DNA of 64,000 nucleotides from contig NZ_WIXO01000001.1 in the NCBI RefSeq assembly GCF_009709575.1, positions 5,458,001 through 5,522,000 of the forward strand, written 5' to 3'. The stretch is from Streptomyces taklimakanensis. Lineage in GTDB: Bacteria; Actinomycetota; Actinomycetes; Streptomycetales; Streptomycetaceae. Position 1 is the stretch's first letter; each line of letters begins with the position of its first letter. This document shows, in pieces, positions 1 through 64,000 of the stretch. The translations under genes and the position numbers were made by a program. Below the pieces are notes generated by a model, which searched no databases, was not told where the DNA came from, and saw nothing but the letters and a program-made list of their open reading frames with translations.

Positions 1-186
1 CTGCACCGGCTCTTCCTCGGGGTCCGGCGCGAACCGAAGCCGGTCGGTGCGGACCTGCGCCCGGCCGAACTGCTGTCCGTGGCGCCGCTGCTGGCGCTGT
101 CGCTGCTCATCGGCGTCCTGCCGCGATGGCTGCTGGACGTGATCGAGCCCGCCGCCCGTACGGTCGTCGACCTGGTCGCGCGGTGA
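1..186 (+). CDS. nuoM: NADH-quinone oxidoreductase subunit M, C-terminal end (partial)
   Basis: The frame is open from base 1 to a TGA at 184-186 and encodes the last 61 residues of a membrane protein. One hydrophobic helix (LLSVAPLLALSLLIGVLP) is followed by a short amphipathic tail, as at the end of the antiporter-like NuoM subunit of complex I. The assignment leans on the next gene, nuoN, whose GTG start directly abuts this stop, matching the conserved nuoL-M-N order. NuoM forms part of the proton-pumping membrane arm. Taken alone, this fragment could also be the tail of NuoL. Confidence 0.75.
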   Translation: MHRLFLGVRREPKPVGADLRPAELLSVAPLLALSLLIGVLPRWLLDVIEPAARTVVDLVAR

Positions 187-1653
187 GTGGGGATGCACAA
201 GGAACCGCTCGCCCTCGTCCCCGAGATCCTGCTGCTGATCGGCGCCGTCGCCACCCTGCTGACCGGCTCCTTCCTGCCGCGCGGACGGCAGTGGATCGCC
301 CGCGCGGCGGCCGGGACCATGCTGGCCGCCTCTCTGGTCGCCGCCGCGCTCGCCGCCCCCGGCGCGGACCGCACCGTCTACGCCGGCACCTACGCGCTGG
401 ATGGCGCCACCGACGCGGCCCGCGTCATCGTCCCCGCCGCGGCCCTCTCCGTCCTGACACTGGCCTCGGGGCGGGTGCGCGGCGACCGGCGGGAGACCGA
501 GTTCTGCGTGCTGGTGCTGCTCGGCTCGCTCGGCGCCGTGCTCCTGGCGGGCGCGTCCGACCTGCTGCTGCTGGCCGTCGCCTACCTGCTGGCCTCCATC
601 CCCCTGTACGCGCTGGCCGGCTGGGGCCGCGACGCGCGCGGCGCCGAGGCCGCCCTCAAGCTCTACCTGCTCGGCGTCCTGTTGGGCATCACCATGCTGC
701 TGGGCACCGCCGTCCTGTACGGGCTGGGGGGCGCCACCGACTACGCGGCCCTGGCCGAAGGGCTCTCCGGCGCCCCCAGGGCGGCCCTCGCGGTGGGGAC
801 GGTGGCGCTGCTGGCCGGCCCGCTGTTCAAGGCCGGCGCGGTTCCCGCCCACTTCTGGGTGCCCGACGCGGTGTCGGGAGCGACGGTGCCGGCCGCCGCT
901 TTCCTCACCACGGTCCCCAAGATCGGCGCGCTGGTCGCCCTGTACCGGGTGCTGACCGTCCTGCCCGAACAGGTCCTCGAATGGCGGGTGCTGCTTGCCG
1001 CCGTGGCGGTGTCGACCATGACGCTGGGCAACCTCGCCGCCTTCGCCCAGACCGATCCGCTGCGGCTGCTGGGTTACTCCACCATCAGCCAGGCCGGCTA
1101 CCTGCTGATGGCCCTCGCCGTCGCGGGGCGCGCCGACGCCCTGCGCTCCCTGCTGCTCTACCTCGCGGCCTACGCCGTCACCAACCTCGGAGCGTTCGCC
1201 GTCGCCGCCGCCCTGCCGAACCTGCGCACCCTCGCCGCGTACCGGGGACTGGGACGGCACCGCCCCTGGCTCGCCGCCGCCCTCACCGTCTGCCTCCTGG
1301 GTCTGGTGGGCACTCCGCCGACGGCGGTGTTCATGGGCAAGCTGACGGTCTTCTCCGCCACCTGGGACGGCGGCATGGCCTGGCTCGTGGCGATCGCCGC
1401 GCTCAACACCCTCGTCAGCCTCTTCTACTACCTGCGCTGGATCGCGCCGGCCCTGTCGATCCACCGTCCCGGTCCGCCCCCGCAGGGCGCCGGGCCGCCC
1501 GGTGGGAACGGGGAACAGCGGGAGGTGACGGCGGCGGCCGAGCCCGAGAGCTGGGCGGCGGGTACGGCGGTGGCCGCCGCGTCGGCCACCCTGGTGCTCG
1601 GTGCCGGCACGGGATGGGTGCTCGGCCTTCTCTCCGACACCCTCGTACGGTGA
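187..1653 (+). CDS. nuoN: NADH-quinone oxidoreductase subunit N
   Basis: 488 residues, almost entirely hydrophobic helices, of the proton_antipo_M family. The membrane-arm signature is visible around residues 214-240 (FKAGAVPAHFWVPDAVSGA), followed by a conserved lysine helix (TTVPKIGALVALYRVL). NuoN is one of three antiporter-like proton channels in the membrane arm of complex I. The GTG start directly follows the nuoM stop, implying translational coupling, and it is the last gene of the operon. It is somewhat shorter than the usual actinobacterial NuoN of roughly 550 residues. That would fit the second, reduced nuo set known in Streptomyces, but the window shows too little to decide. Confidence 0.9.
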   Translation: MGMHKEPLALVPEILLLIGAVATLLTGSFLPRGRQWIARAAAGTMLAASLVAAALAAPGADRTVYAGTYALDGATDAARVIVPAAALSVLTLASGRVRGDRRETEFCVLVLLGSLGAVLLAGASDLLLLAVAYLLASIPLYALAGWGRDARGAEAALKLYLLGVLLGITMLLGTAVLYGLGGATDYAALAEGLSGAPRAALAVGTVALLAGPLFKAGAVPAHFWVPDAVSGATVPAAAFLTTVPKIGALVALYRVLTVLPEQVLEWRVLLAAVAVSTMTLGNLAAFAQTDPLRLLGYSTISQAGYLLMALAVAGRADALRSLLLYLAAYAVTNLGAFAVAAALPNLRTLAAYRGLGRHRPWLAAALTVCLLGLVGTPPTAVFMGKLTVFSATWDGGMAWLVAIAALNTLVSLFYYLRWIAPALSIHRPGPPPQGAGPPGGNGEQREVTAAAEPESWAAGTAVAAASATLVLGAGTGWVLGLLSDTLVR

Positions 1654-1669
1654 CCGGGGCATCCCCGGT
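1653..1669 (+). terminator. Possible terminator after nuoN
   Basis: A 7-bp perfect stem (ACCGGGG/CCCCGGT) with a CAT loop starts on the last base of the nuoN stop codon. There is no U-tract, as is usual in Streptomyces. The stem is short, so the call is tentative. Confidence 0.35.
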
Positions 1670-1795
1670 GCGGGGGTGGTCCAGGACATGCTTCGCAGCT
1701 CCTTCCCCGCAGAGCAACGCGGGCCCGTCAGCCCGAGGTGGCCGGGGGCTCGTCACCGGCGTGCCCGCAGTGGCGGTGGGCCTCGGTTGAAGTAC

Positions 1796-2152
1796 TCACC
1801 GTGAGGTGCTGCCCACGGCCCAGCAGCTGCGCCACGCCGTATGTCCATGCCGTGGGTCAGGACCGGACGAGCCGCGCGATGGCTGGGACTCCTCGCCCAC
1901 CTCTTCCCGTGCCGTGTCTCCGCCACGTCCGATGGCCTCGGTGACGCAGCGATTGAGGTGTTCGCCGAGGAGGGCGAGGGCACACGACTGGGGGCCGCGT
2001 CGGTCGCGGACACCCGGGTGAGGACATCGACGCGGTAGGTCTCCTGCTCGACCATCAGCTGCGGTCCGCAGTCCTGGTCCTCGATCCTGCGCAGGTGCCT
2101 GAGGATGTCGTCCTTGCGCTTCTCGTAACCGGTCAGCGGTGCCTCATCTCGT
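1796..2152 (-). pseudogene. csoR: csoR-like copper-sensing repressor, frameshifted remnant
   Basis: Reading down the minus strand from about 2136, one frame gives LTGYEKRKDDILRHLRRIE, then MVEQETYRVDVLTRVSA. This is the DUF156/CsoR fold start to helix 2. After a run of five G at 1990-1994 (C on the coding strand) the family sequence continues in another frame as CALALLGEHLNRCVTEAI and runs to TGA at 1796-1798. Adding one base to that run restores a gap-free match to CsoR. The first copper ligand, Cys in the usual YCIDV motif, is Arg here (codon 2032-2034). The later His and Cys (HLNRC) are kept. No convincing start codon lies upstream. It follows copA on the same strand, the usual copZ-copA-csoR order. 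A sequencing indel could explain the frameshift but not the Cys loss. Confidence 0.75.
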
Positions 2153-2187
2153 GAGTGTCCTGCGAGGAAGGGCGTGGATACGGGGAT

Positions 2188-2214
2188 GGGGCCGGGGCTG
2201 GGAACCCCGGCCCC
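2188..2214 (-). terminator. Terminator downstream of copA
   Basis: A perfect 10-bp stem (GGGGCCGGGG/CCCCGGCCCC) with a 7-nt loop lies 43 bases past the copA stop, between copA and the csoR remnant. It would separate the two transcription units. There is no T-tract. Confidence 0.6.
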
Positions 2215-2256
2215 TCGATGTGGTGTGGTGCGGAAGGGCGGTGCCGGCGGGCCGCT

Positions 2257-4530
2257 TCAGGACTGGGCTCGGAAGCGGCGCAGCCGGAGGCTGTTGCCGA
2301 CGACGAAGATCGAGGAGAAGGCCATCGCTGCTCCCGCGATCATCGGGTTGAGCAGTCCGGCGGCGGCCAGCGGCAGGGCGGCGACGTTGTAGGCGAAGGC
2401 CCAGAAGAGGTTGGACCTGATGGTGGACAGGGTCTTGCGGGCGAGCCGGATGGCGTCGGCGGCGGCGCGCAGGTCGCCGCGGACCAGGGTGAGGTCGCCG
2501 GCTTCGATGGCGGCGTCGGTGCCGGTGCCCATGGCCAGGCCGAGGTCCGCCTGGGCGAGGGCGGCGGCGTCGTTGACGCCGTCGCCGACCATGGCGACGC
2601 TGCGGCCCTCGGCCTGGAGGCGCCTGACGACATCGACCTTGTCCTGGGGCATGACCTCCGCGATCACCTCGTCGATGCCGACCTCCCGGGCGACGGACTC
2701 GGCCACGGCCCGGTTGTCGCCGGTGAGCAGGATCGGGGTGAGCCCAAGGGCGCGCAGCCGGGTGATGGCCTCGGTGCTGGTGGGCTTGACGGCGTCGGCG
2801 ACCTCCAGGACGGCGCGGGCGGCTCCGTCCCAGGCGACGGCGATGGCGGTGCGGCCGACGGCCTCGGCGTCGTTCCGGGCACGGGCGAGGTCGGCGGGCA
2901 GCTCGATGGCCCACTGGTCCAGGAGCCGGGTGCGGCCGACGAGGACGGCGTGACCGTTGACGATGCCCTGGACGCCGAGGCCGGGGATGTTCGCGAAGTC
3001 CTCCGGAGCGGGCAGGGGGCCGACGCGCTCGGCGGCGCCGTTGGCGACAGCGCGGGCGATGGGGTGCTCGGAGGCGTGCTCCAGGGCGCCGGCCAGGCGC
3101 AGCACCTCGCTGTCGTCCTCGCCCTCGGCGGTGTGGACGGCGAGGAGGGTCATCTTTCCGGTGGTGACGGTTCCGGTCTTGTCCAGGACGACGGTGTCCA
3201 CGGCGCGGGTGGTCTCCAGCACCTCCGGTCCCTTGATGAGGATGCCGAGCTGGGCGCCGCGTCCGGTGCCGACCATCAGGGCGGTGGGGGTGGCCAGGCC
3301 CAGGGCGCACGGGCAGGCGATGATCAGGACGGCGACGGCCGCGGTGAAGGCCGCGGTCCAGCCTGCCCCGTTGCCGAGCCAGAAGCCCAGGGTGCCCAGA
3401 GCCAGGGTGATAACGACGGGGACGAAGACGGCGGAGATGCGGTCGGCCAGGCGCTGGGCGGCGGCCTTGCCGTTCTGCGCGTCCTCGACCAGCTTGGCCA
3501 TCCGGGCGAGCTGGGTGTCGGAGCCGACACGGGTGGCCTGCACGACCAGCCGGCCACCGGCGTTGAGGGTGGCGCCGGTGACCGCGTCGCCCACGCCGAC
3601 CTCGACGGGGACGGACTCACCGGTCAGCATCGAGGCGTCCACGGCCGAGGAGCCCTCGACGACGGTGCCGTCGGTGGCGATCTTCTCGCCGGGGCGGACC
3701 AGGAAGCGGTCCCCGACGGCCAGGTCGGCGACGGGGATGAGCTCCTCGCGCCCTCCGCGCAGGACGGTGACCTCCTTGGCGCCCAGCTCCAGCAGGGCGC
3801 GCAGGGCGGCGCCGGCCTTGCGCTTGGAGCGGGCCTCGAAGTAGCGGCCGGCCAGGATGAAGGCGGTCACTCCCGCGGCGGCCTCCAGATAGATGTTGGC
3901 GGCGCCGTCGGTGCGGGCGATGGTCGGCTCGAAGGGGTGGGTCATGCCGGGTGTTCCGGCGGTGCCGAGGAACAGCGCCCACAGGGACCAGAGGAAGGCG
4001 GCCGAGGTGCCCACCGAGATCAGGGTGTCCATGGTGGCCGCGCCGTGCCGGGCGTTGGTAAAGGCCGCCTTGTGGAAGGGCCAGGCGGCGTAGGTGACCA
4101 CGGGCGCGGCCAGGGCCAGCGACAGCCACTGCCAGTAGGTGAACTGCCAGACCGGGACCATGGCCAGCGCGATGACGGGCACGGCCAGGACCACGGCGGT
4201 GAGCAGACGCTGCCGCAGCGGCCGCAGCTCGTCATCCCCGTCTCTTCCGTCCGCGACGGGGGCCGTCTCGCCGGAGCTGCCGGCCGTCTCGCGTTCGGGG
4301 GCGGGGGGCGTGGCGGTGTAGCCGGTGGCCTCGATGGTGGCGATCAGATTCTCCACACCGACGCCCTCGCCGAAGGTGACCTTGGCCTTCTCCGTGGCGT
4401 AGTTGACGGTGGCGCTCACACCGTCCATGCGGTTGAGCTTCTTCTCGACGCGGGCGGCGCAGGAAGCGCAGGTCATGCCGCCGATGGCGAGTTCGACCTC
4501 GGCTGCTTCGCTGGCGGTGGTGGTCATCAC
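2257..4530 (-). CDS. copA: Copper-exporting P1B-type ATPase CopA
   Basis: 757 residues. Order: one N-terminal heavy-metal-associated domain with [16 protein letters not shown] near residue 18, a linker, then a P1B-type ATPase core. Visible signatures are the membrane CPC motif ([12 protein letters not shown]), the phosphorylation site [11 protein letters not shown], the SEHPIA nucleotide-binding motif and [10 protein letters not shown] in the hinge. CPC with a CxxC metal-binding domain is typical of P1B-1 Cu(I) exporters of the cytoplasmic membrane. The ATG is preceded by GAGGAG. It lies downstream of copZ on the same strand with a 183-bp gap, and the CsoR-type operator upstream of copZ probably controls both. 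Confidence 0.95.
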
Positions 4531-4713
4531 TGCTCCTCGGACAGAAGTGACAGGTGCTGAGTGCGGTGTGGGGGACGGAGGGGAGGCCGGGAGTCCGCAG
4601 CCGGTGACCGCGCCGGCCGCGGTCGCGCTCCTTGCCCTCGCCGTACGGGAGGGGCGGGTGCCGGGCCCGCCGGACGGGGCCCGGCACTGGGGAGGCGCGG
4701 GGTGGAGGCGGGG

Positions 4714-4926
4714 TCAGGCGGCCCGGCCGGTGAGTTCGTATCCGGCCTCGTCGACGGCCTCGGCGGCCAGTACGCCGTCGAGGTCGCCGATGACCTTGGT
4801 GAGGGTGGCCTTGCAGTGGCCGCAGGTCATGCCGGCGACCGCGTAGACCGTGGTGGTGCCCTCGGCGGTGGCGGTCTGGTTGGCGGTGGTCGAGCGGCTT
4901 CCGTCGAGGGTGCAGCAGGACGACAT
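4714..4926 (-). CDS. copZ: CopZ-type copper chaperone (heavy-metal-associated domain)
   Basis: 70 residues. A short N-terminus containing a Cys pair (MSSCC) leads into one HMA domain with GMTCGHCKATLTKVI, the CxxC copper site. Such chaperones pass Cu(I) to the HMA domain of CopA and to the CsoR repressor. The start at 4926 is chosen because GGAGGA precedes it by 6 bases. A longer reading to 4983 would run through the operator and lacks a ribosome site. It heads the copZ-copA unit. The extra N-terminal Cys pair is unusual and could add a second copper site, which is inference. Confidence 0.9.
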   Translation of the reverse strand: MSSCCTLDGSRSTTANQTATAEGTTTVYAVAGMTCGHCKATLTKVIGDLDGVLAAEAVDEAGYELTGRAA

Positions 4927-4951
4927 GGTGTTCCTCCGGGAGATCTCTTTA

Positions 4952-4968
4952 ATACCCCGGGGGGGTAT
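4952..4968. promoter_or_regulatory. CsoR-type operator upstream of copZ
   Basis: ATACCCCGGGGGGGTAT: 7-bp arms ATACCCC/GGGGTAT around GGG, 26 bp before the copZ start. This is the G-tract inverted repeat bound by CsoR repressors. Copper binding to CsoR would release it and permit copZ-copA expression. Confidence 0.8.
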
Positions 4969-4984
4969 ATGTGGCGTCGTCATG

Positions 4985-5003
4985 TATACCCCCCTCCCCT
5001 ATG
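4985..5003. promoter_or_regulatory. Degenerate CsoR operator half-site
   Basis: TATACCCC-CCT-CCCCTATG. The left arm matches the two perfect boxes on either side. The right arm reads CCCC where GGGG would be needed, so only half the palindrome remains. Confidence 0.45.
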
Positions 5004-5031
5004 TTTGGCAAGTCTCCGCCGCCCGCTTGCG

Positions 5032-5050
5032 TATACCCCCCTGGGGTATA
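5032..5050. promoter_or_regulatory. CsoR-type operator upstream of the secreted His-rich gene
   Basis: TATACCCCCCTGGGGTATA is a perfect 8-3-8 palindrome, 56 bp before the ATG at 5107. It belongs to the plus-strand gene, just as the box at 4952-4968 belongs to copZ, so the divergent pair is probably co-regulated by copper. Confidence 0.8.
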
Positions 5051-5106
5051 TGCTTCCATGTCGAGCCCTGACTGGACAGGGCACGTTCAAGGAGGGTGAG
5101 GGCACC

Positions 5107-6096
5107 ATGAACACCACGCTGAAGATCACTGCTTTCACCGCTGTCCTCGCGGCCGCGTTCGGGGCCGCGTACGGGGTGGGGAACGCCGTGGATCCCGTGG
5201 ATCCCGTCTCCGCCGAACCCGCCCACGCGGCGCACGCCGACCACGGAGCGGACGCGGGCCACCGGGACGCCGCGTCGAGGCACGGAGGAGAAGAAGGGGG
5301 CGGCCGCGGGGAGACACGGGTCGGCGGGCTGCAGATCTCCGAAGGTGGCTACACCCTGGGCCTGGACATTCCGCGCGTGAAGGCGGGAGAGGAGACGGAG
5401 CTGAGCTTCACCGTCCGGGGCGAGGACGGCCGGCCGCTCACCTCCTACCGCACCGAGCACGGCAAGCAGCTCCATCTGATCCTGGCCTCGCGGGACCTGG
5501 CGGTCTACCGCCATTTGCACCCGAAGCGGGCGGCCGACGGCGCCTGGAGCGTCCCGGTGAACCTCCCCGCCGCCGGCGACTACCGCGTCTTCGTCGACTT
5601 CGTCCCCGCCGTCAAGGGCGCGAAGCCCCTCACCCTGGGCGCCGATCTCGCCGCCGTCGGCGAGTACGAGCCCGAGGAACTCCCCGAGCCGTCCCGCACC
5701 GCCACCGTCGACGGCTACACCGTCATCCTCGACGGCTCCCTGCGCCCCGGCGCGTCCGGCGCCCTCGACCTGAAGGTCGCCAAGGACGGCCGCCCCGTCA
5801 CCGACCTCCAGCCCTACCTCGGCGCCTACGGTCATCTGGTCGCCCTGCGCGCCGGCGACCTCGCCTACCTCCACGTCCACCCGGGCGGTGAGCCCGGCGA
5901 CGGCACCACCGAACCCGGACCCACCGTCTCCTTCGCCACCACCGCCCCCAGCAGCGGCTCCTACCGCCTCTTCCTGGACTTCAAGCACGACGGGAAGGTC
6001 CGCACCGCCGCCTTCACCGTCACCGCAGGCGCGAAGGCCGGTGAGGAGAAGAAGGACGAAGTAGTCCAGGAGGAAGGCGATGCGCACCAGCACTGA
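5107..6096 (+). CDS. Secreted His-rich protein with two similar beta domains, probable copper-binding
   Basis: 329 residues. A signal-like segment (residues 5-25, ending ...AYGVGNAV) is followed by a His/Asp/Gly-rich linker (AHAAHADHGADAGH), then two similar domains. The first has GYTLGLD..., GKQLHLILASRDLAVYRHLHP and GDYRVFVDF. The second has GYTVILD..., YGHLVALRAGDLAYLHVHP and GSYRLFLDF. Each carries an H-x-HP motif, and the protein ends DAHQH. It starts at an ATG preceded by GGAGGG, divergent from copZ and behind its own perfect CsoR-type box. Homologues are annotated only as secreted or heavy-metal-binding proteins. Extracytoplasmic copper binding is inferred from the histidines and the operator. 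Confidence 0.8.
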   Translation: MNTTLKITAFTAVLAAAFGAAYGVGNAVDPVDPVSAEPAHAAHADHGADAGHRDAASRHGGEEGGGRGETRVGGLQISEGGYTLGLDIPRVKAGEETELSFTVRGEDGRPLTSYRTEHGKQLHLILASRDLAVYRHLHPKRAADGAWSVPVNLPAAGDYRVFVDFVPAVKGAKPLTLGADLAAVGEYEPEELPEPSRTATVDGYTVILDGSLRPGASGALDLKVAKDGRPVTDLQPYLGAYGHLVALRAGDLAYLHVHPGGEPGDGTTEPGPTVSFATTAPSSGSYRLFLDFKHDGKVRTAAFTVTAGAKAGEEKKDEVVQEEGDAHQH

Positions 6097-6147
6097 CGAG
6101 GGCGGCTGAGCGGATCGACCTCTCACCGGCCGTCGTGGGGTTATCGC

Positions 6148-6850
6148 TCAACGGCCCGGCTCGTGGACTGCTTCTTCGGCCAGGTCTGCCGGGTGCCGTG
6201 CGTCGCCCCCGGGAATGATCAGGGTCGGCACGCGGACGGCTCGAAGGTCGGTGATGCTGTGGAAGGCCCGGTCCCGGCCGATGGCGCAGGCTGCGGCGAT
6301 GCCGGCAGGGTCGGAGCGTGGGATGGCGTCGCGCACCAGGGTGCCGATGACGGGAGCGAGAGTGGGGAGAACGGGTTCCCAGGCAGCCGTGATGCCGTCG
6401 GCGCGTACGCGCGCCGCGAAGCCCTCGAAAAACGCCTCCTCCGCCTTCTTGGCCTCATCGTCCTCGATGTCCTCGACGATGTCCTCGACGCTGATCACGA
6501 TGGCGGTCTGGACGCGGTCGGGGTGCGCGGCGGCTCGCGCAGGGCGATGGTTCCGTCCAGCCCGGTGCCGCCGACAGTGGCACGGGTCAGGCGAAGGCGA
6601 TCCATGAGCGAGGCGACGTCATCGACGTACTGGTCCCAGGTGTGGCGGGCCGGATCGGTGCGGATGGACCGGCCGTATCCGCGGACATCGGGCAGGATGA
6701 CGGTGTGGCGGTCGGCGAGCCGCTCGGCCAGGGAAGCAGACCATGGTGGTCCGGTCCGCCGCCGTGCAGCAGTACCAGAGGAGGGCCGGCCCCGGTCGTT
6801 CAGGTGTGCAGAGGGCAGCCGTCGTTGCCGTTGTGTGTGAGTGTCCCCAT
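6148..6850 (-). pseudogene. Alpha/beta hydrolase, multiply frameshifted
   Basis: Minus-strand pieces in changing frames line up as one alpha/beta hydrolase. They are: a start reading MGTLTHNGNDGCPLHT that stops early, PPLVLLHGGGPDHHG (oxyanion HGGG region), then SLAERLADRHTVILPDVRGYGRS and SLMDRLRLTRATVGG in another frame, then AAAHPDRVQTAIVI and the open C-terminal 116 residues. At least three frame changes are needed. The nucleophile elbow reads VGGTGLDG, so the usual G-x-S-x-G serine is also missing. The gene looks dead. It sits between the copper genes and has no apparent link to copper. Confidence 0.75.
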
Positions 6851-6923
6851 GGAACGCAAAGTACCCGGCGGTGGTACCGGCGAGCCCGGCCCCGCACCCG
6901 GTGGGTGCGGGGCCGGATACCGC

Positions 6924-7073
6924 CTACCTGCGGTAGCCGAGAGTGGTCATCATGCCGGTTTCGGCGTGGTGGACGTTGTGGCAGTGGATCATCCACAGGC
7001 CGGGGTTGTCCGCGTCGAAGTCGACGGTGAGGGTCTTGCCCGGCAGGACGACCGCGGTCCCGTCAGACCACGG
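6924..7073 (-). pseudogene. C-terminal stub of a multicopper oxidase
   Basis: The minus strand from 7073 to a TAG at 6924-6926 encodes about 48 residues including VLPGKTLTVDFDADNPGLWM and IHCHNVHHAETGMMTTLGY. HCH-x3-H-x4-M is the type-1/trinuclear copper signature that ends multicopper oxidases. The reading frame is closed immediately upstream by the TGA at 7074-7076, which is also the stop of the neighbouring Csp gene, so the rest of the oxidase is gone. Such oxidases detoxify periplasmic or extracellular Cu(I), so its presence supports a copper-resistance origin for the region. Confidence 0.8.
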
Positions 7074-7481
7074 TCACAGGGTGGCCAGGAGCTCGTTGCA
7101 CGCCTGCTCACAGCGGCGGCAGGCCTCGGCACAGATGCGGCAGTGCTCGTGCATGTCGGCGTGGCGCTCGCACTCCTCGGCGCAGGACTTGCACACCATG
7201 GCGCAGGCCTGGAGCTGGGCGCGGGTGATGTTGGCGTCGTAACCGGTGTGCCGGGACAGGATCTTGCCGGTCGCCTCGCAGATGTCCGCGCAGTCCAGGT
7301 TGGTGCGGATGCACTTGCGCAGCTCGGCCACCATGTCCTCCGACAGACAGGCGTCCGCGCACGCCGTACACGCCTGCGAGCAGTCGAAGCACTCGGCGAT
7401 GCACCGCTCCAGGGCCTCGCGGTCGACGCCGCCGAGGTCGGCCGGGTAGGTCCGCAGCATGTCCCCGACCACCATGGTCAT
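7074..7481 (-). CDS. Four-helix-bundle copper-storage protein (Csp/DUF326 type)
   Basis: 135 residues with 18 cysteines arranged mostly as CxxxC or CxxC along predicted helices ([47 protein letters not shown]). Csp proteins are four-helix bundles that pack many Cu(I) ions inside the bundle. With no signal peptide it resembles the cytosolic Csp3 class. The ATG at 7481 is preferred because AAAGG lies 8 bases upstream; a GTG at 7490 would add three residues. Its stop abuts the multicopper oxidase stub. It belongs with copZ, copA and the DUF305 protein as a copper-buffering function. Confidence 0.88.
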
Positions 7482-7794
7482 GGGTGTCACCTTTCTTCCG
7501 GTCTCTTCTCGCGCATGGGCGCCGGGTGCGGGAGAGGCAGGGAGCCCACGGCGCCACCATGATCGAATAGCACCAAAACAGGTGACGTAAACGGACTATT
7601 GCACCCGGTTCAGTGGCGGGGACGACGATCAGCCTCTCCAGGGAAGCCGAACAGCCCACGTGCAGCGCGGCGGTGCCGTCGCGAGGTGCGGCCCACCGCG
7701 TCCCTGTCCAACGGCGCCCTCCGGCCGGGCGGACAGATCTCCTGCGGGACGTGTGGCGGGGGTCTCCCACCGGGAGGGCGCCGTGTGCGGAAGC
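7482..7794. other. Intergenic region upstream of the Csp gene
   Basis: About 310 bases with no supportable gene; open frames here lack family sequence and ribosome sites. It must hold the promoter of the minus-strand Csp gene. I see no CsoR-type ATACCCC/GGGGTAT box, so Csp control is unclear. An AT-richer patch lies at about 7560-7600. Confidence 0.5.
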
Positions 7795-7819
7795 CGGGGC
7801 GGCATGTGGCCGCCCCGGC
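7795..7819 (-). terminator. Terminator downstream of the DUF305 gene
   Basis: A perfect 10-bp stem CCGGGGCGGC/GCCGCCCCGG with loop ATGTG lies 13 bases past the stop of the minus-strand DUF305 lipoprotein gene. There is no T-tract. Confidence 0.65.
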
Positions 7820-7832
7820 CCGCCGGCGGTTG

Positions 7833-8471
7833 CTACCTCTGGTCGAGGAGTCTGTTCATCTCCTCGATCTCGGAGCTCTGGGTGGCGATGATGTCGCCGG
7901 CCATGGACTTCGCCAGGGCGTGGGAGCCGTTCTTCCGCTCGGCCTCGGCCATGGTCACCGCACCCTCGTGATGCTTGATCATCATTGTCAGGAAGGCGGT
8001 GTCGAAGTCCTTGCCCGAGGCCCGCTCCAACTCTTCCATCTCCTTGGGGCTCATCATCCCCTCCATGCCGTAAGTCCCGTGGCCGGAGTGGTCCGTGCCG
8101 TCGTTCCCGGCGGGGACCTCCTCACCCCAGGAGGCCAGCCACCCGGTCAGGGTCTTGATCTCCGGGGCCTGGGCCTTCCGAATGGCGGCCGCCAGGTCCT
8201 TGACCTCCTGCGAGGAGGCGCGGGTGGCGGCGAGGTCTGCCATCTCCACCGCCTGCCGGTGGTGGGGGATCATCCCTTGGGCGAAGGACACGTCGGCGGC
8301 GTTGTGGGTTCCCGTCGAGGCTGGGGCGGAGACGCCGGGTGCGGGATTCTTGCCATGGCCGGAATGTCCGTCAGAGGCGGCATCGCTGCCGCAGCCGGCC
8401 AGTACGGCAGCGGCGGTCACGGCGGCCGCCGCGGCGGCGGCGCGGCGCAGGGTGGAACGGTGTGCGGTCAT
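7833..8471 (-). CDS. DUF305 family lipoprotein
   Basis: 212 residues. An N-terminal lipoprotein signal (VTAAAVLAGC, lipidated Cys27) precedes a His-rich linker (DGHSGHG) and a DUF305 domain of two similar helical halves, each with a His pair: FAQGMIPHHRQAVEMA and FLTMMIKHHEGAVTMAEAE. Met/His-rich stretches (HSGHGTYGMEGMMSPKEM) suggest metal binding. DUF305 proteins have a ferritin-like helical fold, often occur in copper-resistance loci, and act outside the membrane. The ATG is preceded by AGGAG. It is transcribed toward the Csp gene, but a strong hairpin separates them. A copper role is inferred from context. Confidence 0.88.
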   Translation of the reverse strand: MTAHRSTLRRAAAAAAAVTAAAVLAGCGSDAASDGHSGHGKNPAPGVSAPASTGTHNAADVSFAQGMIPHHRQAVEMADLAATRASSQEVKDLAAAIRKAQAPEIKTLTGWLASWGEEVPAGNDGTDHSGHGTYGMEGMMSPKEMEELERASGKDFDTAFLTMMIKHHEGAVTMAEAERKNGSHALAKSMAGDIIATQSSEIEEMNRLLDQR

Positions 8472-8562
8472 GGTGATGCAACTCCTGCTACGAAAAAGGA
8501 TGAAAACGGGCGCGATGGGGCGCGCGACCGCTCTCTGTCAGGTCGGCGGTGCGCGGGTGTGC

Positions 8563-8988
8563 CTATATGCGCAGGAGTTGCAGTTCGCTCAAGGAAGGCG
8601 GGGCACGGCCGCCGAGCAAGGCGGCAGGCACCTGCGGTGTGCCGGCCGTATCGGCCGCCGGGGCAGTCGCGACGGGCAGCAGCACAGGCAGCGACGGCCC
8701 ACTGGAGGTACCGCCGGCCGCGCACGTGGCATCGGCGTGTTCCAGATGCCCGCCGGCCCCGTGCCCGGAGTGCACGCAGGCGTCGCTGCCGAAGCCGCCG
8801 ACGGCCGTCGGTACGGATATCGCATGCCCTGTGGTGGGTATGGTGCGGGCCGCATCCGGTGCACCGAACGGGCCCAGGCCGTGCATCGCCACCAGCCCCA
8901 CCAGCACCGCCACCACCAGCAGCCAGGACCGAACCCACGCCTGTGGGGAGCGGGTCGACTGATGTGGCTGCCGGATCACGGAGGCCAT
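8563..8988 (-). CDS. DUF6153 family membrane-anchored protein
   Basis: About 141 residues. A single transmembrane helix (SWLLVVAVLVGLVAMHGLGP) is followed by an extracytoplasmic segment with CVHSGHGAGGHLEHADATC and the family's C-terminal signature RAPPSLSELQLLRI. The family is found in Streptomyces and often lies just upstream of a DUF305 gene, as here (91-bp gap). Function is unknown; the Cys/His cluster could bind metal. The start is uncertain: ATG 8988 fits the family's short N-terminus, while an upstream ATG at 9039 would add 17 residues. Neither has a strong ribosome site. Confidence 0.75.
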   Translation of the reverse strand: MASVIRQPHQSTRSPQAWVRSWLLVVAVLVGLVAMHGLGPFGAPDAARTIPTTGHAISVPTAVGGFGSDACVHSGHGAGGHLEHADATCAAGGTSSGPSLPVLLPVATAPAADTAGTPQVPAALLGGRAPPSLSELQLLRI

Positions 8989-9099
8989 CCTACGGGGGTA
9001 CCACCTGTGTGGTGCGGACACAGTCGTGTGGTGCGCCATCGTGGTCGCTGTGGCCCCTGACGGCCTCGTGCCGATGCCCGACGATCACGCTGTGCTGCT

Positions 9100-9257
9100 G
9101 TGGGGCTGGGCGGCCCTACCCCCTTCGCCCTCGCCTGCCCGGCCGCGGCCATCCGACTCCAGGCCCGCGTGGTGGAGGAGCCGTACCTCAAGGCCGCGCA
9201 CGGCCCCGTGTACGCGGCCTGCACTGCCCGCACCGGACGCTTCCCGGCATCGGCCGG
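9100..9257 (+). pseudogene. C-terminal remnant of an isoprenylcysteine-methyltransferase-family protein
   Basis: The frame encodes FALACPAAAIRLQARVVEEP then YLKAAHGPVYAACTARTGRF. This is the conserved C-terminal signature of the ICMT/phospholipid-methyltransferase-like family (RxxxEEPYLxxxHGxxYxxYxxRxGRF). The membrane helices that should precede it are absent. The frame stays open into the ZIP fragment downstream without a real junction. It is a relic, not a working gene. Confidence 0.5.
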
Positions 9258-9444
9258 CACGCCACCTGCCCCTGCCCCGCCCGCACTCCGGGCCGGCCGG
9301 TGCCGTCGCGGGCGGGGCCTGACGGCTCCGCGGGCCGCGATCCGCCAGGCTGTATCCGATGACCTCGAAACCTTCCGTGGAGCCGCGCACGACCCGTCCC
9401 GCCGCCTACGGCCGGCCGGCGGGGGCGGGGTGTGGTGGTGCGCG

Positions 9445-9960
9445 ATGAGCGAGTTGGCCACCGTGCTGCTGCCGGCCCTGGTTCCGGCCGCGGCGAACCT
9501 GACCGGAGGCGCACTCCCCGAAGTCCTGCTCTTCTCGGGACGGTCGCTCAGCGTCGCCCTGCACCTGGCCACCGGCATCGTCATCGCCGTGGTCGGTCTG
9601 GAGCTGACGCCCCGTGCGCTGGAGGCCGACCCGGTCCGGGTTCCGATGCCGGCCCTCATCGCCGGCGCCGGACTCTTCCTCGCCGTCGACCGCTTCGCCG
9701 GATACCTCCAGGCCTGCGGCACCGCCGGAGGCAGTGCCGCCCCCTACGCCGTCTACGGCGGCACCGCACTGGACCTGTTCGGCGACGGCGTCCTGATCGG
9801 TACCGGCACCGTCATCAGTCCCGCCCTCGGCCAGGCATCTGCCGATCCGCCCGAGGGCTTCGCCACCACCGCGGCCCTTCGCGCGCCGGGCCTGCCGCAC
9901 TGCCCCTTCAGACGCCGCCCGCACCGGCCATATCCCGCCCGCCATCGGCAGCCCCTGTGA
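9445..9960 (+). pseudogene. Truncated ZIP-family metal permease
   Basis: From ATG 9445 the protein begins MSELATVLLPALVPAAANLT and shows helices GIVIAVVGLELTP and ALIAGAGLFLAVDRFAGYL. ZIP-like motifs DLFGDGVLIGTGT and PPEGFATTAALRAPG follow, resembling the two metal-site helices of ZIP transporters. The usual His of the HxxxEG motif is missing. After residue 150 the sequence turns into Arg/Pro-rich non-family sequence and stops at 171 residues, where intact ZIPs have 230-270 and further helices. It is probably non-functional. It would have moved Zn or other divalent metal across the membrane. No ribosome site is obvious. Confidence 0.5.
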
Positions 9961-10385
9961 TACCGGCCTGCCCTGGGCCATCCAACCGAGACCGGAGGCA
10001 GCCGGATTCCGCTTGCGCACCTTACGTACATGACACTCCGAGGCCATGTGCCGCACCGGGATTTCCGAGACCAGGCGGTCGCTTTATGCATCTCGTTTCA
10101 GAAGGTCGTGATGTTCGGGAAAGCGGCAACCGTCGACCGTCGCCTGCGCTTCCGGCCATCCTGAACCACACGTCCATGCTCGCAGAATCGCGGACTCTGC
10201 AGGCCTGTCACACTGAGGTTTTCTCAGCGAAATGATCTACGTGAAGTCGGATGAGGCTCTGGTGTCCGGACGAGTCGGGCAGCTCTGCCCCGGTGGCGGG
10301 CGGCGTAGAGCCCCTGGTAGGACGGTTCTCTCTCACAAGAACGTCCTGCGACACCAGAGGCTTCACGTTGGTTCCCCATGTCGCC
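9961..10385. other. Gene-free region between the ZIP relic and the transposase relic
   Basis: About 425 bases without a supportable gene. It includes AT-richer patches (10080-10110, 10210-10240) and a GC-poor hairpin (GGACGGTTCT/AGAACGTCC, about 10320-10346). It also has imperfect inverted arms CTCTGGTGTC near 10258 and GACACCAGAG near 10349. Composition and position suggest remains of mobile DNA. Confidence 0.4.
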
Positions 10386-10527
10386 ATGCCCGACGTCCCG
10401 CGCCCGGTGGTGGCCTTCCTCGCCCGGCCGCCGGCCGCCCACCGGCGGCGAATCGGCACTCCGCGCGGCTCGCGGGCGCTGGGCCCGTTCCGGCAGGCGG
10501 TCCTGGTGCCGCGCTGGTTCCGCCACC
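10386..10527 (+). pseudogene. N-terminal remnant of an IS5-type transposase
   Basis: The frame reads MPDVPRPVVAFLARPPAAHR then RRIGTPRGSRALGPFRQAVL and VPRWFR. This matches the N-terminal helical region typical of Streptomyces IS5-type transposases (RRRxGTRxGTRALxxFxQAVLVLRWF). It loses similarity at about 10527, where the integrase fragment begins in another frame. No catalytic part remains. Confidence 0.5.
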
Positions 10528-10731
10528 ATGCGGTTCGGCAACGCCGTGGCTGTGAACACAGGGAACACCTATACGTGGAAGCCCGCGTTGGCCAAGGCCG
10601 GCGTCATCCCACCGCGAGCCAAGGGCGCGAAGCAGTGGCAGTGGGAGGCGGCGCCGAAGGACGGCTTCCATGTGCTGCGGCACACCTACGCCTCGCTCAT
10701 GTTGGAGGCGGGGGAGTCGGGTGCCGACTGA
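10528..10731 (+). pseudogene. C-terminal fragment of a tyrosine recombinase (integrase)
   Basis: 67 codons encode NTYTWKPALAKAGVIPPRA then FHVLRHTYASLMLEAGES before a stop. HxLRHxxAS is the catalytic HxxR box of phage or ICE integrases of the Streptomyces type. The downstream GH-x-Y catalytic section is cut off by the TGA at 10729-10731, and the N-terminus is missing. It marks an old site-specific integration event at the edge of the copper region. Confidence 0.7.
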
Positions 10732-10836
10732 AACTCCCCGGATTCCCCCCCAGGGCGACTCAGGAGTGGTTGCGGCGGGGTTCCCGGTTCGGGGGCCTCC
10801 GGAGAAAACCGTGGATTGCAAGGCCGACAGGTCGGA

Positions 10837-10842
10837 TAGCCT
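10837..10842 (+). promoter_or_regulatory. -10 element of a probable leaderless promoter (HipA-like gene)
   Basis: TAGCCT ends 6 nt before the ATG at 10849 and no Shine-Dalgarno sequence is present. This spacing places transcription start at or near the start codon. Confidence 0.55.
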
Positions 10843-10848
10843 GGGGAA

Positions 10849-11694
10849 ATGCTTCCCGAAGTCACCGCCACGCGCTATGTGACGCCCCTGCGCGAGGGCG
10901 GTTCGCTACCCGGCCTGGTCGAGGCCGACGACCTGGGCACCTACGTCGTGAAGTTCACCGGCGCCGGGCAGGGCCGCAAGACCCTGGTGGCCGAGGTGTT
11001 GTGCGGGCGGCTCGCCCAGCGGCTCGGCCTGCGCGTGCCCGACCTGGTGCGCGTGTGGCTCGACCCGGTGATCGGCCTCGGTGAGCCCGACCAGGAGGTG
11101 CAGGAGCTGCTCAAGGCCAGTGGCGGACCGAACCTGGGCATGGACTTCCTGCCCGGCTCGATCGGCTTCGACCCGCTCGCCTACGCGGTGGGCCCCGAGG
11201 AGGCCGGGCGCGTGGTGTGGTTCGACGCCCTGGTGGGCAACGTCGACCGCTCCTGGCGCAACCCCAACCTGCTCGTCTGGCACGGCGACCTGTGGCTCAT
11301 CGACCACGGTGCCGCCCTGATCTGGCACCACAACTGGCCCACCGCCGCCAAGGCGGCCGACAAACCGTACGACGCCTCCGACCACGTGCTCGCGCCCGCC
11401 GGCCCCGACGTCGCCGCGGCCGCCGCCGAACTGGCGCCGCGGGTGACGGAGGAGCTGCTGACCGAGTGCGCGGCCGACATCCCCGACGCGTGGCTGGAGG
11501 ACGAGCCGGGCTTCGACACGCCGGACGCGCTGCGCCGGGCCTACGTGGAGGTGCTGGCGGCCCGGGCGGGTACGGTCCACCGGCGGATCACCCTCGGGGA
11601 GCCGAGCCAGGACGGCCCCTCCAGGGCGCCGGGTTGGCTGAGGGACTGGGCCGAGGCCGTGAGCGGGCTGAAGAAGGGCGGACGGACGCGGTGA
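10849..11694 (+). CDS. HipA-like kinase family protein
   Basis: 281 residues. The protein resembles the actinobacterial HipA-like family: an N-terminal region (YVVKFTGAGQGRKTLVAEVL) with a nucleotide-binding-like KF..G..G segment, then a catalytic-like stretch VWFDALVGNVDRSWRNPN and LWLIDHGAALIWHH. The last two resemble the D-x3-RN catalytic loop and DxG metal site of HipA Ser/Thr kinases. It is shorter than toxin HipA, which has about 440 residues. The start is leaderless-looking. It overlaps the DUF3037 gene by GTGA, a pairing conserved in actinobacteria. Substrate is unknown. Confidence 0.8.
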   Translation: MLPEVTATRYVTPLREGGSLPGLVEADDLGTYVVKFTGAGQGRKTLVAEVLCGRLAQRLGLRVPDLVRVWLDPVIGLGEPDQEVQELLKASGGPNLGMDFLPGSIGFDPLAYAVGPEEAGRVVWFDALVGNVDRSWRNPNLLVWHGDLWLIDHGAALIWHHNWPTAAKAADKPYDASDHVLAPAGPDVAAAAAELAPRVTEELLTECAADIPDAWLEDEPGFDTPDALRRAYVEVLAARAGTVHRRITLGEPSQDGPSRAPGWLRDWAEAVSGLKKGGRTR

Positions 11695-12098
11695 GGGCAC
11701 GGACAGTGGAGCGCGCGACGGAGCGCGACGTCTTCGAGTACGCCCTCCTGCGTGTCGTCCCGCGAATCGAGCGCGGGGAGACGATCAACGCCGGAGTGGT
11801 CGTCTACTGCCGGGCCCGTTCCTTCGTGGCGGCCCGCACCCATCTGGACGTCGGGCGGCTGCGGGCACTCGATCCGGAGGTCGACGTCGACGGCGTACGG
11901 GCTGCTCTGCACGCCGTGGAGTGCGTGTGCCGTGGGGGAGAGGCGGCCGGTCAGGCCGCCGCGGACGATGCCGGACGGCGCTTTCGCTGGCTGGTGGCGC
12001 CCCGCTCCACCGTTGTCCAGCCGGGGCCGGTGCACACCGGGCTGACCGCCGATCCCGAGGCGGAGGTCGAGCGCCTGCTGGACCTGCTGGTGCGCTGA
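11691..12098 (+). CDS. DUF3037 family protein
   Basis: 135 residues from a GTG overlapping the HipA-like stop. The core FEYALLRVVPRIERGETINA and GVVVYCRARSF is the DUF3037 signature, and the C-terminal part ends GLTADPEAEVERLLDLLV. No signal or membrane segment is seen. Coupling by GTGA to the HipA-like kinase suggests the two proteins work together in fixed ratio. DUF3037 has no established biochemical function. An antitoxin or partner role is only an inference from the gene pair. Confidence 0.8.
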   Translation: MRARTVERATERDVFEYALLRVVPRIERGETINAGVVVYCRARSFVAARTHLDVGRLRALDPEVDVDGVRAALHAVECVCRGGEAAGQAAADDAGRRFRWLVAPRSTVVQPGPVHTGLTADPEAEVERLLDLLVR

Positions 12099-12109
12099 TC
12101 GGAGCGCGC

Positions 12110-12152
12110 CGCCGAAGGGGCGTACGGCATTCGGCCGCGCGCCCCTTCGGCG
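12110..12152 (+). terminator. Terminator after the HipA/DUF3037 pair
   Basis: A 13-bp perfect stem CGCCGAAGGGGCG/CGCCCCTTCGGCG with a 17-nt loop starts 11 bases after the DUF3037 stop. Confidence 0.65.
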
Positions 12153-12335
12153 TGTTCGGCGCCGGCCCGTCGCGCACGGTCACCCGGCTCCGCGCGCCCC
12201 TGGGCCGGGGAACCGACGTGGGGTGGGCCTCACCGGTGCTGCCAGGCGTTGACAGAGCGTGTCCGTGCTTCTAGCGTCACGTCCACCGAAGGTACTAAGC
12301 GGTTGCTCACCCACCCGAGCGCGAGGAGAACCAGC

Positions 12336-13097
12336 ATGTCCACCACCGAGCAGCGTGTCGCGATCGTCACCGGCGGAGCCCGCGGCATCGGCGCGGCCAC
12401 CGCCGTCCGGCTGGCCGCCGAGGGGCGGGCCGTCGCCGTACTCGACCTGGACGAGGCGGCCTGCGAGGACACCGTGGAGAAGATCACCGCGGCGGGCGGC
12501 AAGGCCCTCGCGGTCGGCTGCGACGTCTCCGTCACCGAGCAGGTCGAGGCCGCCGTCGCCCGTGTCGCCGAGGAGTTGGGGGCGCCGACCGTCCTGGTCA
12601 ACAACGCCGGTGTGCTCCGTGACAACCTGCTGTTCAAGATGAGCGACTCCGACTGGGACACCGTGATGAACGTGCACCTGCGCGGTGCCTTCCTGATGTC
12701 CCGGGCCTGCCAGAAGCACATGGTCGACGCCGGGTTCGGCCGGATCGTCAACCTCTCCTCCAGCTCGGCGCTCGGCAACCGCGGCCAGGCCAACTACTCC
12801 GCCGCCAAGGCCGGCCTCCAGGGCTTCACCAAGACCCTGGCCAAGGAACTCGGAAAGTTCGGCGTCACCGCCAACGCCGTGGCGCCCGGCTTCATCGCCA
12901 CCGACATGACCGCAGCCACCGCCGCCCGGGTCGGCATGGGCTTCGAGGACTTCCAGAAGGCCGCCGCCTCCCAGATCCCCGTCCAGCGGGTCGGCAGGCC
13001 CGAGGACATCGCGAACGCCGTCGCGTTCTTCACCGGTGAGGACGCGGGCTTCGTCTCCGGCCAGGTGCTGTACGTGGCCGGCGGCCCGCTCGACTGA
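12336..13097 (+). CDS. Short-chain dehydrogenase/reductase, 3-oxoacyl-ACP reductase-like
   Basis: 253 residues of classical SDR fold: cofactor motif TGGARGIGAAT, NNAG at VLVNNAGVLRDN, catalytic Ser in NLSSSSALG and YxxxK in NYSAAKAGLQGF. The C-terminus YVAGGPLD completes the fold. It reduces a carbonyl with NAD(P)H, and FabG-like sequence suggests an acyl or small ketone substrate. The ATG follows GAGGAG. A second SDR follows after 39 bp, so the two are probably an operon. The physiological substrate cannot be read from the sequence. Confidence 0.88.
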   Translation: MSTTEQRVAIVTGGARGIGAATAVRLAAEGRAVAVLDLDEAACEDTVEKITAAGGKALAVGCDVSVTEQVEAAVARVAEELGAPTVLVNNAGVLRDNLLFKMSDSDWDTVMNVHLRGAFLMSRACQKHMVDAGFGRIVNLSSSSALGNRGQANYSAAKAGLQGFTKTLAKELGKFGVTANAVAPGFIATDMTAATAARVGMGFEDFQKAAASQIPVQRVGRPEDIANAVAFFTGEDAGFVSGQVLYVAGGPLD

Positions 13098-13136
13098 CGG
13101 TCGGACGGGAAGAACCACCAGGGAACGGAAGAACAC

Positions 13137-13892
13137 ATGGCAGTGCAGGACAGCGGCAGGGTCGCCCTGATCACCGGAGCCAGCCGAGGCATCGGCTACG
13201 GCATCGCCGAGGCGCTCGTGGCCCGCGGCGACCGGGTGTGCATCACCGGTCGCAACGAGGAGGCGCTGGCGGAGGCCGTCGAACGGCTCGGCTCCGACCG
13301 GGCCATCGGCGTGGCCGGGAAGGCGCACGACGAGGCCCACCAGACGGAGGCCGTCGAGCGCACCATGGAGGCGTTCGGCCGGGTCGACCACCTGGTCAAC
13401 AACGCGGGCACCAATCCGGTCTTCGGCCCGATCGCGGAGCTGGACCTGAACGTGGCCCGCAAGGTCTTCGACACCAACGTGCTCTCGGCGCTCGGCTTCG
13501 CCCAGCGCACCTGGGCGGCCTGGCAGAAGGAGCACGGCGGCACCGTCGTCAACATCGCCTCCATCGCCGGGCTGTCCGCCTCGCCCTTCATCGGCGCCTA
13601 CGGCATCAGCAAGGCCGCGATGGTCAACCTCACCCTCCAGCTCGCGCACGAGTTCTCGCCGGGCGTGCGGGTCAACGCCATCGCCCCGGCCGTGGTGAAG
13701 ACGAAGTTCGCCGCGGCCCTCTACGAGGGGCGCGAGGAGGAGGTCGTCAGGCGCTACCCGATGGGACGGCTCGGCGTACCCGAGGACATCGGGGGAGCGG
13801 CGGCCTTCCTCACCTCCGACGCGTCGGGATGGATCACCGGCCAGACCCTGGTGGTGGACGGCGGCATGTTCCTCAACGCCGGGGTGGAGTGA
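13137..13892 (+). CDS. Short-chain dehydrogenase/reductase
   Basis: 251 residues. Rossmann motif TGASRGIGYGIA, NNAG in HLVNNAGTNPVFGP, catalytic Ser in NIASIAGLSAS, YxxxK in AYGISKAAMVNL and C-terminal VVDGGMFLN. It is a second classical SDR in tandem with the gene at 12336 but clearly divergent from it. The ATG is preceded by GGGAACGGAAG. Together the pair may act successively on one substrate. A strong hairpin with T residues follows and ends the unit. Confidence 0.88.
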   Translation: MAVQDSGRVALITGASRGIGYGIAEALVARGDRVCITGRNEEALAEAVERLGSDRAIGVAGKAHDEAHQTEAVERTMEAFGRVDHLVNNAGTNPVFGPIAELDLNVARKVFDTNVLSALGFAQRTWAAWQKEHGGTVVNIASIAGLSASPFIGAYGISKAAMVNLTLQLAHEFSPGVRVNAIAPAVVKTKFAAALYEGREEEVVRRYPMGRLGVPEDIGGAAAFLTSDASGWITGQTLVVDGGMFLNAGVE

Positions 13893-13923
13893 GCACACGG
13901 TCACGCCGGAGTGACACCGGGAG

Positions 13924-13981
13924 GGGGGTTCCGCCGTCATATGCCCTCACAACGGGGCGCAAGGCGGCGGAACCCCCTTTT
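13924..13981 (+). terminator. Rho-independent terminator after the SDR pair
   Basis: A 13-bp stem GGGGGTTCCGCCG/CGGCGGAACCCCC with a 28-nt loop is followed directly by TTTT. This is the most classical intrinsic terminator in the window. Confidence 0.8.
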
Positions 13982-14225
13982 CGTGCGCTTCCGTGTGGCC
14001 TCCGCGCGGTGTGGGGAACCTCCCGATCTTGCCCGGTCCAGGAGCCTGTCAGGTCCCTCACATGCTGCGGTAAGGTCTGCCACGTCGTCGGTACGACAGG
14101 CCCGTTGGACCTCTGTCGCGGGCGCGGACGCCCACGCGCGCCGCGGTGCGCGCTCCGCCTCGTCGGCCGGCAAATCCCCCCAGCCCCCCAGGCACTAGTG
14201 GCATCGCCGACCGAGGAGCGTACAA

Positions 14226-15806
14226 GTGTTCAGCCAGGACAAGCCTCTGAAGGGCGCAACCGTGCTGGTGACAGTGACCCTGCTCGCCGGATGCGGCTCG
14301 CTGCTCGGAGAGGGCGAGACCGAGGAGGCGATCGTGGTCGGCACGACCAGCACGCCGAGCACCCTCGATCCGGCCGGTGCCTGGGACGGCTCCTGGGAGC
14401 TGTTCCGGAACGTCTACCAGACGCTGTTGCACTTCCCGAACTCCAGCGGCACCCCCGAGCCCGACGCGGCGCAGCGCTGCGGCTTCACCGACACCGTCAG
14501 CAGCGTCTACCGGTGCGTGCTGAAGAAGGACCTGAAGTTCTCGGGCGGCGGCGCGCTGAACGCCGAAGCCGTCAAGTACTCCTTCGAGCGCACGCTGGAC
14601 ATCAAGGCCGACACCGGACCGGCCCAGTTGCTGCAGAGCATCGACCGCATCGAGACCTCGGGTGAGCGGACGATCATCTTCCATCTCAAGCGTCCGGACG
14701 CCACCTTCCCGCTGGTGCTCGCCACCCCGGCCGCCTCCATCGTCGATCCCGCCGTCTACCCGGCCGACCGGCTCCTGGAATCGGACAAGATCAGCGGCTC
14801 CGGTCCGTACCGCCTGGAGAGCTACCAGGACGGCGAGCGCGCCGAACTGGTGAAGAACGGGAGCTACGACGGCTCCGCCAAGGTCAAGAACAACGCCGTC
14901 ACCGTCCGGTACTTCAAGGAGTCGGAGGAGATGGTCGAGGAGTTCAAGAAGGGCGACCTCGACCTGACCTACCGCGGTCTGACTCCGGAGCAGATCACCG
15001 AGTTCGAGAAGAACCGCACCGACTACCCGGACATCAAGCTCAGCGAGGTCTACGGCACCGAGATCCGTTACCTGGTGTTCAACCCGCAGCACGAGGCGGT
15101 CTCCAACCCCGCCGTCCGCAGGGCCGTCGCGCAGGTCATCGACCGCAAGGCGCTGGTCCGCAACGTCTACAAGCGCACCGCCGCCCCGCTGTACTCCATG
15201 GTCCCCGGCGGGATCACCGGCCACACCAGCGCCTTCTACGAGAAGTACGGCGAGCCGGACGTGGAGAAGGCGAAGCAGACCCTCGCCCAGGCCGGGATCA
15301 CCGAGAAGGTCCGGCTGACCCTGTGGTACGCCACCGACCGCTACGGGGCCGTCACCGCCGAGGAGTTCGGCGAGATCAAGCGGCAGTTGGAGGCCTCCGG
15401 GCTGTTCGAGGTCACCCTGGAGGGCCGGGGGTGGCGCGAGCTGCAGAAGGGGATAGCCGAGGGCGAGTACCCGGTGTTCGGCCGTGGCTGGTTCCCCGAC
15501 TTCCCGGACGCCGACAACTACATCTCGCCGTTCGTCGGCAAGGAGAACGCCCTGGGCGCCCCGTACGAGGACAAGGTCCTGACCGGAACCCTGCTGCCCA
15601 GGTCCCGCAAGGAGAGCGACCGGGGCGCGGTCAGCGACGACTTCGGCAAGGCCCAGGAGATCCTCGCGGAGGACGCCCGCCTGCTGCCCCTGTGGCAGGG
15701 CAAGCTGTACATCGCCGCGCACGAGGACATCGCCGGCGTGGAGTGGTGCATCGACTCCTCGACGATCATGCGGCTGTGGGAGCTGGACCGCAAGAAGAGC
15801 TGGTGA
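14226..15806 (+). CDS. ABC-transporter substrate-binding lipoprotein, peptide family (SBP_bac_5)
   Basis: 526 residues. The lipoprotein signal TLLAGC (Cys23) precedes a family-5 solute-binding domain with TPSTLDPAGAWDGSWELFRN, FSGGGALNAEAVKYSFERTL, SGSGPYRLESY, AVRRAVAQVIDRKALVRNVY and GRGWFPDFPDADNYI. It would capture oligopeptides or similar solutes at the outer membrane face and deliver them to an ABC permease. No permease or ATPase lies next to it, so it is an orphan here. The GTG start is preceded by GAGGAG. It stands alone between two terminators. Confidence 0.9.
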   Translation: MFSQDKPLKGATVLVTVTLLAGCGSLLGEGETEEAIVVGTTSTPSTLDPAGAWDGSWELFRNVYQTLLHFPNSSGTPEPDAAQRCGFTDTVSSVYRCVLKKDLKFSGGGALNAEAVKYSFERTLDIKADTGPAQLLQSIDRIETSGERTIIFHLKRPDATFPLVLATPAASIVDPAVYPADRLLESDKISGSGPYRLESYQDGERAELVKNGSYDGSAKVKNNAVTVRYFKESEEMVEEFKKGDLDLTYRGLTPEQITEFEKNRTDYPDIKLSEVYGTEIRYLVFNPQHEAVSNPAVRRAVAQVIDRKALVRNVYKRTAAPLYSMVPGGITGHTSAFYEKYGEPDVEKAKQTLAQAGITEKVRLTLWYATDRYGAVTAEEFGEIKRQLEASGLFEVTLEGRGWRELQKGIAEGEYPVFGRGWFPDFPDADNYISPFVGKENALGAPYEDKVLTGTLLPRSRKESDRGAVSDDFGKAQEILAEDARLLPLWQGKLYIAAHEDIAGVEWCIDSSTIMRLWELDRKKSW

Positions 15807-15862
15807 CGTCGGTGGCGCCCGCGTCGGCGGGCGACTGTCGGTGCCCACCGGTACGTTCTGAG

Positions 15863-15892
15863 GTGCGCCGCGCGGGCCGACGCGCGGCGCAC
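15863..15892 (+). terminator. Terminator between the binding protein and ung
   Basis: A perfect 12-bp stem GTGCGCCGCGCG/CGCGCGGCGCAC with loop GGCCGA lies 57 bases past the upstream stop and 27 before the ung start. Confidence 0.65.
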
Positions 15893-15918
15893 GGAACCCA
15901 CACCGGAGGTTGTCTCAC

Positions 15919-16599
15919 GTGAACGGCATGCTGCCCGAGTCCTGGCAGAGGGTCCTCGGCGAGGAACTGGAGAAGCCCTACTTCAAGGAGCTCACCGAGT
16001 TCGTCGAGGAGGAGCGGGCGCGCGGGCCGGTCTACCCGCCTCGGGAGGAGGTCTTCGCGGCGCTGGACGCCACCCCGTACGACCGGGTCAAGGTGCTGGT
16101 GCTCGGCCAGGATCCGTACCACGGGGAAGGGCAGGGGCACGGTCTGGCGTTCTCGGTGCGTCCCGGGGTGCGCGTCCCGCCGTCCCTGCGGAACATCTAC
16201 AAGGAGCTGCAGGCGGACCTCGGCTGTCCCGTGCCGGACAACGGCTATCTGATGCCCTGGGCGGAGCAGGGCGTCCTGCTGCTCAACGCGGTGCTGACGG
16301 TCCGGGCCGGAGAGGCCAACTCGCACAAGGGCAAGGGCTGGGAGAAGTTCACCGACGCGGTGATCCGCGCGGTGGCCGACCGCCCCGACCCGGCCGTCTT
16401 CGTGCTGTGGGGCAACTACGCGAAGAAGAAGCTGCCGCTGATCGACACCGAGCGGCACGTGGTGGTGGAGGGGGCCCACCCCTCGCCGCTGTCGGCGAAG
16501 AAGTTCTTCGGCTCCCGCCCCTTCAGCCGGATCGACGAGGCGATCGCGGCGCAGGGGCACACGCCGATCGACTGGTGCATCCCCCATCTCGGCTCCTGA
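15919..16599 (+). CDS. ung: Uracil-DNA glycosylase, family 1
   Basis: 226 residues. The family-1 active-site motif GQDPYHGEGQGHGLAFS (catalytic Asp and His activating water) and the DNA-intercalating loop HPSPLSAKKFFGSRPFS are both intact. The uracil-recognition Asn is in LLLNAVLTV. The enzyme removes uracil from DNA and starts base-excision repair. The GTG at 15919 is chosen because GGAGGT ends 8 bases upstream; a TTG at 15910 would overlap that site. Confidence 0.95.
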   Translation: MNGMLPESWQRVLGEELEKPYFKELTEFVEEERARGPVYPPREEVFAALDATPYDRVKVLVLGQDPYHGEGQGHGLAFSVRPGVRVPPSLRNIYKELQADLGCPVPDNGYLMPWAEQGVLLLNAVLTVRAGEANSHKGKGWEKFTDAVIRAVADRPDPAVFVLWGNYAKKKLPLIDTERHVVVEGAHPSPLSAKKFFGSRPFSRIDEAIAAQGHTPIDWCIPHLGS

Positions 16600-16603
16600 C
16601 GCC

Positions 16604-16765
16604 TCAGGGCCGGTTCGAGCGGTCCTCCGGTTCGTGGTCGAAGGTGCCGCGCTCGGCGAGCACGAAGCCGCCCGGGCGTCCGCCCACGGTGCCGGTGACC
16701 ACCTCGCGGCCGGTGAAGCGGCCGGCGGACTTCGATCTCGCGCGGTACCGGGCCGGGGGGCTCAC
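16604..16765 (-). pseudogene. Short fragment resembling DUF3224 protein
   Basis: 53 codons from a GTG encode FTGREVVTGTVGGRPGGFVL then AERGTFDHEPED and a stop. V-x-G-x-V-x-GRxGxFVLxxxGTFD is the core strand pair of DUF3224 beta-barrel proteins, which are normally 120-150 residues. Both ends are missing. The upstream sequence gives no start of the usual kind, so this is probably a relic. Confidence 0.35.
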
Positions 16766-16855
16766 GTCGCCTGGAGGCCGCTCGGTGCCAGGGCGAGGCG
16801 CCTGAGCCCGTCGCCGGCCCGGCGCCCGTCGCCGGCGGTCCGGGCGCGCCCCGCC

Positions 16856-17353
16856 TCAGCGGCCGTACACCTCCCGGCAGATCCGGGCCGACGTGCTCCG
16901 CGGGTCCCAGCCCCCGTGGCGCTCGCCGAGTTCGCACACGTCGGCGCCGGACCACGGCGGGAAGTCCCCGGGGGTGTGCTCGGCGCGGGGCGGGGCGGGA
17001 GGGGCGGGCTCGTGCCGCGGGCGCCGGTGTGGTGCCCGAGGAGCGCTCGGCGGAGTGGGGCGGACGGTCCGTGGTGCCGGTTCGCGCCGTGGCGGGGCGG
17101 CGGTGCCGGGGCGCGCGGTGGGCTCTCCCGTCCCGTTCGGCACCTCGGCCAGGGTCTCCCGCGCCGGTGCGGGGGAGGGGGAGGTCTCTCGCGCGGGCGC
17201 GGGCGCGGGCGCGGACGGCGGTCGGCCGGAGGGCGGGTGACCCGGGGGCGGGGAGGACCGGTGGCCTTCCTCCGGGTGGTGCTCGCCCGCCACCGACACG
17301 CATCCGGAGAGCGTGGCCAAGGCGACCCCGGCCAGGGTCAGGGCGCTTCTCAT
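16856..17353 (-). CDS. Pro-rich lipoprotein of unknown function
   Basis: About 165 residues. A lipoprotein signal (LAGVALATLSGC) is followed by roughly 90 residues of low-complexity Pro/Ala/Arg sequence. A short ordered C-terminus follows: FPPWSGADVCELGERHGGWD then ARICREVYGR. The two C-terminal cysteines could form a disulphide outside the membrane. The compact C-terminal region resembles small secreted domains of Streptomyces lipoproteins but I cannot name a family. An in-frame GTG at 17362 is the alternative start. Confidence 0.6.
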   Translation of the reverse strand: MRSALTLAGVALATLSGCVSVAGEHHPEEGHRSSPPPGHPPSGRPPSAPAPAPARETSPSPAPARETLAEVPNGTGEPTARPGTAAPPRREPAPRTVRPTPPSAPRAPHRRPRHEPAPPAPPRAEHTPGDFPPWSGADVCELGERHGGWDPRSTSARICREVYGR

Positions 17354-17491
17354 GCGTCGCACCCGCCCACTCTGCGGTACGCGGTGACCGTCGGGAACTC
17401 CCCGCAGGAGTGACTCGGGCGAACGGAAGCGGCCCGGTGGGTGGAGGGAACCGTGCGCGGGAGGCGAACGGTACCGGGGGACGTCCGGGCG

Positions 17492-18094
17492 TCAGCCGCC
17501 CAGCATGCCCCGCAACAGCTCGCCCAGCCCGGTCCGCAGCTCCTGGGGGTCCGGCACCGTCGAGTGGTGGGAGCCCGCCGTGCAGGAGAACATCACGCCC
17601 TCGCACCAGGCGATCAGGGACAGCGCGTGCCGCTCGGGCGCGGACGAGCCCGCGGCGGCCATCGCCGCCACCAACGGCTCGCGGAAGGCGCGGGTCCCGG
17701 CCCGGTCGTAGGCGGCCCGCAGGGCGGGACGCCGGGTCGCCTCCAGCGCCAGTTCGTAACGGGCGACCGCCAGCCGGCGGTGCCGGGTGAGGTAGCGGTG
17801 CAGGGCCAGGGCCAGTGCCTCGGCCATCGCCTCCGAGCCGGCGTCGGGGTCGGGCATCTCCCGGGGCGCCAACACGTCCGCCTCACGGACGGCCAGTCGC
17901 CGTACCGCCGCCTCCAGCAGGGCCTCGCGGGTGCGGGCGTGGTTGGAGGTGGAGCCCTGCGGCAGGCCGGCCGCCTCGTCCACCGCCCGGTGGGTCAGCC
18001 CGCGCAGGCCGCGTTCGGCGAGCAGGTCGATCGCGGTGTCGGCGATCGACTCGGCCCGGGAGGGTCGGGGGGCGGAGGTCTTGCCGGAAGCCAT
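17492..18094 (-). CDS. TetR-family transcriptional regulator
   Basis: 200 residues. The N-terminal helix-turn-helix (IADTAIDLLAERGLRGLTHR then AVDEAAGLPQGSTSNHARTR) is typical TetR; the C-terminal all-helical half carries the ligand pocket and dimer interface. Divergent from an FAD monooxygenase with 91 bp between the starts, which hold two near-identical palindromes. It most likely represses itself and the monooxygenase until a small aromatic or similar ligand binds. ATG 18094 is preferred over TTG 18103: TAGATT lies 7 nt upstream and there is no ribosome site, so the transcript may be leaderless. Confidence 0.9.
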   Translation of the reverse strand: MASGKTSAPRPSRAESIADTAIDLLAERGLRGLTHRAVDEAAGLPQGSTSNHARTREALLEAAVRRLAVREADVLAPREMPDPDAGSEAMAEALALALHRYLTRHRRLAVARYELALEATRRPALRAAYDRAGTRAFREPLVAAMAAAGSSAPERHALSLIAWCEGVMFSCTAGSHHSTVPDPQELRTGLGELLRGMLGG

Positions 18095-18101
18095 GCCCGC
18101 C

Positions 18102-18107
18102 AATCTA
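18102..18107 (-). promoter_or_regulatory. -10 element of a probable leaderless promoter (tetR)
   Basis: TAGATT on the minus strand ends 7 nt before the ATG at 18094. It overlaps the operator region, consistent with autoregulation. Confidence 0.5.
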
Positions 18108-18113
18108 CCGCCC

Positions 18114-18131
18114 TCACTACAGGTGTAGTAA
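18114..18131. promoter_or_regulatory. TetR operator 1
   Basis: TCACTACAGGTGTAGTAA: arms TCACTACA/TGTAGTAA around GG, one mismatch from a perfect palindrome. It lies nearer tetR, just upstream of its probable -10. Confidence 0.75.
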
Positions 18132-18142
18132 CGTCGTAGCTG

Positions 18143-18160
18143 TCACTACATCTGTAGTGA
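18143..18160. promoter_or_regulatory. TetR operator 2
   Basis: TCACTACATCTGTAGTGA: 8-bp perfect arms around TC, 29 bp centre to centre from operator 1 and 25 bp before the monooxygenase start. Two equal boxes between divergent genes suggest the regulator controls both. Confidence 0.8.
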
Positions 18161-18185
18161 GACCCCGTCGGGGAAGGACACCGCC

Positions 18186-19403
18186 ATGCCCCAGCCCCGA
18201 GCCGTCGTCGTCGGCGCCGGAATCGGCGGACTGGCGGCCGCCGCGGCCCTGCACCGGCGCGGCTGGTCGGTCACCGTCCTCGAACGCGCCCCCTCCCTGG
18301 AGCCGGTCGGCGCGGGCATCGCCCTGGCCCCCAACGCCCAACGGGCCCTGGACGTCATCGGGCTCGGCGACACCGTCCGTGCCATGTCCGCCTGGCAGGA
18401 CGAGGGCGGACTGCGCACCCCCTCCGGTCGTTGGCTCTCCCGCACCACCCAGCAGGCCGCGGCCGAACGCTTCGGGGGACCCGTCGTCGTCGCCCACCGG
18501 GCCGACCTCGTCGCCCTCCTCCTGTCCCGCCTGCCCGAGGGTGTCCTCCGCACCGGAACCCCGGCCCGGCTCACGGATCCGGGCGCGGACGGCCGGCCCG
18601 CGACCGTGCGCACCGACGGCGGCGAGGAGATCACCGCGGACCTCGTCGTCGCCGCCGACGGCATCCACTCCGCCGCCCGAGCGGCGCTCTTCCCCGGCCA
18701 CCCCGAACCCCGCCACACCGGGTCCACCGCCTGGCGGTTCGTCGTCCCCGCGCCCGAAACGCCCTTCACCCCCCACGAGACATGGGGTCGCGGCGCGCTG
18801 TGGGGCACCGTCCCGCTGCACGACGGCCGGGTGTACGCCTACGCCACCGCCGTCGCTCCCGCGGGAGGACGGGCACCGGACGGCGAACGGGCCGAACTGC
18901 TGCGCCGCTTCGGCGACTGGCACCGCCCGGTGCCCGAACTGATCGCCGCCGCCTCGGACGACGCCGTCCTGCGCAACGACGTGTACCGCGCCGCCGGACC
19001 GCTGCCCGCCCACCACCGCGGTCGCACCGCGCTGCTCGGCGACGCCGCCCACGCGATGGCGCCCAACCTCGGCCAGGGCGGCTGCCAGGCGCTGGAGGAC
19101 GCCGTCGTCCTGGCGCACCACGCCGCGCCCGACGCCGCCGACGTTCCCCGGGCCCTGGCCGCCCACACCCGCGACCGGCTGCCCCGCACCACGGAGGTGG
19201 TGCGCCGCTCCGCCCGGGTGGCGCGGCTGGCCGGCGTCTCCGCCCGGCCCGCCCGGGCGCTGCGCGACACCGCCCTCACCGTCGTCGACCGGTTCGGACC
19301 GCGCCTGGCCCTGCGCGGGCTGGACGGCATCGCCGACTGGCGGCCGCCGGAGCCGTATGCTGCCGGGACACGGGAGACGACTCGGGCGGACACGGACCGC
19401 TGA
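18186..19403 (+). CDS. FAD-dependent monooxygenase (salicylate-hydroxylase-like)
   Basis: 405 residues of PHBH-fold flavoprotein. FAD motif GAGIGGLAAAAALHRRGW near residue 10, the DG motif VVAADGIHSAARAALFPG near 154, and the GD motif LLGDAAHAMAPNLGQGGCQ near 282 are all intact. Such enzymes hydroxylate aromatic or enolic substrates using NAD(P)H and O2. Divergent from and probably repressed by the TetR gene through the two palindromes. The ATG follows GGAAGGA. Substrate cannot be read from sequence. Confidence 0.9.
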   Translation: MPQPRAVVVGAGIGGLAAAAALHRRGWSVTVLERAPSLEPVGAGIALAPNAQRALDVIGLGDTVRAMSAWQDEGGLRTPSGRWLSRTTQQAAAERFGGPVVVAHRADLVALLLSRLPEGVLRTGTPARLTDPGADGRPATVRTDGGEEITADLVVAADGIHSAARAALFPGHPEPRHTGSTAWRFVVPAPETPFTPHETWGRGALWGTVPLHDGRVYAYATAVAPAGGRAPDGERAELLRRFGDWHRPVPELIAAASDDAVLRNDVYRAAGPLPAHHRGRTALLGDAAHAMAPNLGQGGCQALEDAVVLAHHAAPDAADVPRALAAHTRDRLPRTTEVVRRSARVARLAGVSARPARALRDTALTVVDRFGPRLALRGLDGIADWRPPEPYAAGTRETTRADTDR

Positions 19404-19481
19404 CGGGCGGGCGCGGCCGACGGACCGGCCGAACCGGCAGGCGGCCCGGCCGACGGCCCGGCGGACGAAGGGGAAGGCCAC

Positions 19482-20387
19482 ATGAAGGTCGGCGTGATCG
19501 GGCTCGGCGACATCGCGCACAAGGCGTACCTGCCGGTGCTCACCACCCAGCCGGGCCTGGAACTCCACCTCCACACCCGCACCCGCGCCACCCTGGAGCG
19601 CACCGCCGAGGCCCACCGCGTCCCCGAGCGGCAGCGCCACGGCGACCTCGACGGGCTGCTCGCCGTCGGCCTCGACGCGGCGTTCGTCCACGCCCCGACG
19701 GTCGAGCACCCCGCCCTCGTCACCAGGCTGCTCCACGCCGGAGTGCCCACCTACGTCGACAAGCCGCTCGCCTACGAGTTGCCCGAGGCCGAACGGCTGG
19801 TCCGGCTGGCCGACGAGCGGCGCGTGTCGCTCGCCGTCGGCTTCAACCGCCGCCACGCGCCCGGTTACGCACAGTGCCTGGAGCATCCGCGCGAACTGGT
19901 GCTGATGCAGAAGAACCGCGTCGGACTGGCCGCCGACCCGCGCGTGGTGGTCTACGACGACTTCGTCCACGTCGTCGACACCCTCCGCTTCCTGCTGCCC
20001 GGCCCGGCCGAGCACGTGGACGTCCGCGCCCGCGTCCGGGACGGGCTGCTGCACCACGTGGTGCTCCAACTGTCGGGCGACGGGTTCACCGCGATCGGCG
20101 TGATGAACCGGATGAGCGGCAGCACCGAGGAGATTCTGGAGGTCTCCGGACAGGACACCAAGCGCCAGGTGTTCAACCTCGCGGAGATCGTCGACCACAA
20201 GGGCCAACCCAGCGTCCGCCGCCGCGGGGACTGGGTGCCCGTGGCCCGCCAGCGCGGCATCGAACAGATCACCCTCGCCTTCCTCGACGCGGTGCGCGCC
20301 GGGCGGCACCTGAGCGCCGAGGACGCGCTGCGCACCCACGAGCTGTGCGAACGGGTCGTCACCGCCGCGCTGGAGCAGGCCGCCTGA
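19482..20387 (+). CDS. Gfo/Idh/MocA family oxidoreductase
   Basis: 301 residues. N-terminal Rossmann motif VGVIGLGDIAHKAYLPVL, the EKP-like motif read as YVDKPLAYE near residue 95 and GFNRRHAP near 125 are typical of the family. The C-terminal half would form the substrate sheet. The enzyme would use NAD(P) on a sugar or cyclitol. The lysine of the EKP motif is kept and its Glu is Asp. It follows the monooxygenase by 78 bp on the same strand. Its last 29 bases overlap the 3' end of the convergent lnt gene. Confidence 0.85.
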   Translation: MKVGVIGLGDIAHKAYLPVLTTQPGLELHLHTRTRATLERTAEAHRVPERQRHGDLDGLLAVGLDAAFVHAPTVEHPALVTRLLHAGVPTYVDKPLAYELPEAERLVRLADERRVSLAVGFNRRHAPGYAQCLEHPRELVLMQKNRVGLAADPRVVVYDDFVHVVDTLRFLLPGPAEHVDVRARVRDGLLHHVVLQLSGDGFTAIGVMNRMSGSTEEILEVSGQDTKRQVFNLAEIVDHKGQPSVRRRGDWVPVARQRGIEQITLAFLDAVRAGRHLSAEDALRTHELCERVVTAALEQAA

Positions 20388-21921
20388 CGGTGTCGGCGGC
20401 CTCGTGCCGCCCGGCCCCTCGCCGCCGGCCCGGACGCGGCCCCCACCCCCGCCCCCGCCCGGCGGCCGACACGCCGGCCGCCGCCAGCGCGCCCAGCGCG
20501 CCGGCCGGCACCCAGTCGCCGAACCGCACGTAGGGGCTGGTGCCCGAGGCGAGCGGCACCTCGTACACCACCGCCCCGCTCCGGTCGGTGCCCAGCGGTT
20601 CGCCCACCGGCTCGCCGCGCGGCCCGTACGCCGCGCTCACCCCCGTCAGCGTGGCGTGCACCACCGGGCGCCCGGTCTCGGCCGCCCGCAGCGCCGCCAG
20701 GGAGGCGTGCTGCCGCGGTGCCCAGCTCTCCTGGAAGGTGGAGGTCGCCGACTGGGCGACCAGCAGCCCGGCGCCCTCGCGCACCAGCGCCCGGCTCATG
20801 TCGGGGAAGGCCGACTCGAAGCACACCAGCGGCCCCGGCCGCACCGCGGCGGTCTCCATCACCACCGGGGCGTCCCCGCGCCCGCGGTCCTCCTCGGCCG
20901 CCCTGCCCACCGCCGTCGCCCAGTCCAGCAGCGAGCGGGCCGGAACGTACTCGCCGAACGGGACCAGCCGCATCTTGTCGTAGCGGTCCCCGGTGGGGCC
21001 GTCCGGGCCCACCAGCACCGAGCTCTTGAAGATCCCCGGTCGGTCCGAGCGCCGCGCGTCCACGTTGACCAGCAGCGGCGCGTCGACCCGCGCGGACAGT
21101 TCGGCCAGCCGTTCCCGCAGGTCCGGACGGTCGTCCAGGTCGTACCCCACGCTGCTCTCGCCCCACACCACCAGATCCGCGCCCCGGCCCGCCAAGGAGC
21201 GGGTCAGCCGTTCACCGGTGTCGAAACGCACGTCCGCCCCCTCGACGACGCCCGGCTGCACCACCGCGACCCGGACGGTGTCCCCCGGCCGCGGCGGCGG
21301 CGCCCACGCCCAGACCGCCACCGGGAGCAGCGCGCACGCCACGGTGGCGGCCGCCGCGGCGCGGCGGGCCCGGGGCGCCGTCCCGAGCAGTGTCAGCGAG
21401 GTGTTGACGGCCACCACCCACACGGTGACCAGCCAGACCCCGCCCAGCGAGGCCAGCCGCAGCGCGGCCGGGACCTGCCACTGACTGGCCCCGAGCAGCG
21501 CCCACGGCCCGCCCAGGTACTCCCAGGAGCGCACCAGCTCGACCGTCAGCCACGCCGACGGCACCAGCGCCACGGCCGCCAGGGCCCGTCCCGGCCCCGG
21601 CGCGCCCGCCAGCAGCCGGTGCACCAGCCACCCCCAGGGCGCCCACAGCAGGCCCACCAACGCCGCCACCACCACGAGGAAGACGTGCAGACTCGGCGCC
21701 AGCCAGTGGTGACCGGCCAGCAGGAAGCCGACACCGCCCAGCCAACCCTCCACGGCGGCCCGGCGCCCCCCGTCCGCGGAGCGCAGCAGCAGCATCCACG
21801 GCACCAGGGCCCCGTAGGCCCACCACCACAACGACGGCGCGGGGAAGGCCAGGACGGGCAGCGCGCCGGCCGCCACCGCGAGCGCGCCGCGCCACCACCG
21901 GGCCCGGTGGACCACCCGCAT
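20359..21921 (-). CDS. lnt: Apolipoprotein N-acyltransferase
   Basis: 520 residues. Six or more N-terminal membrane helices (to about residue 200) precede a nitrilase-like catalytic domain. The Glu-Lys-Cys triad is in VVWGESSVGYD, DRYDKMRLVPFGEYVP and LVCFESAFPDMSRAL. Lnt adds the third acyl chain to the N-terminal Cys of lipoproteins at the outer membrane face; several lipoproteins in this window are possible substrates. ATG 21921 is chosen because GAGGAGG precedes it; the frame extends far upstream but without family sequence. The last 60 residues are Gly/Arg-rich and non-conserved. Confidence 0.92.
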   Translation of the reverse strand: MRVVHRARWWRGALAVAAGALPVLAFPAPSLWWWAYGALVPWMLLLRSADGGRRAAVEGWLGGVGFLLAGHHWLAPSLHVFLVVVAALVGLLWAPWGWLVHRLLAGAPGPGRALAAVALVPSAWLTVELVRSWEYLGGPWALLGASQWQVPAALRLASLGGVWLVTVWVVAVNTSLTLLGTAPRARRAAAAATVACALLPVAVWAWAPPPRPGDTVRVAVVQPGVVEGADVRFDTGERLTRSLAGRGADLVVWGESSVGYDLDDRPDLRERLAELSARVDAPLLVNVDARRSDRPGIFKSSVLVGPDGPTGDRYDKMRLVPFGEYVPARSLLDWATAVGRAAEEDRGRGDAPVVMETAAVRPGPLVCFESAFPDMSRALVREGAGLLVAQSATSTFQESWAPRQHASLAALRAAETGRPVVHATLTGVSAAYGPRGEPVGEPLGTDRSGAVVYEVPLASGTSPYVRFGDWVPAGALGALAAAGVSAAGRGRGWGPRPGRRRGAGRHEAADTVRRPAPARR

Positions 21922-21989
21922 GCCGCGCCTCCTCGCCTCGGCCGGGAACCGCCCAGGGGTTTCGGCGGCCCATATCGGGTCACCGTTCC

Positions 21990-22136
21990 CAGGAACCGCC
22001 GGATGATGGCCCCGGAGCGGCGAGGAACCGAAAGGATCCCGGAGGGAACCGGAGGAATCCTGAGGAACCCGGAGAAACTCGCGGAAAGGAGCCGGGAGAG
22101 GGCCGGGAGGACCGGAAGAAGGGCGTGAGAAGGAGG
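21990..22136 (+). other. Purine-rich leader upstream of the Usp operon
   Basis: Within the 222-bp gap between lnt and the Usp gene, the plus strand is strongly purine-biased with repeated GGAACCGGAGG, GGAGGAA and GAGGAAC-like words, ending in the AGGAGG ribosome site. No gene is seen. The tract could be an untranslated leader with many anti-ribosome-like words or simply a promoter region of odd composition. Confidence 0.4.
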
Positions 22137-22143
22137 CGTGGTG

Positions 22144-22983
22144 GTGGAACTGCCCCTGCTGGTGGGCGTCGACGGTTCCGAACCCGGTCTGCTCGCGGTG
22201 GACTGGGCCGTGGCCGCGGCGGTCCGCCACGCGGTGCCGCTGCGCCTGGTCCACGCCGCCGAACGGAGGGACGAGGGCGACCCGGACCCGGAGGAACTGA
22301 TGGCCGCAGCGGTGGAGCGCGTCCGACAGAACGCCCCCGACCTGCGGCCGGACACCGTCATCCTGACCGGGGACCCCGCCGAGACCCTGGTCCACGCGGG
22401 ACGGAACGCCCTCGCCGTGGTCGTCGGCTCCCGGGGCCGGGGCGGGATCACCGGACTGCTGCTGGGCTCGGTGGGGCTGTCGGTGGCGGGGCGTTCCGAC
22501 TGCCCGGTCGTCGTCGTGCGCGGTGACGGGACGGCGCGGGCCGGCGGGCACCGACGGATCGTCCTCGGGGTCGGGGACAGGGTCGAGGGCGGCGCCCCCG
22601 CGGCCCGCTTCGCCTTCCGCGAGACCGCCGTCCGCGGGTGCGAGCTGCACGCCGTGCGGACCTGGCGCCGCCCCGCCCACGCCGCGGGGAGCCACCCGCT
22701 GATCCAGGGGAACCTCTCCGGGGCGCGCCGGAGGGAGGCGCTGGAGTACCTGGACGAGACCCTGCGCGACCCGGCGCGCGAGTACCCCGGGACCGACCTG
22801 CGGCTCCACGCTCCGGAGGGCTCGGCACGCGCGGTGCTGCTGGACGAGTCGCGCAGGGCGGACCTGCTGGTGCTGGGGGCACACCGCCGGCAGAACCGTC
22901 CGGGGCTCCAGCTGGGGATGGTGGCCCACGCCGTCCTCCACCACGCCGAGAGCCCGGTCGCCCTCGTGCCGGAGCACATCTGA
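22144..22983 (+). CDS. Universal stress protein, tandem UspA domains
   Basis: 279 residues with two Usp domains. The first has VGVDGSEPGLLAVDWAVAAA and the ATP-loop GSRGRGGITGLLLGSVGLSV then CPVVVV. The second has IVLGVGDRVEGG and LVLGAHRRQNR...LGMVAHAVLHHAESPVALV, with a less complete ATP loop. Such proteins are ATP-binding stress or dormancy factors. Three GTG codons in a row open the frame; 22144 is chosen for its 7-base spacing from AGGAGG. It is followed after 39 bp by the HAD phosphatase and GH65 genes, probably one operon. Confidence 0.88.
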   Translation: MELPLLVGVDGSEPGLLAVDWAVAAAVRHAVPLRLVHAAERRDEGDPDPEELMAAAVERVRQNAPDLRPDTVILTGDPAETLVHAGRNALAVVVGSRGRGGITGLLLGSVGLSVAGRSDCPVVVVRGDGTARAGGHRRIVLGVGDRVEGGAPAARFAFRETAVRGCELHAVRTWRRPAHAAGSHPLIQGNLSGARRREALEYLDETLRDPAREYPGTDLRLHAPEGSARAVLLDESRRADLLVLGAHRRQNRPGLQLGMVAHAVLHHAESPVALVPEHI

Positions 22984-23022
22984 CCCGCGGCCTCGGCCGC
23001 CCCGACCGGACGGACACTTCCC

Positions 23023-23886
23023 ATGTCGTTCGCCGCCGCACCGCAGGATCCCCGAGGGACGGGGGAGCCGGCTCCCCGCCCGCGCGGGGTGCGGGCCGTG
23101 GTCTTCGACACCGACGGGGTGATCACCGACTCCGCCCGTCTCCACGCCGCCGCCTGGAAGGAGGCGTTCGACGCCTGTCTGCGCGAGTGGCGGGAACGCA
23201 CGGGCGGGGGGCCGGGGTCGGAGGGCGGGACGGACCGGTTCCGCCCGTTCGACGTGCGGGAGGAATACCGGCGCCTCGTGGACGGCAGGTCGCGCTTGGA
23301 CGGCGCCGCCGCGTTCCTCGCCTCCCGGGGACTGCGCCTGCCGGAGGGCACGCCGGACGATCCGCCCGGCAACGACACCGTCCGGGCCGTCGCCGCGCGC
23401 AAGGAGCGGTCGTTCGTCGCCGCGCTGCGGCGGGACGGGGTCGACGTCTGGCCCGACGCGACGCGACTGCTGCGGTTCCTGCGCCGCGCCGGGACGCCCA
23501 TGGCGGTGATCTCCGCCTCCCGGCACGCGCGGGAACTGCTGTCGGACGCCGGGGTGCTGGGGCTGTTCGACGCGGTGGTGGACGGCGTGGAGGCGGCCCG
23601 GCTGGGCCTGCCCGGCAAGCCGGACCCCGCCGTCTTCCTGGCGGCCGCCGCCCGGCTGGGCGTGCCCCCGCCGGAGGTGGCCGTCGTCGAGGACGCGCCG
23701 GCGGGCGTGGAGGCGGGCCGACGAGGCGGTTTCGGCCTGGTCGTCGGCGTGGACCGGACGGGGGGACCCACCGGTGCGCGGTACCTGTACGACCGCGGTG
23801 CCGACGTGGTCGTGACCGACCTGGCCGAACTGTCGACCGGGTGTGACGGTGCGCCCGGCGGCGCGCACGACGAGGGGAAGCGATGA
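23023..23886 (+). CDS. HAD-family hydrolase, beta-phosphoglucomutase-like
   Basis: 287 residues. HAD motif I is VVFDTDGVITDSARLHAAAW (nucleophile Asp29, acid/base Asp31). Motif II is AVISASRHA, motif III lies in GKPDPAVFLAAA, and motif IV is AVVEDAPAGVEAGR. Length and cap region fit the beta-phosphoglucomutase/trehalose-6-P-phosphatase-like subgroup. It overlaps the GH65 gene by ATGA. With GH65 it would convert beta-glucose-1-phosphate, released by disaccharide phosphorolysis, to glucose-6-phosphate. That pairing is well known; the exact role here is inferred. Confidence 0.88.
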   Translation: MSFAAAPQDPRGTGEPAPRPRGVRAVVFDTDGVITDSARLHAAAWKEAFDACLREWRERTGGGPGSEGGTDRFRPFDVREEYRRLVDGRSRLDGAAAFLASRGLRLPEGTPDDPPGNDTVRAVAARKERSFVAALRRDGVDVWPDATRLLRFLRRAGTPMAVISASRHARELLSDAGVLGLFDAVVDGVEAARLGLPGKPDPAVFLAAAARLGVPPPEVAVVEDAPAGVEAGRRGGFGLVVGVDRTGGPTGARYLYDRGADVVVTDLAELSTGCDGAPGGAHDEGKR

Positions 23887-26375
23887 CCGTGGAACGCTCC
23901 GAGGACCGGTGGACGTGGGGCTACCAGGGGTACGACCCCTCGGAGGAGAGGCTGCGCGAGGCGCTGTGCACCCTGGGCAACGGGTACTTCGCCACCCGGG
24001 GCGCGGCACCCGAGGCGGACGCCGGCGGGCCGCACTACCCGGGCACGTACGCGGCGGGCTGCTACAACCGGCTGGTGTCCACCGTGGGGGATCGGCAGGT
24101 CGAGAACGAGGACATGGTCAACCTGCCCAACTGGTTGCCCCTCCGCTTTCGTTTTCTCGATGTCCCCGACGTCCCCGACGTCCCCGACGCCGAGGGGGAC
24201 GCGGAGCACCGGGAGAACGCCGCGGGCCCGCACCGCCCCGGCGCGCCGGGCACCGACTGGTGGTCACCGGACCGGGACGCTCCGTCGGAGTACCGACAGG
24301 TCCTGGACCTCAGGCGGGGCGTCCTGACCCGGACGCTGCGCCTGACGGCCCCCTCGGGACGGCGGGTGCGGGTCGAGCAGCGCCGGCTGGTCCACATGGG
24401 CCGGCCCCACCTGGCCGCCCTGCGCACCACCTTCACGGCCGAGGACCGGCCGGTGGTCCTGGAGGTCGAGTCCGCCCTCGACGGCGGCGTCACCAACGCG
24501 GGCGTCGAACGCTACCGGGCCCTCAACGGACGCCACCTGACCGACCACGAGACGGGTTCGGCGGGGCCCGACACCGTCTGGGTGCACTGCCGCACCACCA
24601 CCTCCGGAACCGGCATCGCGGTGGCCGCCCGCACCCGGGCGGAGGACGGCGAGCCCCTGGCCGCCCGCACCGATCTCGACGGTCTCCGGCCCGCCCGGCT
24701 GGTGACCTTCGCCGTCCGGCCCGGACGGCCGATCACCGTCGACAAGACCGTCGCCCTGCACACCTCCCACGATCCCGTGGCCGGCGACCCCCTCCGGGCC
24801 GCCCTGGAGGACATCGGCCACGCGCCCGACTTCCCCGAACTGCTCCGGACCCACGAGGTGGCCTGGGCGGAGCTGTGGCGGCACACGGGTTTGGACGTCC
24901 CCGGCGAGGCGGGGCACATCCTGCGGGTGCACCTCTTCCACCTCCTCCAGACCCTCTCCCCGCACACCGCCGACCTGGACGTCGGGGTGCCCGCGCGCGG
25001 ACTGCACGGCGAGGCGTACCGGGGACACGTCTTCTGGGACGAACTGTTCGTCCTGCCCTACCTCAACGTCCACTTCCCGGAGGTCTCCCGCGCCCTGCTG
25101 ACCTACCGGCACCGACGGTTGCCCGAGGCCGTGCGGGCGGCCGCGGACAACGGGTACGCCGGGGCGATGTTCCCCTGGCAGAGCGGCAGCGACGGGCGCG
25201 AGGAGACTCAGACCCTGCACCTGAACCCGCGCTCGGGGCGTTGGCTGCCGGACCACTCCCACCTCCAGTATCACGTGGGCTCGGCGGTCGCCTACGACGT
25301 GTGGCAGTACTGGCAGGCCGGCGGCGACACCGACTTCATGCACTCCCGGGGCGCGGAGACCCTGCTGAGGATCGCCCAGTTCTGGGGGAGCGCCGCGCGG
25401 TACGACCCCGAGCGCGAGCGCTACCGCCTCCTCGGGGTGGTGGGCCCCGACGAGTACCACGAGGCGTACCCCGACAGCGACCGTCCGGGCCTGGACGACA
25501 ACGCCTACACCAACGTCACCGCCGCCTGGGTGCTCTCCCGGGCCCTGGAGACCCTGGAGCTCCTCCCGGAGCCGCTGCGCGAGGAGCTGTGTCGGGACCT
25601 GGGGATCGACGAGGGGACCACCGAGCGGTGGCAGGACGTCTCCCGGCGGCTGCACGTGCCCTTCCACGAGGGAGTCGTCAGCCAGTTCGAGGGCTATGGC
25701 GAGCTGGCCGAGCTGGACTGGGAGGGCTACCGGAGGAGGTACGGGAACATCCGGCGACTGGACCGGATCCTGGAGGCCGAGGGGGACACCGCCAACCGCT
25801 ACCGGGCCTCCAAACAGGCCGACGTGCTGATGCTCGGCTACCTGTTCCCGCCCGTCGAGTTGGCGGACCTGTTCCGCCGGCTCGGCCACACCCTCGACGA
25901 CGACCTGTGGCGGCGCACCGTCGACCACTACCTGCGCCGCACCAGCCACGGCTCCACGCTGAGCGCCCTGGTGCACGGGTGGGTGCTGGCCCGGGCACGA
26001 CGTCCGGACGCCTGGCGGTTCGTGCAGGAGGCCCTGGTCGGCGACATCGCCGACATCCAGGGCGGCACCACCGCCGAGGGCATCCACCTGGGCGCGATGG
26101 CCGGGACGCTGGACCTCGTGCAGCGCGGACTGACCGGGATGCGGCCCCGCGCGGACGGTCTGTGGCTGGATCCGGCGCCGCTGCCGGAGCTCTCGGAGTT
26201 CGGCTTCACCATGCGCTACCGGCACCACTGGGACATCGGGGTGCGGATGCGGCGGAACGAGCTGGAGATCGGCCTGCCCGTGTCGGCCGAGGGCCCGGTG
26301 CGGCTGGTGCTGCCCGACCGGACCGTCACCGTCGAGCCCGGCGAGTCGTGCGGGCTGCGCCTGACGGGAGGCTGA
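23883..26375 (+). CDS. Glycoside hydrolase family 65 (maltose/trehalose-type phosphorylase)
   Basis: 830 residues. The family's N-terminal beta-sandwich, (alpha/alpha)6 barrel and C-terminal jelly roll are recognisable. The barrel carries HVFWDELFVLPYLN and MFPWQSGSDGREETQTLHLN. The catalytic general acid Glu is in GVVGPDEYHEAYPDS near residue 524, and KQADVLMLGYLFP follows. GH65 enzymes phosphorolyse alpha-linked glucose disaccharides such as maltose, trehalose or kojibiose; the sequence does not tell which. No signal peptide, so cytoplasmic. A Gly/Pro/Asp-rich insertion with DVPDVPDVPD near residue 95 is encoded by a perfect 9-bp triple repeat. The start overlaps the HAD gene stop. Confidence 0.9.
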   Translation: MTVERSEDRWTWGYQGYDPSEERLREALCTLGNGYFATRGAAPEADAGGPHYPGTYAAGCYNRLVSTVGDRQVENEDMVNLPNWLPLRFRFLDVPDVPDVPDAEGDAEHRENAAGPHRPGAPGTDWWSPDRDAPSEYRQVLDLRRGVLTRTLRLTAPSGRRVRVEQRRLVHMGRPHLAALRTTFTAEDRPVVLEVESALDGGVTNAGVERYRALNGRHLTDHETGSAGPDTVWVHCRTTTSGTGIAVAARTRAEDGEPLAARTDLDGLRPARLVTFAVRPGRPITVDKTVALHTSHDPVAGDPLRAALEDIGHAPDFPELLRTHEVAWAELWRHTGLDVPGEAGHILRVHLFHLLQTLSPHTADLDVGVPARGLHGEAYRGHVFWDELFVLPYLNVHFPEVSRALLTYRHRRLPEAVRAAADNGYAGAMFPWQSGSDGREETQTLHLNPRSGRWLPDHSHLQYHVGSAVAYDVWQYWQAGGDTDFMHSRGAETLLRIAQFWGSAARYDPERERYRLLGVVGPDEYHEAYPDSDRPGLDDNAYTNVTAAWVLSRALETLELLPEPLREELCRDLGIDEGTTERWQDVSRRLHVPFHEGVVSQFEGYGELAELDWEGYRRRYGNIRRLDRILEAEGDTANRYRASKQADVLMLGYLFPPVELADLFRRLGHTLDDDLWRRTVDHYLRRTSHGSTLSALVHGWVLARARRPDAWRFVQEALVGDIADIQGGTTAEGIHLGAMAGTLDLVQRGLTGMRPRADGLWLDPAPLPELSEFGFTMRYRHHWDIGVRMRRNELEIGLPVSAEGPVRLVLPDRTVTVEPGESCGLRLTGG
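24162..24188 (+). repeat. Three perfect 9-bp tandem repeats inside the GH65 gene
   Basis: GTCCCCGAC occurs three times in a row, encoding VPD units in an insertion loop of the phosphorylase. In-frame repeat slippage would add or remove three residues without breaking the gene. Confidence 0.8.
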
Positions 26376-26396
26376 ACGGCACGGGGGCGGACCGGG

Positions 26397-26753
26397 TCAG
26401 CCCGCTCCCCGACGCCCCCGGCGGTGGCTGACCCAGCCCGCCGCGCACACGATCGACACCGACAGGAACGCCAGTGCCCCGACGCCCGGATGCAGGACCA
26501 TCAGGGCGGGAACCAGGAAGGCGCAGATCCCGACGAGCAGCCACAGTCGGTGCGACGCCGGGGAGTCCGGGGAGGCCGGCCCGGTGCCCGGCCCGGCCTC
26601 CGGGCCGGAGCCGTCGGGCTCCCGGGCCTCCCGGGCCTCCCGGATCTCCCGGAACTCCCGGAAGGCCTCGGCGAGCCGGGCGTCCCGGAGCAGCGCCCGT
26701 TCGGTCTCGTGCAGGATGCGGAGTTCTCGTAGGGTGAGGCGGGATTCTTTCAT
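26397..26753 (-). CDS. DUF3040 family membrane protein
   Basis: 118 residues. The N-terminal RLTLRELRILHETERALLRD resembles the DUF3040 helix (LSxxExRxLxxIExxLxxD). It is followed by a charged stretch of repeated EFREIREAREARE, a Pro/Gly linker, two membrane helices (LWLLVGICAFLVPALMVL and LAFLSVSIVCAAGW) and a basic tail. Function unknown. ATG 26753 fits the family N-terminus; a GTG at 26771 would add six residues. Convergent with the GH65 gene, only 21 bases apart. Confidence 0.75.
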   Translation of the reverse strand: MKESRLTLRELRILHETERALLRDARLAEAFREFREIREAREAREPDGSGPEAGPGTGPASPDSPASHRLWLLVGICAFLVPALMVLHPGVGALAFLSVSIVCAAGWVSHRRGRRGAG

Positions 26754-26887
26754 GATCTCGGCTTCGCTCACTCGACGTCCGGAACGGCGGAACAACGGAC
26801 AACGATTCGGCGGGTACCCCGTTCGAGGGATTGAACCTCCCGTTGCGCAGTGATTCGCGAAGGTTCGTGCCGGGGTGGCCCCCCGGG

Positions 26888-27943
26888 TCAGCCGTCCCGG
26901 TAGCGCAGGAGCAGCATGGCCGCGTCGTCGTGCAGCGGTCCGCCCACGTGGGCCACCAGATCCCTGCGCAGCGACTCCAGCGCGATGTCCGGGCTCGCCT
27001 CCCGCAGCAGGAAGGACCGCCGCACGAGCGGGTAGAAATCGCCCTCCGGATCGCGCGCCTCGGTGACGCCGTCGGTGTGCAGCAGCATCTGGTCGCCGGG
27101 GGCGAGGGTCACCCCGTACGGCTCGGGCGGTTTGAGGTCGAATCCCGTGCCCAGCGGCGGAGCGGTCTCGGGCGGTTCCACCGGGTGGGCCGCACCGTCC
27201 GCGCGGACGACCAGCGGCGACGGGTGACCGTGGTTGAGCAGGGTGACCGAGCGGTCCTCGTGCGTCTCGGCCAGGACGGCGGTGACGAACCGCTCCGCCC
27301 CCATGTGCCGGTTGACCGATCTCTCCAGCCGGGCGCTCACCGCCGTCAGGTCCGGTTCGTCGTACGCGGCCTCCCGGAACGCGGCCAGCACCACGGCGGC
27401 CGTCTCCACCGCCTCCAGGCCCTTTCCCTGTACGTCGCCCACGATCAGCCGGACCCCCGAGGGGGAGTTGACGACCTCGTACAGGTCGCCCCCGATCCGC
27501 GCCTCGGCCACCGCGGAGGTGTAGGAGACCGCCACCCGCAGATGGCCCGCCGCGCGCGGCACCGGACGCAGCAGCACCCGCTGGGCCACCTCCGCGATGG
27601 ACCGCATGCTGGCCAGTTCCGCCTCGTGCCGTTGTCGGATGGCGGCGGCGACCAACCCGGCCACCGCCACCCCGACCACCGAGATCAGGGCCGTGTAGCC
27701 GCGCATCGACCACAACAGGTCGTTGAAGGCGGTCAGACACAGGCACAGCAGCAGGGCCAACAGCCCGATCAGCGCGGTACGGCGCATGCCGCCGACGAGG
27801 CTGGCGAAGGCGGGGCCCAGGGATAACAGCGGCAGGAACCCCACGTCCGGCCCCGCCGTCACGTCCACCAGGGCGACGACGGCCATGGAGACGAACGGGA
27901 GGGCGGCCAGCAGTCGGTAACTGTCGTCGGTGCGCTCGGCCAA
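26888..27943 (-). CDS. SpoIIE-type PP2C phosphatase with membrane N-terminus
   Basis: 351 residues. Three or four membrane helices in residues 8-110 lead through a short helical linker into a PP2C/SpoIIE domain. The metal-binding aspartates lie in ARIGGDLYEVV, RLIVGDVQGKGLEAVETAA, LHTDGVTEARD and HDDAAMLLLRY. Such phosphatases act on phosphorylated anti-anti-sigma factors in partner-switching. No anti-sigma or anti-anti-sigma partner is encoded nearby, so the target is unknown. The start is TTG with GGAG 6 bases upstream. Confidence 0.88.
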   Translation of the reverse strand: MAERTDDSYRLLAALPFVSMAVVALVDVTAGPDVGFLPLLSLGPAFASLVGGMRRTALIGLLALLLCLCLTAFNDLLWSMRGYTALISVVGVAVAGLVAAAIRQRHEAELASMRSIAEVAQRVLLRPVPRAAGHLRVAVSYTSAVAEARIGGDLYEVVNSPSGVRLIVGDVQGKGLEAVETAAVVLAAFREAAYDEPDLTAVSARLERSVNRHMGAERFVTAVLAETHEDRSVTLLNHGHPSPLVVRADGAAHPVEPPETAPPLGTGFDLKPPEPYGVTLAPGDQMLLHTDGVTEARDPEGDFYPLVRRSFLLREASPDIALESLRRDLVAHVGGPLHDDAAMLLLRYRDG

Positions 27944-28157
27944 GTCGGACTCCGGAAATCGGTGCGGGTGCCCCCGCGGCTGCCTGCACCAAGCTTCCCA
28001 GCCGGAGGCGGCGCGGAAAAGCGAGGCCCGGTCGGGCCGGGCGTACCGCCCCCGGGAACGGCCGTGTGGACCACCGTCCGGCTCCCGGCTGTGCTTTCCG
28101 GCGGACGTCTCCCGGCGGGCGTCTCCCGACGGTGCTTCCCGGCGGCGGCCCTCCGGT

Positions 28158-29111
28158 CTACCCGCGCACCCCGCGCAGCGCGTAGTACGCGCGCAGCGCG
28201 GCCTCGCCGCCCGACCCGGCCGCCGTCATGATCCGTTGGGCGCGCGCCGACCGCAGGTCACCCGCCACATGGACGCGCGGACGCTGCCGGTCCGGTGGGC
28301 AGTAGCCGTCGGTCCCGCACACCAGGTCACCGAGGGGGCGCACGGGGACGTTGCCGAGGTTGAGGTACGCCGCGTCCGCCTCCCGGCGCAACACCCCGCC
28401 CCCGGTGGTGACGAGTTCCACCACGAACCGGTCGCCGGGCCGCGCCCGCTCCCGTCCGGTCGGCAGAACGGCACGTCGTACCGGGACCAACTCGACGCGG
28501 GGGTCGGCGCGCACCTCGTCGGCCCTGTGGTCGTCCGAGGGCGGGTACGCCACCAGGAAGCGGGCCGCCACCGTCGGGAAAGCGCGCAGCACAGTGCCCA
28601 GCGGCCGGTCGGCGCCCAACACGAGGACCGTCCGCCCCGCCCACTCCTCGGGTCCGGACTCCCACAGCGGGGCGGCGGCCGGCCCGCCGGGACCGTCGAG
28701 CCAGTCGGTCCCGGCGGGGCCCAGCGGGCCGGTGCCGGTGGCGACGACGACGTGGGCGGCGGTGCGGAGCGCGCCCGACTCCAGCGTGACGGCCACGTGG
28801 TCGTCGTGCGCGGCGAGACGGACCACGCGCGCGCCGTACTCGACCCGGCACCCGGCGGCCCGTGCCACGTCGGCGGCCGCCGACGCGGCGAACTCGGCGC
28901 CGGAGGAGAAACCGCCCAGCACGTTCTCCAGGCGACGGACGTACCGCAGCCTGCCGCACAGCTCCCGCCGCGCCTCCAGCACCAGGGTGCGCAGCCCCAC
29001 GCTCGCCGCCATCACGGCGGCGGCGCATCCGGCCGGGCCGCCGCCGACGACCAGCAGGTCCGTCTCCCCGGCGGAGGCCGCGTCGGTCCCGACACCCACC
29101 GTCTCGTCCAC
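28158..29111 (-). CDS. Thioredoxin-reductase-like FAD oxidoreductase lacking the redox cysteines
   Basis: About 317 residues. The FAD Rossmann motif VVGGGPAGCAAAVMAASVGL and the ATG motif VVVATGTGPLGPAG are clear, and GYCPPDRQRPRVHVAGDL resembles the second FAD motif with GD. The usual CxxC between the two Rossmann halves is absent, and the NADPH motif is degenerate (LVLGADRPLG). It may be a ferredoxin-type or acceptor-less reductase, or a redox-inactive relative. The start could be GTG 29111 (GGAGGG upstream) or GTG 29126. It is divergent from the CapA gene. Confidence 0.75.
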   Translation of the reverse strand: MDETVGVGTDAASAGETDLLVVGGGPAGCAAAVMAASVGLRTLVLEARRELCGRLRYVRRLENVLGGFSSGAEFAASAAADVARAAGCRVEYGARVVRLAAHDDHVAVTLESGALRTAAHVVVATGTGPLGPAGTDWLDGPGGPAAAPLWESGPEEWAGRTVLVLGADRPLGTVLRAFPTVAARFLVAYPPSDDHRADEVRADPRVELVPVRRAVLPTGRERARPGDRFVVELVTTGGGVLRREADAAYLNLGNVPVRPLGDLVCGTDGYCPPDRQRPRVHVAGDLRSARAQRIMTAAGSGGEAALRAYYALRGVRG

Positions 29112-29327
29112 CGTTCCCTCCGCCACTGGTCCGCCCCTGGTCCGCCACTCCGTTCCACCGCCCGGTGGGCGACACCCCACATTCCAACACCCGTCCCGCT
29201 CCGTTCGCCCGGCCGGCCCAGCGGAACCCCTCCCCGGATGCCCCCCGCGCCGCGACCGCCCACGCTGCCGGGAGGAGGGACGGCACGGCCGTTCGGGGGT
29301 GACGCACCCGAGGGACGGAGACGGAAG

Positions 29328-30560
29328 ATGCGCGGAACGCACGACGGCACGCGGACGGAACGGACCCGACGGACGGTGGCGGGACACCGGCCCGGCCTCC
29401 GACGCGGACCCCGCCCGGGAGGCGGCGCGCACGCCGGCCGAATACGCGTCGCGGCCCCGGCGGCCGTTCTCCTGGCGCTCGCCGTCCTGGCCTCGTGCAC
29501 CGGCCGTGACACCCCGGCCGGCGGCGCGGGGGACGCGGCGCCGGCCGACGAACGGCGGTCCTTCACCGTGGTCGCCACCGGCGACATCATCCCGTACCCC
29601 TCGATCATCCGGCAGGCGCGACTGGACGCGGGCGGGAAGGGCCACGACTTCACCGACATCCTGGCCGGGGTGAGGCCGGTCGTCGCCTCCGCCGACATCG
29701 CGCTGTGCCACATGGAGACCCCCTACGGCGACGAGGACGGCCCCTTCACCGGCTATCCGCTGTTCCGCTCGCCGCCGCAGCTGGCCGAGGCGCTGCGGGC
29801 GACGGGCTACGACAGCTGCTCGACCGCCTCCAACCACAGCCTCGACGACGGCTTCGACGGGGTGCGCCGCACCCTGGACGCCCTGGACGAGGCCGGGGTG
29901 CGGCACGCGGGCACGGCCCGCAGCGCGACGGAGGCCGCCCGTCCGGCCGTGCTGCGGGCGGGCGGGGCCGAGATCGCCCACCTCGCCTACACCTACGGGA
30001 CCAACGGCATCCCGATCCCCGAGGAACGCCCCTGGGCGGTACGGCTGCTGGAACCGGAACGGGTGATCGCCGACGCCCGCGCCGCCCGCCGGGCCGGAGC
30101 CGACGTGGTGGTCGTCAGTGTCCACTGGGGCACCGAGTGGCAGCAGGCCCCCGACCCGACGCAGCTCCGGCTCGCCCGGGAGCTGACCGCCGCGCGCACC
30201 GACGGCCGCGGGGACATAGACCTGGTCGTCGGCACCCACAACCACGTTCCACAGCCCTACGAGAAGGTGAACGGCACCTGGGTGGTCTACGGGCTGGGCG
30301 ACCAGGTCGCCGGCTTCGTCCCGGCCGACAAGCGCAGCGGCAACGAGGGCTCGATGGCCCGCTTCACCTTCGCCCCCGAGCCCGACGGCGAGGGCTGGAC
30401 CGTGACACGGGCGGAGTTCCTGGTCGGCCACTCCGACACCGGCCCGCCCTTCCGCGTCGTCCGCGCCACCGGGGAGAACTTCCCCGAGGTGCGCGAACGG
30501 GTGCGCGAGGCGGTGCTGAGCCGGGGCGCCGCCGAGGACGGGCTGACCGAGGCCCGGTGA
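29328..30560 (+). CDS. CapA-family lipoprotein (poly-gamma-glutamate synthesis type)
   Basis: 410 residues. A long basic N-terminus leads to a lipoprotein signal (LALAVLASC, Cys57), then a calcineurin-like CapA domain. Motifs: VVATGDIIPYPSIIRQARL, HMETPYGDEDG, TASNHSLDDGFDGV, VVSVHWGTEWQQAPD and VVGTHNHVPQPYEKVNGTWV. CapA-type proteins are linked to poly-gamma-glutamate capsule anchoring but in Streptomyces their substrate is usually unknown. Located outside the membrane. A bidirectional hairpin follows between this gene and convergent uppP. Confidence 0.85.
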   Translation: MRGTHDGTRTERTRRTVAGHRPGLRRGPRPGGGAHAGRIRVAAPAAVLLALAVLASCTGRDTPAGGAGDAAPADERRSFTVVATGDIIPYPSIIRQARLDAGGKGHDFTDILAGVRPVVASADIALCHMETPYGDEDGPFTGYPLFRSPPQLAEALRATGYDSCSTASNHSLDDGFDGVRRTLDALDEAGVRHAGTARSATEAARPAVLRAGGAEIAHLAYTYGTNGIPIPEERPWAVRLLEPERVIADARAARRAGADVVVVSVHWGTEWQQAPDPTQLRLARELTAARTDGRGDIDLVVGTHNHVPQPYEKVNGTWVVYGLGDQVAGFVPADKRSGNEGSMARFTFAPEPDGEGWTVTRAEFLVGHSDTGPPFRVVRATGENFPEVRERVREAVLSRGAAEDGLTEAR

Positions 30561-30568
30561 CCGGTCCC

Positions 30569-30616
30569 CGCCCCGGGCGGCGCCGCGGCGGGCCGACCCC
30601 AGGGCCGCCCGGGGCG
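30569..30616. terminator. Bidirectional terminator between capA-like and uppP
   Basis: A perfect 13-bp stem CGCCCCGGGCGGC/GCCGCCCGGGGCG with a 22-nt loop, 8 bases after the CapA stop and 35 before the uppP stop. Confidence 0.65.
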
Positions 30617-30651
30617 GGAGGCCGGAGGCGGAAGGTGGTGGGACGGGTCCC

Positions 30652-31524
30652 TCAGCCCACCGCTTCGCCCGCGTGCGGCGAGATCACCCCGGCCGCGATG
30701 AGTCCGAAGATCAGCAGGCCCAGCAGTATGCGGTAGACCACGAAGGGCATGAAGCTCTTCGTGGAGATGAACTTCATGAACCAGGCGATGACCGCGTAGG
30801 CCACCAGGAAGGCCAGGACGGTGGCGAAGAGCGTCGGCGCCCAGGAGACGTGTCCCTCGCCGATCTCCGTCAGCTCGAACAGGCCGGAGGCGAGCACGGC
30901 GGGGATGGCCAGCAGGAACGAGTAGCGGGCGGCCGCCTCGCGGGAGTAGCCCATGAACAGGCCGCCGCTGATCGTCGCGCCCGACCGGGACACGCCCGGG
31001 ACCAACGCCATCGCCTGGGCCATGCCGTACAGCAGGCCGTCGCGCACGGTCAGTTTCTCCAGACCCTTGCGCTCCCGTACGGCGCGGTGCCGTCCGCCGC
31101 TCGCGTCGCGGGCCGCCAGCCGGTCGGCCACGCCCAGCACGACGCCCAGCACGATCAGTGTGGTGGCGATCAGCCGCAGATCCCGGAAGGGGCCCTCGAT
31201 GTGGTCCTTGAGGCTGAGGCCCAGGACGCCGATGGGTATGGAGCCGACGATCACCAGCCAACCCAGCTTGGCGTCGTGCTCGCTGCGCGCCCGCCGGTCG
31301 TACAGGGAGCGGAACCAGGCGGAGACGATCCGCGCGATGTCCTTGCGGAAGTAGATCAGCACGGCGGTCTCGGTGCCGATCTGGGTGACGGCGGTGAAGG
31401 CCGCGCCGGGGTCCTCCCACCCCGCGAAGACCGCGGTCAGCCGCAGGTGGGCGCTGGAGGAGATGGGCAGGAACTCGGTCAGCCCCTGGACGAGCCCGAG
31501 GATGAACGCTTCGAACCAAGACAT
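30652..31524 (-). CDS. uppP: Undecaprenyl-diphosphatase
   Basis: 290 residues, polytopic, BacA/UppP family. Both active-site motifs are intact: QGLTEFLPISSSAHLRL near residue 14 and VPGVSRSGATISGGLFMGYS near 180. The enzyme recycles the lipid carrier for peptidoglycan and other wall polymers at the outer membrane face, and confers bacitracin tolerance. It would also supply carrier for the polysaccharide locus further along. Followed on the same strand, upstream, by a TVP38-family gene 54 bp away. Confidence 0.93.
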   Translation of the reverse strand: MSWFEAFILGLVQGLTEFLPISSSAHLRLTAVFAGWEDPGAAFTAVTQIGTETAVLIYFRKDIARIVSAWFRSLYDRRARSEHDAKLGWLVIVGSIPIGVLGLSLKDHIEGPFRDLRLIATTLIVLGVVLGVADRLAARDASGGRHRAVRERKGLEKLTVRDGLLYGMAQAMALVPGVSRSGATISGGLFMGYSREAAARYSFLLAIPAVLASGLFELTEIGEGHVSWAPTLFATVLAFLVAYAVIAWFMKFISTKSFMPFVVYRILLGLLIFGLIAAGVISPHAGEAVG

Positions 31525-31578
31525 GTCGGGTGTGCTCGTCCCTGTTTCTTGATGATCTTCGGTCGGGTCGGGCAGATG

Positions 31579-32436
31579 CTATGGCCGGTCCGGAACGGGC
31601 AGGGAAACGGCGGGCGAACGCCTGTCGCCCGCGCGTACCGGCCCGGTGACGGACCCGCGCGGCGACTTCTCGGACGCCGGTTCCGGAACCCCGGTTCCCG
31701 TGGCTCCGGCCGGCTCGGACCGCACCGCCGCCCACGGCCGCCGCGCCCCCGGGTGCCCGCGCCAGGCGACGAGGGCCGCGACCACCGCCGGAACGGCGAT
31801 GGCGGCGGACGCGATCAGGAAGACCGGGGAGGTCGGATCGGCCGCCCGACTGCCGGCGACGGCGTACGCGGCGGTGTTGGGCACACAGCCCAGCGCGGTG
31901 CCGGCCAGGAACGCCGAGCAGCGCACCCGGGTCACCGAGGCGCCGTAGTTGGAGACGGCGAACGGGATGCCCGGCAGCACCCGCAGCACCAGCACGGAGC
32001 GGAAGCCGTGTCGGCTCAGCCGTCGGTCGCAGGCTTCCATCCAGCGGCCCCTCACCAGCAGCGGACGCAGCGCGTCCCGACCCAGCAGCCGTCCGAGTCC
32101 GAAGGCGATCCCGGCGCCGAGCACCGTCCCGGCCACGGCCGCGGCCGTGCCCGACCAGGCGCCGAAGAGGGCGCCCGCGGCCAGGTTCAGCACGGGCCGG
32201 GGCACCAGCGCCGCCGTGCACAGACCGTACGCGGCGGCGAACGCGACCACCGCGCCGGCGCCGGACAGCCGGGGCGGTCGGGCGTCGGTCAGCAGGTGCT
32301 GCGGGTCGTGGAGGGCCACGGTCGTGGCGGCGGCGACCAACAGCACGGCGAGGAGGGACAGACGGGACCACGGGGAGAACAGCACCGAGGCGCACCGGGC
32401 GGCGGGGCCTGCGGACTGCCGAGCGGGGACGAGCAC
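31579..32436 (-). CDS. TVP38/TMEM64 family membrane protein
   Basis: 285 residues with about five or six membrane helices. The conserved re-entrant motif is seen as LNLAAGALFGAWSGTAAAVA and FRSVLVLRVLPGIPFAVSNYG. TVP38/DedA proteins are thought to flip lipids or support envelope integrity; some recycle undecaprenyl phosphate, which would fit the uppP neighbour. That link is inference. The start is GTG at 32436 without a good ribosome site; the N-terminal LVPARQSAG...RCASVLFSPWSRLSLL matches the family in Streptomyces as I know it. The C-terminal 45 residues are a Pro/Ser-rich tail. Confidence 0.82.
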   Translation of the reverse strand: MLVPARQSAGPAARCASVLFSPWSRLSLLAVLLVAAATTVALHDPQHLLTDARPPRLSGAGAVVAFAAAYGLCTAALVPRPVLNLAAGALFGAWSGTAAAVAGTVLGAGIAFGLGRLLGRDALRPLLVRGRWMEACDRRLSRHGFRSVLVLRVLPGIPFAVSNYGASVTRVRCSAFLAGTALGCVPNTAAYAVAGSRAADPTSPVFLIASAAIAVPAVVAALVAWRGHPGARRPWAAVRSEPAGATGTGVPEPASEKSPRGSVTGPVRAGDRRSPAVSLPVPDRP

Positions 32437-32516
32437 CGAGGGAGCGTAACCGACGGAGGTGACGCACGCGCCCGGACAGGAGGGGACCCCGCCCCGGTCG
32501 CGCCCCCGCCAGCCGC

Positions 32517-32522
32517 CACAAT
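32517..32522 (+). promoter_or_regulatory. -10-like element before the spermidine-synthase-like gene
   Basis: CACAAT ends 6 nt before the ATG at 32529 with no ribosome site. It is a weaker match to TANNNT than the others but has the same spacing. Confidence 0.4.
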
Positions 32523-32528
32523 GGGCCG

Positions 32529-33431
32529 ATGGGCAGCGACAGGACGGACCGGGCGGACCAGACGAACCGGGCGGCGGCCGAACCGGCGGCCGAACCGGTC
32601 CCCGTGACCGGTGCCGTGGACCTGGGCACCGCGCGGCTGCTGCCCGACGTGGACCGGGCGCGGGCCTGGCTGCTGACCGTGGACGGCGCGCCCCAGTCGT
32701 ACGTGGACCTCGACGACCCGACCCACCTGGAGTTCGAGTACACGCGCCGCATCGCCCACGTCCTCGACCTCGCCGCCGCCCCCGGGGCTCCACTGGAGGT
32801 CCTGCACCTGGGCGGCGGGGCCCTGACCCTGCCCCGCTACCTGGCGGCCACCCGACCCGGCTCCCGCCAGTGGGTGGCGGACCGCGATCGGGCCCTGCTG
32901 GACCTGGTCACCGAGCACCTGCCGCTGCCGGAGGGCAGCGGGATCGAGGTGCGGGCCGAGGACGCGCTGGAGGCGCTGCGCGCCCGGCCGCCGGCATCGG
33001 TGGACGTGCTGGTCGTCGACGTCTTCGGCGGCGCGCGGATCCCGGCCCACCTGACCACCCTCGGCTGCGCGCGGGAGGCCGCCCGGGTGCTGCGGCCGGG
33101 CGGCCTCTACGTCGCCAACCTCGCCGACGCCGCGCCGTTCGCCTTCCTCCGCTCCCAACTGGCCGGCCTCGGCGCGGTCCTCGGCCGGCTGTGCCTGGTC
33201 GCCGAGCCCGCCGTGCTGCGGGGCCGCCGTTTCGGCAACGTCGTGCCGGTCGCCTCCCGCGCCGAGCCGCCCGTGGCGGAGCTGGCCCGACGGGTCGCCG
33301 CCGACCCCTTCCCCGCGCGGGTGGTGCACGGCGACGCCCTGGAGCGCCTGGTGGGAGACGCCCGTCCGGTTCAGGACGGCGAGTCGGCGCCCTCGCCGGA
33401 ACCGCCGGACGGCGCCTTCGTGGTCGGCTGA
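32529..33431 (+). CDS. Spermidine-synthase-like protein (methyltransferase fold)
   Basis: 300 residues. SAM-like Rossmann motif VLHLGGGALTLPRYLAAT near residue 97, then WVADRDRALLDLVTEHLPL and VDVLVVDVFGGARIPAHLTT; the last corresponds to the D-F/V motif of the polyamine synthase active site. The QSYVDLDDPTHLEFEYTRRI start is typical of this family. Several residues of true spermidine synthases differ, so substrate is uncertain. Its 3' end overlaps the convergent MFS gene by 61 bases. Confidence 0.82.
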   Translation: MGSDRTDRADQTNRAAAEPAAEPVPVTGAVDLGTARLLPDVDRARAWLLTVDGAPQSYVDLDDPTHLEFEYTRRIAHVLDLAAAPGAPLEVLHLGGGALTLPRYLAATRPGSRQWVADRDRALLDLVTEHLPLPEGSGIEVRAEDALEALRARPPASVDVLVVDVFGGARIPAHLTTLGCAREAARVLRPGGLYVANLADAAPFAFLRSQLAGLGAVLGRLCLVAEPAVLRGRRFGNVVPVASRAEPPVAELARRVAADPFPARVVHGDALERLVGDARPVQDGESAPSPEPPDGAFVVG

Positions 33432-34750
33432 CCGCCGGGGGCGACGACGGGCGCGCCGGGCGTCCCCGAACCGCCGGAGGCGACGGGGGCACCGGGGGCC
33501 GCCGGGGCGCCGCGCCGGGTGAGGTTCCGCACGTCCGGCACGCACAGCACCGCGGCCGTCAACAGCACCACCAGGGCCGAGCAGCCCCACAGCGCGGCGG
33601 GCCGCCCCACCAGCGTCTCGACCGGGCCGGCCGCGGCGGTGGCCACCGGGACCAGGGCGATGGACCCCAACCAGTCGTAGGCGGAGACCCGGGAGAACTT
33701 CTCCTCGGGCACCTCCTGGTGCAGCGCCGTCATCCAGGTCACCCCGAACACCTCGAGCGTGACACCGGTGGCGAACATCGCCGCGACCAGCCACGCCACC
33801 GGCACCGGTACCGCCAGCGCGGCCGAGGGCAGCGCCAGCGGGAAGACGCACAGCGTGCCCACGAGCAGGATGCGGCGCGGTCTGAGGCGGACCATCAGCA
33901 GTCCGCCCAGCACCGTGCCCGCGCCGTAGGCGGCCAGCGCCAGGCCCCACGGCCGGGCGCCGCCCAGGTGCTCCTCGGCGACCTGCGGCCCGTACACCGC
34001 CTCGGCCGCCGCGACCACCGCGTTGACCACGGAGAACTGCAGGACGATGGCCCACAGCCAGGGGCGCCCCACCACCTCGCGCCAGCCGTCGCGCAGGTCT
34101 CCCAGCAGCCCGCCGCCCGGTACGCGTCCGGGCATGTCGGTCAGGTCCAGCGCAGCGCGCAGCGCCCCCGCCACCGCGAAGGCGGCGGCGTCCACGGCCA
34201 GTACCCAACCGGGGCCGAGGGCGGCGATCAGCGCGCCGCCGAGCGCCGCGCCCCCGATGGAGGCACCGTTGACGCCCATGCGGAAGACCGCGAAGGCGCG
34301 CCCGGCCTGCTCGCCGCGGACGGTGGCCAGGACCATGCCCTCGGCGGCCGGGGCGAAGAACGCGTGTCCGGTGCCGCCCAGCGCGGAGAGCAGCACCATC
34401 TGCCACAGCCGCACCTCCCCCGTGATCACCAGCGCCGCGAAGACGCCCTGGGAGACACAGTTGAGCGCGTTGGCCGCCACCATCACCCGGTGGCGGGGCA
34501 GCCGGTCGGCGACGGCCCCGCCGACCAGCAGCAGGACGACCAGGGGGACGGTGCGGGCGGCGGCGACCAGCCCCACGTCGGTTCCGTCGCCGCCCGAGGC
34601 GAGCACGGCGAACGCCGCCGCGATCAGCGCGCCCGAGTTGCCCAGGCCGGTGATCACGGCGGCGGCGGTCAGCAGGGTGTAGTTGCGGCCCGCCCAGGCC
34701 GGGCGGGACGGCCGCCCCGTCCGGCTCCCGGTCGCCTTCGGGGCCGTCAC
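33371..34750 (-). CDS. MFS transporter
   Basis: 459 residues with about twelve membrane helices. The A-motif-like loop GGAVADRLPRHRVMVAANAL lies between helices 2 and 3. LFVGAPAGs typical of macrolide-efflux-like MFS (MFS_3) include the FAPAAEGMVLATVRGEQAGR region and the final Pro/Gly-rich tail. It is probably a small-molecule exporter. The GTG start overlaps the stop of the upstream Pro-rich membrane gene by GTGA, so the pair is translated together. Its 3' end overlaps the convergent gene by 61 bases. Confidence 0.87.
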   Translation of the reverse strand: MTAPKATGSRTGRPSRPAWAGRNYTLLTAAAVITGLGNSGALIAAAFAVLASGGDGTDVGLVAAARTVPLVVLLLVGGAVADRLPRHRVMVAANALNCVSQGVFAALVITGEVRLWQMVLLSALGGTGHAFFAPAAEGMVLATVRGEQAGRAFAVFRMGVNGASIGGAALGGALIAALGPGWVLAVDAAAFAVAGALRAALDLTDMPGRVPGGGLLGDLRDGWREVVGRPWLWAIVLQFSVVNAVVAAAEAVYGPQVAEEHLGGARPWGLALAAYGAGTVLGGLLMVRLRPRRILLVGTLCVFPLALPSAALAVPVPVAWLVAAMFATGVTLEVFGVTWMTALHQEVPEEKFSRVSAYDWLGSIALVPVATAAAGPVETLVGRPAALWGCSALVVLLTAAVLCVPDVRNLTRRGAPAAPGAPVASGGSGTPGAPVVAPGGQPTTKAPSGGSGEGADSPS

Positions 34751-35826
34751 TCCTTCTCCGCGTAGGGGCGCAGGCTGGCCGCCATCGTGTCGATGGTCTT
34801 CTGCGGCACCTCGTCCTCGACCCCGATGTCGGTGAGGAACACCCAGATGCGCAGGTCGTTCTCGCCGTCGATCCAGGACACGGCGACGGCCTTGCCGTCG
34901 GAGTCGCACTTGCCCTTCTTCTTCACCCCGGTGGCCGTGGCGGTGGCGATGTGCCCGGTGATGCCGTGCTCGTTGGAGAACTCCTTCGCCTCGGTCCGTT
35001 CGACGGTCTCCTCCTGCTCGCCGTAGGCGAAGTAGACGAAGTTCTTCGCGGCGATCTCCGCGCCCTCGGCGGTGCTGCGGGACCCCTGGCCGCCCTTGCT
35101 GCCGACGATGGCGCGCTCGTCCCTGGTGTGGCCCTCCTCGCACCAGCCGTCCCGGTAGGTCGCCGGGGCGCTGAAGGCGACCTGCGGCCCGGCGAAGACG
35201 TCCCCCTCGTCCTTCTGCCCGTAGCCGACGATCGTCGTCTCCGTGCCGAGCTTCCAGTCGGCGGGGACGTCGAAGGCGCTGTGGTGCTTGGCGTTGGTGA
35301 CGACCTGCCAGCCGGGCACCACCGGGTCGGGCTTCTTCGGGGCGAGGCCGTCGCGTGGGTTGCCGGGGTCGTCCTCGGGCGCGCTCGGGACCTCGGCCGG
35401 GGCGCTCTCCTCGGCGCTGGATCCGGTGCCGGGAGAGGCGGCCGTGCCGCCGCCCTCGGCGCGGTTCCCCCCGTCGTCCCCACCGAGGACGAGGACGCCG
35501 GTGACCACGGCCGCGGCGATCACCGCGACGGCCGCGACGATGGCCGTCACGACGACCCCGCGCCCCCCGCGCCCCTTTCCTCCCGTGTTCCCTCCCGTGT
35601 TCCCTCCCGTGCCGTTCGCCCCGCCGTCGCCGTGCGGCGGCTGCGGGGCGCCGGGGGCCGCGGGCCCGCCCCAGGGGGCACCGGGCCGGTCCTGCCGGTA
35701 CGGGTTCGGGGCCTGGTACCCGGGCGTCCGGTACGGGTTCGGCGCCTGGTACCCGGGGGTCCGGTACGGATTGGGCTGCTGGTTGCGAGGGTCCTGCTCG
35801 CCCCCGGTCTGCTGTCCTGGCCACAT
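34747..35826 (-). CDS. Membrane-anchored protein with Pro/Tyr-rich repeats and an extracytoplasmic domain
   Basis: 359 residues. The cytoplasmic N-terminus has NPYRTPGYQAP repeats then a Gly/Asn-rich stretch (GGNTGGNTGGKGRGG). A single membrane helix (VVVTAIVAAVAVIAAAVVTGVL) follows, then a Ser/Pro linker and about 180 residues outside. The outer domain has VVTNAKHHSAFDVPADWKLG, GWCEEGHTRDERAI, KNFVYFAYGEQ and KKKGKCDSDG, with a conserved Cys pair. This layout is common in Streptomyces, where the outer domain is a DUF of unknown role. Coupled to the MFS gene by GTGA. ATG 35826 was chosen over GTG 35838. Confidence 0.78.
   Translation of the reverse strand: MWPGQQTGGEQDPRNQQPNPYRTPGYQAPNPYRTPGYQAPNPYRQDRPGAPWGGPAAPGAPQPPHGDGGANGTGGNTGGNTGGKGRGGRGVVVTAIVAAVAVIAAAVVTGVLVLGGDDGGNRAEGGGTAASPGTGSSAEESAPAEVPSAPEDDPGNPRDGLAPKKPDPVVPGWQVVTNAKHHSAFDVPADWKLGTETTIVGYGQKDEGDVFAGPQVAFSAPATYRDGWCEEGHTRDERAIVGSKGGQGSRSTAEGAEIAAKNFVYFAYGEQEETVERTEAKEFSNEHGITGHIATATATGVKKKGKCDSDGKAVAVSWIDGENDLRIWVFLTDIGVEDEVPQKTIDTMAASLRPYAEKE
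35695..35772 (-). repeat. 33-bp tandem repeat coding NPYRTPGYQAP
   Basis: Two full 33-bp copies (starting 35695 and 35728) and a partial third from 35761, differing by a few bases. They encode the N-terminal Pro/Tyr repeat of the membrane protein. Confidence 0.8.
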
Positions 35827-35928
35827 GGAGCAGAACACTAAGGGCGACGCCCCGAGGTGACCACGGCCGCCCCCGCATCGGTACGGACCCGGTACGCGGT
35901 CGGGCCCGCCCGTCCGTCGCGGGGCCCG

Positions 35929-36477
35929 TCAGGCGGGGCCGTCCTCCCGGACCGTGAGCGTCTCCCGGTGGGTGTCGGCCAGTTCCCGGTAGACCTCGGC
36001 GTTGAGGACGATGCCCTCCCGCTCCTCGGCGGTCAGCTCCCGCCGGATCCGGGCGGGCACCCCGGCGACCAGGGAGCCGGGCGGGATCTCCATGCCCTGC
36101 GGGACCAGGGCGTGCGCCGCCACCAGCGAACCGGCGCCCACCCGGGCTCCGTTCAGCACCGTGGCGCCCATCCCGATCAGCACGTCGTCCTCGACGACGC
36201 ACCCGTGCAGCACCGCGTTGTGGCCCACCGAGACGCGCTCGCCCACCACCGTCGGGAAGCCGGGGTCGGCGTGCACGGTGCAGTTGTCCTGGACGTTGCT
36301 CCCGGCGCCGACGGTGACGGCGGCGCAGTCGCCCCGGAGCACCGCGTTGTACCAGATCCCCGAGCCCGCCCCGAGCTCCACCTCGCCGACCACCACGGCG
36401 GTCGGGGCGAGGTACGCCTCCGGGTGCACCACCGGTTCCCTGCCCGCCACGCCCGCGACCATCGCCCGCCGCTCCAT
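35929..36477 (-). CDS. Gamma-type carbonic anhydrase / hexapeptide-repeat protein
   Basis: 182 residues of left-handed beta-helix. The three metal-binding histidines are in NVQDNCTVHADPG and VSVGHNAVLHGC; the Arg/Asp salt-bridge region YNAVLRGDCAAVTVG is also present. This matches the YrdA/PaaY gamma carbonic anhydrase family, which is trimeric, cytoplasmic and binds Zn or Fe; activity varies among members. ATG 36477 is preferred for GGAGGG 8 bases upstream; ATG 36462 is an alternative. Divergent from another hexapeptide protein 178 bp away. Confidence 0.88.
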   Translation of the reverse strand: MERRAMVAGVAGREPVVHPEAYLAPTAVVVGEVELGAGSGIWYNAVLRGDCAAVTVGAGSNVQDNCTVHADPGFPTVVGERVSVGHNAVLHGCVVEDDVLIGMGATVLNGARVGAGSLVAAHALVPQGMEIPPGSLVAGVPARIRRELTAEEREGIVLNAEVYRELADTHRETLTVREDGPA

Positions 36478-36642
36478 CCGCGCCGCCCTCCGACCTCTCC
36501 GACTTCCTCGCCACCCGGCCCACCGGCCCCGTCCCGCGCTCCCCCGGGCGGCCACGTCACCACGGAACCGTACGCGACGGACCGGCGTCGGGTGGGGTGA
36601 GGATCACAGCCCGACGGTCGGCGCACCGTACCGCGGGGCGTC

Positions 36643-36648
36643 TACCGT
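36643..36648 (+). promoter_or_regulatory. -10 element of a probable leaderless promoter (acyltransferase)
   Basis: TACCGT ends 6 nt before the GTG at 36655. No ribosome site is present. Confidence 0.5.
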
Positions 36649-36654
36649 GAGCGG

Positions 36655-37503
36655 GTGCCCAACGACAGGAACACGTTCTCATCCCGGCTCTCCCGCACCG
36701 TGTCCGGCCTGGCCTCCCGAACGGTGCACGCGCTGTGGCGGCACGCGCAGCGGGCGGGCGCCGTCACGGCCGAACGCCCGGGACCGCACGCGTTCCGCCG
36801 CATCGGCGCGGGCACCCGACTGGCCTTCCCGCAGGGCACGCTCTTCGGCACGGAGTGGATCGAGTTGGGCGCCCACTGCGTGATCGGCGCGGAGGTCACG
36901 CTGACCGCCGGGATGATGCCCGGCCTCGACCTCGGGCCGGAGACGGTGCTGCGGCTGGGCGACGGCGTGGTGCTCGGGCGCGGCAGCCACGTGGTCGCCG
37001 ACACGGCCGCCGCGGGCGTGTCGATCGGGGACGACGTCTTCTGCGGCCCGTACGTCTACATCACCTCCACCAACCACTCCTACGACGACCCCCACCTCCC
37101 GGTCGGCCGGCAGTGGCCGCGATCGGCCCCCGTGGAGATCGGTCCGGGCGGCTGGTTGGGCACGGGGGCCGTGGTGCTGCCGGGGGCGAGGCTGGGGCGG
37201 AACGTGGTGGTGGCGGCCGGGTCGGTGGTGCGCGGCGAGGTGCCCGACCACTGCGTGGTCGCCGGCGCGCCCGCCAAGGTCGTACGGCGCTGGGAGCCGG
37301 AGGAGGGCTGGCGCCCCCCGCTGCGCACCCCGCCGCCCCCGCCGCTCCCGGAGGGGGTCACCTCCGAGCAGCTCCTCGCCCTGGCGGCGCTCGACGTCTC
37401 CGGGGACGAAGGGGGCAGACTGGAGTCGACGGCCGGTCGCCCGCCGGGGGGAGCACCGGCCATCGGGACGGAACGGGAGACCGACGGGATGCGTGCGCCG
37501 TGA
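36655..37503 (+). CDS. Hexapeptide-repeat acyltransferase
   Basis: 282 residues. A left-handed beta-helix of irregular hexapeptide turns (GVSIGDDVFCGPYVYITSTN, VVLPGARLGRNVVVAAGSVV) ends in DHCVVAGAPAKVVRRWEP, the typical tail of maltose/galactoside-acetyltransferase-like enzymes. His in TSTNHSYDDP could be the catalytic base. A Pro-rich tail of about 60 residues follows. It would transfer an acyl group from acyl-CoA to a sugar or related acceptor. The GTG start looks leaderless. A 32-residue membrane peptide overlaps its stop. Confidence 0.82.
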   Translation: MPNDRNTFSSRLSRTVSGLASRTVHALWRHAQRAGAVTAERPGPHAFRRIGAGTRLAFPQGTLFGTEWIELGAHCVIGAEVTLTAGMMPGLDLGPETVLRLGDGVVLGRGSHVVADTAAAGVSIGDDVFCGPYVYITSTNHSYDDPHLPVGRQWPRSAPVEIGPGGWLGTGAVVLPGARLGRNVVVAAGSVVRGEVPDHCVVAGAPAKVVRRWEPEEGWRPPLRTPPPPPLPEGVTSEQLLALAALDVSGDEGGRLESTAGRPPGGAPAIGTERETDGMRAP

Positions 37504-37598
37504 ACAACCGGAACCTGCGCCTACTGCTGATCTTCGCCGTGGCCCTGCACGGCCTGGCGTTGTTGCTGTACGTGGCCCGCTACCACTGGTTGCGGTGA
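37500..37598 (+). CDS. Small single-helix membrane protein, 32 residues
   Basis: GTG 37500 overlaps the acyltransferase stop (GTGA). The protein is one basic N-terminus (MNNRNLR) and one membrane helix (LLLIFAVALHGLALLLYVA) ending RYHWLR. The tight overlap and clean stop argue for a real gene. No family is recognised. It may anchor the acyltransferase at the membrane, which is inference. Confidence 0.65.
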   Translation: MNNRNLRLLLIFAVALHGLALLLYVARYHWLR

Positions 37599-37724
37599 TC
37601 CCGGTTCCGGGGTCGGGGCCCGACCACCGTGCCTCCGCGAGCCGGGCGGCCGACCTCGACGGGCACGGCCGTGGACGTGCCCGTCGAACACCACCGAGGT
37701 CCTCGCGCGCCCGGACGGAACTGC

Positions 37725-37730
37725 TAGCGT
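37725..37730 (+). promoter_or_regulatory. -10 element of a probable leaderless promoter (YbaK protein)
   Basis: TAGCGT ends 7 nt before the ATG at 37738. No ribosome site is present. Confidence 0.55.
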
Positions 37731-37737
37731 GCCCGCC

Positions 37738-38292
37738 ATGCGCGTGCCCATCGGAGAGTTCAGCGAGGCCTGGCCGGTCACCGAGAAGCTCGACCTGCTC
37801 GCCCCGCCGGTCGCCGCCGCGCTGCGCGGTCCCGTCCCGGCCGACGGCGTCGTCTACGTCGACAGCGACCCGGACGACGCCGACACCGCCCGGTTCGGCG
37901 AGGTCCACGCCGTCCCGCCGGAGCGCTCGGCCAACTGCGTGGTCGTCGCCGGGCGCCGCGGCCAGGAGACCACCCTGGCCGCCTGTGTGGTCCTCGCCCA
38001 CACCCGCGCCGACGTCAACCGCCTGGTCCGGCGCGAGTTGGGCGCCCGCAAGGCGTCCTTCGCCCCCATGGAGACGGCCGTCGGCGAGTCCGGCATGGAG
38101 TACGGCGGCATCACCCCGATCGGGCTGCCGGAGGACTGGCCGTTGCTGGTGGACGCCGCCGTCGCCGACACCGAGTACGCCGTCGTCGGCAGTGGGCGCC
38201 GCCGGGGCAAGCTGCTGGTGCCGGGCAGGCTCCTCGCCCGCCTTCCCGGAGCGCGGGTGGTGGAGGGACTCGGCGTTCCGATCACCGCCTGA
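37738..38292 (+). CDS. YbaK/EbsC-type aminoacyl-tRNA deacylase
   Basis: 184 residues. The YbaK fold is recognised by ANCVVVAGRRGQETTLAACV and VLAHTRADVNRLVRRELGAR then KASFAPMETAV. The segment GGITPIGLPEDWPLLVDAAV is the conserved GG(I/V)xPxG loop. The family removes mischarged amino acids such as Pro, Ala or Cys from tRNA. Specificity is unclear. The start looks leaderless. An in-frame GTG at 37729 is less likely. Confidence 0.85.
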   Translation: MRVPIGEFSEAWPVTEKLDLLAPPVAAALRGPVPADGVVYVDSDPDDADTARFGEVHAVPPERSANCVVVAGRRGQETTLAACVVLAHTRADVNRLVRRELGARKASFAPMETAVGESGMEYGGITPIGLPEDWPLLVDAAVADTEYAVVGSGRRRGKLLVPGRLLARLPGARVVEGLGVPITA

Positions 38293-38328
38293 CCCCCCTC
38301 GCCAGGGACCGGAACCCGTCGCGGACGT

Positions 38329-38334
38329 TACCCT
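38329..38334 (+). promoter_or_regulatory. -10 element of a probable leaderless promoter (38341 gene)
   Basis: TACCCT ends 6 nt before the ATG at 38341. No ribosome site is present. Confidence 0.55.
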
Positions 38335-38340
38335 GCCCAC

Positions 38341-38718
38341 ATGTCGATCCACGATGACCTGCTCGTCGACATCGCCGAGAAGGTGGAGACCGAGCAGAGC
38401 AATCAGATGCCCCTCACCGTGGTGGTGCCCGGTGCGGTCATCACCGGCAGGCTGGCGCCCGAGTCCGTCTGGAAGGCGCGGATTGCCGAGGTCCTGCGGG
38501 ACTCCGAGCGGCTGAAGCCGTTCGCCGAACTGTTCGACCCCGCCGGGGAGGACACCCGTCGGGACGAGGAACGCTCCCGGCCCACCCATCTGCACCTGCA
38601 CGTGGCGCGCATCCTCCAGGGGAGCTACGGCCTCCCCGACACCGGGGGGATGTACCGCGTCGCCATCGACGAGGTCAGCAGCTGGACGTTGGGGGAACTC
38701 AGCTACTCCGACGAGTGA
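38341..38718 (+). CDS. Conserved small soluble protein of unknown function
   Basis: 125 residues, acidic, no signal or membrane segment. The central MPLTVVVPGAVITGRLAPES reads as a beta-hairpin, and the C-terminal HLHLHVARILQGSYGLPDTG and YRVAIDEVSSWTLGELSYSDE look strongly conserved. There is a distant resemblance to gas-vesicle accessory GvpU-like proteins (a strand pair followed by a conserved W-x-L-G-x-L end). This is a weak call. Other gas-vesicle genes are not seen nearby. Confidence 0.65.
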   Translation: MSIHDDLLVDIAEKVETEQSNQMPLTVVVPGAVITGRLAPESVWKARIAEVLRDSERLKPFAELFDPAGEDTRRDEERSRPTHLHLHVARILQGSYGLPDTGGMYRVAIDEVSSWTLGELSYSDE

Positions 38719-39256
38719 GCGACCCCGCCCGGCACCGGTGGGTGGCGGGGGGCGACGGAGCGGCTGGAGCCGTACAGGTCCTTCGAGGGGGCTTCGGGGA
38801 GTCGGTTGATCAGCCCGGCACCCGGCGGTGTGCGCGGTGGGTTCCGTCGCGCGGTGGTCCGGTGGGTTCGGCGCCGGAGGGATCGGGCCGGGGGCGTCGG
38901 ACGGGTCCGGCGCACAGGGCGGCGGGTGATCGCCGCCGCCCCGGACCTTTCCCTTCCGCAGCCCTGGCCGTGGTGGTCGCCTGGCCCTTCACCTCGGACG
39001 ATCCCGGCCTGGTGGTGGCGACGGTGATCGGGGCGGTCGTCGCTCTGCCGTTGGCCGTCGTGCGGCACCGATCGGTCGGGCGTGCGCAGGCCGCGGCGGG
39101 CGACGGCCCGGGAGGCGGACGCGTGGACAGGGGCCGGTGCGCTTCTTCACCCGAGAAGTGCCTCCGGCGGCGGGAACAAGGACCTCGACAATCCTCTGCC
39201 CGGCCACCAGTCGGACAGCCCGCTTCACGGAAGCGCGAGGCCAGGCGGCACCTGCG
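38719..39256. other. Gene-poor region before the DHFR-like gene
   Basis: About 540 bases with no gene I can support. One plus-strand frame contains a membrane-like stretch (AALAVVVAWPFTSDDPGLVV then ATVIGAVVALPLAVV) around 38960-39060 without start, ribosome site or recognisable family. It may be a relic of a membrane protein. Confidence 0.4.
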
Positions 39257-39892
39257 TCACGTGCTCGGGGTCGGCGTGGCCGTTGCGTACCGCGGGCGGC
39301 CGGTGGGCCGGTAGACCTGGATCGTCACCCCTTTCGGGGTGGTTCGCGTGTCGACCAGGTCAAGCGCCGCGTCCGGGCCGGTGTCGGGGAACAGCCGCGT
39401 GCCCTGGCCGACGACCACGGGATACGTGAGCAGAATGATCTCGTCGACCAGCTGTCCGTCGAACAGCCACCGAACCAGGGCGCCGCTGCCGTGCACCTGC
39501 AGTTCCCCCGCGGGCTCGGCCTTCAGGTCGCGGACGGCGGCCGCGACGTCGCCGGAGAGGACGGTGGTGTCCGCCCATCGCGGGTCGGTGAGCGTGGTCG
39601 ACACCACGTACTTGGGCCGCGTGTTCAACGCCACCGAGATCGGGTTGTCGCCCTGGTCGGTCCCCCAGGAGCCGGATCCCCAGGACCCGGCGAAGACCTC
39701 GTAGGTCCGCCGGCCGAACAGGAACGCGTCGGCGCGCTGGTAGACCCGGCCGAGGAACGCCTCGGCCTCGTTGTCGAACAGCGGCAGGGCCCATCCGCCG
39801 CGCTCGAATCCGCCCCTGCGGTCCTCGTCGGACCCGCCAAGACCCTGCATCACGCCGTCGACAGAGACGTTCGTGACGGTCGTCAGCTTCAC
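39257..39892 (-). CDS. Dihydrofolate-reductase-family protein (RibD C-terminal type)
   Basis: 211 residues. The RibD_C/DHFR-like fold is shown by KLTTVTNVSVDGVMQGLGG at the start, DAFLFGRRTYEVFAGSWGS, YVVSTTLTDPRWADTTVLSG and HGSGALVRWLFDGQLVDEI then VVVGQGTRLFPD. The family binds NADPH and reduces folate-like or flavin-precursor-like molecules; most members of this group have no known substrate. The GTG start follows AAAGGA. It is transcribed alone at the edge of the transposase scrapyard. Confidence 0.88.
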   Translation of the reverse strand: MKLTTVTNVSVDGVMQGLGGSDEDRRGGFERGGWALPLFDNEAEAFLGRVYQRADAFLFGRRTYEVFAGSWGSGSWGTDQGDNPISVALNTRPKYVVSTTLTDPRWADTTVLSGDVAAAVRDLKAEPAGELQVHGSGALVRWLFDGQLVDEIILLTYPVVVGQGTRLFPDTGPDAALDLVDTRTTPKGVTIQVYRPTGRPRYATATPTPST

Positions 39893-40054
39893 GGGTTCGT
39901 CCTTTCTCCCGTCGTGGTTCCTCGTTGTGACCACACCGAGGCGCGGATCTCATCGGTCGAGCGTGGCTCATCGCCGCAGGCTCACTCCGCCCACTTCCTC
40001 ACCACGGCCGCATGTCGGCAATAAGCTCCTTAGGGGCCGTTCCCTCCTGTTGTT

Positions 40055-40265
40055 TCATCCCGGAATCTGTGGTTGACGCGGCTTTGCGGGGTCGCGCCAG
40101 GAGATGGTGTTCTCATTGGTGAGGCGGCGGGCCACAAGGTCGGTCATGGCAAGGTGGATCGCGACCTCGGAGCGGGCGGGCAGGGTCTCGTAGTCGCGGA
40201 CGAGGCGGCGGTGGAGCACGAGCCGGCCACGGGTCCGTTCGACCGCCCACCCACCTGCCCGGGCG
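40055..40265 (-). pseudogene. C-terminal remnant of an IS5-type transposase
   Basis: The minus strand reads GGWAVERTRGRLVLHRRLVR then DYETLPARSEVAIHLAMTDL and VARRLTNENTISWRD to TGA at 40055-40057. W-x-VERT...LxxxRRLxxDYExxPxxSExxIxxAM is the C-terminal DDE box of IS5-family transposases, including the final catalytic Glu. Its head is missing. The piece at 41390-41569 has the same orientation and family and could be that head. Confidence 0.75.
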
Positions 40266-40449
40266 CCGGCGCGGTCGAGGCGCGTTCCTCGGCGAGCTGC
40301 TCACTCACGCGTTCGAGGACGCGTTCGGCGACGGCAAGTTCGTCCCGCTCGGCCCGCGCTTCCGTCACTTGCCTGACCGGCTGTTCTTCGAGTTCGCCCA
40401 GTTCCGCGCGGCGCGCGGTGATCCGTTCCGGCAACTCGGGATCAAGCAT
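40144..40449 (-). pseudogene. Truncated coiled-coil protein fused to transposase debris
   Basis: From ATG 40449 the frame encodes PELPERITARRAELGELEEQ then ERDELAVAERVLERVSEQLAEE, a charged helix probably forming a coiled coil. It resembles small helical proteins found beside Streptomyces transposases, which normally continue for another 50 residues. After SEQLAEERASTAP the frame runs out of phase over the transposase tail (about 40262 down). The original C-terminus is lost. Confidence 0.45.
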
Positions 40450-40533
40450 GCACCGGATCGTGGAAGGCCGTTCGGCAGCAGGGGGCAGGAACCGGACGGT
40501 CAGCTCCCGCCACACCTTCAACGGCACCGTTGA

Positions 40534-41109
40534 TCATTGGCCTACTCGGCCGTCGATTCTCTCGCGCAGGAGGTCGGCGTGGCCGCAGTGCCGCGCGTAC
40601 TCGGCTATCTGCGCCACCAGGATCTCGCGGAGCGGTGCCTCCCCGGTTCGCGTGCCGAGGTCGGCGAAGCCGGCGATGAAACGGTCGGTCACCTCGCTCT
40701 CGGCCCGCCACTGCCGCCAGGCGTCCTCGACGACCGCGGGGTCGGCGATCGCCCCGTTCCAGTCCCCGTCCCGGTCCTCAGCGGTGCGGTAGATCCTGGG
40801 CGAGTCCTCACCGGCCATCCGGCGAAAGTGCCGTTCGTCCTCGGCCATGTGCCGCACCAGCCCGAGCAGGGACATCGTGGACGGCGGTACGGAGCGCCGG
40901 GCCATCTGTTCGGCATCCAGGCCCGCGCACTTCATCTCGATGGTGAGGCGGAAGCGGCGCAGACTCTCCAGCAGAGTGCCGCGTTCGTCGACCGTCTCGA
41001 CTTCGGTCTCGCGCGGGTCGTCATCCGGGTCGACCCACATGTCGGGGTAGACGGTGGAAGGAGTCCACCGAGTCACCGCCGCATCGTTGTCGCGCTCGCC
41101 TGAGTCCAT
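40534..41109 (-). CDS. DinB-family protein (DUF664 type)
   Basis: 191 residues, all-helical. The DinB-like four-helix bundle is marked by LLESLRRFRLTIEMKCAGLD, then SMLSLLGLVRHMAEDERHFRR-like helix 2 (PSTMSLLGLVRHMAEDERHF) and LVAQIAEYARHCGHADLLRE. Metal-ligand histidines are at RHMAEDE, and HCGHAD. Members include mycothiol-dependent transferases and many proteins of unknown function. The start ATG 41109 lacks a strong ribosome site. The gene lies between the head and tail fragments of an IS5-type transposase, in the same orientation. Confidence 0.82.
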   Translation of the reverse strand: MDSGERDNDAAVTRWTPSTVYPDMWVDPDDDPRETEVETVDERGTLLESLRRFRLTIEMKCAGLDAEQMARRSVPPSTMSLLGLVRHMAEDERHFRRMAGEDSPRIYRTAEDRDGDWNGAIADPAVVEDAWRQWRAESEVTDRFIAGFADLGTRTGEAPLREILVAQIAEYARHCGHADLLRERIDGRVGQ

Positions 41110-41389
41110 GATCGCATCGTGGTGCTCATCGGCCGTGTCCGCCACTGAATATCGCCTCCGGACCCGCCTGAGGCCGGCCGCTCCGTCTCGCTTCTGCGGG
41201 GTCCGAGTCCACCAAGCCGAACACACGCTGCCATTTCACCCTGACAAACGATCCACACAGCAGACAGCCGCCCACGACTGGCACGAGTGCCCCGAGGTGC
41301 AGTTACACCAGCCCTTTGATTTGCGGCTTCAATTCGGCGGAGACTCGGTGGTTTCCATGTCGATACCGAGAACGGCGGCATGTTCGACA
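41110..41389. other. Non-coding debris between the DinB gene and the transposase head
   Basis: 280 bases without a supportable gene. It includes TTTGATTTGCGGCTTCAATT and other AT-richer patches that stand out from the surrounding GC-rich DNA. It probably holds the DinB promoter and mobile-element junctions. Confidence 0.4.
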
Positions 41390-41569
41390 CCCCGGTGCGG
41401 CCCACGTACAGGATCGCGTCCACGATGTCGCGCAGGTCGTGTTCCGGCGGCCGACCGAAGTCCAGGGCCCTGTCTGGCGGCGCTCGCGCCGCCAGACAGG
41501 GAGCACCGGCTCGATCAACTCCCAGCGGGCATCGGACGGATCGCTCGGGTACGGGCGTCGCGTCGGCAT
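41390..41569 (-). pseudogene. N-terminal remnant of an IS5-type transposase
   Basis: From ATG 41569 the minus strand reads MPTRRPYPSDPSDARWELIE then PVLPVWRRERRQTG. It then shifts frame and continues LDFGRPPEHDLRDIVDAILY and VGRTGV. The joined sequence matches the N-terminus of Streptomyces IS5-type transposases (YPSDLSDARWxLIEPxLPxW...RPPExDLRDILDAILYVxRTG). It ends at about 41390. The frame change lies by the perfect palindrome at 41468-41501. Confidence 0.75.
41468..41501. repeat. Perfect 16-bp-arm palindrome inside the transposase relic
   Basis: Arms CCCTGTCTGGCGGCGC and GCGCCGCCAGACAGGG with TC between them. It lies exactly where the transposase frame is broken. It would form a strong hairpin in either strand. 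Confidence 0.75.
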
Positions 41570-41802
41570 GCTCCCGGCGTACCGCCGCGGACCGAGTGCG
41601 CCCAGGCTCACGATGACACCATCGGAAGCACGCGTCCATGAAGGCCGGGCGTCCTGGAACGAGACAGGCACAAGTCACTTCCCGCCTCACCCGTCACCCC
41701 ATCTGACCGGCAAGACCCGATCCGTGTCTCCAGCAGCACGAGCACCGCGACCCGGCGGTGTGAAAATCGCCGGATACACGGGCATTACGGATAAAAAGAC
41801 CT
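41570..41802. other. Gene-free DNA between the transposase relic and the CoA-binding gene
   Basis: About 230 bases with no gene. An AT-richer patch (GGATAAAAAGACCTCTAACG, near 41788-41807) lies at the 3' end of the CoA-binding gene and could be a junction. Confidence 0.4.
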
Positions 41803-42210
41803 CTAACGCAGTGACTCGATCTCGATCGCCGGGCAGCGGTCCATCACCATGTCCACTCCGGCCGCGCGGGTGCGCTCGTAGGCCGCCTCGTCGACCACGC
41901 CGAGCTGGAACCAGACGGCCTTCGCGCCGATGGCCACGGCCTCGTCCGCGACACCGCCCGCCAGGCGCGAGTTGACGAACACGTCCACCACGTCGACGGG
42001 GAAGGGGACCTCGGCCAGGGAGGCGTACCCCTTCTCGCCGTGCACCGTCTCCGCCTTCGGGTGGACGGGCACGATCCGCTTGCCGAACCGCTGGAGCACC
42101 CGCGCCACTCCCCAGGCGGCGCGGTCCCGGTTGGACGACAGGCCGACCACCGCCCAGGTGTCGCCGCTCTCGGTCAGGATCCTGCGGACTGTCTCTTCGT
42201 CTGCGTACAT
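41803..42210 (-). CDS. CoA-binding domain protein
   Basis: 135 residues of a single CoA_binding (succinyl-CoA-synthetase-like) Rossmann domain: WAVVGLSSNRDRAAWGVARV, FGKRIVPVHPKAETVHGEKG, VDVVDVFVNSRLAGGVADEA and AKAVWFQLGVVDEAAYERTR then RCPAIEIESL. It is cytoplasmic. These YccU-like proteins bind CoA; physiological role is uncertain. The ATG lies behind GGCAGGGGC. Confidence 0.88.
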   Translation of the reverse strand: MYADEETVRRILTESGDTWAVVGLSSNRDRAAWGVARVLQRFGKRIVPVHPKAETVHGEKGYASLAEVPFPVDVVDVFVNSRLAGGVADEAVAIGAKAVWFQLGVVDEAAYERTRAAGVDMVMDRCPAIEIESLR

Positions 42211-42323
42211 GCCCCTGCCAACCGGTGCCCCGGCCGGACCATTCCCGCTCGTCGCGCGGTGGCCGCGCACCGCTTCGGACCGGCCCGTGACGAGGGCGCC
42301 GAGCCCGCGGCGGGAGCCTGATC

Positions 42324-42329
42324 TAGGCT
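42324..42329 (+). promoter_or_regulatory. -10 element of a probable leaderless promoter (YigZ protein)
   Basis: TAGGCT ends 6 nt before the ATG at 42336. No ribosome site is present. Confidence 0.55.
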
Positions 42330-42335
42330 GGTCGG

Positions 42336-42962
42336 ATGCGGGAGCAGTATGTGACGGTCGCCGGTGAGGGCACGCACGAGATCGAGATCAACCGGTCGCG
42401 TTTCATCTGCACGCTCGCCCCCGTCGCCACCGAGGAGGAGGCGCGGGCGTTCGTCGCCCGCGTCCGGGCCCGGTACGCGGACGCCACCCACAACTGCTGG
42501 GCCTACGTCGTCGGCGCCGACGCCGGGGTGCAGAAGGCGAACGACGACGGCGAGCCCGGCGGTACGGCCGGGGTGCCCATGCTCCAGATGCTGCTGCGCC
42601 GCGAGGTCCGCCACACCGCCGCCGTCGTCACGCGCTACTTCGGCGGGGTGAAGCTGGGCGCGGGCGGGCTGATCCGTGCCTACGGCGGCGCGGTCGGCGA
42701 GGCCCTGGACGCCGTGGGAACGGTCACCCGCCGGCGGATGAGGCTGGTCACCGTCACGGTGGACCACCAGCGGGCCGGGCGGATCGAGAACGACCTGCGC
42801 ACCGGCGGGCGGGACGTGCGCGGGGTGCGCTACGGCGCCGAGGTCGTCATCGAGGTCGGGCTGCCCGAGTCCGAGGTCGACTCCTTCCGGGCCTGGCTCG
42901 CCGACGCCACGGCCGGCGCCGCCCGACTGGAGCCGGGCGGCGAGACGTACGGCACCGGGTGA
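42336..42962 (+). CDS. YigZ/IMPACT family protein
   Basis: 208 residues. The UPF0029 N-terminal domain is clear: EIEINRSRFICTLAPVATEE, DATHNCWAYVVGADAGVQKA, NDDGEPGGTAGVPMLQMLLR and VVTRYFGGVKLGAGGLIRAYG. A smaller DUF1949-like C-terminal domain follows. IMPACT-family proteins are linked to translation control in eukaryotes; the bacterial role is unknown. The start looks leaderless. It is divergent from the CoA-binding gene. Confidence 0.9.
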   Translation: MREQYVTVAGEGTHEIEINRSRFICTLAPVATEEEARAFVARVRARYADATHNCWAYVVGADAGVQKANDDGEPGGTAGVPMLQMLLRREVRHTAAVVTRYFGGVKLGAGGLIRAYGGAVGEALDAVGTVTRRRMRLVTVTVDHQRAGRIENDLRTGGRDVRGVRYGAEVVIEVGLPESEVDSFRAWLADATAGAARLEPGGETYGTG

Positions 42963-42976
42963 CCTCTCCGGGCCGT

Positions 42977-42993
42977 CCGGTCGCCGCGACCGG
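42977..42993 (+). terminator. Possible terminator after the YigZ gene
   Basis: CCGGTCGCCGCGACCGG, a palindrome that could fold as a 6-bp stem with a 5-nt loop, 14 bases past the stop. Short. Confidence 0.35.
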
Positions 42994-43196
42994 GCCCCGG
43001 GGGCGCGGTGGGACGTTCACCGCCGACCGTCCGCCCCCGCGTGAACCGTACGTCGCGGATATCGACAGCTTGGGTAAACAGCAGCGGAAATGAGTACCCC
43101 TGTTCTACTCTTCACTCTCGGTACGGAGGCGACTGCACGGCCGGCTGTGCCGGTCGGGCGGGGGATGGGGACGCCGACCGAGTAGGGGGGCATGGC

Positions 43197-44693
43197 TTGT
43201 TCGAAGCTGCCGGAGCGCGGGTCATCGACTCGCCCGCGGAGTTAGCCGAGCCGTTTCGTGTCCGGACGGACGAGGGGAGGGGGAGGGGGAGGCCGTGGGG
43301 TGATCGGCGCCTCCCGGTGGCTCTGACGGTGGACCTGCTGGGCGCCGCCACGCCGGTCGGTGTGCTGGGCGCCCTGGAGGGGCAGCCGCGGCCGCTGCTG
43401 ACCGGTGTGCTGGTCGGTGCCGCCTGGCCGCTGGTCGAGGCGTTGCGCGGGCGTTACGCCCCCGAATCGCTCGGGCGCCGCGGTGCCGTGCTGCCGGTGG
43501 TCCGCGACTGGTTGACGATGTTGGGCGGGTTGGCCTCGGTGTGCGTCGCGGCGCGGATCGAGGTGTCGGCCGCCGCGTGGGTGGTGGCACTGCTGCCGTG
43601 CCTCGTGGCGACCGTAGCGCACCGCGAACTGGCGCATCGGCACACCTCGGCGTCGCGCGACCGCGCCCCGGGGCCGCGACGGGTGCTCGTGGTGGGGGAG
43701 GCCGAGGGCGTCGACGGCCTCCTCGCCCGACTGGCCGGGCGCACCGACGGCGAGTACCTGGTGGTCGGCAGCCACGTGGTCGGCGGCGGTACGGCCGACC
43801 CGGCGCAGCCGGCCCCCGTCCGGCTCCCGGTCGGCGCCGCAGGCCGCTCGGACGGGGAGGGCGCGGACGCCGTCCTCAAGCGCGCCGTGGAGGCCGACGC
43901 CGACCTGGTGTTCGTCGTCCCGGGCCGGAGCCTGTCGGGCGAGCGGCTGCGCCGTCTGGCCTGGGCGCTGCACGACGACGGACGGGACCTGGCCGTCGTC
44001 CCCGGCCTCGTCGACGTCGCGCGGCACCGGCTGCGGCCGGCACGGGTCGCGGGGATGACGGTGTTGCACGTCGTTCCGGCGGCGCGGCGCGGTCTGCCGG
44101 TGCTGTCGAAGCGGGTCACCGACGTGGTGGGGGCCCTGGTGCTGGCCGTGCTGCTGGCCCCGCTGCTGGTGGCGGTGGCGCTGGCGGTGCGCCTGTCGTC
44201 ACCGGGGCCGGTGGTCTACCGGCAGGTGCGCGTGGGCCAGGGACGGGTGCCGTTCCGGATGTGGAAGTTCCGCACGATGGTGGACGCCGCCGACCGGATG
44301 CGCCCCGCCCTGGAGGCGGTCAACGAACACGACGGGGCGATGTTCAAGATGCGCCGGGATCCGCGGGTCACCCGGTTGGGACGTGTCCTGCGCCGCTACT
44401 CCCTGGACGAGTTGCCCCAGCTCTACAACGTGTTGGCCGGCCACATGTCGCTGGTCGGTCCGCGGCCGCCGCTGCCCGAGGAGGTGGAGCGGTACGACGA
44501 GACGGAGCTGCGCAGGCTGTCGGTCAAGCCGGGGATCACCGGCCTGTGGCAGGTCAGCGGACGGTCCGACCTGTCGTGGGAGGAGACCGTCGCGTTGGAC
44601 CTGAGCTACGTGGACAACTGGAGCTACGCCAAGGACGTCGACCTTCTGGCCCGTACGCTCCGAGCCGTGGTGAGCGCCCGTGGCGCCTACTAG
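43197..44693 (+). CDS. Priming sugar-phosphate transferase (polyprenyl glycosylphosphotransferase)
   Basis: 498 residues. The N-terminal half has membrane helices ([40 protein letters not shown]) and a CoA-binding-like middle domain ([20 protein letters not shown]). The C-terminal bacterial sugar-transferase domain begins near residue 304 ([20 protein letters not shown]). It holds [30 protein letters not shown] and [19 protein letters not shown]. Such WbaP/CpsE-type enzymes load the first sugar phosphate onto undecaprenyl phosphate and start polysaccharide assembly. The start is TTG with GGGGGG upstream. It opens the polysaccharide locus. Confidence 0.9.
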
Positions 44694-44790
44694 GAGAGCC
44701 GGGGGGCGTGGTGCCGTCGTACCGCCCGGCCGCGGACGGAGCCGCGGACGGAGCCGCGTCCAAGGCGGCGGACCGCGGCGGGCGGCCGTG

Positions 44791-45735
44791 TCAGGCCGGT
44801 TCCGCCGACGTCCGCCAGGCGCGGTAGGTGGCGGCGATCCCCTCTTCGAGTCCGATCGAGGGGGACCAGCCCAGCGCGCGTATCCGGCTCACGTCGAGCA
44901 GCTTGCGCGGGGTCCCGTCGGGCCTGGTGGCGTCGAAGGCGATCCGACCCTCGTAGCCCACCACCGACGCGACCGTCTCGGCCAGCTCGCGGATCGTCAG
45001 GTCCGCACCGCAGCCGACGTTGACCGGCGCGTCGTCGTCGTAGCGGCGCAACAGCACCTCGCACGCGCCGGCCAGGTCGTCCACGTGCAGGAACTCGCGG
45101 CGCGGCGTGCCGGTGCCCCACAGCACGACCTCCTTCGCGCCTCTCTCCCGCGCCTCGTGGAAACGGCGGATCAGGGCGGGCAGGACGTGCGAGGTCTCCG
45201 GGTCGAAGTTGTCGTTCGGCCCGTAGAGGTTGGTCGGCATCGCCGAGACGAAGGAGGCGCCGAACTGCCGCCGGTAGGACTGGACCTGGACGATGCCGGC
45301 GATCTTGGCGAGGGCATAGGCCCGGTTGGTCGGCTCCAGGGGGCCGGTCAGCAGGGCGTCCTCGGTGATCGGCTGGTCGGCGTGCCTGGGGTAGATGCAG
45401 CTCGATCCGAGGAAGAGCAGCCGGCGCACCCCGGCGGCGTGCGCCCCGGAGATCACGCCGAGCTGGATGTGGAGGTTGTCCTCCAGGAACGGGACGGGAT
45501 ACGTGCTGTTGGCCATGATCCCGCCGACCTTCGCGGCGGCCAGGACCACGGCGTCGGGCCGGGTGTCGCGCAGGTACGCGGCCGTGGCGACGCCGTCGCG
45601 CAGGTCGAGTTCGGCGCGGGAGCGGGTCAACACCGTGTAACCGCGGCCGGCCAGGTGCCGGGCCACGGCGGAGCCGACCAGACCTCGGTGTCCCGCGACG
45701 AAGACGCGGGCGGGCGGGGGCAGCAGATCGTCCAT
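44791..45735 (-). CDS. fcl: GDP-L-fucose synthase (GDP-4-keto-6-deoxymannose epimerase/reductase)
   Basis: 314 residues. Extended SDR: cofactor motif [40 protein letters not shown], catalytic Ser in [11 protein letters not shown], YxxxK in [20 protein letters not shown] and [20 protein letters not shown]. The whole is near identical in layout to known GDP-fucose synthases. With the divergent gmd, it turns GDP-mannose into GDP-L-fucose for the polymer. The ATG 45735 has no ribosome site but a CACAAT 7 nt upstream, suggesting a leaderless message. Confidence 0.93.
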
Positions 45736-45742
45736 GGCGGGG

Positions 45743-45748
45743 ATTGTG
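45743..45748 (-). promoter_or_regulatory. -10-like element before fcl
   Basis: CACAAT on the minus strand ends 7 nt before the ATG at 45735. It resembles the element before the gene at 32529. Confidence 0.4.
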
Positions 45749-45809
45749 CCAGGGAACACCATGCTTTCATCCGACTTCTGGTGAAATACCGGCAGTCGGT
45801 GCCGTCGGC

Positions 45810-45856
45810 GCCGTCCCCCACGGCGGAACGGGCCCCGTTCCGCCGTGGGGGACGGC
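45810..45856. repeat. Perfect 23-bp-arm palindrome between fcl and gmd
   Basis: Bases 45810-45832 are the exact reverse complement of 45834-45856, with one base (C45833) at the centre. The left arm opens GCCGTCCCCCACGGCGG and ends AACGGG. It lies 41 bp before the gmd start and 74 bp from the fcl start, between the divergent genes. It could be a transcriptional operator, a strong hairpin in the gmd leader, or a terminator protecting the two promoters. Confidence 0.85.
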
Positions 45857-45897
45857 AGGGCGGGGCCGCACAACCGAACTCTCGTGGGGGGAGCACC

Positions 45898-46911
45898 ATG
45901 CCGCGTACCGCTGTGATCACGGGCATCACCGGGCAGGACGGCTCGTACCTGGCCGAACTGCTGCTGGGCAAGGGCTACACCGTGCACGGCCTGATGAGAC
46001 GCTCGTCCAGCTTCAACACCGAGCGCATCGACCACATCTACGAGGACCCGCAGACGCCCGGCCGGCGACTGGTGCTGCACCACGTCGACCTCTCCGACGG
46101 GGTGGCGCTGGTGAACCTGCTGCGCGACGTCCGGCCCGACGAGGTGTACAACCTGGGTGCGCAGTCCCACGTCCGCGTCTCCTTCGACGCCCCGCTCTAC
46201 ACCGGTGACGTGACCGGCCTGGGCGCCTTACGGTTGCTGGAGGCCATCCGCGCCGGCGGCGTGGAGACCCGGCTGTACCAGGCCTCCTCCTCGGAGATGT
46301 TCGGCTCCACCCCGCCCCCGCAGAACGAGACCACCCCCTTCCACCCCCGCAGCCCCTACGGCTGCGCCAAGGTCATGGCGTACTGGGCGACCGTCAACTA
46401 CCGGGAGGCGTACGGGATGCACGCCGTCAACGGCATCCTCTTCAACCACGAGAGCCCGCGCCGCGGCGAGACCTTCGTCACCCGCAAGATCACCCGTGCC
46501 GTCGCCCGCATCCGGGCCGGCCTCCAGGAGCACCTGTACCTGGGCAACCTCGACGCCGTCCGCGACTGGGGGTACGCCCCCGAGTACGTCGAGGCCATGT
46601 GGCGCATGCTCCAGCGGGACGAGCCCGACGACTACGTGGTGGCCACCGGGGTGGCGGCGACCGTCCGCGACTTCCTCGACGCGGCCTTCGGCGCCGTCGG
46701 CCTGGACTGGGAGCGACACGTCCGCCACGACCCCAAGTACGAGCGTCCCACCGAGGTGGACGCCCTGATCGGCGACGCCTCCAAGGCCCAGAAGCTGCTG
46801 GACTGGTCGCCCGAGGTGCGCTACGACGAACTGGCCCGGATCATGGTCGAGGCCGATGTGGCGCAACTGGAGGCCGAGCTCTCCGGACGCCGGGTGCGGG
46901 TGGACCGGTGA
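45898..46911 (+). CDS. gmd: GDP-mannose 4,6-dehydratase
   Basis: 337 residues. Extended [62 protein letters not shown], the catalytic Thr/Ser-Glu region [20 protein letters not shown], YxxxK in [20 protein letters not shown] and [20 protein letters not shown]. It converts GDP-mannose to GDP-4-keto-6-deoxymannose, the first step toward GDP-L-fucose or GDP-rhamnose. It is divergent from fcl. The stop overlaps the acetyltransferase GTG. The ATG lies behind GGGGGGAGCACC. Confidence 0.95.
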
Positions 46912-47444
46912 GCGCCCCGGCCGCCCCGCGCCGGCTGCGCGGTTTCACGGGGGCCGGCTACGACAAGCAGCGCGGTGTGCTGGTCCAGGCCGCCTGGTTC
47001 GCGGTGCTCAACCTGGTCTTCGTCAAGTGGTGGCTCCCGCCGCGCTGGCGTCCGGCGCTGCTGCGGGCGTTCGGCGCCCGGGTGGGGGAGCGGGTCCTGA
47101 TCCGTCATCGGGCGCGCGTCCAGTGGCCGTGGAAGCTGACGATCGGCGACGACGTCTGGATCGGTGAGGGCGCCTGGCTGATCAACCTGGAGCCGATCAC
47201 GATCGACAGTGACGTGTGCGTCTCCCAGGAGGCCGTGCTCTGCACCGGGAGCCATCGGAGGCACTCGCCCACCTTCGAGTTCGACAACGCGCCGATCCAC
47301 CTGGAGAGCGGTGCCTGGGTGGCCGCCCGCGCCATGGTGCTGCGCGGTGTCACCGTCGGCGCGGGCGCGGTGGTCGGTGCCGGGGCGGTCGCCCATCGCG
47401 ACCTGCCGGCCGGTGCCGTGCACACCGTCGGGAGGGATCGTTGA
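46908..47444 (+). CDS. WcaF-like sugar O-acetyltransferase
   Basis: 178 residues. The N-terminal membrane-associated region ([20 protein letters not shown]) and hexapeptide repeats ([60 protein letters not shown]) match colanic-acid WcaF-type acetyltransferases. The catalytic His is probably in CTGSHRRHS. It would O-acetylate a sugar of the repeat unit. Start GTG overlaps the gmd stop; its own stop overlaps the next gene by TTGA. Confidence 0.88.
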
Positions 47445-48634
47445 GGATCGTCCACACCGTCACCCTGGTCGGCGACGACGGGGCGTACGGTGGCCCGGTC
47501 AGCGTGGCCACCGGACAACTCGCCGAACTCGCCGCCCGCGGCCACGACGTCACCCTGGTGTCGCTGTGGCGGGGGCGCGCGGCTCCGCCGCGCACCGCGG
47601 GCGGCGTTCCGCTGCGCGCCCCCCGCGCCCGCACGCTGGTGCCCGGACAGGGGTTCCTCGGCCTGTTCAACCCCCGCCTGGCCGTCACCCTGTGGCGGCA
47701 GACGGCCCGGGCCGACGTGCTGCACGTCCACGCCGGACGGGACCTGGTCTCGCTCGCCGCGCTCGCCGTCGCGGTGCTGCGTCGCCGCCCGTTCGTGGTG
47801 CAGACCCACGGCATGGTCCAGCCCCGCCGCTCGGCCGCGGTCCGCCTCTTCGACCGCTGCTACGTGCCGTTGCTGCGCAGGGCCCGCGCCGCGTTGGTGC
47901 TGACCGAGGAGGAGGAGACCGGGCTGCGCAGGGTACTGCGGCCGGGTGGCCCGCCGATGGTCAGGCTGCCCAACGGCGTGCGCGTCCCGCCCGGCGAGGC
48001 GGGGGTTCCGGACCCCGAGGCCGCCGCCGACGCCGACGCCGAGGGGGCGACCGGTGCGACCGGGACGGACGTGCTCTTCCTGGCCCGTCTGCATCCGGTC
48101 AAGCGCCCCGAGGCGTTCGTGCGCATGGCGGCGCTGGTCCACCGCAAGCACCCCGAGACGACCTTCACCCTGCACGGCGCGGACGAGGGTCGGCTGGCGG
48201 AGGTGCTGCGCCTGGTCGCGGAGGAGGGCCTGACCGGGACGGTGGAGTACGGCGGCCCGTTGGACCACGCCGCCGCCCTGCGACGCCTGGCCCGCGCCAC
48301 CGTGTACGTGCTGCCCAGCGAGGCGGAGGTGTTCCCGATGAGCCTCCTGGAGGGGTTGGCCGCGGGCACCCCGGTGGTCTGCACCCGCACCTGCGGGCTC
48401 GCCCCCGAACTGGAACGGCGCGGAGCGGCCCTGGTCACCGACGGGACACCCGAGCGGCTCGCCGAGGCGGTGCTGGCCCTGCTGGAGGACGGCGAGCTGT
48501 CCGCGCGCACCGCGCGGGCGGGCCGGGCGGCGGTCGCGGAGAAGTACTCGATCACGTCCGTGGTCGGCCGTCTGGAAGGGCTGTACGGAACCATCGCCGG
48601 ATCCGGTGGGTCCGACGCGGGGCGGCCGGGATGA
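47441..48634 (+). CDS. Glycosyltransferase family 4
   Basis: 397 residues of GT-B fold. N-terminal DAYGGPVSVATGQLAELAAR-like region (here GDDGAYGGPVSVATGQLAEL), VLHVHAGRDLVSLAALAVAV and THGMVQPRRSA. C-terminal LFLARLHPVKRPEAFVRMAA and the E-x7-E region VYVLPSEAEVFPMSLLEGLA. It would add a sugar from a nucleotide donor to the lipid-linked repeat unit at the inner membrane face. The start is TTG overlapping the acetyltransferase stop, with GGAGGG upstream. Donor and acceptor cannot be read. Confidence 0.9.
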   Translation: MRIVHTVTLVGDDGAYGGPVSVATGQLAELAARGHDVTLVSLWRGRAAPPRTAGGVPLRAPRARTLVPGQGFLGLFNPRLAVTLWRQTARADVLHVHAGRDLVSLAALAVAVLRRRPFVVQTHGMVQPRRSAAVRLFDRCYVPLLRRARAALVLTEEEETGLRRVLRPGGPPMVRLPNGVRVPPGEAGVPDPEAAADADAEGATGATGTDVLFLARLHPVKRPEAFVRMAALVHRKHPETTFTLHGADEGRLAEVLRLVAEEGLTGTVEYGGPLDHAAALRRLARATVYVLPSEAEVFPMSLLEGLAAGTPVVCTRTCGLAPELERRGAALVTDGTPERLAEAVLALLEDGELSARTARAGRAAVAEKYSITSVVGRLEGLYGTIAGSGGSDAGRPG

Positions 48635-48653
48635 GCCGCCGACCGGCCCTCCG

Positions 48654-48685
48654 GGCGGACGCGGGCACACCGTCCCGCGTCCGCC
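48654..48685. terminator. Bidirectional terminator between two convergent glycosyltransferase genes
   Basis: A perfect 12-bp stem GGCGGACGCGGG/CCCGCGTCCGCC with an 8-nt loop sits in the 56-bp gap between the two stops. Confidence 0.7.
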
Positions 48686-48690
48686 GGCGC

Positions 48691-49932
48691 TCAGCCGGCG
48701 GCCAGGGCCTCCTCCACCAGGGCGGTGATCCGCTCCAGGCCGGCCCGACGGCTCAGCCGTCGCTCGACGTACTCCCGGCCCCGCGCGCCCAGCTCGGCGC
48801 AGCGCTCCGCGTCGGCGGCCAGCGAGCGGACCGCCGCCAAGAGCGCCTTCGGGTCCTCCGGCGGCACCACCACGCCGGCTCCGGAGCGCTCCACCTCCCG
48901 CGCGGTGCCGCTCCCGGCCGCCACGGAGGCGACTACCGGCTGGCCGGCGGTGAAGTACGAGGTCAGCTTGGACGGCAGGCTCATGTCCACCACCGATGCC
49001 CGCTGGGTGACGGCCAGCACGTCGGCGGCGGCCAGCACCTCGGGGAACTCCTCGGCGTCGGCGGGCGGCAGGAAGGACAGCGCGCCCACGCCCGCCCCCA
49101 GCCTCAGCAGGTGCTCGCGCAGATGGCCGTCCCCCATCAGCACCACCCGCACCCCACCGCCGTCCCGGTCGACCAGCCGGGCGGTCTCCACCAGCACCTC
49201 CAGGCCCTGTTTGAGACCCATGTTGCCCGAGTGCAGCACGACGACGGTGTCCTCGGACCACCCCAGCCGGGCCCGGGTCCGGGCCCGGTCGCCGTCGGGG
49301 GCGCGCACATGCGTCCAGTTGGGCACCACCCGCACCCGCTCCCGGGGCACGCCCATGGCCGCCACCCGATCCGTGAACGACTCGTGCACCACCCCGACCA
49401 CCGACGCCGAGCGCAGCACCCGGCCCTCCACGTTCCCGGCCTGCGAGGCGACCCGGCCGGCGCCGCGCATCCCGCTCTGTCCCGCCGCCGCGCCCATCAG
49501 GTCCTGGACGACCACCACGTGCGGCACCCCGGCGCGCCGGGCGATCCGGGCGCCCAGCACGCCGCCGGCCAAGCTGGGCACCTGGCTGAGCACCACGTCC
49601 GGGCGGACGCGGGGCGGTGCCAGAAGGCCGTGGGCCAGCACGCTCGCCTCGAACAGGCCCCGGCGCAACGCGGTCTGGCGGGCCGGCACCGTGTGCCGCC
49701 GGCGATGGACGACGACCCCCTCGCGCACCTCGGTCAGCCGCCACCTCCCGCGGTACGCCTCGGGCACGCGCCACGCCGGGTAGTGGGGCATCCCGGCCAG
49801 TACGTGGGTGTCGGCGCCCGAGGCGGCCAGGTGCTCGGCGATCTGTGTCGAGTACGGGCCGATCCCGGCGTGCTCCGGCGCGTAGTTGGTCGAGACCACG
49901 AGCACGCGGCGGCCCGAGAGAAAGTCCTGCAC
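48691..49932 (-). CDS. Glycosyltransferase family 4 (WbuB-like)
   Basis: 413 residues. VLVVSTNYAPEHAGIGPYST at the start, LAGMPHYPAWRVPEAYRGRW, and the C-terminal donor domain VVLHSGNMGLKQGLEVLVET, VLMGDGHLREHLLRLG and SLPSKLTSYFTAGQPVVASV are typical of WbuB/WcaI-type GT4 enzymes, which transfer fucose or N-acetylfucosamine-like sugars. That fits the GDP-fucose genes nearby, but donor is inferred. The start is GTG with GGAGGGGGG upstream. It is the only glycosyltransferase on the minus strand here. Confidence 0.88.
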   Translation of the reverse strand: MQDFLSGRRVLVVSTNYAPEHAGIGPYSTQIAEHLAASGADTHVLAGMPHYPAWRVPEAYRGRWRLTEVREGVVVHRRRHTVPARQTALRRGLFEASVLAHGLLAPPRVRPDVVLSQVPSLAGGVLGARIARRAGVPHVVVVQDLMGAAAGQSGMRGAGRVASQAGNVEGRVLRSASVVGVVHESFTDRVAAMGVPRERVRVVPNWTHVRAPDGDRARTRARLGWSEDTVVVLHSGNMGLKQGLEVLVETARLVDRDGGGVRVVLMGDGHLREHLLRLGAGVGALSFLPPADAEEFPEVLAAADVLAVTQRASVVDMSLPSKLTSYFTAGQPVVASVAAGSGTAREVERSGAGVVVPPEDPKALLAAVRSLAADAERCAELGARGREYVERRLSRRAGLERITALVEEALAAG

Positions 49933-50118
49933 TGCCGTCCCCCCTCCGAAGGTGCGGTCATCGTAGGCTCCCGCGCGCCGGCGCGGACCCGGAACGGGAT
50001 CCGTGCCCGAACCCGACCCGCACCGCGCGGACGGGGATCCGAGACCGACCACGACCCCGCCCGCGTCCGGCCCACCGACCACGGAGCCGGGCACGGGACG
50101 GGGGGAGGAGATCCGGCG

Positions 50119-51741
50119 ATGCCCGAGAGGGAACCGGTCCGCGGCATCCGGCCGCCCGCCGAGCGGCACGGCGTCCGCGACGTCACGGCCCTGTGCCTGT
50201 GGACCGTCGTGCTGGCCGTGCTGCTGCCCGCGCTGGTGCTGTACGGACAGGACGTCCGGACCGGCCCGGCGTTCGCGGTGCAGTGCGTGGTGGTGGCCCA
50301 CACCGGCACCGCGCTGGCCAGGGTGCTGACCGACACCCGGCTGCGGGTCGTGGCCCTCGGCTTCTGGCTCTTCTGTCACGTCTGGTTGGGGCTGGCCCCG
50401 CTGGCCATGCTCGCCACCGACTCCTACCCGTGGGGCTTCTCCGTCGACTCCGGCACCGCCTTCACGGCGACGGTGGTGGTGGAGGCCGGACTGCTGGCCT
50501 ACAGCGCCGGTTCGGCCCTGGCCGGGCGGCGTCCGTACCGCACCTCCGTCGTGTTGGAGCCGCTGCTCGCCCGCCGGCCGGCGCCCGTGCGCGTCCTGCT
50601 GCTGTGCGGGGCGGCGCTGCTGTTGGCCGCCGTCCTGGTCCCGGCCCAGGGCGGGATCGGAGCGTTCTTCACCAGCCGGCAGGCCCTCAACGAGGCGGCC
50701 GCGCAGGGCGATCCGAGCGGCAGCGCCAACCGGGCACTGCTGGCGTGGGTGCTGTCGGTGCCGGCGTTCTGGGCCTTGGTCGCACTGGTGCACGTGCCCC
50801 GGGCCGACGGCGGGGACCGGGTCCTGCGCGGCCTGCGGTGGATGCTGCTGCCGGTGGTCCTCGCGGTGAACGCCGTGGTCAACAACCCCGTCAGCCAGCC
50901 CCGCTTCTGGGCCGGGACGGTGCTGCTGACACTCGTCTTCGGCGCCTCCGCGCTGCGTCGGCCCCGCGCTTTTCGACGGGGTGCGGTGGCCGTCACCGCC
51001 GCGGTGCTCATGGTGTTCCCCTACGGCGACTACTTCCGCACCGACAAGCGCGAGCCGATCGAGGTCGTCTCGCTCGCCGAGCAGTTCACCTCCAACGGTG
51101 ACTACGACGCCTTCCAGCAGATCGCCACCGGACTGGACTACGTGCAGGTCAACGGGCACGATCCGGCCACGGCCCTGGGGCCGCCGCTGTTCTTCGTGCC
51201 GCGCGCCGCCTGGCCCGGCAAACCCGAGGACGTCGGCATCACCCTCGCCCGGCACGCCGGTTACGCCTTCGACAACCTCTCCTCGCCCGTGTGGATCGAG
51301 AGCTACATCTGGGGAGGGTTCCCGGGGGTCGTCGCCGTCTTCGCCCTGTTGGGGGCCGTCGGCCGGCGCGTCGACGAGGTACGGCACCGACTCCGCGGGC
51401 ACGAGGCCACGCTGGCGGCGCTGGTCGTCCCGGCGCTCGGTTTCTACCAGATCATCCTGCTGCGCGGCAGTCTGATGTTCGCCATGGGGCCGCTCACGCT
51501 GCTGATCGCCGTGCCGCTGCTGATCAGCACCCGGGCACGGCGTCGGGCCTTTGCGCCGTCGCCCCCCACACCGCCGGGGGCTCCCCGCGTCGAATCCGGG
51601 CCGGGCGCTTCCTCCGGCCCCGGCTCCGGCCCCGGCTCCGGTCCCGGCCACGAGCCGCCGCCCGAGCCCTCGACCGCGACGACGGGCGGCGCCCGTCGGA
51701 CCACCCCCACCCCCCTGCCCACAGGAGAGGCACGCACGTGA
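50119..51741 (+). CDS. Wzy-like polysaccharide polymerase
   Basis: 540 residues with about 10-12 membrane helices and long loops. The outer loop FTSNGDYDAFQQIATGLDYV and GPPLFFVPRAAWPGKPEDVG then SSPVWIESYIWGGFPGVVAV is typical of oligosaccharide repeat-unit polymerases of the Wzy/O-antigen type. A 60-residue Gly/Pro/Ser-rich tail ends the protein. It would join lipid-linked repeat units outside the membrane. ATG follows GGGGGAGGAG. The next gene starts by GTGA overlap. Sequence conservation is weak in this family. Confidence 0.8.
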   Translation: MPEREPVRGIRPPAERHGVRDVTALCLWTVVLAVLLPALVLYGQDVRTGPAFAVQCVVVAHTGTALARVLTDTRLRVVALGFWLFCHVWLGLAPLAMLATDSYPWGFSVDSGTAFTATVVVEAGLLAYSAGSALAGRRPYRTSVVLEPLLARRPAPVRVLLLCGAALLLAAVLVPAQGGIGAFFTSRQALNEAAAQGDPSGSANRALLAWVLSVPAFWALVALVHVPRADGGDRVLRGLRWMLLPVVLAVNAVVNNPVSQPRFWAGTVLLTLVFGASALRRPRAFRRGAVAVTAAVLMVFPYGDYFRTDKREPIEVVSLAEQFTSNGDYDAFQQIATGLDYVQVNGHDPATALGPPLFFVPRAAWPGKPEDVGITLARHAGYAFDNLSSPVWIESYIWGGFPGVVAVFALLGAVGRRVDEVRHRLRGHEATLAALVVPALGFYQIILLRGSLMFAMGPLTLLIAVPLLISTRARRRAFAPSPPTPPGAPRVESGPGASSGPGSGPGSGPGHEPPPEPSTATTGGARRTTPTPLPTGEART

Positions 51742-53477
51742 GCGCCTTCGATCCGTCCGCGCGGGAGCCCGACCAGCTCCGCGACCAACTGCGCCGACTC
51801 TTCCGTCACCGGACCGCCATCGCCTCCGGTGTGCTGCTGGGAGCCCTGGGCGGCGGAGCCGTCTCCGCCCTGGGCGGGGAGAGCTACACCGCCACCGGGG
51901 AGGTCGTCGTACGTCCCATCGGCACCGCGCCCTTCGAGGGCGGCGGGGTCGCCGCGGACAAACAGCTCAGCATGGGCACCGAACGCCAGATCGCCCGCAG
52001 CGCGTCGGTCGCCGACCGTGCGGCGAGGACGCTGGGTGCCGGGGTGGAGAGGGACGACCTCCAGGACGGCCTGCGGGTGGGCAATCCGCCCGACACGCAG
52101 ATCCTGGAGTTCGAGTACACCGCCGACACCCCCCGGGAGGCGGCCCGGCGGGTCAGGGCCTTCGTCCAGGCGTACCTGGACCATCGCGAGGAGACCGCCG
52201 ACCGCCGCGTCGACGCCACCGTCACCAAGCTCCGGGAGGAGTTGGATCCCCTCCTGGAGCGGCGTCGGGAACTGGACGAGCGGATCGCGGGCGCGACCAC
52301 CGCCTCCGCCCGGGGGGCCGCCGAGGCCGAGCGCGAGGCGCTGGGCGCCCGGATAGCGGATCTCCAGGGCCGCATCACCGGTCTGAGGACGTTGGACACC
52401 ACGCCCGGCGAGGTGGTGCGCGAGGGCGACGCCCCCGACACCCCGTCCGGCCCCGGCCCCGCCGTGCTCGTCGTCGTCGGTTCGGTGGTCGGCCTGGCCG
52501 GAGGACTGGTGACCGCCTGGATCCGCTCCCTCCTCGACCCCCGGGCGCGTACGGCGGACGAGGTGCGCGAGATCCTGCGCGCGCCGGTACTGGGCTCGCT
52601 CCCGCGCCGCGGGGGAGGCACGGAGCTGCTGGAGGTCGGGCCCTCCCGGGAGGGCGAGCGCGCCGAGACCTACCGGACGATCGCCCTCCGGCTGTTGCGG
52701 CACCCGTGGCTCGCCGAGCCCGGCGGCCTGTTGGTGATCTCCGCCCGGGAGCATCCCGAGACCGCGGCGACCGCCGTCAACCTGGCCGCCGCCCTGGCGG
52801 AGACCGGCCGCGACGTGCTGCTGGTCGAGGCCGACCCGCGCTCACCGCACCTGGCCGGGCGGCTCCCCCTGCGCGGCGGCGCCCATCGGCCCTCCCCGGG
52901 CGGCGACTGGCTCGGCGGCTCCCGGCTCGTCCTGGACGCGGAGACCGCCGGGAGGCTCGCGATCCTCCCCGGGCGCCGGACGACCGACGCCGCGCGGGCG
53001 ATGAACTCCCCCCGGCTCGCCCGGGTGCTGACCGGCGCGGCGGAGCGGGGCGAGTACGTCGTCGCCACCACCGCGCCCCTGCTCTCCCACGCCGACGGCA
53101 CGGCCGTCGCCGGACTGGTGCGGGGAGTGCTGGTGGTCTGCGACCCGGACGACACCCGCAGGGACGACCTGGGCCGGGTGCGGGAGCTGGTGGAGTCCGT
53201 CGGCGGACACGTCCTGGGCGCCGTGCTGTACGGGGGCGGACGGCGGTGGGAGAGGGCGGCCCCGCCCGCCGCCGACGGCCACCCCCACGCCGAGGTCGGC
53301 ACCGCGCCGGAGGACGACCTCGCGGCGGCGGGCGGGGAGGCCGGCCCCGTGAGCTCCGAGGACACCGTGGCGCTCAAGCGGGTCGCCCCGCCCCCGTCCG
53401 GTGACCGGTCCGACAGCGCCTACGGCTCCTATGGGCGGTACCGGCGCGCCGGCGACGGCACCACCCTGCGCTCGTGA
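51738..53477 (+). CDS. Wzz chain-length / BY-kinase-like protein with lost Walker A
   Basis: 579 residues. A Wzz domain (FRHRTAIASGVLLGALGGGA membrane helix, SYTATGEVVVRPIG, a coiled coil around residues 150-215, and a second helix VLVVVGSVVGLAGGLVTAWI) is followed by a CpsD-like ATPase region. There the Walker A should read GEGKS/T, but it is SAREHPETAATAVNLAAALA near residue 334, with no lysine. The downstream DVLLVEADPRSPHLAGRL region (Walker A') is kept. The tail SAYGSYGRYRR has the Tyr cluster of BY-kinases. It may regulate polymer length without ATPase activity. Coupled to its neighbours at both ends. Confidence 0.85.
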   Translation: MSAFDPSAREPDQLRDQLRRLFRHRTAIASGVLLGALGGGAVSALGGESYTATGEVVVRPIGTAPFEGGGVAADKQLSMGTERQIARSASVADRAARTLGAGVERDDLQDGLRVGNPPDTQILEFEYTADTPREAARRVRAFVQAYLDHREETADRRVDATVTKLREELDPLLERRRELDERIAGATTASARGAAEAEREALGARIADLQGRITGLRTLDTTPGEVVREGDAPDTPSGPGPAVLVVVGSVVGLAGGLVTAWIRSLLDPRARTADEVREILRAPVLGSLPRRGGGTELLEVGPSREGERAETYRTIALRLLRHPWLAEPGGLLVISAREHPETAATAVNLAAALAETGRDVLLVEADPRSPHLAGRLPLRGGAHRPSPGGDWLGGSRLVLDAETAGRLAILPGRRTTDAARAMNSPRLARVLTGAAERGEYVVATTAPLLSHADGTAVAGLVRGVLVVCDPDDTRRDDLGRVRELVESVGGHVLGAVLYGGGRRWERAAPPAADGHPHAEVGTAPEDDLAAAGGEAGPVSSEDTVALKRVAPPPSGDRSDSAYGSYGRYRRAGDGTTLRS

Positions 53478-55054
53478 CCGGCGTCCGACCCGCCGCGGAG
53501 GGCGGCACGGCCGGCGCGGGCACGGCCGGCGCGGGCACGACCGGTGCCCGCGCGGTCACCGCGACCGTGCGCGGCGGCTGGTTCGGCTTCGTGGGTTCCG
53601 GCACCAACGCCCTGTTCGGTTTCCTGTTGGTCGCCGTCGTCACCCGGGGGCTGGGCGCGCACGGGGCCGGCGCGGTCTTCGCGTGCGTCGCCGCGTTCAC
53701 CGTCCTCGGCAACGCCTGCAAGCTGGGGGCCGACACCGCGCTGGTGCGTTTCGTCTCCCGTGACCTGGAACTCACCGGCGGCGCCGGGGTGCCCGCGCTC
53801 CTGCGCACCGCCGTGCCCCCCGCCCTGGCGGCGAGTTCGGCGGCGGCCGCCGCGGCGCTGCTGCTGTCGCCCACCGCGGCGCTGTGGCTGCTGCCCGGAC
53901 TGCCCCAGGACCAGGCGGTGGCGGTGGTGCGGCTGTTCGCGGTCTTCCTGCCGGTGGCCACCGTCTCCCTGGTGCTGCTCGGGGCCACCCGGGGCTACGG
54001 GTCGGTGGTGCCCTTCGTGGGTGTCGAACAGATGGGCAAACCCGTGCTGCGGGTGGTGATCGCCCTTCCCCTGGTCCTGCTGTCGCCCGGCGTCCTCGCC
54101 CTGTCCGCGGCCTGGCTGGCACCCGCCCTGCCGGCCGCGGCCGCCGTCTGGTGGGCGCTGCGCCGCTCCCGCGCCGCGCATCCCGGCCCGCCCCAGGCCC
54201 CGCGATCGGTCGGACCGGGCGTCTTCTGGGCCTTCGCCGGGCCCCGCGCCCTCTCCTCGGTCTTCGACATCGCCTCGGTGTGGATCGGGGTGATCCTGCT
54301 GTCGGCGCTGGGCACCAGCGCCGAGGCCGGCGTCTACACCGCCGCGGGACGGTTGGTGACCGCGGGCACCCTGCTCCAGCTCGCGGTCCGGCTCGCCGTC
54401 GCGGCGCAGCTCAGCAGGCTGTTGACGGGGGGCCGCACGGCCGACGCGGCACACCTCCACCGACTCTCCACCCGGTGGATCGTGCTGTTCTCCTGGCCGC
54501 TGTTCGTGCTCCTGGCCGCCTATCCCGGCGCCGTGCTCTCCCTGTTCGGGGAGGGGTTCGACGAGGGAGCGGCCGGTCTGGTGGTCCTCTCGGCGGCCTG
54601 TGCGGTCAACGTCGCGGTCGGCAACGCCCAGACCGTCATCCTCATGGCCGGCCGCAGCGTGTGGAACCTGGCGGTCGCCGGCACCGGGTTCGTCGTCCAG
54701 ATCGGCGCCGGGATCTGGTTGGCGCCCCGGTACGGGGTGACGGGCGCGGCGGTCGCCTGGGGCCTGGCGATCGTGGTGGACAACGGGATGTCGGCCCTGC
54801 TGGTACGCCGGCGGCTGGGCTTCCGTACGGTCGACCGGGGCTATCTGTGCGCCGCCGCCATCGCCCTCGCGGTGGCCGCCCCGGTGGCGTTCGGGGGGCG
54901 GGCGCTGCTGGGCGACACGGCACAGGGGGCTCTGTGGGGGACGACTTTGACGATGTGCGCGTTCGGGATCGCGGTGTGGCGCTATCGTGTGCCGCTGGGG
55001 GTGGGGGACTTCTTCCGGGCGCTGCGCAAGGGCGACGGGAGAGAGGCACGGTGA
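53474..55054 (+). CDS. Wzx-like polysaccharide flippase (MOP superfamily)
   Basis: 526 residues with about 12-14 membrane helices. The N-terminal GGWFGFVGSGTNALFGFLLV and VVTRGLGAHGAGAVFACVAA, and GAGIWLAPRYGVTGAAVAWG near the end, match PST/MOP polysaccharide exporters. It would flip lipid-linked repeat units across the membrane to the polymerase. The GTG start overlaps the Wzz stop. Confidence 0.88.
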   Translation: MTGVRPAAEGGTAGAGTAGAGTTGARAVTATVRGGWFGFVGSGTNALFGFLLVAVVTRGLGAHGAGAVFACVAAFTVLGNACKLGADTALVRFVSRDLELTGGAGVPALLRTAVPPALAASSAAAAAALLLSPTAALWLLPGLPQDQAVAVVRLFAVFLPVATVSLVLLGATRGYGSVVPFVGVEQMGKPVLRVVIALPLVLLSPGVLALSAAWLAPALPAAAAVWWALRRSRAAHPGPPQAPRSVGPGVFWAFAGPRALSSVFDIASVWIGVILLSALGTSAEAGVYTAAGRLVTAGTLLQLAVRLAVAAQLSRLLTGGRTADAAHLHRLSTRWIVLFSWPLFVLLAAYPGAVLSLFGEGFDEGAAGLVVLSAACAVNVAVGNAQTVILMAGRSVWNLAVAGTGFVVQIGAGIWLAPRYGVTGAAVAWGLAIVVDNGMSALLVRRRLGFRTVDRGYLCAAAIALAVAAPVAFGGRALLGDTAQGALWGTTLTMCAFGIAVWRYRVPLGVGDFFRALRKGDGREAR

Positions 55055-55149
55055 ACGCGGGGCGCTGTGTCCCGCGCGTGTCGTCCGCGAGCGTTTCCGT
55101 CCCGCCCCTCTTCCGTCCCGTTCTCGCTCATGTGCTTCCAGGGGGGACC

Positions 55150-56688
55150 ATGCGCAGGAGAAGAACCGTCAGATCCCTGCTCGTCGCCGCCGTGGTGGCC
55201 CTGTCGCCGCTGGCCCTGGCGACCGGCCCGGCCCACGCGGCCGACGAACCCACGCTCACCGCCGATCCGCTGAGCACCTGGCAGACCGACGGCATCGTGT
55301 GGACCCTGGCGTACGCGGAGGGCGTCGTCTACGCGGGCGGCACCTTCGAGCACATCCGTCCGCCCGGCGCGGCCCCCGGAACCGGCGAGCTGCCCCGCAA
55401 GAACTTCGCGGCCTTCGACGCCGTCACCGGTGAGCCCCTGCCGTGCGCGCCGGCGTTCACCGGAGGGGTGGAGACGGTCCGGGCGATGAAGGCCTCGCCC
55501 GACGGCTCCGTCCTCTACATCGGGGGCTCCTTCGGCAGTGCCGGGGGAGTGGGACGCTCCAACACCGCCGCTCTCGACACCGCCGACTGCACCATCGACG
55601 ACGCGTGGAAACCCGCGGTCTCCTCGGTGGTCCGGGCCATCGACGTCACCGACACCACCGTCTACATCGGCGGCCAGTTCACCACCGTCCAGGGGGAGAC
55701 GCGCGAGCGTGTCGCGGCCCTGACCCGCGACGGGCGGTTGCTTCCCTTCAACGTCACCGTCCGCGGCTCGTCGATCTCCAACGACCCCACTCCGGGGATC
55801 AACGCGATCACCGTCTCCCCGGAGCACGGCAAGGTCGTCATCGGTGGCCGGTTCACCTCGATCAACGGCAGCCTCCTCAACAGCGTGCACGGACTGGTCG
55901 GCCTGGACGCCACCACCGGCGAGATCGTCAACCGCTTCACCGGCTGGATCCCCCGCCGCTCCGCGGTCAAGTCCCTGGTCAACGACGGCACCAACTTCTA
56001 CCTGGGCGCCGAGGGAACCGGTGGCGGGGTCTTCGACGGCCGCGTGGCCGGCAGGCTCTCCGACGGCGCGATGCTGTGGAAGGACACCTGCCTGGGCGCC
56101 ACCCAGGCCGTCGTGCCGTACCGGGGCGTGCTCTACAGCGGCTCGCACGCGCACGACTGCTCGCAGACGCCGGGCGGTTTCCCCGAGCACCAGAACCGCC
56201 AGCACCTGCTGGCCCAGTCGATCGCCGACGAGACGATCCTGACCTGGTTCCCCGACACCAACGGCGGCATCGGGGAGAAACTCGGCCCGCGCGCCATGGT
56301 CATGGCGGACGGAATCCTGTGGACGGGGGGCGAGTTCACCGCCGTCAACGACGCCCCGCAGCAGGGGCTGACCCGCTTCGCCGCGGCTCCCGACACCGGA
56401 GCCCCGCTGGTGCCCGCCTTCAGCGGCACCAGCGACGCGCCGGGGAAGATCACGTTGAGCTGGCGGGCGGCCTGGGACCGGGACGACGGCGTCCTGACCT
56501 ATCTGGTCCGCCGGGACGGCGTCCTGGTGGCCACCCTCGACCGGGAGTCCCGCTCCTGGGACCGCCCCACGGTGACCTTCACCGACACCGTGGCACCGGG
56601 GGCGACCCACCGCTACTCGCTGGAGGTCACCGACGGCACCAACCTCTCCAGCCGCAACGGCCCGCTGTACGTGACGGCCGCCGACTGA
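55150..56688 (+). CDS. Secreted propeller-like protein with C-terminal fibronectin-type domain
   Basis: 512 residues. Sec signal (SLLVAAVVALSPLALATGPAHA, cleaved about residue 30). Then come about 350 residues of repeats with the pattern VxYIGGxF: VVYAGGTFEHI, VLYIGGSFGSAG, TVYIGGQFTTVQG, KVVIGGRFTSING, ILWTGGEFTAVND. This is a propeller of about six blades. The end (KITLSWRAAWDRDDGVLTYL, YSLEVTDGTNLSSRN) is a fibronectin-III-like domain. It may bind the surface polymer. A GGGGGG lies before the ATG. It sits between the flippase and cytidylyltransferase genes. Confidence 0.82.
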   Translation: MRRRRTVRSLLVAAVVALSPLALATGPAHAADEPTLTADPLSTWQTDGIVWTLAYAEGVVYAGGTFEHIRPPGAAPGTGELPRKNFAAFDAVTGEPLPCAPAFTGGVETVRAMKASPDGSVLYIGGSFGSAGGVGRSNTAALDTADCTIDDAWKPAVSSVVRAIDVTDTTVYIGGQFTTVQGETRERVAALTRDGRLLPFNVTVRGSSISNDPTPGINAITVSPEHGKVVIGGRFTSINGSLLNSVHGLVGLDATTGEIVNRFTGWIPRRSAVKSLVNDGTNFYLGAEGTGGGVFDGRVAGRLSDGAMLWKDTCLGATQAVVPYRGVLYSGSHAHDCSQTPGGFPEHQNRQHLLAQSIADETILTWFPDTNGGIGEKLGPRAMVMADGILWTGGEFTAVNDAPQQGLTRFAAAPDTGAPLVPAFSGTSDAPGKITLSWRAAWDRDDGVLTYLVRRDGVLVATLDRESRSWDRPTVTFTDTVAPGATHRYSLEVTDGTNLSSRNGPLYVTAAD

Positions 56689-56708
56689 CCACGAGTCGAG
56701 GAGAACGG

Positions 56709-57137
56709 ATGACGCACCGAGTGGGCTACGCGCCCGGAGTCTACGACTTGTTCCACGTCGGGCACCTCAACATCCTGCGCCATGCCAGGAGCCGGTGCGA
56801 CTACCTGGTCGCCGGTGTGGTGTCGGACGAGATGGCCGAGCTGGCCAAGGGCCGGTCGCCGGTCGTACCGCTGACCGAACGGCTGGAGATCGTCCGCAGC
56901 ATCCGGTTCGTGGACGCGGCATTCGTGGAGACGGTGCCCGACAAGCTGGAGACGTGGCAGCAGGTCCGCTTCGACGTCATCTTCAAGGGCGACGACTGGC
57001 GGGGCACCGAGAAGGGCGACAGGTTGGAGAGGGACTTCGCCGGCGTCGGGGTCGAGGTCGTCTACTTCCCCTACACCGTGCACACCTCCAGCACCCTGCT
57101 GCGCAGGGCGCTGGACGGAATGGCGGAGTCGGCCTGA
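56709..57137 (+). CDS. Cytidylyltransferase (TagD/glycerol-3-phosphate type)
   Basis: 142 residues. The nucleotidyltransferase motif GYAPGVYDLFHVGHLNILRH (HxGH), VVSDEMAELAKGRSPVVPLT, IFKGDDWRGTEKGDRL and the C-terminal VHTSSTLLRRAL (the TSSxxR equivalent) match glycerol-3-phosphate or similar cytidylyltransferases. It activates an alcohol phosphate as a CDP derivative. In this locus its product would be used by the CDP-alcohol phosphotransferase gene next to it, but the alcohol is not known. It follows the secreted propeller gene by 20 bp. Confidence 0.9.
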   Translation: MTHRVGYAPGVYDLFHVGHLNILRHARSRCDYLVAGVVSDEMAELAKGRSPVVPLTERLEIVRSIRFVDAAFVETVPDKLETWQQVRFDVIFKGDDWRGTEKGDRLERDFAGVGVEVVYFPYTVHTSSTLLRRALDGMAESA

Positions 57138-57163
57138 CCGGCCGGCCCCCGGGACGGCCGGTC
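57136..57163. terminator. Terminator between the convergent cytidylyltransferase and CDP-alcohol genes
   Basis: A perfect 9-bp stem GACCGGCCG/CGGCCGGTC with a 10-nt loop, starting within the cytidylyltransferase stop codon. Confidence 0.55.
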
Positions 57164-57207
57164 CCGTGAGGGGGCGGCCGCCCGGGGACCGTGGGTGCCC
57201 CGGAACC

Positions 57208-57924
57208 TCAGCGGGCCGGGACGGACAACTCCCGGTACCACTTCACCAGGAACGCCACCAGGAACACCAGGTGGACGGCGAGCAGCGCGCAGTACAGCAC
57301 CGTGAACAGCTCCCGGTTCCCCAGGAACAGGAAGACCGCGCAGAACACCCCGTAGTCCACCGGCAGCAGGAGGACCGAGCGGAGGGTGGAGGGCCGGGCC
57401 GCGGACGCCGTGGTGGCGGCCGCCCTCCGCTTCAACTGCTCGGTCAGGATCCCGCCGAAGAAGATCAGCACGGCGGCGAACTGGAAGGCCACCGGCACCA
57501 GCAGGAGAAGGGGGTCGGAGAAGTCGAAGTGGCGGTGGAAGGCGACCAGCACCGCCATGTGGAGCGCGAGCGTCTTGGCGCAGTCGACCACGTGGTCGAG
57601 CCACTCGCCGGCCGCGCTGCCGCCGCCCGTCAACCGGGCGAGCTGACCGTCGGCGGAGTCCAACGCGAAACCCACCACCAGCGCCGCGAACACCCCGACC
57701 GCCAGCGCGTGCGACGGCGGCAGGAGGGCCGTCAGCGCCACGCCCGTGAAGGTGGACACCGCGCTGAGCGCCGTGACCCGGTTCGGCGTCAACCGCGCGG
57801 CGTAGGCGGCCGCGGCCAGCAACCGACCCGCGGGCCGGTTGACGTACCGCGAGTACAGCGACACCCCCTTGGCCGACTTCTGCGCGGCCGCCAGCCGCTC
57901 CACCGCGTAACGGAACCGGCTCAT
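57208..57924 (-). CDS. CDP-alcohol phosphatidyltransferase
   Basis: 238 residues with about six membrane helices. The full family motif D-x2-DG-x2-AR-x8-G-x3-D-x3-D is present as DSADGQLARLTGGGSAAGEW then LDHVVD. It transfers a phospho-alcohol group between CDP-alcohol and a hydroxyl acceptor in the membrane. The nearby cytidylyltransferase may supply the donor. A GGGGGG precedes the ATG, and it is divergent from the Tat-exported gene with 39 bp between starts. Confidence 0.9.
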   Translation of the reverse strand: MSRFRYAVERLAAAQKSAKGVSLYSRYVNRPAGRLLAAAAYAARLTPNRVTALSAVSTFTGVALTALLPPSHALAVGVFAALVVGFALDSADGQLARLTGGGSAAGEWLDHVVDCAKTLALHMAVLVAFHRHFDFSDPLLLLVPVAFQFAAVLIFFGGILTEQLKRRAAATTASAARPSTLRSVLLLPVDYGVFCAVFLFLGNRELFTVLYCALLAVHLVFLVAFLVKWYRELSVPAR

Positions 57925-57963
57925 CGTTCCCCCCTGAAGGCACCGACGTGCGAAGGAGCAATC

Positions 57964-59298
57964 ATGACAGGCGCACCCCTCCGGCGAGCGGCGGAACCGG
58001 ACGACGACCCCGCCCGCCGCCCGGACCGGCGCACCTCCCGCCGGGCACTGCTGACGGCCGGTGGGACGGCCGCTCTCGCGACGGGCCTCGCGGGCTGCGA
58101 ACCGTCGCGGCGGGCCCGGACCGACGAGGCCGAGGTGACCTCCGTCCCCGGGCGCCGCCCCGAGGGCGGGACCACCGTCGACGTCGTCGCCGACTTCGGC
58201 GCCCGGGGCGACGGACGGACCGACGACAGCGCGGCCTTCGCCGAGGCCTACCGTCACGCGGCCGGCCGGGTGTGGGACGGCGTCGGGCGCACCGTCGTCG
58301 ACGTGCCCGCCGGCACCTACCTCGTCCGCGAGCCGAACGCCCTGATCGACGCGGCCGAGGACGGCGGGCCGAAGGCCAACGGGCTGCGGTTCCGCGGCGC
58401 GGGCAAACGCATGGCACAGATCCTCTTCGCGCCGGAGCGGGCCGAGGACTCCTACCTGTGCCGCAACGAGAACCGTTGGGCGAACGTCGTCTTCGAGCAC
58501 CTGGGCTTCCGCTCGGGCACCCCGGGCGCCTCGTTCTTCTACTCGTACTCCACCGGTCAGGCCCAGGACTACCGCTTCACCGAGTGCGAGTGGCTGGGGG
58601 AGTGGACCTACGGCCTCGCCCTCGACGGCAGCAACACCAACTCCGAGATGCGGTGGGACGCCTGCCGCGTGGGCGGCGCCTGGCGCAGGGCGTTCCTGTA
58701 CTCGGGGTTGTCGCGGAAGTCGACCGACCGCCCGCAACAGGACCAGTTCCTCAACTACTGGTTCAACGACATGAAGGTGGAGTACGAGTGGGGCAACTTC
58801 CTGGAGTTCCCCTACGGAGGCTCCATCACCTGCCGGGGAGGCTCCTACATCATCACCGGCCGTCGCCCCGAGGAGAGCCCCCACTACGGACCGACCAGCA
58901 CCTTCTTCCGCTTCCCGCGCGAGGAACACCTCGACTCCGTGCAGCGCTTCCACGCCGAGGACATCCGCTTCGAGATCCGCGACGAGCACACGGTGGTGAT
59001 CGACTGCGCCTGGGACAGCGGGACGGTGCACTTCAACGACTGCGACGACACCTCCAACTCCTTCAAGCCCTTCGCCCCCTCCTCCCGCCCGCACCGCTAC
59101 CGCCTCACCCCGAGGGGCCCGCTGGTGCGCTACGACTGCTGCCAACTCTCCGGCCGGCACGACTACGGGGACGGCGCGGGGAGCGGATCCCCCGCGCTCG
59201 TCCGCTACGACATGTGCCTGCTCGCCAACAACCCCCAGGAGGAGTTCGTCGCGGCGGGCGCCGACCGGGTCCGGTTCGTCGACTGCGTCGGCCGCTGA
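57964..59298 (+). CDS. Tat-exported lipoprotein with pectate-lyase-like beta-helix
   Basis: 444 residues. Twin-arginine signal with lipobox (RRTSRRALLTAGGTAALATG then LAGC). The start of the mature domain, VDVVADFGARGDGRTDDSAA, then PAGTYLV, is the typical opening of pectate-lyase/tailspike-type beta-helices. About 350 residues of beta-rich repeats follow (YRFTECEWLGEWTYGLALDG, FNDMKVEYEWGNFLEFPYGG). Such proteins cleave or bind acidic polysaccharides; folded export through Tat is usual. It may process or modify the polymer made by the upstream genes. ATG follows GAAGGAG. The catalytic residues cannot be assigned. Confidence 0.82.
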   Translation: MTGAPLRRAAEPDDDPARRPDRRTSRRALLTAGGTAALATGLAGCEPSRRARTDEAEVTSVPGRRPEGGTTVDVVADFGARGDGRTDDSAAFAEAYRHAAGRVWDGVGRTVVDVPAGTYLVREPNALIDAAEDGGPKANGLRFRGAGKRMAQILFAPERAEDSYLCRNENRWANVVFEHLGFRSGTPGASFFYSYSTGQAQDYRFTECEWLGEWTYGLALDGSNTNSEMRWDACRVGGAWRRAFLYSGLSRKSTDRPQQDQFLNYWFNDMKVEYEWGNFLEFPYGGSITCRGGSYIITGRRPEESPHYGPTSTFFRFPREEHLDSVQRFHAEDIRFEIRDEHTVVIDCAWDSGTVHFNDCDDTSNSFKPFAPSSRPHRYRLTPRGPLVRYDCCQLSGRHDYGDGAGSGSPALVRYDMCLLANNPQEEFVAAGADRVRFVDCVGR

Positions 59299-59446
59299 CC
59301 GCCTGAACCCACCCCGATTCCCCCGTCCGGGGCATTCCGCCGGCCGGATCATGAAACAATCCGGTCCGTGCGCCCACGGGTCCGTCGAGGGCCCGGGGGC
59401 GCGTATGGCGCCAGGGAGGACGAGACATGCGGGGCGGAGCCGGCCT

Positions 59447-60613
59447 GTGAGACTGCTGCACACCTCGGACTGGCACCTGGGACGGAGCTTCCACCGGGTG
59501 AGCCTGCTCTCCGCCCAGGAGACGTTCGTCGACCACCTGGTGGAGACGGTGCGTGCCGAGCGTGTCGACGCGGTGCTGGTCGCCGGCGACGTCTACGACC
59601 GCGCGGTGCCGCCGCTGTCGGCCGTCGAACTCTTCGACGACACGCTGCACCGCCTCGCCGGCATCGGCGTGCCGACCGTCATGATCTCCGGCAACCACGA
59701 CTCGGCACGCCGGCTGGGGGTGGGCGCCGGGCTCATCGAGCGGGCGGGCGTCCACCTGCGCACCGACCCCGCCGGGTGCGCCGACCCCGTCCTCCTGGCC
59801 GACGCCCACGGACAGGTCGCCTTCTACGGCCTGCCCTATCTGGAGCCCGCCCTGGTCAAGGACGTCCTCGGGGTGGAGAGGGCGGCCCACGCGGACGTGC
59901 TGGGCGCCGCCATGGACACGGTCCGCGCCGACCTGGCCACCCGCCCGGCCGGCACCCGCTCCGTCGTCCTCGCCCATGCCTTCGTCACCGGGGGCGAGAC
60001 CTCCGACAGCGAACGGGACATCACCGTCGGCGGCGCCGCCTCCGTCCCCGCCGGGGTCTTCGACGGCGTGGACTACGTCGCGCTGGGCCACCTGCACGGC
60101 TGCCAGACCCTCGGCGACCGCGTCCGCTACTCCGGCTCGCCCCTGGCCTACTCCTTCTCCGAGGCCCACCACCGCAAGTCGATGTGGCTGGTCGACCTCG
60201 GACCGGCGGGCGAGGTGAACGCCGAGCGGATCGACTGCCCGGTGCCCCGCCCGCTGGCCCGCGTCCGAGGCCGGCTGGAGGACCTGCTCACCGACCCCGC
60301 CCTGGAGCGTCACGAGCGGGCGTGGGTCGAGGCCACTCTCACCGACCCGGTCCGTCCGAGCGAACCGATGGCCCGGCTCGCCGCCCGCTTCCCCCACGTC
60401 CTCACCCTCGTCCTGGATCCCGAACGGCCGCCCCAGGACCCCTTCGCCTCCTACGGCCGCCGGTTGCGCGACCGCACCGACGCCGAGATCGTGGAGGGCT
60501 TCGTCGCCCACGTCCGGGGCGGGACGGGCCCCGACGAGCACGAACGCGCCCTGCTGGGCGGAGCGTTGGACGCCGTGCGGGTCGAGGCCGCTCGCGGGGA
60601 GGCCCCACGATGA
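59447..60613 (+). CDS. sbcD: Exonuclease SbcCD, nuclease subunit
   Basis: 388 residues. Metallophosphatase motifs: LLHTSDWHLGRSFHRVSLLS (motif I), VLVAGDVYDRAVPP (II), TVMISGNHDSARRLGV (III), VVLAHAFVTGGE (IV) and VALGHLHGCQTLGDRVRYSG (V). It is the Mre11-type nuclease that opens DNA hairpins and blocked ends with SbcC. The start is GTG with GGAG upstream. It overlaps sbcC by ATGA. Confidence 0.94.
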   Translation: MRLLHTSDWHLGRSFHRVSLLSAQETFVDHLVETVRAERVDAVLVAGDVYDRAVPPLSAVELFDDTLHRLAGIGVPTVMISGNHDSARRLGVGAGLIERAGVHLRTDPAGCADPVLLADAHGQVAFYGLPYLEPALVKDVLGVERAAHADVLGAAMDTVRADLATRPAGTRSVVLAHAFVTGGETSDSERDITVGGAASVPAGVFDGVDYVALGHLHGCQTLGDRVRYSGSPLAYSFSEAHHRKSMWLVDLGPAGEVNAERIDCPVPRPLARVRGRLEDLLTDPALERHERAWVEATLTDPVRPSEPMARLAARFPHVLTLVLDPERPPQDPFASYGRRLRDRTDAEIVEGFVAHVRGGTGPDEHERALLGGALDAVRVEAARGEAPR

Positions 60614-63600
60614 GGCTCCACCGGCTCACCGTCACCGCCTTCGGCCCCTTCGGCGGGACCCAGACCGTCGACTTCGACGCGCTGTCCGCCGCCGGGCTGT
60701 TCCTCCTGCACGGCCCCACCGGAGCGGGCAAGACCTCCGTGCTGGACGCCGTCTGCTACGCCCTGTACGGCGGTGTGCCCGGCGCCCGCCAGGCCTTCGG
60801 CGGGCGCCTGTTGCGCAGCGACCACGCCGACCCCACGACCCTCACCGAGGTGGTCCTCGACCTGACCGTCGGTGGACGCCGGCTGGAGGTCACCCGCCTG
60901 CCCGAGCAGCTCCGTCCCAAGCGGCGCGGCACCGGGACGACCACGGAGAAGGCCCAGTCCCGGCTGCGCGAGTACGACGCCGCCACCGGCACCTGGAAGG
61001 CCCTCAGCCGCTCCCACCAGGAGATAGGCGAGGAGCTGTCCCACCTGCTGGGCATGAGCCGGGAGCAGTTCTGCCAGGTGGTCCTGCTGCCCCAGGGGGA
61101 CTTCGCCCGTTTCCTGCGGGCCGGGGCCGAGGACCGGGCCAGGCTGTTGGGCCGCCTCTTCGACACCGGCCGCTTCGCCGCCGTCGAACGGCACCTGGCG
61201 GAGCTGCGCACCGCCGCCCAGGGCCGGGTGCGCGACGGCGACGAACGGCTGCTCGCCCTGGCCCAGCGCATGCGGCAGGCCGCCGGGACCGACGCCTCGG
61301 CACCGGACGGCAGCACGTTGGACGACCTCTCGGCCGGTGACCCCGGTCTGGCCGGCGCCGTGCTGGAGTGGGGCGCGCAGGCCCGCTCCCACGCCCGCGA
61401 GCGCCTGGACTCCACCACCGCCGCCCACCGGGCCGCCGAAGAGGCCCACACCGCCGCCCGGCGCCACCTGGAGGAGGTCCGCGAACGCGACCGTCGCGCG
61501 CGACGTCTCGCCGACGCCCGGCGCCGCGCCGACGCCCTGGCGGCCGATGCCGAGCGGCACCGGACCGACCGGGCCAGGCTGGAGCGCTCCCGCGCCGCCG
61601 AGGCCGTGGCCCCCCTCCTGGAGGCGCGGGAGAGGACCGAGGACGAGAGTCGCCGCGCCGCGCGCGCCGAGGAACACGCCCGCTCCCGGCTCCCCGCCGA
61701 CCTCGCCCGGGCGCCCGCCGAACACCTCGCCGACCTCGAACGCGCCGCCCGCCGGGAGCTGGGCACCCTGGAGGCCGCCCGGCACGCCGAGGAACGCTGC
61801 GACCGCATCACCGACGAACTCGCCCGACTGGACCGCGAATCGGGCGAGGACGAGGGGCTGCTGCGCGAAGCGGAGGAGTGGCTGGCGGGCTGGGAGGCCA
61901 CCCACGACGCCCGCCGACGCGAAGCCGACGCGGCCACCGAGGCCACCTCCCGCGCCGAACGGCTCGCCCGACACCTCGACGCCGCCGTCCGCCGGTTGGA
62001 GGCCGCCCGCCACCGCGACACCCTCGCCGCCACCGAGGCCACCTCCCGCGCCGAGGCGCTGGAGGCCCGCGAACGGGCGGCGGCCGCCCAACAGGACTGG
62101 CTGGACGTCAGGGCACGCCGACTGGACGGCATCGCGGCCGAACTGGCCGGTGAACTGGCCGACGGGGCACCGTGCATGGTGTGCGGCTCGCCCGAGCACC
62201 CCGCCCCGGCCCGCCCCGGAGCGCGGCACGTCGACCGGCGGGCCGAGGAGGAGGCGCTGGAGCGGTACCGGCGGGCCGAGGACGTCCTCCGACAGGCCGA
62301 ACTGCGCCTGGAGAACGTCCGGGAGAGACTGACCGAGGCCGCGAAGGAGGCGGGGGAGGCGTCCGCCGCCTCCCTCGCCGACCGGGTGGCCGCCCTGGAG
62401 GCCGAGCACGCCGAGGCCCGTCGCACCGCCGCCGGCGCCGCCGACGCCCGCGCGGCCCTGGAGCGCGCGCGGCGCGAGTACGAGGCCCGGCTCGCGGCCC
62501 GGCAGGACGCCGAACGCCGCACGGCCGCCCGCACCTCCCGGCGCGAGACCCTGCAGGCCGAACGCGCCGGTCTGGCCGAGCAGGTGGCGCGGGCCCGCGG
62601 CGCGGCCGCCTCCGTCGCCGACCGCGCCCGCGGGATGGAACACCGCGTCACGGCACTGGCCGCCGCCGTCGAGGCCGCGTCCGCCGCCGAGGCCGCCGCG
62701 TCCCGGCTGAAGGAGACCGACGCCCGGCTCGCCGACGCCGTCTGGCGCGCCGGGTTCGACACCCCGCGGGCCGCCGCCGACGCCCTCCTGACCGACCACG
62801 AACGGCGCGCACTGCAGCGCCGCGTGGACGAACGGCAGGCCGAGGAGGCCGCCGTCGCCGCCGCGCTCGCCGATCCCGAACTGGCCGGGGCCGACGGCCT
62901 CCCGGCCACGGCCCTCGCCGCCGCCGAGGCCGGACTGGAGGAGGCCGTCGCCCGGCTGAAGGCGACCTCCTCCGCCGAGGCCGCCGCCCGCGACCGCTGC
63001 GCCGAACTCGACCGGCTCTCCGCCCGTGCCCTGGCCGACGCCCGCGCCCTGGCACCGCTGCGCGAGGAGTACGACCGCGTCGCCCGGCTCGCCGCCCTCA
63101 CCGCCGGCACCTCCGCGGAGAACGAACGCCGGATGCGCCTGGAGTCCTATGTGTTGGCCGCCCGTCTGGAGCAGGTGGCCGCGGCGGCCGGCGCCCGGCT
63201 GGCGCACATGTCCGGCGGCCGCTACACCCTGGTCCACTCCGACGCGCGCGCCTCTGGCCGCGGCCGTTCCGGCCTGGGCCTGCACGTCATCGACGCCTGG
63301 ACGGGCAGCGAGCGCGACACCGCCACCCTCTCCGGCGGCGAGACGTTCTTCGCCTCCCTCGCCCTGGCCCTCGGGCTCGCCGACGTCGTCACCGAGGAGG
63401 CGGGCGGGGTCCGGCTGGACACCCTCTTCATCGACGAGGGGTTCGGCAGCCTGGACGACCAGACGCTCGACGAGGTGCTGGACGTGCTGGACTCCCTGCG
63501 CGAGCGCGATCGCAGCGTCGGCATCGTCAGCCACGTCCCCGATCTGCGTCGCCGCGTTCCGGCCCAGCTGGAGGTGGTCAAGGGCCGCGCGGGCTCGACC

Positions 63601-63621
63601 GTCCGCCACCGGGTGCCGTAG
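60610..63621 (+). CDS. sbcC: Exonuclease SbcCD, ATPase subunit
   Basis: 1003 residues. N-terminal Walker A LLHGPTGAGKTSVLDAVCYA at about residue 34. A long coiled coil holds the zinc hook CMVCGSPEH near residue 520. The C-terminal half has the ABC signature TLSGGETFFASLALALGLAD near 905 and Walker B/D-loop LDTLFIDEGFGSLDDQTLDE near 936. It is the Rad50-like partner of SbcD. It opens palindromic and hairpin DNA; the perfect palindromes elsewhere in the window are the kind of structure it acts on. Confidence 0.95.
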   Translation: MRLHRLTVTAFGPFGGTQTVDFDALSAAGLFLLHGPTGAGKTSVLDAVCYALYGGVPGARQAFGGRLLRSDHADPTTLTEVVLDLTVGGRRLEVTRLPEQLRPKRRGTGTTTEKAQSRLREYDAATGTWKALSRSHQEIGEELSHLLGMSREQFCQVVLLPQGDFARFLRAGAEDRARLLGRLFDTGRFAAVERHLAELRTAAQGRVRDGDERLLALAQRMRQAAGTDASAPDGSTLDDLSAGDPGLAGAVLEWGAQARSHARERLDSTTAAHRAAEEAHTAARRHLEEVRERDRRARRLADARRRADALAADAERHRTDRARLERSRAAEAVAPLLEARERTEDESRRAARAEEHARSRLPADLARAPAEHLADLERAARRELGTLEAARHAEERCDRITDELARLDRESGEDEGLLREAEEWLAGWEATHDARRREADAATEATSRAERLARHLDAAVRRLEAARHRDTLAATEATSRAEALEARERAAAAQQDWLDVRARRLDGIAAELAGELADGAPCMVCGSPEHPAPARPGARHVDRRAEEEALERYRRAEDVLRQAELRLENVRERLTEAAKEAGEASAASLADRVAALEAEHAEARRTAAGAADARAALERARREYEARLAARQDAERRTAARTSRRETLQAERAGLAEQVARARGAAASVADRARGMEHRVTALAAAVEAASAAEAAASRLKETDARLADAVWRAGFDTPRAAADALLTDHERRALQRRVDERQAEEAAVAAALADPELAGADGLPATALAAAEAGLEEAVARLKATSSAEAAARDRCAELDRLSARALADARALAPLREEYDRVARLAALTAGTSAENERRMRLESYVLAARLEQVAAAAGARLAHMSGGRYTLVHSDARASGRGRSGLGLHVIDAWTGSERDTATLSGGETFFASLALALGLADVVTEEAGGVRLDTLFIDEGFGSLDDQTLDEVLDVLDSLRERDRSVGIVSHVPDLRRRVPAQLEVVKGRAGSTVRHRVP

Positions 63622-63698
63622 GGCCGGGCGCCGCGGGACGCCTGAGCCGTGTGCGCGGGGAACGAGCGCGTCCCGGTGGTGTTCGGCTGGTTACGGTG

Positions 63699-63798
63699 GT
63701 GCGGAACGTGGCGATCGACTGTGCGGACGCCTGGGAACCGGCCCGGTTCCGGAGCGAGGTGACCGGCTCTCCGCTGCATCCGGAGGACAGGCCGGGCA
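63699..63798 (+). pseudogene. N-terminal stub of a glyoxalase-fold (VOC) protein
   Basis: From GTG 63699 the frame reads VRNVAIDCADAWEPARFRSE then VTGSPLHPEDRPG. This is the first strand and helix of VOC-family proteins (VxIDCxDxxxLAxFWSxVTGxPLHPxDRPG). After about 63798 the frame becomes Ser/Pro-rich non-family sequence and runs antisense over the next gene. The rest is missing. Confidence 0.5.
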
Positions 63799-63889
63799 CG
63801 TCCTCGCCCTCGTCGTCTTCGTCGGTGTCGCCGCAGCCCCCGTCCGCCACCGCCGACTCATGGCCCGAGGTCGGCTCCTGCCGCCGCCG

Positions 63890-64000
63890 TCACTGGGCCG
63901 TGCCGGCCAAAAGCCACCGGCGTACCCGCACCTCCAGCAGCACCCGCTTGCCTCCGGGGCGGGTGGGAGCGGATACGTCCCACCCGTACTTCCGTTCGAA
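63890..64000 (-). CDS. Pyridoxamine 5'-phosphate oxidase-fold protein, C-terminal end (partial)
   Basis: The frame is open from the window edge to TGA at 63890-63892: FERKYGWDVSAPTRPGGKRV then LLEVRVRRWLLAGTAQ. This matches the C-terminal strand and W-x-LAGTAQ-like tail of actinobacterial PPOX-class (FMN/F420-binding) proteins. The rest lies outside the window. Confidence 0.6.
   Translation of the reverse strand, partial: FERKYGWDVSAPTRPGGKRVLLEVRVRRWLLAGTAQ

Follow-up and report, generated by a model that had tools for sequence, protein, structure and literature searches.

A perfect 47-bp palindrome between divergent fcl and gmd in a Streptomyces genome, most likely born by inverted duplication and possibly acting as a hairpin in the gmd leader

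The DNA considered here is a stretch of 64,000 nucleotides from Streptomyces taklimakanensis (hereafter the window), taken from an assembly of 6.14 Mb in 3 contigs whose close named relatives are Streptomyces species. It contains two neighbouring genes in divergent orientation, i.e., fcl, encoding a GDP-L-fucose synthase-like epimerase of 314 aa (minus strand, 44791–45735, start codon at 45735), and gmd, encoding a GDP-mannose 4,6-dehydratase of 337 aa (plus strand, 45898–46911). The divergent arrangement that had been proposed for this pair is borne out, and the Pfam assignments fit both gene names. The flanking genes are assigned by Pfam to a sugar transferase, a hexapeptide-repeat protein and two glycosyltransferases, and the neighbourhood is an exopolysaccharide-type cluster. 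The gap between the two genes carries an AT-containing, partly conserved stretch at 45741–45800 with a GAAA(T/C) block at 45783–45787, which is the putative promoter region of fcl and gmd, and a purine-rich stretch resembling a ribosome-binding site, GGGGGGAG, at 45886–45893 on the plus strand before gmd. A scan of 45600–46000 for consensus promoters and terminators found none, structured-RNA families (Rfam) gave 0 matches above the gathering score in the window, and no report on Streptomyces gmd promoters was found among the literature matches listed.

Within the same gap, positions 45810–45856 form an exact palindrome of 47 bases, composed of a left arm (45810–45832, 23 nt), a single central base and a right arm (45834–45856), with the arms 100% complementary. 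These coordinates, first given in the original prediction, proved exact on recheck, and so did the G/C-rich character of the element (39 of 47 bases are G or C); its placement 41 bp before gmd agrees with the ATG at 45898, and its other end is separated from the fcl start codon by 74 bp. As RNA, the palindrome folds into a 22-bp stem with a 3-nt loop at −51.8 kcal/mol (z −8.7). An arm of 23 pairs is expected by chance at about 1e-12 per site (an arithmetic estimate that assumes a round figure of ~72% GC), and 0 of 200 shuffled sequences folded as well, so that chance pairing is excluded.

To place this element among its like, long perfect stems with loops of up to 12 nt were surveyed in the window and in a sample of 40 segments of 20 kb each from this genome (864 kb altogether), with gene calls from a simple codon-score script that make the convergent and divergent classes approximate. 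Eighteen stems of at least 20 perfect pairs were found, with 11 in convergent gaps, 5 in codirectional gaps, 1 at a stretch edge and 1 in a divergent gap, the last being the fcl–gmd palindrome, which is the sole stem of this length in the 108 divergent gaps surveyed. Expressed per kb of gap, the densities are 0.656 for convergent, 0.066 for codirectional and 0.030 for divergent gaps. Twelve stems, the fcl–gmd palindrome included, have at least 22 perfect pairs, the longest in the survey having 31, and three other stems of the class with at least 20 pairs have fold energies of −55 to −58 kcal/mol. The palindrome is, by its form, an ordinary Streptomyces transcript-end hairpin, and it is exceptional by its position; it has the long GC-rich stem and short loop of a terminator hairpin but does not follow a stop codon. 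The 8 nt that follow its stem contain no T, whichever strand is read, whereas the convergent-gap stems have a mean of 1.6 T there, with zero T in 10 of 48 readings.

Term-seq work has described the terminator hairpins of Streptomyces as long, GC-rich and U-poor (PMC8269248, PMC12207403). Their median length is reported as 32–35 nt, which is above that of most species compared (PMC12207403), and for S. clavuligerus the U-tract is reported to be absent from 353 of 535 highly structured 3′ ends (PMC8269248). The fcl–gmd palindrome is similar to these U-poor terminators, of the type described as I-shaped, in its long GC-rich stem, short loop and scarcity of U. The differences are as follows. First, the palindrome lies upstream of both genes. 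Second, it is unconserved in close relatives. Third, no T follows its stem. Two shorter repeats were also seen in codirectional gaps: a 16-bp perfect stem at 41468–41501 of the window, in a long gap beside a mycothiol-S-transferase-like gene, and an AT-richer 15-bp perfect inverted repeat at L150:945–985, which lies 9 bp from a gene boundary and has an operator-like look.

The comparison with relatives that the original prediction had suggested was run on the six closest named species keeping a divergent fcl–gmd pair, with loops of 3–20 nt counted, and the palindrome is absent from all six. The longest perfect stem in the gap is 7 pairs in barkulensis, 6 in radiopugnans, 12 in megasporus, 7 in pini, fewer than 6 in DH37 and 10 in carminius, such that 0 of the 6 have a hairpin with a stem longer than 12 bp at the orthologous place. 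A wider collection of 117 distinct fcl–gmd gaps, nearly all from Streptomyces, was counted after 39 loci had been dropped where fcl was missing or non-divergent, the gap was over-long or anchoring failed. No stem of at least 8 pairs is present in 87 of these gaps, and a stem of at least 17 is present in 4, namely the palindrome described here and those of L207, L009 and L008. These four stems start 49–74 nt from fcl, with the latter three at 49–59 nt; a recurrent stem position near fcl was considered and rejected, given that it would concern only 4 of 117 gaps, three of which are long gaps with similar fcl-side sequence. The 33-base core of the palindrome has no match in the contig collection, which may omit this or a very near genome, and no genome of the same species or nearer is present among those searched. 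In S. carminius, two fcl–gmd copies with identical gaps (L036 and L037) lie on two contigs of one assembly, reflecting either a duplication or an assembly doubling; G395, apparently the same genome as this assembly, is marked as 7% contaminated.

As controls, six palindromes in convergent gaps of the host genome were compared with radiopugnans, pini, megasporus and carminius. Two of them (L155 and L167) were without a clear orthologous gap and were left out. Among the 4 comparable controls, 3 keep a long stem in at least 2 of the 4 relatives, with arms that have changed yet still pair. L169 has 17–23 pairs in all four relatives, and L164 has 17–27 pairs in three of the four; the segment extracted from megasporus spans only 34 nt. 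In two relatives L174 has stems of 18 and 23 pairs, and the remaining two show longer-looped hairpins that the script did not count. L141 (at 6968) does not share its right-hand neighbour with the relatives, and no stem of more than 10 pairs was seen. This comparison suggests that ordinary end hairpins tend to persist across species, which the fcl–gmd palindrome does not. The three persistent controls (L169:1476–1537, L164:9224–9275 and L174:5288–5336) are perfect palindromes of 22–31 bp whose place is kept while the arms change together and stay paired, and with their counterparts they form a good set for studying how stems are maintained.

The fcl–gmd gap is 162 nt long in this genome, compared with 137 nt in each of barkulensis, radiopugnans and pini and 140 nt in DH37; in the more diverged megasporus and carminius it is 118 nt and 147 nt, respectively. 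The GAAA(T/C) block stands equally far from fcl here and in barkulensis, radiopugnans, pini and DH37, which places the additional nucleotides on the gmd side. All possible deletions of 22–25 nt in the gap were then scored for the fit of the remaining sequence, summed over these four relatives. The best-fitting deletion is 22 nt long and starts 1–2 nt to the left of the palindrome, with a summed score of 210, compared with 164 without any deletion and 164 for the best deletion lying wholly outside the palindrome; every one of the 15 best deletions listed overlaps the palindrome. The two arms also behave differently when aligned separately with the four relatives. The right arm reaches a score that only 0.2% of shuffled arms attain when the centre is included (45833–45856) and 0.7% without it, whereas the left arm is equalled by 6.5–11% of shuffled arms. 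Taking out the right arm also gives a better fit, but the gain is smaller than with the left arm taken out, and since the four relatives are closely related, their alignments do not count as independent. The arm test covered 4 of the 6 relatives, megasporus and carminius being omitted as too diverged in the gap to align well; these two slightly favour removal of the right arm (25.0 vs. 23.0 and 16 vs. 14), with their best deletions elsewhere.

Together, the deletion scan and the arm shuffles give moderate support to the view that the right arm and centre are ancestral and that the left arm is an inverted copy of the right, and the palindrome was most likely born, as judged from these alignments, by an inverted duplication of roughly 22 nt. 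Template switching can make perfect stems in one event, as reported in a study of RNA-gene histories by Monttinen and Loytynoja 2022 (PMC8794818). The hairpins described there would resemble the present one in that a reverse-complement copy lies beside its source, whereas here the setting is a bacterial promoter or leader gap and the ancestor is deduced from neighbouring species only. A literature search for the birth of bacterial terminators by template switching found none among the matches listed, which is not proof of absence. A recent replication error of the template-switch type would have copied the right-arm sequence into its own left flank, producing in one step a perfect hairpin with the strength of those at gene ends.

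The arm test was also run on the palindromes of L207, L009 and L008, and a one-sided pattern appeared in L009. This locus belongs to another species (G039) and carries an unrelated 20-bp perfect palindrome in the fcl–gmd gap, 49–100 nt from the fcl start. Its left arm matches the relatives at a score that 0 of 400 shuffles reach, and its right arm does not (35%). Against 4 of the 6 relatives, however, the left arm by itself does not outscore the full palindrome, and L009 is therefore only a possible second case.

Whether the palindrome could act on gmd depends on where transcription starts. The number of A/T bases per 20-base window is 10–11 in the three windows that span 45751–45790 and 3–4 in the seven that span 45791–45870, and on this composition gmd transcription probably starts near 45795–45805. 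Because the most AT-containing, partly conserved stretch lies on its fcl side, the palindrome is more likely to be inside the gmd leader than outside it. It would then lie close to the 5′ end of the mRNA whose first gene is gmd and would fold once transcribed, and it would be upstream of the fcl transcript rather than within it. Since no T follows the stem, the strength of termination is uncertain, and the element may serve as a U-less, probably leaky terminator or as a stable leader hairpin, by which gmd expression would be lowered or tuned. Premature terminators in 5′ leaders (attenuators) are a further close comparison, with 150 premature transcription units reported for S. clavuligerus (PMC8269248). 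The palindrome shares with the Streptomyces attenuators described there a terminator-type hairpin before the start codon and differs from them in having no Rfam match. Taken jointly, a young inverted duplication of ~22 nt and a terminator-type hairpin in the gmd leader that affects gmd constitute our preferred reading, to which we assign a probability of roughly 0.48.

It may instead be proposed that the inverted duplication left a neutral by-product with no selected role, and that gmd expression either tolerates the palindrome or starts elsewhere. Consistent with this, the palindrome is found in this genome alone among those examined. The folding of the gap in general was evaluated with up to 115 gaps, compared with the flanks of other divergent genes in the same host genome, and at the palindrome's own place (gmd −90 to −40) the mean z is −0.20 over 108 other gaps and −0.17 over 196 control flanks, i.e., no excess, which also agrees with neutrality. 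However, strong hairpins otherwise cluster at gene ends, and the arms are without mismatch though the gap differs considerably from those of relatives, so that the palindrome is either very young or maintained. We regard this explanation as less likely than the preferred reading, but as a serious rival to an effect on gmd.

A further alternative is a selected insulator, i.e., a bidirectional terminator that stops antisense transcription or read-through in both directions between divergent promoters. The form of the palindrome, which matches the gene-end hairpins of the host genome, fits such a role, and the gaps of L009, L207 and L008, which are 250–413 bp long, contain perfect stems of 17–20 bp at 49–59 nt from the fcl start. 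The folding analysis offers some agreement too, since the region at fcl −120 to −70 has a mean z of −0.46 over 95 gaps, compared with −0.02 in other divergent genes. On the gmd side, the mean z is −0.45 vs. −0.22 in controls at −60 to −10 and −0.35 vs. −0.02 at −120 to −70. A weak tendency of fcl–gmd gaps to fold may lie behind these three values, which exceed the controls only slightly and come from gaps that are related. Conserved RNA structure was near a mean z of 0 in 88 gaps (−0.16 on the gmd side, −0.02 on the fcl side), and sliding fold windows over 105 gaps gave a mean z of −0.32 with no clear peak. Against an insulator stands the rarity of stems of at least 17 pairs among the distinct gaps, the palindrome itself being one of the few. 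In addition, the original prediction had placed the palindrome between the two promoters, which is doubtful, as the candidate promoter stretch at ~45741–45800 lies on its fcl side only. An insulating role thus appears improbable.

Operators have palindromic sequences and are often located between divergently transcribed genes, and a dimer or tetramer of a regulator could in principle bind here. One such site appears in the same window at 18113–18161, where an inverted repeat with 20-bp arms, 90% complementary and 9 nt apart, separates divergent TetR-family and FAD monooxygenase-like genes and looks like an ordinary TetR operator. The fcl–gmd palindrome, however, is longer than usual operators, and its 23-bp core is single in the genome within 2 mismatches, the sole other match having 3. 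It is also missing from the close species that keep fcl and gmd, and no regulator is present among the neighbouring proteins typed, which together make an operator very unlikely. The original prediction had suggested control of GDP-fucose supply through either protein binding or an RNA hairpin; the single-copy core and the absence in six species speak against the former, while a hairpin may act on gmd. A dispersed palindromic repeat of the REP-like kind is not supported, as the genome does not contain many similar copies. A false inverted copy introduced during assembly is hardly credible, since, although one arm resembles an insertion relative to four relatives, such perfect palindromes are common in the host genome and are found again at the orthologous positions of other assemblies.

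The original prediction had also pointed out that SbcCD, encoded 14 kb away, attacks such structures. SbcD- and SbcC-like genes are indeed present, with starts at 59447 and 60610 and a distance of about 13.6 kb, but an attack is unlikely at a length of 47 bp, and comparable palindromes occur elsewhere in the host genome, far from sbcCD. For an interrupted palindrome of 85 bp in E. coli, PMC3315005 judges that SbcCD does not cleave it during replication, yet reports that inverted duplications at this site were still suppressed by SbcCD and RecA. The relevance of SbcCD to this palindrome is thus considered unlikely.

Several implications follow. As a caution, a conspicuous palindrome beside a gene is not necessarily a conserved operator, as perfect palindromes of 20–30 bp are routine at gene ends in this genome. 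Returning to the preferred reading of a young duplication in the gmd leader, a broader and rather unlikely extension, which we offer tentatively, is that a bacterial hairpin of terminator strength is observed here soon after its birth, in which case a single inverted duplication in a leader would yield a full-length perfect stem and offer a route by which terminators are gained or moved and an operon is re-tuned in one mutation. If L009 represents a second such event, inverted duplication would be a recurrent route. If the preferred reading is true, the fcl–gmd palindrome would be a natural example of a strong RNA hairpin that arose in a single step within a regulatory region of a bacterium.
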